A stretch of 13,259 nucleotides of DNA. Origin: an uncultured Phenylobacterium sp. GTDB lineage: Bacteria > Pseudomonadota > Alphaproteobacteria > Caulobacterales > Caulobacteraceae. Shown here piece by piece: positions 1 to 13,259 of the stretch. The position numbers and the translations under genes are program-made. Positions within the stretch are counted from its first letter, which is position 1. Each line of letters begins with the position of its first letter. Below the pieces are notes generated by a model. That model made no database searches. It was given only the letters and a program-made list of their open reading frames with translations, and was not told where the DNA came from. The stretch covers positions 1 to 13,259 of the forward strand of contig CAMFIW010000026.1 of assembly GCA_945952355.1 (NCBI GenBank). Direction: 5' to 3'.

Positions 1-430
1 CGCCGCCGCCGCTTCCCTTGGCACCACCATTCGCTCCATCTTCATTGGATCCCCCGCCGGAGCGGTTGATGTCGCCGCCGACCGCGGTCGACCCGGCTCC
101 AAACACGCCCCTTCCCGCGACTACTGTACTGCCGCCGGGCAGTGTAATCACAGTGTCCTGGCCACTTGAGCCAGCGCCACCTCCAGCACCGACAACCCAG
201 CTAAATGCTTGGCCCTTGAAGAGCTTGAACACCCTCATCGCAGCGGCACCTCCAGCGCCGCCTGTACCGTCATACCCTCCGCCAGCACCACCACCCACAG
301 CAGTCAAGACCACCCAACACGTTCTGGAAGTTGAAAAGCTGCCGGCGGAGTACGTAATCTCCGCTCGAAGCACCGTCGGCTTGCCGTCCCCAACCCGCTC
401 GCCGATCTTCGGAATCCGCGTCAACACCAT
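1..430 (-). CDS. Glycine-rich phage tail tip/fibre protein, 3' end cut by window edge
   Basis: This frame opens with ATG at 430-428 and stays open to base 1, giving 143 visible residues. The start overlaps the stop of the preceding gene by one base (TGATG), which suggests translational coupling. The first 40 residues are ordinary (MVLTRIPKIGERVGDGKPTV, then a short beta-like stretch). From about residue 45 the chain becomes glycine runs interleaved with short hydrophobic strands: VVLTAVGGGAGGG, a segment with FKLFKGQAFSWVVGAGGGAG, then ITLPGGSTVVAGRGVFGAG and GGDINRSGGGSNEDGANGG. This is the pattern of the glycine-rich domains in phage tail fibres and adhesin tips, where glycine helices pack into a receptor-binding sandwich. 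Its place at the end of a fibre gene series supports that. The C-terminus lies outside the window, so total length and any further domain are unknown. The family match is by pattern, not by search. Confidence 0.8.
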   Translation of the reverse strand, partial: MVLTRIPKIGERVGDGKPTVLRAEITYSAGSFSTSRTCWVVLTAVGGGAGGGYDGTGGAGGAAAMRVFKLFKGQAFSWVVGAGGGAGSSGQDTVITLPGGSTVVAGRGVFGAGSTAVGGDINRSGGGSNEDGANGGAKGSGGG

Positions 431-765
431 CAGATGATCCTCCTGGCGCCGGTGATCACGCTGTCCGCCACGCGGGCGACGGGCGCCTTGTCGCGGATTT
501 TCCACCCGTAGGGCAGCGGCAGGCCCGCGACGACGACCACACTGTTCTGCCCGGTCCCCTTCTCGGCCAGGGTGTAGGTGTCGCAGAGCGCCTTGGTCGT
601 GGTTCCGTCGGAGATGTTGACCGTCACGTCCACAGAGGCCGTGTGCTTGTTGGTGACCTGGATATCGATCACCCATTCCTCGCTGGCCGAGGCGGGGCCG
701 GTCGTGCGATCGGCCTCGGTCGTGGACATGGTCGCGATGATGGGCGTGAGGTTGAGCGCGGTCAT
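430..765 (-). CDS. Small beta-rich virion protein, 111 aa (function unknown)
   Basis: The start is ATG at 765-763, sharing ATGA with the stop of the upstream fibre gene, so this start is much better than the longer in-frame opening that would run through that gene. The protein begins MTALNLTPIIATMSTTEADR and is almost all predicted beta strand: WVIDIQVTNKHTASVDVTVNISDG, then a TYTLAEKGTGQNSVVVV stretch and GWKIRDKAPVARVADSVITG at the end. It has no signal peptide or membrane segment. Small one-domain sandwiches of this kind are common beside phage tail and fibre genes and are usually virion components, chaperone-like or decorative. Here it sits between two fibre-type genes with overlapping start and stop codons, so it is probably translated with them. 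No catalytic motif is visible and no precise family was recognised. Confidence 0.8.
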   Translation of the reverse strand: MTALNLTPIIATMSTTEADRTTGPASASEEWVIDIQVTNKHTASVDVTVNISDGTTTKALCDTYTLAEKGTGQNSVVVVAGLPLPYGWKIRDKAPVARVADSVITGARRII

Positions 766-1487
766 CGGCGGTGCGTCCTTGCGAGATAGAGGATGTCGAT
801 CTGGCGGCTCAGTTGGTCGGCCGCATAGTCGGAGAGAGACGCAGTCCCGGGGACAGCCCAGCCAGGGCTTGTGCCATCCGTCGCGAGGAAGCCGCCGCCA
901 TGGCCGGCCTGGAGCGGAAGAGCCGGCGCCCAGCCCGCCACGGCGCCATCGGTCGTGAGAACCTTGCCGGCGTTGCCGATCTGGCCCGGCAGACCTCCGC
1001 TGCTCACGGCGAACGCCGTGTCGTCCACGTATTTCTTCGTGGCTGCATCCTGATTGGCGCTCGGCGTCGCCAGGTTGGTGATGCGCTGGCCGCCGAAATC
1101 CGTCGGCTGCACCCTGTAGGCGCCGACGCCATCGCAGGCGACCGAGACCCTTTCTCCGGGCTGGATGACGGCCGCCGCTCCGGCGCCCGTCGTAACGGTC
1201 AAAGCCCCGGCGCACGCGTTCCACACGTCGTAGCGCTTGCTGACCGAGGGAATGGTGACGGCGAAGGAACCCGCACCGGTGAACTTCAGCATCGCCGAAC
1301 GCGCCTCGTCGTCGCCGTTCGATGTTGCGAGCGTGTAGTCTCCGGCGAGCGTGATGGTCGTCCACCCCGCGATGGCCGCATCGAGCCGGGCGATCACGTT
1401 GTTGAGCTTCGGGGCGCCCCAGGTGTTCAGGTTCTCCCCCGCCGCCTGCATCTCGAGGCGCAGGCGTGGGGTGAAGGTCGATGGCAT
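762..1487 (-). CDS. Phage tail fibre/collar-type protein
   Basis: 241 aa with ATG at 1487-1485, directly abutting the TAG of the 79-aa gene upstream. The N-terminus (MPSTFTPRLRLEMQAAGENL, then NTWGAPKLNNVIARLDAAIAGW) matches a widespread fibre N-terminal pattern in which a conserved R-L-E-x-x-x-x-G-E-N-x-x-x-W-G is followed by a helix with LN..I..LD.AI.G. The middle is beta-rich. Around residues 133-154 comes ITNLATPSANQDAATKKYVDD, the collar-type tail-fibre repeat that normally marks the trimeric shaft. The C-terminal third has the repeated GKVLTTDGAVAGWAPAL and GGFLATDGTSPGWAVPG units, a pattern of phage stalk proteins. It is likely a trimeric fibre or a fibre adaptor for host attachment. 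Receptor specificity cannot be read. The reading of the fibre motifs is confident; the exact role (main fibre or connector) is not. Confidence 0.87.
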   Translation of the reverse strand: MPSTFTPRLRLEMQAAGENLNTWGAPKLNNVIARLDAAIAGWTTITLAGDYTLATSNGDDEARSAMLKFTGAGSFAVTIPSVSKRYDVWNACAGALTVTTGAGAAAVIQPGERVSVACDGVGAYRVQPTDFGGQRITNLATPSANQDAATKKYVDDTAFAVSSGGLPGQIGNAGKVLTTDGAVAGWAPALPLQAGHGGGFLATDGTSPGWAVPGTASLSDYAADQLSRQIDILYLARTHRR

Positions 1488-1727
1488 CTAGATCGCGCCT
1501 CCGGTGTCTTGGCGGATCCAGTGAGATCCGTCCGAATGGGCCAGGATGTTGAGGTCGGTGACCAGCACCACGCATCGCGGCCAGGCCTGGGGCGGCGGGA
1601 GAGCCGCGATCGCGCAGGCGTACAGCGGCGTGGGCGCGCCCGGCGTTCGCAACGCCTTAAGGGCCTCGACCACCTCGGTGAACAAGGGCCGCAGCGCGGC
1701 CGGAACGTCAGGTCCTATCGCCAGCAC
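1488..1727 (-). CDS. Small phage protein with SDG-x-x-W beta motif, 79 aa
   Basis: The reading starts with GTG at 1727-1725, two bases after the stop of the adaptor gene, and ends TAG at 1490-1488, abutting the next ATG. No ATG is available in the frame, and a GGGG run 6-9 bases upstream is the only Shine-Dalgarno-like element, so the start is tentative. The N-terminal half is helical (PAALRPLFTEVVEALKALRT). The C-terminal half has ALPPPQAWPRCVVLVTDLNI followed by LAHSDGSHWIRQDTGGAI. The pattern of a short strand, then L-x-x-SDG-x-x-W, recurs in small phage tail or fibre-associated proteins and in fibre ends. It probably belongs to the virion or helps fibre assembly. Tight packing between adaptor and fibre genes supports a real gene. 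Confidence 0.7.
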   Translation of the reverse strand: MLAIGPDVPAALRPLFTEVVEALKALRTPGAPTPLYACAIAALPPPQAWPRCVVLVTDLNILAHSDGSHWIRQDTGGAI

Positions 1728-1729
1728 GA

Positions 1730-2365
1730 TCAGCCCCGCGCATCGTAGGAGATGCAGCCGACCAGCCCAGGCTCCGCGGACAGTCGCGTCAGCCCGCGGC
1801 TGCGCGACTCCTTCGCGCGCGCCTCGGCGAGCGCGGCCTCGAAGCGGACGGCGAACAGCGACAGCAGTTCAGCATCCCGTAGATAGGGCGCGGCCTCCAC
1901 CAGCCCGCCGAACAGGTAGAGATCCGGATAGTCGGCGAGGACCGGATTGGTCGGCGCGTCGTCGCCGAGCGCGAGCCGGCCCAACATCCGCAAGCTCAAG
2001 GCATAGGCCTGGTCGCAGGGGCGTTCGAAGGCCAACTGGCCTGCGTCGGTCGTCGCTCGGGTCGGCGGGCCACGTGCCGCGGCGACGGGCAGCGCGCGGG
2101 CCTCGACGAACCTGAGCGGCTCGCGGCCGGTCGCGGCCTGGCGACAAAGCGCGACGGGCTCTCGGAATGTCGCGGGCAAGGCGACGAAGCGCGATCCGGC
2201 GACGCCGGTCAGCGGCTGGTCCGTCTCCAGGGCTCGAAACCGGACCAGCCGGTTCAGGCGGGATTCCGCCAGGGCGATGAAATCACTGGTCCGGTCCGCG
2301 AGATCGCCGCGTTCCATCCAGTCGGCGATCGCCGACTTCAATTGCGCATAGTTCGAGAGCGCCAC
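1730..2365 (-). CDS. Head-tail adaptor protein, SU10 adaptor-like
   Basis: 211 aa from a GTG at 2365-2363 that has GGAGG (complement of 2370-2374) four bases upstream. That beats the longer in-frame ATG at 2539, which would overlap the preceding gene by about 110 bases. The N-terminus, LSNYAQLKSAIADWMERGDL followed by FIALAESRLNRLVRFRALE, is the helical signature of phage adaptor proteins (SU10 adaptor family), which form a ring under the portal and join it to the tail. The C-terminal part has the second family signature, NPVLADYPDLYLFGGLVEAA, then a long amphipathic helix with FEAALAEARAKESRSRG. Length is normal for the family. Position after portal, scaffold and coat and before the fibre genes is as expected. 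The family is fairly secure by motif; structural detail was not tested. Confidence 0.85.
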   Translation of the reverse strand: MALSNYAQLKSAIADWMERGDLADRTSDFIALAESRLNRLVRFRALETDQPLTGVAGSRFVALPATFREPVALCRQAATGREPLRFVEARALPVAAARGPPTRATTDAGQLAFERPCDQAYALSLRMLGRLALGDDAPTNPVLADYPDLYLFGGLVEAAPYLRDAELLSLFAVRFEAALAEARAKESRSRGLTRLSAEPGLVGCISYDARG

Positions 2366-2429
2366 GGGGCCTCCGGCTTGATCGGTTTTTCTGAAGATCG
2401 GCCCAGCGCGCGGACCATGCTGACGGGCG

Positions 2430-4757
2430 TCAGCCCACCGTCCGTTCGTAGGCGCCGCACGCCCCCGCGCCGTCCGTGCGGCGACTGGCGCCGGCGAGGT
2501 CGTAGGCCAGGACGGAACGCCCAGCCGGCACCCTGCCATAGGCCGCGCTCGTCCCGCCGGTCAGGCCATAGGCGCCGTTGCCCGTCCCGGCCGTGCCGGA
2601 CTTGTCGTTGGCGAAGGTCACCGCCCCGACCCCGACGCCGGGCGAACAGCCGGCCTGCCAGTACTCTCCGAGGAAGTTGGCCGCCCCGTCCGCCGCTGGC
2701 GTGGTGTTGCCGTTGGCGTCGCCCTGCAGGGCGACATTGCCCTCGTGGCCGACCGTATAGCGGTTGGCCCAGTTGCCGACCCGGCCGGTTCCCTGCGCTG
2801 GCTGGGCGAAGGTGTCGGTCTTGCAGTTGTACTGCGCCCACAGATTGAAGCGCATCGATGCGCCGGTCTTCAGCACTCCGGCCGCGCCGGACACGTCGGC
2901 ATAGATCGCATTCAATCGCCCACCGCCGTCGACGCCCGGGATCGTGACGTGTTGCAGCACCAGATTGTCGACCGTCACCGTGGCGCCATCGGCCGCGATC
3001 TGCAGGGCCGGTACGCTGGACGCCGCCACGGCGCGCTCGACCAGGTTCTGAACGAAGGCGATCCCGCGGCTGAACGCGGCCGACAGGCCGACGGCCTGGA
3101 CGATGCGCGAGTTCATGAAGCTGCAGTTGTAGATCACCATGCCGTCATGGCTGTCGCAGTTCGGCACCTGGCTGAAATCGTTCTCGTTGAGATAGGCGCG
3201 GTGAAACTGGCAGCCGATCAGGACGGTCGGCTTGGTTTTCAGATCCGCGGTGTTGTTGGTCGTCACGCAGCCGAGCCCGAGCGCCACTTGGGTCCGGTAG
3301 GTCGACGTTGGCGCGAACGGCCAGGAGGCCGTGTCGGTGAACCCGTCGAGCGTGACATTCCGTAGATAGGTGAGGCCGCAGCGCCAGTTCACCGGCGCGG
3401 CCGACGAGGTGCTCGACAGCCTCATCCCCTCATAGGCGGCCATGATGTAGCCGTTGCTCACACCGCCATCGAGGCCTTGGGCCGCCGTATGCGATAGGTC
3501 CGCCATCCAGCGCAGCTTGTCGACCGTGTCGCGCCAAGCGGTGAGCGACAGGCTCACGGAGCCCGTCGCGGCCGGATCGACCTTGATGTCCGTCCAACAC
3601 TGTCCCGATGCGCCGGCCAGATCGTTGTTGATACCGATGGTCGCGCCGCCGCCCGCGCTGTCCTCCATGAGATAGATCGTGCTGCCGGAATGATCGGCGT
3701 GGCCTTTGTTGCTTCCGTTCCAGGCGACCAGCGCAGCGATGGCCGCGGCGATCGTCGGAAACGGCGTGCTGCGCGCCGCGCTGATCGACGTCTGCACCGT
3801 GCCGCCCGAGGCGCTGTTCTTTACGCAGGCGACCGCGCCGCCATAGGCGCCGGTCTTGTCGTTCAGGAACCGGAGCTTGGTCTGCGGCTGGCTTGTCGGC
3901 CACGCGATGCCGCCTGTCGAAAGGTCCAGCACCGCCGAGCTATCGCCGATCCAGGGAAAGACTTTGGCGTTCACCTGGCAGATGTCGCCTTGGGACAGTG
4001 CGCTCACTGGGATCGTGGCCTTGTAGGCCTCCGCGATATTGCCCTTGGTCTGAATGGACGACAGCCCAGTCGAGCTCGCCGTCTGCGTCGGGGCGGCATG
4101 GGCGCTCGCATCGGTGGCGGCGAACTCGATACGCGCCACCTGACGACCGTTCATCGCGTGGCGGTGGAAGGCTACGGCCTCCACGGCGAAATCGCCGGTG
4201 GCCCGCTCGTGCTGGAGGTTCAGCCAGGCGAACAGCGGCTTGGAATAGCCCCTTCCCGACCCGTTGGTCCGGGTCGAAATTCCCCCCGAGGCGGACAGAC
4301 CGTAGAAGCCCGTCGCCGCGGTGGCCGATGCGATCGTGGAGCCCTGATAGATCCAGTCGGACAGGGCGAAATAGACGGTCAGCGTCACGCCATCGTTGGA
4401 TTGCTGGTTGCTGGCGTTGGCGCTGTACTGGCGCCGCAACACCCGCGTCCCGATGATCGTTCGGCTGACGGTCGTCGTCCCCTCCGCATCATAGCCAGGA
4501 TCGGTGACGTTCAGGCTGATCTTGCTGGGGTCGAAGGTCTGGCCGGCCAGGTACGGCACGGTGACCTTCGCCACCCAGCCGTCGCCATTGATCCCGATCC
4601 GGCTGGTCGCGTCGGCATAGTCGCCGGTGGCGTCCAGCAGCGGGCTCGCACCCATGATGCCGAGCGAGGTGATCGCCGAGCCGGGCGGGGCCGAACCGCC
4701 GCCGCCCGGCACGCGCGACGCATGCCCCTGGCCGCGGAATCCAAGATGCACCGTCAT
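2430..4757 (-). CDS. Large beta-helix virion protein, candidate tailspike or head fibre
   Basis: 775 aa, starting at ATG 4757-4755 two bases after the previous stop. A longer in-frame opening to 5216 is rejected because it would cross the 104-aa gene and the end of the coat gene. The N-terminus has a glycine-rich linker (RVPGGGGSAPPGSAITSLG), then about 250 residues of beta-rich domains, including a region ending YKATIPVSALSQGDICQVNA with KVFPWIGDSSAVLDLS near 265-280. From about residue 322 the pattern changes to that of right-handed parallel beta-helices: ARSTPFPTIAAAIAAL is the usual entry helix of pectate-lyase-like folds, followed by repeated short rungs such as NVTLDGF, VIYNCSFMNS, FVQNLVERA and LVLQHVTIPGV. 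The chain ends GACGAYERTVG, like the D-x-GAYE endings of other beta-helix proteins. It could be a polysaccharide-binding or cleaving spike, or a capsid fibre. No catalytic triad could be assigned by eye. Confidence 0.8.
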   Translation of the reverse strand: MTVHLGFRGQGHASRVPGGGGSAPPGSAITSLGIMGASPLLDATGDYADATSRIGINGDGWVAKVTVPYLAGQTFDPSKISLNVTDPGYDAEGTTTVSRTIIGTRVLRRQYSANASNQQSNDGVTLTVYFALSDWIYQGSTIASATAATGFYGLSASGGISTRTNGSGRGYSKPLFAWLNLQHERATGDFAVEAVAFHRHAMNGRQVARIEFAATDASAHAAPTQTASSTGLSSIQTKGNIAEAYKATIPVSALSQGDICQVNAKVFPWIGDSSAVLDLSTGGIAWPTSQPQTKLRFLNDKTGAYGGAVACVKNSASGGTVQTSISAARSTPFPTIAAAIAALVAWNGSNKGHADHSGSTIYLMEDSAGGGATIGINNDLAGASGQCWTDIKVDPAATGSVSLSLTAWRDTVDKLRWMADLSHTAAQGLDGGVSNGYIMAAYEGMRLSSTSSAAPVNWRCGLTYLRNVTLDGFTDTASWPFAPTSTYRTQVALGLGCVTTNNTADLKTKPTVLIGCQFHRAYLNENDFSQVPNCDSHDGMVIYNCSFMNSRIVQAVGLSAAFSRGIAFVQNLVERAVAASSVPALQIAADGATVTVDNLVLQHVTIPGVDGGGRLNAIYADVSGAAGVLKTGASMRFNLWAQYNCKTDTFAQPAQGTGRVGNWANRYTVGHEGNVALQGDANGNTTPAADGAANFLGEYWQAGCSPGVGVGAVTFANDKSGTAGTGNGAYGLTGGTSAAYGRVPAGRSVLAYDLAGASRRTDGAGACGAYERTVG

Positions 4758-4759
4758 GT

Positions 4760-5074
4760 TCAGGCGCCGTCCCCGCTGGTCAGGTACACTGTCGCCGTGC
4801 CGCTGGCGGTAATCGCCGCGGCATGGGTGACCGGGTTGTCGTCTCGGTTGGCCACGGTCAGCACCTCGTCGCAGGGCGCCGGAAACGGGATGTCGTTCGC
4901 TGTCGCGATCAGCCCCGACTGGCCGAACTTCAGGAAGAACGGAGTGGATCCGGTGCAGACGATGCGCACTTGGTATCGGCCGCCGCGCGGCGCCCCGGCC
5001 AGCCCGACGGCTGCGCTCGAGGTGGATGCGGACAGGCTGACGGTGCCGTTGGGCAACGGGCGGAACGGAACCAT
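4760..5074 (-). CDS. Small beta-sandwich protein downstream of coat, 104 aa
   Basis: The start is ATG 5074-5072, with a perfect AGGAGG (complement of 5081-5086) six bases upstream, the strongest ribosome binding site in the window. The protein starts MVPFRPLPNGTVSLSASTSS and is all predicted beta: RYQVRIVCTGSTPFFLKFG, then GLIATANDIPFPAPCDEVLTV and a last strand AAAITASGTATVYLTSGDGA. The pattern (fixed strand with vFxxFG, a P-x-P-x-x-x-x-E loop and a final ITASGTATVYxTxGEG-like strand) recurs in small proteins next to phage coat genes. Their place suggests a decoration or head-fibre-attachment role, but this is inference. The gene follows the coat gene after an 80-base gap with a hairpin and is two bases from the beta-helix gene, so these two are probably co-translated and may work together. 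Confidence 0.8.
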   Translation of the reverse strand: MVPFRPLPNGTVSLSASTSSAAVGLAGAPRGGRYQVRIVCTGSTPFFLKFGQSGLIATANDIPFPAPCDEVLTVANRDDNPVTHAAAITASGTATVYLTSGDGA

Positions 5075-5104
5075 GCTGGCCCTCCTGGATATCGAGTTGG
5101 GATC

Positions 5105-5136
5105 GGAAAGAGCGGGGCCGCCATGACGGCGGCCCC
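5105..5136 (-). terminator. GC-rich hairpin with short T run after the coat gene
   Basis: A perfect 9-bp inverted repeat (GGGGCCGCC at 5114-5122 and GGCGGCCCC at 5128-5136) encloses a five-base loop. On the minus strand the hairpin is followed by GCTCTTTCC, a weak T tract. It lies in the 80-base gap between the coat stop and the next start. It may be a partial terminator or attenuator that lowers transcript level beyond the coat gene, or a 3' stabiliser of coat mRNA. The short T run makes full termination doubtful. Confidence 0.5.
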
Positions 5137-5154
5137 GAGGTCAGGCGGCGTCGC

Positions 5155-6360
5155 CTAGTTGTTCGCCAGTCGGCAGGCGAGCTGCGGCCGCAAGGTTTTG
5201 AAACCGTAGAGCACATCGAGGCGGCACGGGAACTTGTCGTTGTTGATGTCGTACTGGCGCACGATCCGCATCGACACCCCGTCGAACACCTCGCGGGCGG
5301 CGAAGTCCACGCCTCGCGGCATCACCATGTCCGCTGTCGCGAAGGCGAAGGCGCTCTTGTGATAGGCAAGACTGATCCCGTGAGGCTGCGAGGCCGTGCC
5401 CGCGACGGTGATCGCTGCGTTGTCGGCGGGCAGTGCGCTCACGTTCTGGGTCGCCGGCGAACCCGCAGGCCCGACGATGGCCGGGAAGATGCCGATCGTC
5501 AGATTGCCGGAACCGTCCGCGGTTGCGTCGGCCGTCACCACGAACTGCTGCGCCACGCCCGTCGATTGCTTAGTCTCCGGGTGGACGCGGTGGACATTGG
5601 TGATGGTGAAGATGTCGCCCTTCTTCAGCGCCGCCGTACTGGCTGTCCAGCCGTCGGTCACGAGGCTGGCGCCGCTTTGCGAAGCGCCGTTGACCAGGGG
5701 CGTGCCCGCCTTGGCGCCAGGGGAGTGTGAAGGCCACAGGGTGTTCTCCATGAAGTCGAACCCGGCGGTCCGCCCCATGAAACCCTCGCGATACTGTCGC
5801 GAGAGGGTGTCGCGATCGTTGAACAGGCCCTTCAGCGCGTCCACCAGATCCATGTTGTCCTGGGTATTCAGGTTGCAGGTCCGACCGCTCAAGGGCGCGA
5901 GGTTATCCACCAGGATCTTGCGTCCATTCAGCACCTTGTTGAACGACGCGGCTGCGCCCTGGTTGTTCACCTGGTTGTTGACATCCTTGTACATCGACAT
6001 GGCGTCCGCCTCGATCGTGGCGGCCAGCACGCTCATCGCGGGCTCGAGGATTCGGTCGCTGAAATCGTCGAGGCTGAGGGTCAGATCGATCGAGGTGAAG
6101 TTGAGGTCGACGCCCTTCTGATTGGCGACTTTCAGGTCGACGCTGTTCTCGAGCGTATCCTGCGCGTTCAGGGTGGGGCCACTACGGACCACATACTGGT
6201 TCGGCAGGCGCACCTTCAGGGTGTCGCCGACCTTGGCGCCCTGGCGGGCGAAGGTGTCGTCGTACTCACGGGTGATGGAACCCACGAAATTCAGTTTCTG
6301 GTGCAGCACGCGCAAGGCTTCGCGCGTCACGGCGGTGGGAGAAAGAAGCGTATTGGCCAT
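5155..6360 (-). CDS. Major capsid (coat) protein, P22 coat family
   Basis: 401 aa from ATG 6360-6358 (MANTLLSPTAVTREALRVLH). An ATG eight codons further up (MPERSPDF) exists but has no ribosome binding site, and family members start with MAN-like residues. The family signature is strong: LHQKLNFVGSITREYDDTFA at 19-37, GAKVGDTLKVRLPNQYVV at 41-58, NAQDTLENSVDLKV at 65-78 and FTSIDLTLSLDDFSDRI at 88-104. Residues about 235-320 are Thr/Ala/Gly-rich beta strand (KKGDIFTITNVHRVHPETK and following) and correspond to the place of the inserted I-domain in P22 coat. The chain ends with a beta segment CRLDVLYGFKTLRPQLACRL. It would form the icosahedral shell on the scaffold encoded upstream. Length is close to the P22 coat (about 430). 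This is one of the most secure calls here. Confidence 0.95.
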   Translation of the reverse strand: MANTLLSPTAVTREALRVLHQKLNFVGSITREYDDTFARQGAKVGDTLKVRLPNQYVVRSGPTLNAQDTLENSVDLKVANQKGVDLNFTSIDLTLSLDDFSDRILEPAMSVLAATIEADAMSMYKDVNNQVNNQGAAASFNKVLNGRKILVDNLAPLSGRTCNLNTQDNMDLVDALKGLFNDRDTLSRQYREGFMGRTAGFDFMENTLWPSHSPGAKAGTPLVNGASQSGASLVTDGWTASTAALKKGDIFTITNVHRVHPETKQSTGVAQQFVVTADATADGSGNLTIGIFPAIVGPAGSPATQNVSALPADNAAITVAGTASQPHGISLAYHKSAFAFATADMVMPRGVDFAAREVFDGVSMRIVRQYDINNDKFPCRLDVLYGFKTLRPQLACRLANN

Positions 6361-6412
6361 GAAGTCTGGCGACCTTTCGGGCATGGGGACGCGCCACGGC
6401 GCCTTCGGCGAC

Positions 6413-6469
6413 CGCTCTGGCGTCGATTGAGGGTCGAAGGCCCGCGGCGCGATCCTGGCGACCAGAGCG
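6413..6469 (-). other. Long-range inverted repeat in the coat gene leader
   Basis: CGCTCTGG at 6413-6420 is matched by CCAGAGCG at 6462-6469, with a further four-base match after one mismatch on the inner side. They bracket 41 bases in the 179-base gap (6361-6539) before the coat gene. The gap also holds smaller GC stems but no clear promoter hexamers on the minus strand. It may fold in the coat mRNA leader; chance in GC-rich DNA is not excluded. Confidence 0.3.
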
Positions 6470-6539
6470 CGGCGAGCGGCACAAGGTGGACTCCGCCCCC
6501 ATCGGCGACGGTTGGTCGATGGTCGAGCGAAGTGTCCGG

Positions 6540-7049
6540 TCAGCGCCGGCGCGGGTCGTACTCGACGTGGATGTGGTTCCGCGCGGGATTGTCCGGGAAT
6601 GTCTCGTAGAACACCTGATAGTCGTCGCCGATCCTGCGCGCGAGATCGTCCCGGATCCGCGTCGCGGTCGAAGGCGCGATATCATTGGCCCGCAGGTCGA
6701 ACGCCAGGTCGCGATAGTGCCGAGAGTCCGGTCGGTGCTTCCCGTCGCTGCCCGCGGTGATCACCGGCCGCGGTCCGCCGGCGGCCTGCCAACTATCGGA
6801 TACGTCGCTCTCTATCCGGGTCATCTCCGGACGCAGCCCGCCGATCCGGGCGCCGTCCTTCACCGCGAGCACGTAGTCGTCGAGCTTGGCCCGAAGGGGC
6901 GGCAGGAAATCCGCCTGGCCGATGATTGTCGGCTCGAGGCCTTGCTCGGCGGGTCCGCCGCCCGCGGCGCGCGCCGAAGCGACCCAGGTTCGGGTCAGAA
7001 GTCGGCGGGCGTCGGCTCGAGCCAAGGCGAGAAAAGAACGTTCGTCCAT
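6540..7049 (-). CDS. M15-like zinc peptidase (DD/LD-peptidase type), candidate cell-wall hydrolase
   Basis: 169 aa from ATG 7049-7047, with GGAG about ten bases upstream. No signal peptide or membrane segment is seen. The N-terminal 85 residues are helical (FLALARADARRLLTR) and not recognised. The C-terminal half has the layout of M15-type peptidoglycan peptidases: ITAGSDGKHRPDSRHYRDLAFDL, with S109-x-H111 and D118 in the SxHxxGxAxD pattern, then E149 and H159-I-H161 before VEYDP. H111, D118 and H161 would bind zinc and E149 would be the base. The usual glycine of the first motif is Asp114 here. Phage proteins with an HIHVEYDP ending of this type are common, often unnamed, and may be endolysins or virion hydrolases. 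It lies between a secreted protein gene and the coat gene, an odd place for a lysis gene. Family moderately sure, role unsure. Confidence 0.75.
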   Translation of the reverse strand: MDERSFLALARADARRLLTRTWVASARAAGGGPAEQGLEPTIIGQADFLPPLRAKLDDYVLAVKDGARIGGLRPEMTRIESDVSDSWQAAGGPRPVITAGSDGKHRPDSRHYRDLAFDLRANDIAPSTATRIRDDLARRIGDDYQVFYETFPDNPARNHIHVEYDPRRR

Positions 7050-7087
7050 CGGTCGGCTGCTCCGCGAGGTGGTCCGACCGGCAATCC

Positions 7088-7600
7088 TCAGTCGGTGAGG
7101 TAGACCGCCACGAAGCGCCTCCCGTTCCAGCGGAATGCGATGTCCGAGGTCTCATAATAGGTCAGGACAGGGAAAGGGTGGCGGCTCATCAGCCTGGGTT
7201 GGCATGGTGCTCGATCATCGCCCGCGCCACGGCCGCAGGCGGTCTGGTACACGCCCGCCGCCTGGACAGACAGGGTCAGGTCAATCAGCCTATCGAGCGG
7301 CTCCGACTGCAACAGGAGCGGCGGCCCGCCCCCGCCGCGCACGACGAAGACGCCAAGGCGTCGATGAGCCTTGTCGATCATCATACGTGCATGGTCGCGG
7401 CGGCCGTCACCGTCGAAATCGGCCGAGACGTCATACGCCGGGTTCGGCGGCCGATCCTCAGCCTTCGTGCCGAGTCGCGCCGCGATTGCATCGGCGTCGG
7501 CCATCGTCGCCGGGCGCCATCCCGGTGACGCGCCCTTCGCCTCCACCTCGCCGCCGCCCAAGGCCGCGGCGGCGACAAATCCCAGAACCAACGCCCTCAT
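7088..7600 (-). CDS. Secreted protein with DxDGDG calcium-type loop, unknown function
   Basis: 170 aa from ATG 7600-7598, preceded by GGGGGA a few bases upstream. An upstream in-frame ATG at 7627 would put nine extra residues before the signal peptide and is less likely. The N-terminus MRALVLGFVAAAALGGGEVEA is a clear Sec signal peptide, cleaved near residue 21-22. Residues 61-70 (DFDGDGRRDH) form a D-x-D-x-D-G loop as in FG-GAP/VCBS or EF-hand-like calcium sites, followed by ARMMIDKAHRRLGVFVVRGG and a C-terminal domain ending DIAFRWNGRRFVAVYLTD. Cys residues at about 130 and 141 could form a disulfide in the periplasm. It is 38 bases before the peptidase gene, so the two are probably co-transcribed. 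No known family is claimed; it could be a cell-surface modifier, an inhibitor of its neighbour, or a moron. Confidence 0.8.
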   Translation of the reverse strand: MRALVLGFVAAAALGGGEVEAKGASPGWRPATMADADAIAARLGTKAEDRPPNPAYDVSADFDGDGRRDHARMMIDKAHRRLGVFVVRGGGGPPLLLQSEPLDRLIDLTLSVQAAGVYQTACGRGAGDDRAPCQPRLMSRHPFPVLTYYETSDIAFRWNGRRFVAVYLTD

Positions 7601-7667
7601 GGATCCCCCACGCGCTAGACAACCCATGGTGTCATTGAACGAAACGGGAACTCAAGACCTTTCCACC

Positions 7668-8507
7668 CTACCTCGCTCGCCGGGCTGCGTCGTTCCGACG
7701 GCGCATCCACTCGGCCGTGGCCATCTCGTCGCGAACCGCAGCGCCGGGCGCCGCGGCGCCGCTGACGGAGACAGCCGGCCGGACGGCCTGGGTCTGGGCG
7801 AGGTTGCGCCCGGCCGCCTGCTGCTTCGCCGCCTCGTCGCCAAGATGCGCCCGGTGCAGGATCAGCCACAGCCGCGGATCGGCGATCTCGCGCAGTTCGT
7901 CGAGGGTCACTCCGAAGGCCCCGGCATACTCGACCAGTTTGGCCGCGATCTCCGGCGACCAGCCCTCGATTTTCTGGGCCAGGACCTTGCCTGTTTCCAC
8001 CAGTTGAGCCGCGGCGTCGCGCTCGGCCTGGAGCTGGGTCTGATGCTCGTGGTGCGCCAGGGCCCACGCGTACCGGTCTCGGACCTCCTGGGTCTGCTGG
8101 GCCTGCGCCCACAGCGTTTGCGCCTGGGCCGGATCGGCCTGGCCCAGCGCGTCCCAATCCACGGAGCCGTACATCTCGATCTGCTGGTCCAGGAGGTGCA
8201 GCTGGGCGCGATCCGAGATCTTGGCGTGCGCTGCGTGCGCCCGAGCCTCGAGGGCTCTGCGATCCTGTTCCAGCGCGCGGCGATGATCGGCGAGTTCCTG
8301 TGTTTTGCGGGTATAGTCCGCCTGCATCAGGAAGGCGCCCTTCAACGCCTTGGGGATCTGATAGAATTGGCCCTGGTGCTCGACTTCCTCGGTGTCGTCC
8401 AGAGGCGCCTCGGCCTCAGCCGCGTCGGTCATCCCGGCCTCGGCGACTTCCGGATCGTCGGCCAGGTTCAGGTCCGCGCCCGGATTGGTCGCTTGGTTGT
8501 TCGTCAT
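7668..8507 (-). CDS. Capsid scaffolding protein
   Basis: 279 aa from ATG 8507-8505 with AGAGGA (complement of 8512-8517) four bases upstream. The in-frame opening to 8633 lacks such a site. The layout is typical of phage scaffolds. An acidic, disordered N-terminus comes first (residues 11-43, rich in D/E), then QIPKALKGAFLMQADYTRKT (50-69), a motif common in scaffolds of P22-like heads. A long Gln/Ala/Glu-rich coiled coil follows (about 66-160, including LADHRRALEQDRRALEARAH), then a helical domain, and a basic C-terminal helix (WMRRRNDAARRAR) of the kind that binds coat. It would guide coat assembly and leave the head before or during packaging. It is the first gene after a terminator-promoter junction, so it can be transcribed apart from terminase and portal. 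Two genes separate it from coat, whereas they are usually adjacent. Confidence 0.88.
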   Translation of the reverse strand: MTNNQATNPGADLNLADDPEVAEAGMTDAAEAEAPLDDTEEVEHQGQFYQIPKALKGAFLMQADYTRKTQELADHRRALEQDRRALEARAHAAHAKISDRAQLHLLDQQIEMYGSVDWDALGQADPAQAQTLWAQAQQTQEVRDRYAWALAHHEHQTQLQAERDAAAQLVETGKVLAQKIEGWSPEIAAKLVEYAGAFGVTLDELREIADPRLWLILHRAHLGDEAAKQQAAGRNLAQTQAVRPAVSVSGAAAPGAAVRDEMATAEWMRRRNDAARRAR

Positions 8508-8650
8508 GCTGTCCTCTGGAGGTTGGAGCGCGGCCAGCCGGCCGCGGACGCACGCTAACGCTGCGGCGATCGATGGGTCGGTCAGGATTGGGAATTCGTG
8601 GTCGGCGTCAGCGCCGCCAGCCGGCGGACGCAACTTCCGACGTTGAGGAA

Positions 8651-8679
8651 ATCCTACCGAAATCCCGCGAGATAGTCAA
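8651..8679 (-). promoter_or_regulatory. Sigma70-like promoter for the scaffold-coat block
   Basis: On the minus strand TTGACT (complement of 8674-8679) and TAGGAT (complement of 8651-8656) are separated by exactly 17 bases. They match five of six and four of six bases of the sigma70 consensus, rare in this GC-rich sequence. The predicted start of transcription near 8644 leaves a leader of about 137 bases to the scaffold ATG at 8507. The site directly follows a terminator, which fits a new transcript start for scaffold, peptidase, coat and the genes beyond. No operator was recognised. Confidence 0.7.
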
Positions 8680-8683
8680 GAAC

Positions 8684-8715
8684 AAAAAGGGAACAATGCC
8701 GCCTATTCGGCGGCA
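8684..8715 (-). terminator. Intrinsic terminator overlapping the end of the membrane protein gene
   Basis: A perfect 7-bp stem (TGCCGCC at 8697-8703 and GGCGGCA at 8709-8715) with a five-base loop is followed on the minus strand by TTGTTCCC and then TTTTT (complement of 8684-8688). The TAG stop codon of the membrane protein gene (8705-8703) lies in the hairpin. The eight-base gap before the T run makes it imperfect, but with the promoter starting only four bases further on it forms a neat transcription-unit boundary. Confidence 0.65.
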
Positions 8716-9095
8716 CAGTAGCTGATCGGCGTTCCTCTGAACCGCTCGGCGATCTCGGAAGATTCAGCCTTGCCCTTGAATACGCGCAGCTCGGTCCCCG
8801 CCCATTCGAGGCGCGACGCCCGGCGTTTCAGAAGGGCGGCGCGATCTCGGTTGTCGTCGAAGGGCGCCTTCGCATCGGCGATCAGCAACCAGGTGGTCCC
8901 GGAGGTGGTTGCGCCGCAGTCCAGATAGACGAGCGCCGCCCGGCGCCGCCCATCAGGAGAAACCTTCTCATCGATGACCTCACGGGCGCAGACCGATGCC
9001 AGTTCATGAACGCCGACCGCCAAATAGGCCCCATAGGCGAGGGCCAAGGCGCACACCACACCCGCCGCGATCCATCCGAGTCTAGCGTTGGTCAT
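8703..9095 (-). CDS. Small membrane-anchored protein with exported domain, possible immunity partner
   Basis: 130 aa from ATG 9095-9093; the start lies inside the 3' end of the toxin-like gene (14-base overlap), with GAGGAAGGGG upstream. Residues about 7-29 (GWIAAGVVCALALAYGAYLA) form one membrane segment or uncleaved signal anchor. The rest should face the periplasm: CAREVIDEKVSPDGRRRAALV, then YLDCGATTSGTTWLLIADAK, a pattern like small membrane proteins with an SPDG...CGATT motif (DUF5412-like by memory, not checked). Cys residues in CARE, DCGATT and the SYCAAE end could form a disulfide. Its overlap with the type-44-like gene is the order and spacing expected of an immunity gene following an effector gene. 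It could equally be a superinfection-exclusion or conversion protein. Membrane topology is clear, role is not. Confidence 0.82.
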   Translation of the reverse strand: MTNARLGWIAAGVVCALALAYGAYLAVGVHELASVCAREVIDEKVSPDGRRRAALVYLDCGATTSGTTWLLIADAKAPFDDNRDRAALLKRRASRLEWAGTELRVFKGKAESSEIAERFRGTPISYCAAE

Positions 9096-9771
9096 GGTAT
9101 CGCGCCCCTTCCTCGATCCAGAACTGGTCCACTGGATCGTCCCCGTATGATCCGGCCCCCAGGAACGGAGCTAGATGCGGGCCAGGTTGGCCCCACTCCG
9201 ACTGCGTCGTCCGATCCCGCAACTGAGCCCGCCCCGCTTCCTGGTCCAGGATGGCGGTCGGAAAGCCGATCTCGCGACCGGTCGCGCCGTAGTTGAAGTT
9301 CCCGAACGCCTCCCACTTGGGATCGAGTCGCTTGTAGTCCCAAGGCGCCCCCTTGGGCACGATCTGTCGAAACCAGATCGGACCCTTTCCCGTCGCCATC
9401 GCGATGTTGGCGTCGACGCTGGCGTCCGGGGGGCCAGGCGGCGTCACCACTGGCCCCGTCCGCGCCGCCGTGCGCCCGGTCTCATAGCCCGGCCGCAGGC
9501 TCGCGATCGGCGCGCCACGGTCATCGATCCTGAGACTTGCACCCGGCAGCTCGACGATATCGCCGGCCTGCAGATGCGACAGGTCCGCCCTCTTCATCCT
9601 GGCCGGCTCGCCCTGGCGCAGATCATAGGTCAGCGGTCCCGGCGGATAGGCCGACATGGCCTGGCTGAATGGGTCGGTCGCAGAGACCGCCGGCAGGAAG
9701 GCGCGCAGGCCTTGCCAGATCATCGTCTTCGCCTCCCGCCGCGCGGCGTCGAGGTTCGTCTCAGCCGGCAT
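9082..9771 (-). CDS. Protein with polymorphic toxin type 44-like C-terminal domain
   Basis: 229 aa from ATG 9771-9769, which overlaps the end of the portal gene by 11 bases and has GAGGG about nine bases upstream. Another ATG at 9798 has no site. No signal peptide is seen. The N-terminus has a helix (ARREAKTMIWQGLRAFLPAV), then a small beta stretch with LQAGDIVELPGASLRIDD, then a Pro-rich linker near 105-120. Residues about 130-229 resemble the bacterial toxin 44 domain (Ntox44): WFRQIV, WDYK at 144-147, FGNFNYGATG at 156-165, GFPTAILDQEAGRAQ at 169-183, and GDDPVDQFWIEEGARY at the end, with the typical Asp-rich DDPxDQ. In other proteins this domain is the toxic tip of polymorphic toxins. The biochemical activity is not claimed here. 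The gene between portal and terminator is followed by a membrane protein that could be its immunity partner. An alternative is a phage cell-wall enzyme or ejected protein. Confidence 0.72.
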   Translation of the reverse strand: MPAETNLDAARREAKTMIWQGLRAFLPAVSATDPFSQAMSAYPPGPLTYDLRQGEPARMKRADLSHLQAGDIVELPGASLRIDDRGAPIASLRPGYETGRTAARTGPVVTPPGPPDASVDANIAMATGKGPIWFRQIVPKGAPWDYKRLDPKWEAFGNFNYGATGREIGFPTAILDQEAGRAQLRDRTTQSEWGQPGPHLAPFLGAGSYGDDPVDQFWIEEGARYHDQR

Positions 9772-11683
9772 GGCGGCGTCCCTCAGGTCCACGATCATCG
9801 GCGGCCGTCGCGCGCATCCGTTCGGTCTGCGCCTCGAACGCCGCGATCTCCAAACGGCGCGCCTCGTTGGCGCGATCCTGTTCAAGCCCGGCGATCTTGC
9901 CGGCTGCGGCCTGCAGGGCCTGGGCCAGCTTGGCGATCTGCGCCTTGGCCGCGTCGAGCTCGGGCGAGCCCGGCTTCAGCTCCGCCGGCAGCATGGCCGC
10001 CAGCCGCCCGGCGATCTCGTCGGCGCCCGGCCAGTCCAGGTTCTTCGCCAGCAGGTCGCCCATGATCGGCGCCGCTTGGGGATAAGCCCGGATCAGCTCG
10101 ATCATCTGGGTCGCCGCCTCTTCGCGCCGAGAGGTGAAGGACGGGCCCGACTTCACAGTCAGGTCGTACTTGCCGACGGTCAGGTCGTAGATCTTCTCGA
10201 TCTTGCGCGCTTGGCTCTCCTTGTCCGGGCCGGGCGCCTGGAGTTTCTGGTTCACGGGCGCCAGCTGCGCGTCGCCGCTCGGTCCCAGCACCCGCACGAC
10301 CCGCGGCGCAGAATAGACCTTGGGGATCAGGTCGATCAGGATCCGGCCGGCGTGGCGGATCGCCCGGCTGAGATTGTCGATATAGTGGAAGGTCGAGACG
10401 TCACCTTCGCGCTGCCGCGCCATGATCGCGCGTCCGGAGGTCTCGTTGGACCGCGCGCCAAGCGAGGCGTCGTACAGGCCCATGATCGACTTCATGTCGT
10501 CCGCGGCGTTCAGCGCCTCCTGGATCGCGCCCGCCGGCACGCCGCCGAAACCCTGGCGCTGGGGCGGCTCGGGTCCGTCATACTCGATATAGGCGTGGGT
10601 CTGGACATTGGCTGTCGCCCACTTCGTCGCGTCGGTTTCGAACGCCCCCTTGCGGCCGATGAACGGCGCCTTGGGCGCCAGCGCCACCAGCTCGGTCGAG
10701 GTCGTGCGCCAGTAGTTGAACATCCGCTGCGGGTCCTTGGCGTCGCGCACCAGGCTCCTCAGCCGACGTTTGCCGTCGACGTGCAGCTCCTCGCCATAGA
10801 CCGGCACGATCGGGATGTATTTGCCCGCCCAGTCCACGGTCTCCAGCACCTCCGCCCCGGTCAGGACGCGCTGAGTCACTTTGTGCGATGCGACCATCCG
10901 CGGCTGGCCGATGACGCTGACGCCCAGGGCGTCGAACATCGCCTTCTGCGCGCGATAGACCCCCTCTTCCACCACCTGGCCGTCCGACAGCGCCAGGATG
11001 GTCCGCGTGGCCGCTTCCCGTCGCCAGTATTCGGCCACCATCACCCGGTCGCCGTCCATCCAGGTCCCGGGAAGTCCGCCATAGGCCTCGGCCTGCCAGT
11101 CCACCGCCTGCGCCCCCTTCCAGCGGGCCTCGAAGGCGGCCCTGGGCAGGCTGTCGACCACGAAGGCGGTGTTCCAGTCGGAGCTGTCGGCCGCGGTCGA
11201 ATGAGGATCGCCATAGATCGAGAACGGGTCCGCCACCCGCTCGATCACCAGATCCTGGTCGAAGCCGTCGTCCCGGGCGTAGCGCGTATTGATCCGGAAG
11301 TAGCCGAACCCGCCGGTGACCGCGAAGTCGAGCGCGGTATCGTAGGCGACCTCCGCGTCCGAGGACTGCTCGATGTTGCGGATCAGTCCGTTCAGGATCT
11401 CCGCCGTCTCCGGATCGGCCGCGTCGTCCACCGGATGGCAGACGATCGAAGGCTTGTTCTGCCGCGCGTCGTTGACGACCTGGCGGATGAAGGCCGGCAG
11501 CCGGTTGATCGTCAGGCAGGGCCGGCCGTCCAGCTCGCGGTCGCGCCGAACCTTTTCTGGCCACTGCTCGCCCAGGCGGGCGAAGCGAATGTCGTCGACC
11601 GCGGCCAGCCGGTTCTCGGCCTCGCAGTCGCGCGCCAGGTCGAACGCCTCGCGGGCGTCCTTCAGGATGTCTTCGTTTTTCAT
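9761..11683 (-). CDS. Portal protein, P22 portal family
   Basis: 640 aa from ATG 11683-11681 (MKNEDILKDAREAFDLARDC), with AGAGG (complement of 11689-11693) five bases upstream. The in-frame ATG at 11839 lies inside the preceding gene and gives an Arg-rich leader typical of wrong-frame sequence. Family marks are the N-terminal LGEQWP, the block RPCLTINRLPAFIRQVVNDA at 54-73, the region with AVTGGFGYFRINTRY and DPFSIYGDPHS, and later NAADDMKSIMGLYDASLGAR followed by ETSGRAIMARQREGD. The C-terminus has a long Ala/Gln/Glu helix (about 575-625), like the barrel helices of P22 portal. The protein makes the dodecameric ring through which DNA is packaged and ejected. Length is a little under P22 gp1 (725). 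The call is secure. Its stop overlaps the start of the toxin-like gene, so the two are coupled. Confidence 0.94.
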   Translation of the reverse strand: MKNEDILKDAREAFDLARDCEAENRLAAVDDIRFARLGEQWPEKVRRDRELDGRPCLTINRLPAFIRQVVNDARQNKPSIVCHPVDDAADPETAEILNGLIRNIEQSSDAEVAYDTALDFAVTGGFGYFRINTRYARDDGFDQDLVIERVADPFSIYGDPHSTAADSSDWNTAFVVDSLPRAAFEARWKGAQAVDWQAEAYGGLPGTWMDGDRVMVAEYWRREAATRTILALSDGQVVEEGVYRAQKAMFDALGVSVIGQPRMVASHKVTQRVLTGAEVLETVDWAGKYIPIVPVYGEELHVDGKRRLRSLVRDAKDPQRMFNYWRTTSTELVALAPKAPFIGRKGAFETDATKWATANVQTHAYIEYDGPEPPQRQGFGGVPAGAIQEALNAADDMKSIMGLYDASLGARSNETSGRAIMARQREGDVSTFHYIDNLSRAIRHAGRILIDLIPKVYSAPRVVRVLGPSGDAQLAPVNQKLQAPGPDKESQARKIEKIYDLTVGKYDLTVKSGPSFTSRREEAATQMIELIRAYPQAAPIMGDLLAKNLDWPGADEIAGRLAAMLPAELKPGSPELDAAKAQIAKLAQALQAAAGKIAGLEQDRANEARRLEIAAFEAQTERMRATAADDRGPEGRRHAG

Positions 11684-11708
11684 GCAGGCCTCTCGGGGCG
11701 CTCGCCCT

Positions 11709-11753
11709 GCGACGCGCCAGTATCGGTCTCGCTCAGGCGTCGGCGCGCGTCGC
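11709..11753 (-). other. Inverted repeat in the leader of the portal gene
   Basis: A perfect 9-bp inverted repeat, GCGACGCGC (11709-11717) and GCGCGTCGC (11745-11753), flanks a 27-base loop in the 73-base gap between the secreted-protein stop and the portal start. No T run follows, so it is not an intrinsic terminator. It could be an mRNA structure that sets portal translation, or chance in a GC-rich gap. Confidence 0.3.
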
Positions 11754-11756
11754 GGG

Positions 11757-12398
11757 TCAATCCAGGCAGGATTTGTCGGCCGGCGGCGTCGTGACCCGCG
11801 CCTTCGGCGTGAAGGGACCCGCGAGCGGAACGTCGTCATAGAACATGCAGCGGCCTAGGGCGGAACCTCCGTTCGCCGGGGCATATGCCAGGTCGGCCAC
11901 CAGCCAGATGCGATCGGACGTCATGCGCCGCACCCTCGTCAGCGACCACATCACCTCATGGCGAGCCGGCGCCTGGCGACCGGCCTCCAGATTGATCCAG
12001 CCCTGCAAGGCTTGTGGCTTCTGCGCGGGATGCTTCAGGTCGTAGATCAGGATCTCGGCCCGGTTCGGGCCCGGCAGGTTCTGGACGACCAGGAAGCGTT
12101 CGTCGGAGCTCCAGTACAGATAGGCGTCCCGTGTCACCTTGAAGGCTAGGCGTGGCCTGGCGCTTCCACCCCCCATCACCTCCATCACCGCGTTCTCGTC
12201 GGGGTCGCCGGGCGCCGCGCGAAGACTGACGCGCCAATGGCAGCTCGGCGACCGGAATTGCCGCCGCTCGGAGGTATGCACGTGGACGCCCCCGGGCTCC
12301 GGCCCTGAGTTCGGCGGCCTGGGCGCGCCACAGGGTCCATGCGAGGCCAGGTTCGGCGCGGCGGCCAATGCGCCGGCGGCCAGGAGCGCTGCGATCAT
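11757..12398 (-). CDS. Secreted protein, unknown function, possible partner of the preceding gene
   Basis: 213 aa from ATG 12398-12396, which overlaps the stop of the preceding gene as ATGA. An upstream in-frame ATG (MDDTMIAAL) would place acidic residues before the signal segment and is less likely. The N-terminus MIAALLAAGALAAAPNLASH is a short hydrophobic signal peptide without the usual basic start, cleaved around residue 14-19. The mature part has VHVHTSERRQFRSPSCHWRV, then VTRDAYLYWSSDERFLVVQN and AEILIYDLKHPAQKPQ, which read like successive beta hairpins of a propeller-like (WSxDxRxLxxQ) domain. Four Cys at about 23, 53, 187 and 211 could pair in the periplasm. Order and coupling with the unknown gene before it are like effector and immunity genes. 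No family was recognised; it may equally be a conversion gene. Confidence 0.8.
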   Translation of the reverse strand: MIAALLAAGALAAAPNLASHGPCGAPRPPNSGPEPGGVHVHTSERRQFRSPSCHWRVSLRAAPGDPDENAVMEVMGGGSARPRLAFKVTRDAYLYWSSDERFLVVQNLPGPNRAEILIYDLKHPAQKPQALQGWINLEAGRQAPARHEVMWSLTRVRRMTSDRIWLVADLAYAPANGGSALGRCMFYDDVPLAGPFTPKARVTTPPADKSCLD

Positions 12399-12973
12399 CG
12401 TGTCGTCCATCCCGCCGGGCACGCCGCGCCGATGTCTGCGGGGAAGCTGATGGTTGTCGGAAATCGGACCCGGCCGAACCTGCGGGCGCTGCGGTTGTCG
12501 GGCCAGCGATAGATGTCGAAGGCGACGCCCGGCGTCCCGCGCACGTTCGCATCGCCGATGTCCGACACGGAATAAGGTCCGGAGGGGCCGCGGGTGTCGG
12601 CCACCCTCCCGCCGTCCTGCGGAGATATCGCGATCTGCCCGCCGTACTGGCGCAGCTTGGCCTTGTTCAGGCCGAGGAAGCCGGGCTGCACGGCGACCGT
12701 CCCTGGCGTCCCGCCTCGGATCGAATATCGCCCGTGTTCCGAATAGAGCGCACCCATCCCCTGCGCCTGCTTGTCGTCCACCGCCGTGTAGGTCGCCGGC
12801 CCTTCGCAATGGGTCATCCTGACGAGGGCCGGAGCTTGGGCCACGTCGGCTGCGGGCTCGCTCAGCGCTTGCCAAGCCCGCTGGTCCCTTTCCTGGCGCG
12901 CCTGCGCCAGGTCTTCGGTCCGGCGGCGGAACCATCGCGCCAAGGCGCCGTCCTCGTCGAACGTCACGGCCAT
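12395..12973 (-). CDS. Unknown protein between terminase and portal, 192 aa
   Basis: ATG 12973-12971 with GGGAGGA (complement of 12978-12984) close upstream. It has no signal peptide and no membrane segment. An N-terminal charged helix (WFRRRTEDLAQARQERDQRA) is followed by a likely globular domain: LVRMTHCEGPATYTAVDDKQ, then GTVAVQPGFLGLNKAKLRQYGG, IAISPQDGGRV, and near the end GPYSVSDIGDANVR with GVAFDIYRWPDNRSARRFG. The conserved-looking blocks (HC..PATY, SDIGD.N.R, FDIYR) suggest a compact, possibly enzymatic domain, but I cannot name it. It is not a known terminase or portal component. Its stop overlaps the start of a secreted protein, the same plan as the type-44-like gene and its membrane partner. 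On that ground it is a candidate effector, an inference from layout only. Confidence 0.8.
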   Translation of the reverse strand: MAVTFDEDGALARWFRRRTEDLAQARQERDQRAWQALSEPAADVAQAPALVRMTHCEGPATYTAVDDKQAQGMGALYSEHGRYSIRGGTPGTVAVQPGFLGLNKAKLRQYGGQIAISPQDGGRVADTRGPSGPYSVSDIGDANVRGTPGVAFDIYRWPDNRSARRFGRVRFPTTISFPADIGAACPAGWTTR

Positions 12974-13077
12974 CGAATCCTCCCATCGGTCGCCGGATTC
13001 CGGGGCCGCATACAGGCCTAGGTTGAATAGCCCGGCAATTGGAACAAATAAAGAACTTTCGCGCCCTGCCGCGCGGC

Positions 13078-13259
13078 CTAGCCCATCCAGCTCAGCCGCT
13101 CGCCCTCGCGTCGCGCCGCCGTCCTAGGCGCGGACGCGCCGCGCCGGTTCGCGGCGAACTCGCCGAAGGCGTCGGCGCCGTGGCTCGCAGCGTCGTGCAG
13201 CGGCCCCACAAAGCTGCGAGTGGCCGAGCTCCAGCGCTTGCGATAGGCCCTCAGCCGGT
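13078..13259 (-). CDS. Terminase large subunit, C-terminal end only (gene runs off right edge)
   Basis: An open frame from the right edge ends TAG at 13080-13078 and gives 59 full residues, starting RLRAYRKRWSSATRSF and continuing VGPLHDAASHGADAFGEFAA with a basic tail ending RREGERLSWMG. The block P-x-HD-x-x-SH-x-x-DAF is the standard ending of the phage terminase large subunit nuclease domain; the second Asp (in GADAF) is one of the metal-binding residues of that RNase H-like nuclease. The enzyme cuts and pumps DNA into the procapsid. Position upstream of portal fits. The ATPase and most of the nuclease domain lie outside the window. Confidence 0.88.
   Translation of the reverse strand, partial: RLRAYRKRWSSATRSFVGPLHDAASHGADAFGEFAANRRGASAPRTAARREGERLSWMG

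Follow-up and report, generated by a model that had tools for sequence, protein, structure and literature searches.

Polymorphic toxins borne by phage heads have already been proposed for the MuF proteins. These include the MuF polymorphic toxins of temperate phages (PMC5576092) and a MuF phage-capsid-like system (PMC3482391); the available parts of both papers predict packaging into the head. For P22, the available part of PMC9962691 describes the C-terminal HTH of the scaffold (residues 268 to 303) as essential for capsid assembly and reports that proteins fused ahead of a truncated scaffold keeping this HTH become encapsulated. The stretch of DNA analyzed here in full (13,259 nucleotides from an uncultured Phenylobacterium sp.; the window) encodes a P22-type head module, with P22-like portal, scaffold, and coat proteins, recognized by Pfam and PHROG, in that order, and three interspersed gene pairs:

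13078-13257, minus strand: terminase large subunit, C-terminal piece of ~59 codons ending in RLSWMG; by eye, it resembles the terminase C terminus of related locus L102
12395-12973, minus strand: candidate effector of pair 1, 192 aa, N-terminal helical tag and beta-rich domain
11757-12398, minus strand: exported partner of pair 1, 213 aa, hydrophobic N terminus MIAALLAAGALAAAPN
9761-11683, minus strand: P22-type portal (Pfam P22_portal, 4.6e-200; PHROG 156)
9082-9798, minus strand: Ntox44 candidate effector of pair 2, 238 aa (Pfam Ntox44, 9.2e-9, 36.1 bits)
8703-9095, minus strand: N-terminally anchored partner of pair 2, 130 aa, family F8
7668-8507, minus strand: scaffold (PHROG 3927, 5.2e-37), C-terminal end RDEMATAEWMRRRNDAARRAR
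7088-7600, minus strand: exported partner of pair 3, 170 aa, hydrophobic N terminus
6540-7049, minus strand: M15/hedgehog-like candidate effector of pair 3, 169 aa, with an N-terminal tag, assigned from homologs and metal-site positions
5155-6360, minus strand: P22-type coat (Pfam P22_CoatProtein, 9.4e-43; PHROG 283)

The gene coordinates bear out the initial annotation, in which each junction (terminase/portal, portal/scaffold, and scaffold/coat) carries a non-exported protein and an exported or anchored one; given the gene order and spacings, there is exactly one pair per junction in the window. Export and membrane calls were made by a hydrophobicity rule and inspection by eye. The terminase, counted in that layout as a core head gene, is indeed present, albeit as a C-terminal fragment. 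The stop codon of the 192-aa gene overlaps the gene for its exported partner by 4 nt (ATGA), the 3' end of the portal gene overlaps the Ntox44 gene by 38 nt, and the latter overlaps the gene for the anchored partner by 14 nt. In pair 3, the order is reversed, with the partner gene preceding the M15-like effector gene. The scaffold C terminus is conserved among relatives. We consider it fairly probable (roughly 60%) that a P22-type head operon houses these pairs at three cargo sites as polymorphic toxin-immunity cassettes, with the toxins docked through tags and carried by the particle, which is possibly a domesticated one.

All three non-exported proteins look like effectors. The Ntox44 domain of the 238-aa protein (residues 161 to 237) scores 36.1 bits against the Pfam cut-off of 24, and its DYK, GNFNYG, and DDPVD segments fit the motifs DxK, GNxxxG, and DxxxD given for Ntox44 in the available part of PMC3482391. 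No recognized tag was found in this protein, and sequence searches of the PDB returned nothing useful for it or for the scaffold. Its relatives occupy the scaffold/coat site in two other loci, L033 and L039, and F8 partners share a gap with a member of the Ntox44 family (F2) in three of the four F8 loci (the window and these two, the exception being L103).

The M15/LAS peptidase metal site comprises SxH..AxD and HxH, and these positions are invariant in an alignment of the window M15-like protein with 10 homologs (11 members). Family profiles match poorly, with two members hitting HH_signal (0.0053) and one hitting M15_3 (0.026), and a PDB sequence search yielded hedgehog chains only, with E values of 0.33 to 0.38. 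The M15-like label given initially is consistent with the metal-site positions and the homologs; the window protein itself has no Pfam match, including to HH_signal or M15_3. When an N-tag profile was constructed with this family left out, the family's N termini ranked above the first non-cargo protein, with the window protein matching at an E value of just 0.15 to 0.41. Relatives of the exported partner of pair 3 are encoded in five loci (L045, L106, L026, L027, and L023).

The 192-aa protein combines an N-terminal tag (approximately residues 5 to 49) with a beta-rich domain (approximately residues 52 to 190). Two other ORFs of genome G093, with other C termini, match the tag alone; across the window and loci L122 and L123, the tag precedes three differing C termini. 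The C-terminal domain is common to the RHS-like protein P0005, for which an RHS_repeat match (0.0049) was seen in one of five members; thus, like the Ntox44 domain with its above-cut-off match, it is shared with other polymorphic toxins. In the AF2 model (mean pLDDT 77.8), the structural neighbors of the 192-aa protein include MltA, YuiC, expansins, and a diffocin subunit, which weakly suggests that its beta domain might be an MltA-like double-psi barrel. The top Foldseek row, a diffocin baseplate subunit (E = 2.0e-4), was read as reflecting a common barrel rather than a tail role. The initial count of two toxin- or peptidase-like proteins out of three would become three of three solely if the weak MltA-like match holds. 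Pfam, PHROG, NCBIfam, and PADLOC provided no family name for the 192-aa protein or for either exported partner, and sequence and profile searches of the PDB gave no useful match for the 192-aa protein. It was matched in 2 of 299 genomes of the order, the second, G093, by the tag alone; P0003 was matched in 3 of 385 genomes of the class, two of them weakly.

In approximately 100 related loci, the head-gene junctions serve as cassette sites, either filled or empty, and cargo families are exchanged between loci and between sites. Gap lengths at the cargo sites are bimodal: among 91 portal-scaffold gaps, 40 are 300 nt or shorter and 49 are at least 700 nt, and the respective numbers for 87 scaffold-coat gaps are 39 and 41 (the window is counted in, and near-duplicate loci are kept), a distribution that speaks against chance. 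A comparison with relatives, the check proposed in the initial annotation, shows pairs appearing, disappearing, and being exchanged at the head junctions. Under a strict gene filter, just 35 of the 83 filled portal/scaffold and scaffold/coat gaps of 700 to 2,000 nt hold a non-exported plus exported or membrane set; the others contain non-exported calls alone (33), membrane calls alone (6), or neither (9). Sense-strand tiling complemented the gene caller, which missed or mis-stranded partners, and presumed mirror-ORF families (F36 and F47 to F50) were left out. In a single case noted by eye (L024, 7918-8225, with a near-duplicate in L088), a displaced toxin/partner remnant lies behind a pair, similarly to the orphan toxin/immunity remnants of polymorphic toxin systems.

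The terminase/portal region also harbors host-like genes, such as those for BlaI-like and OsmC-like proteins (identified by eye), and a histidine kinase gene. Some partner-like genes are on the opposite strand; these opposite-strand families have diverged too far for coding to be established, with pN below pS in 16 of 20 pairs for F9 and 8 of 14 for F11.

Co-occurrence of the pair members was looked for in the relatives as well, and partner families track effector families in 41 of 47 partner gaps, compared to a mean of 23.4 and a maximum of 31 in 2,000 permutations, a statistic that leans upward since both sets were picked after the co-occurrence list had been viewed. The cargo falls into ~11 nameable types, plus unnamed ones, recognized by profile, motif, model, or eye: Ntox44, M15-like, MltA-like, M23 (PF01551, 7.6e-32), lysozyme-like, two GHSYGG hydrolases, an NlpC/P60-like fold, DUF6973-like (below the cut-off), glycine-zipper, and nuclease-like. 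This range bears on the possibility that the non-exported proteins are virion or lysis cell-wall hydrolases that aid DNA entry or lysis, with the exported partners merely delaying or restraining them. The cell wall may indeed be the target of all three window enzymes, and packaged cell-wall enzymes have been proposed as entry aids for polyvalent phage proteins (available part of PMC5512222). However, relatives swap in cargo resembling lipases, pore formers, or nucleases together with corresponding partners, in addition to lysozyme-, M23-, and NlpC-like cargo, many loci have no cargo at a given site, and the G093 element already encodes its own M15_3 endolysin. This explanation is accordingly unlikely, and a dispersed lysis/entry module, as considered in the initial annotation, fits less well owing to the same cargo and endolysin.

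The terminal tags recur on unrelated effectors. The N-terminal tag pattern of the scaffold/coat site (AP-tag) occurs in 14 of 263 called cargo proteins, from four families, and in none of 915 other locus genes, although the pattern was defined after the cargo had been viewed, which biases this statistic upward. The AP-tag and the N-tag of the 192-aa protein each appear, at the sequence level, to be a constant segment joined to variable toxin domains, as in polymorphic toxins. In seven of eight checked places elsewhere in genomes with N-tag matches, the neighborhood contained no head gene. A matrix of the scaffold C terminus, applied to the other six-frame ORFs, gave 15 hits scoring at least 10 versus 0 in shuffled sequences, and 23 versus 1 at scores of at least 8; 12 of these 15 hits are located upstream of the portal or at the portal/scaffold site, two are scaffold-end repeats at the scaffold/coat site, and one is elsewhere. 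The excess was small in another set of 70 genome loci, some of them from the same genomes (6 versus 0 at scores of at least 10, 7 versus 2 at 8, and 14 versus 11 at 4). The C-terminal tags of the portal/scaffold hydrolases aligned with scaffold C termini in hhalign (Prob 95.5, P = 1.6e-8), a likeness biased upward by the choice of tags through their W..R pattern. The tag of the window's own 192-aa protein resembles the scaffold only weakly (hhalign Prob 16, P = 0.0016; matrix score of 3.0, inside the shuffled range). A Foldseek search with the NSNS model produced no match at E ≤ 0.001. Altogether, the short end tags, some of them scaffold-end-like, suggest that the shell may carry toxins.

Such tags, particularly the scaffold-C-terminus-like class, would be left unexplained if the pairs were lysogenic-conversion or superinfection-exclusion genes merely housed in the head operon, with products not carried by the head. 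That option, which the opposite-strand partner-like genes and the BlaI-like, OsmC-like, and histidine kinase genes could favor, is therefore also improbable. Still more doubtful are effector pairs of another secretion system, e.g., T6SS, using the prophage as a safe site, given that many loci have the cassettes at their head junctions and that the AP-tag pattern is absent from the 915 other locus genes.

The effector/immunity-like cargo suggested initially is thus favored by the observed site occupancy and swapping, partner association, common toxin domains, recurrent tags, and the remnant; toxicity of the effectors and their binding and neutralization by the partners are what this reading predicts, as are packaging and delivery. 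If the pairs are toxin-immunity cassettes, each non-exported protein would be a toxin with a catalytic domain joined to a short terminal tag, and each partner would be an immunity protein sited where its cognate toxin would act. Partners of cell-wall enzymes would thus be exported, those of lipase- or pore-former-like cargo polytopic, and those of nuclease-like cargo soluble. The tags, among them the class similar to the scaffold C terminus, could dock the toxin to the coat, scaffold, or portal while the procapsid assembles; the toxin would then be carried along with the particle and delivered to target cells upon infection or lysis.

The phage-like head, tail, and lysis genes lie at an apparently conserved chromosomal place, within 25 kb of a hisD-like gene in 25 of the 29 checkable Phenylobacterium genomes, and no tyrosine integrase was found near the element in eight genomes. 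Mantel correlations of the head genes with hisD were 0.41 for the portal, 0.70 for the scaffold, and 0.26 for the coat (P = 0.085 for the latter); after exclusion of G128 and G084, they were 0.60 for the portal and 0.22 for the coat, and the test was also run without G103, all exclusions having been decided after viewing the data. The median dS was lower for the portal (0.52) than for hisD (0.89), in differing pair sets. Strictly vertical descent is not supported by the coat correlation or by the portal dS. Tentatively, Phenylobacterium might harbor, at a fixed locus, a P22-type particle that was domesticated and has long been resident, its head serving as a vehicle for interchangeable toxins loaded by means of scaffold-like docking tags and the matching immunity genes protecting kin. 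Gene transfer agents are domesticated prophages, and they share with this element the phage-like head, tail, and lysis genes, the apparently conserved chromosomal place, and the lack, in eight genomes, of a nearby tyrosine integrase. The element differs from them in having a P22-type portal and coat and cargo cassettes. Caulobacter gene transfer agents are the subject of PMC13236601, of which a part was available.

A literature search at the level of titles and abstract beginnings, with subscription papers and most preprints outside its scope, found no description of P22-type toxin/immunity cassettes among the papers listed. The window and its relatives offer a modular, testable case that combines three cargo sites with ~11 putative toxin types that can be named, partners corresponding to them, and short tags. 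They also supply toxin and immunity families that await study, and they may represent a novel weapon of Caulobacteraceae. The tags may act as natural signals for loading P22-type shells, which would make them candidate loading peptides for capsid engineering.

Judging by the available parts of PMC5576092 and PMC3482391, the MuF systems resemble this locus in having toxin domains in the head/packaging module, small downstream genes proposed to confer immunity, and an association with temperate phages. In contrast, no MuF domain appeared among the Pfam matches (E ≤ 1) of nine window proteins, and here there are short tags rather than a head-protein domain, a head of the P22 type, three cargo sites, partners that are exported or reside in the membrane, and a prominence of predicted cell-wall and membrane targets. 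Polyvalent virion proteins (PMC5512222, available part) similarly contain effector domains, including cell-wall hydrolases, that are proposed to be virion-borne; those proteins are multidomain, whereas the ones described here are small and each has a partner gene. In the P22 nanocages (PMC9962691, available part), a scaffold segment retaining the C terminus likewise directs cargo into the procapsid, but those are engineered, whereas here the scaffold-end-like motif is natural, can be N- or C-terminal in the effector, and is sometimes present in tandem.

The window comprises the complete contig C26 (13,259 nt) from a draft genome with 74% completeness, and in a scan of named genomes, the nearest relatives of its portal come chiefly from Phenylobacterium (Caulobacteraceae). 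The gene order of the initial annotation was confirmed: on the minus strand, the terminase C terminus is followed by the 192-aa protein and its exported partner, the portal, the Ntox44 protein and its anchored partner, the scaffold, an exported protein with the M15-like protein, and the coat. The 192-aa gene overlaps its partner by 4 nt, the portal gene is joined to the Ntox44 gene by a 38-nt overlap, and the Ntox44 gene is joined to its partner by one of 14 nt. After the coat, positions 2430-5074 contain a long reading frame, tail-spike-like by eye, and a short gene.

Gene maps were built and gaps were measured for the best 80 of 585 viral-contig loci, together with 19 loci taken from family genomes. 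With near-identical loci included in the counts, 20 of the 59 terminase-portal gaps span ≤300 nt and 37 span ≥700 nt (20 of them >2,000 nt); the respective numbers are 40 and 49 (5) for the 91 portal-scaffold gaps and 39 and 41 (2) for the 87 scaffold-coat gaps. Of the 50 loci in which every site could be measured, 12 have all three filled. Under a strict codon filter, 35 of the 83 portal-scaffold or scaffold-coat gaps of 700 to 2,000 nt contain both a nonexported and an exported or membrane gene, a figure that is probably an undercount because the filter drops partners seen by a looser call (e.g., at the portal-scaffold junctions of the relative loci L054 and L108). The remaining gaps hold only nonexported genes (33), only membrane genes (6), or neither (9). 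For comparison, 37 of 238 adjacent gene pairs downstream of the coat are similarly mixed.

After removal of ten near-duplicate loci, the main effector family of a partner family was found in the same gap in 41 of 47 partner gaps (69 gaps surveyed), versus a mean of 23.4 and a maximum of 31 in 2,000 runs with partners shuffled within sites; this statistic is descriptive, because the family sets were picked after the co-occurrence list. In the relative locus L024, a scaffold-end repeat, the C-terminal part of a toxin, and a fragment of an orphan partner, all recognized by eye, lie past a scaffold-coat pair. Displaced toxin and partner fragments are likewise found in other polymorphic toxin loci. 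Among the more distant loci, the portal-scaffold site holds a single 327-aa protein without a partner in L084, L087, and L092 and, on the opposite strand, a recurrent protein, up to 179 aa long and containing cysteine, in L078, L079, L080, and L082. Host-like genes were seen by eye in or beside the region upstream of the portal in L105, L109, L036, and L034, with a BlaI-like regulator in all four and additional OsmC-like and membrane genes in L105.

Chromosomal residence was assessed in the genomes of relatives; the window contig itself is too short for placing. Portal matches are present in 48 of 101 Phenylobacterium genomes. By hand comparison, 29 genomes carry the portal (or its fragment) and a hisD-like gene on one contig and the same strand, within 25 kb in 25 of them and at 32, 66, 83, and 282 kb in the other four. 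A flank with hisD, maf, and exbD is common to eight of the nine same-genus genomes examined, with a murA match in five of those (flank gene names, including hisD-like, were assigned by eye). No tyrosine integrase (PF00589) was found near the element in those eight genomes; in genome G074, one is located ∼15 kb away. For 36 chosen proteins of genome G093, the PHROG and Pfam matches cover families of repressors, terminases, head and tail proteins, and endolysins, with no integrase among the 25 of 34 PHROG families listed. In seven portal-less genomes, this place holds tail, terminase, or endolysin remnants in two, only a repressor relative in one, and, as far as the stretch was read, none of these in four; portal stubs joined to remnants occur in another two genomes. 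Correlation with hisD distances is 0.41 for the portal (27 genomes), 0.70 for the scaffold, 0.50 for the terminase, and 0.64 to 0.66 for tail genes, and is not clear for the coat (r = 0.26, P = 0.085). Median dN/dS is 0.26 to 0.28 for the portal, coat, and terminase, 0.52 for the scaffold, and 0.15 for hisD, with values of 0.32 and 0.54 in two tail genes; the portal dS (0.52) is lower than that of hisD (0.89). The residence data fit long residence of the element combined with exchange between relatives, and not strict vertical descent.

Short terminal tags recur on the cargo. The scaffold-coat AP-tag pattern, which was derived from the cargo itself, matches 14 of 263 called cargo proteins (including two near-duplicate pairs) from four unrelated families and 0 of 915 other genes; in 70 genome loci, from genomes partly shared with the first set, four of its five matches are at the scaffold-coat site. 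A polytopic protein encoded on the opposite strand at L034:3694-4467, which groups with a partner family, has the AP-tag-like N-terminal segment ARAPRR. With an N-tag 2 (LRxAAxRxxxxN) profile of 11 non-M15 proteins, the N termini of the window M15 family (the window protein and 7 homologues) outrank the first clearly noncargo protein, at E values of 0.15 to 0.41 for the window protein and 0.0015 for the best homologues; hhalign gives Prob 81 and P = 1.2e-5.

The P22 scaffold C terminus contacts the coat. A matrix for the scaffold-C-terminus-like W-tag, built from 59 scaffold C termini and scanned over the other six-frame ORFs, scored 15 windows versus 0 in shuffled ORFs at ≥10, 23 versus 1 at ≥8, and 41 versus 6 at ≥4 (6 versus 0, 7 versus 2, and 14 versus 11, respectively, in the genome set); it scored twice within proteins of L034, L035, and L036. 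Comparison with scaffold C termini by hhalign gave Prob 95.5 (P = 1.6e-8) for the C-tags of portal-scaffold hydrolases, Prob 81 (P = 1.2e-5) for glycine-zipper C-tags, and Prob 16 (P = 0.0016) for the N-tag family of the 192-aa protein. GGxGxD segments resembling RTX calcium-binding repeats lie behind the tags of several effectors (L034:458-1144, L035:3063-4190, and L122:1495-2064), the RTX match in L122 (PF00353, E = 0.087) being below the cutoff.

At E ≤ 0.01, the 192-aa N-tag profile matches 27 of the 101 genus genomes; strong matches are limited to the window's own genome, G437, and G093, which has two. The G437 match adjoins head genes; no head genes lie beside seven other matches at the places checked. 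The W motif is at the expected position in 3 of 30 fetched loci, a check that may have missed others. The window tag is thus part of a small, recurrent family of N-tags that may be related to the scaffold. G093 encodes two further proteins with this tag (L122:1495-2064 and L154:15528-16292, the latter the same place as L123:1456-2220): one is the first gene after the coat, and the other, ∼10.5 kb upstream of the portal, has a C terminus that looks lysozyme-like by eye and is accompanied by an opposite-strand gene for an exported protein.

No report of such a P22-type cassette arrangement was seen in the titles and opening lines of abstracts of the literature searched. The closest concept already described is that of the MuF toxins, which are predicted to be packaged in heads (PMC5576092 and PMC3482391). 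We propose that the short terminal tags would dock cargo to the P22-type shell. The P22 scaffold C terminus is described as essential for assembly in PMC9962691, and the proposed docking would parallel the engineered P22 cargo system presented there.
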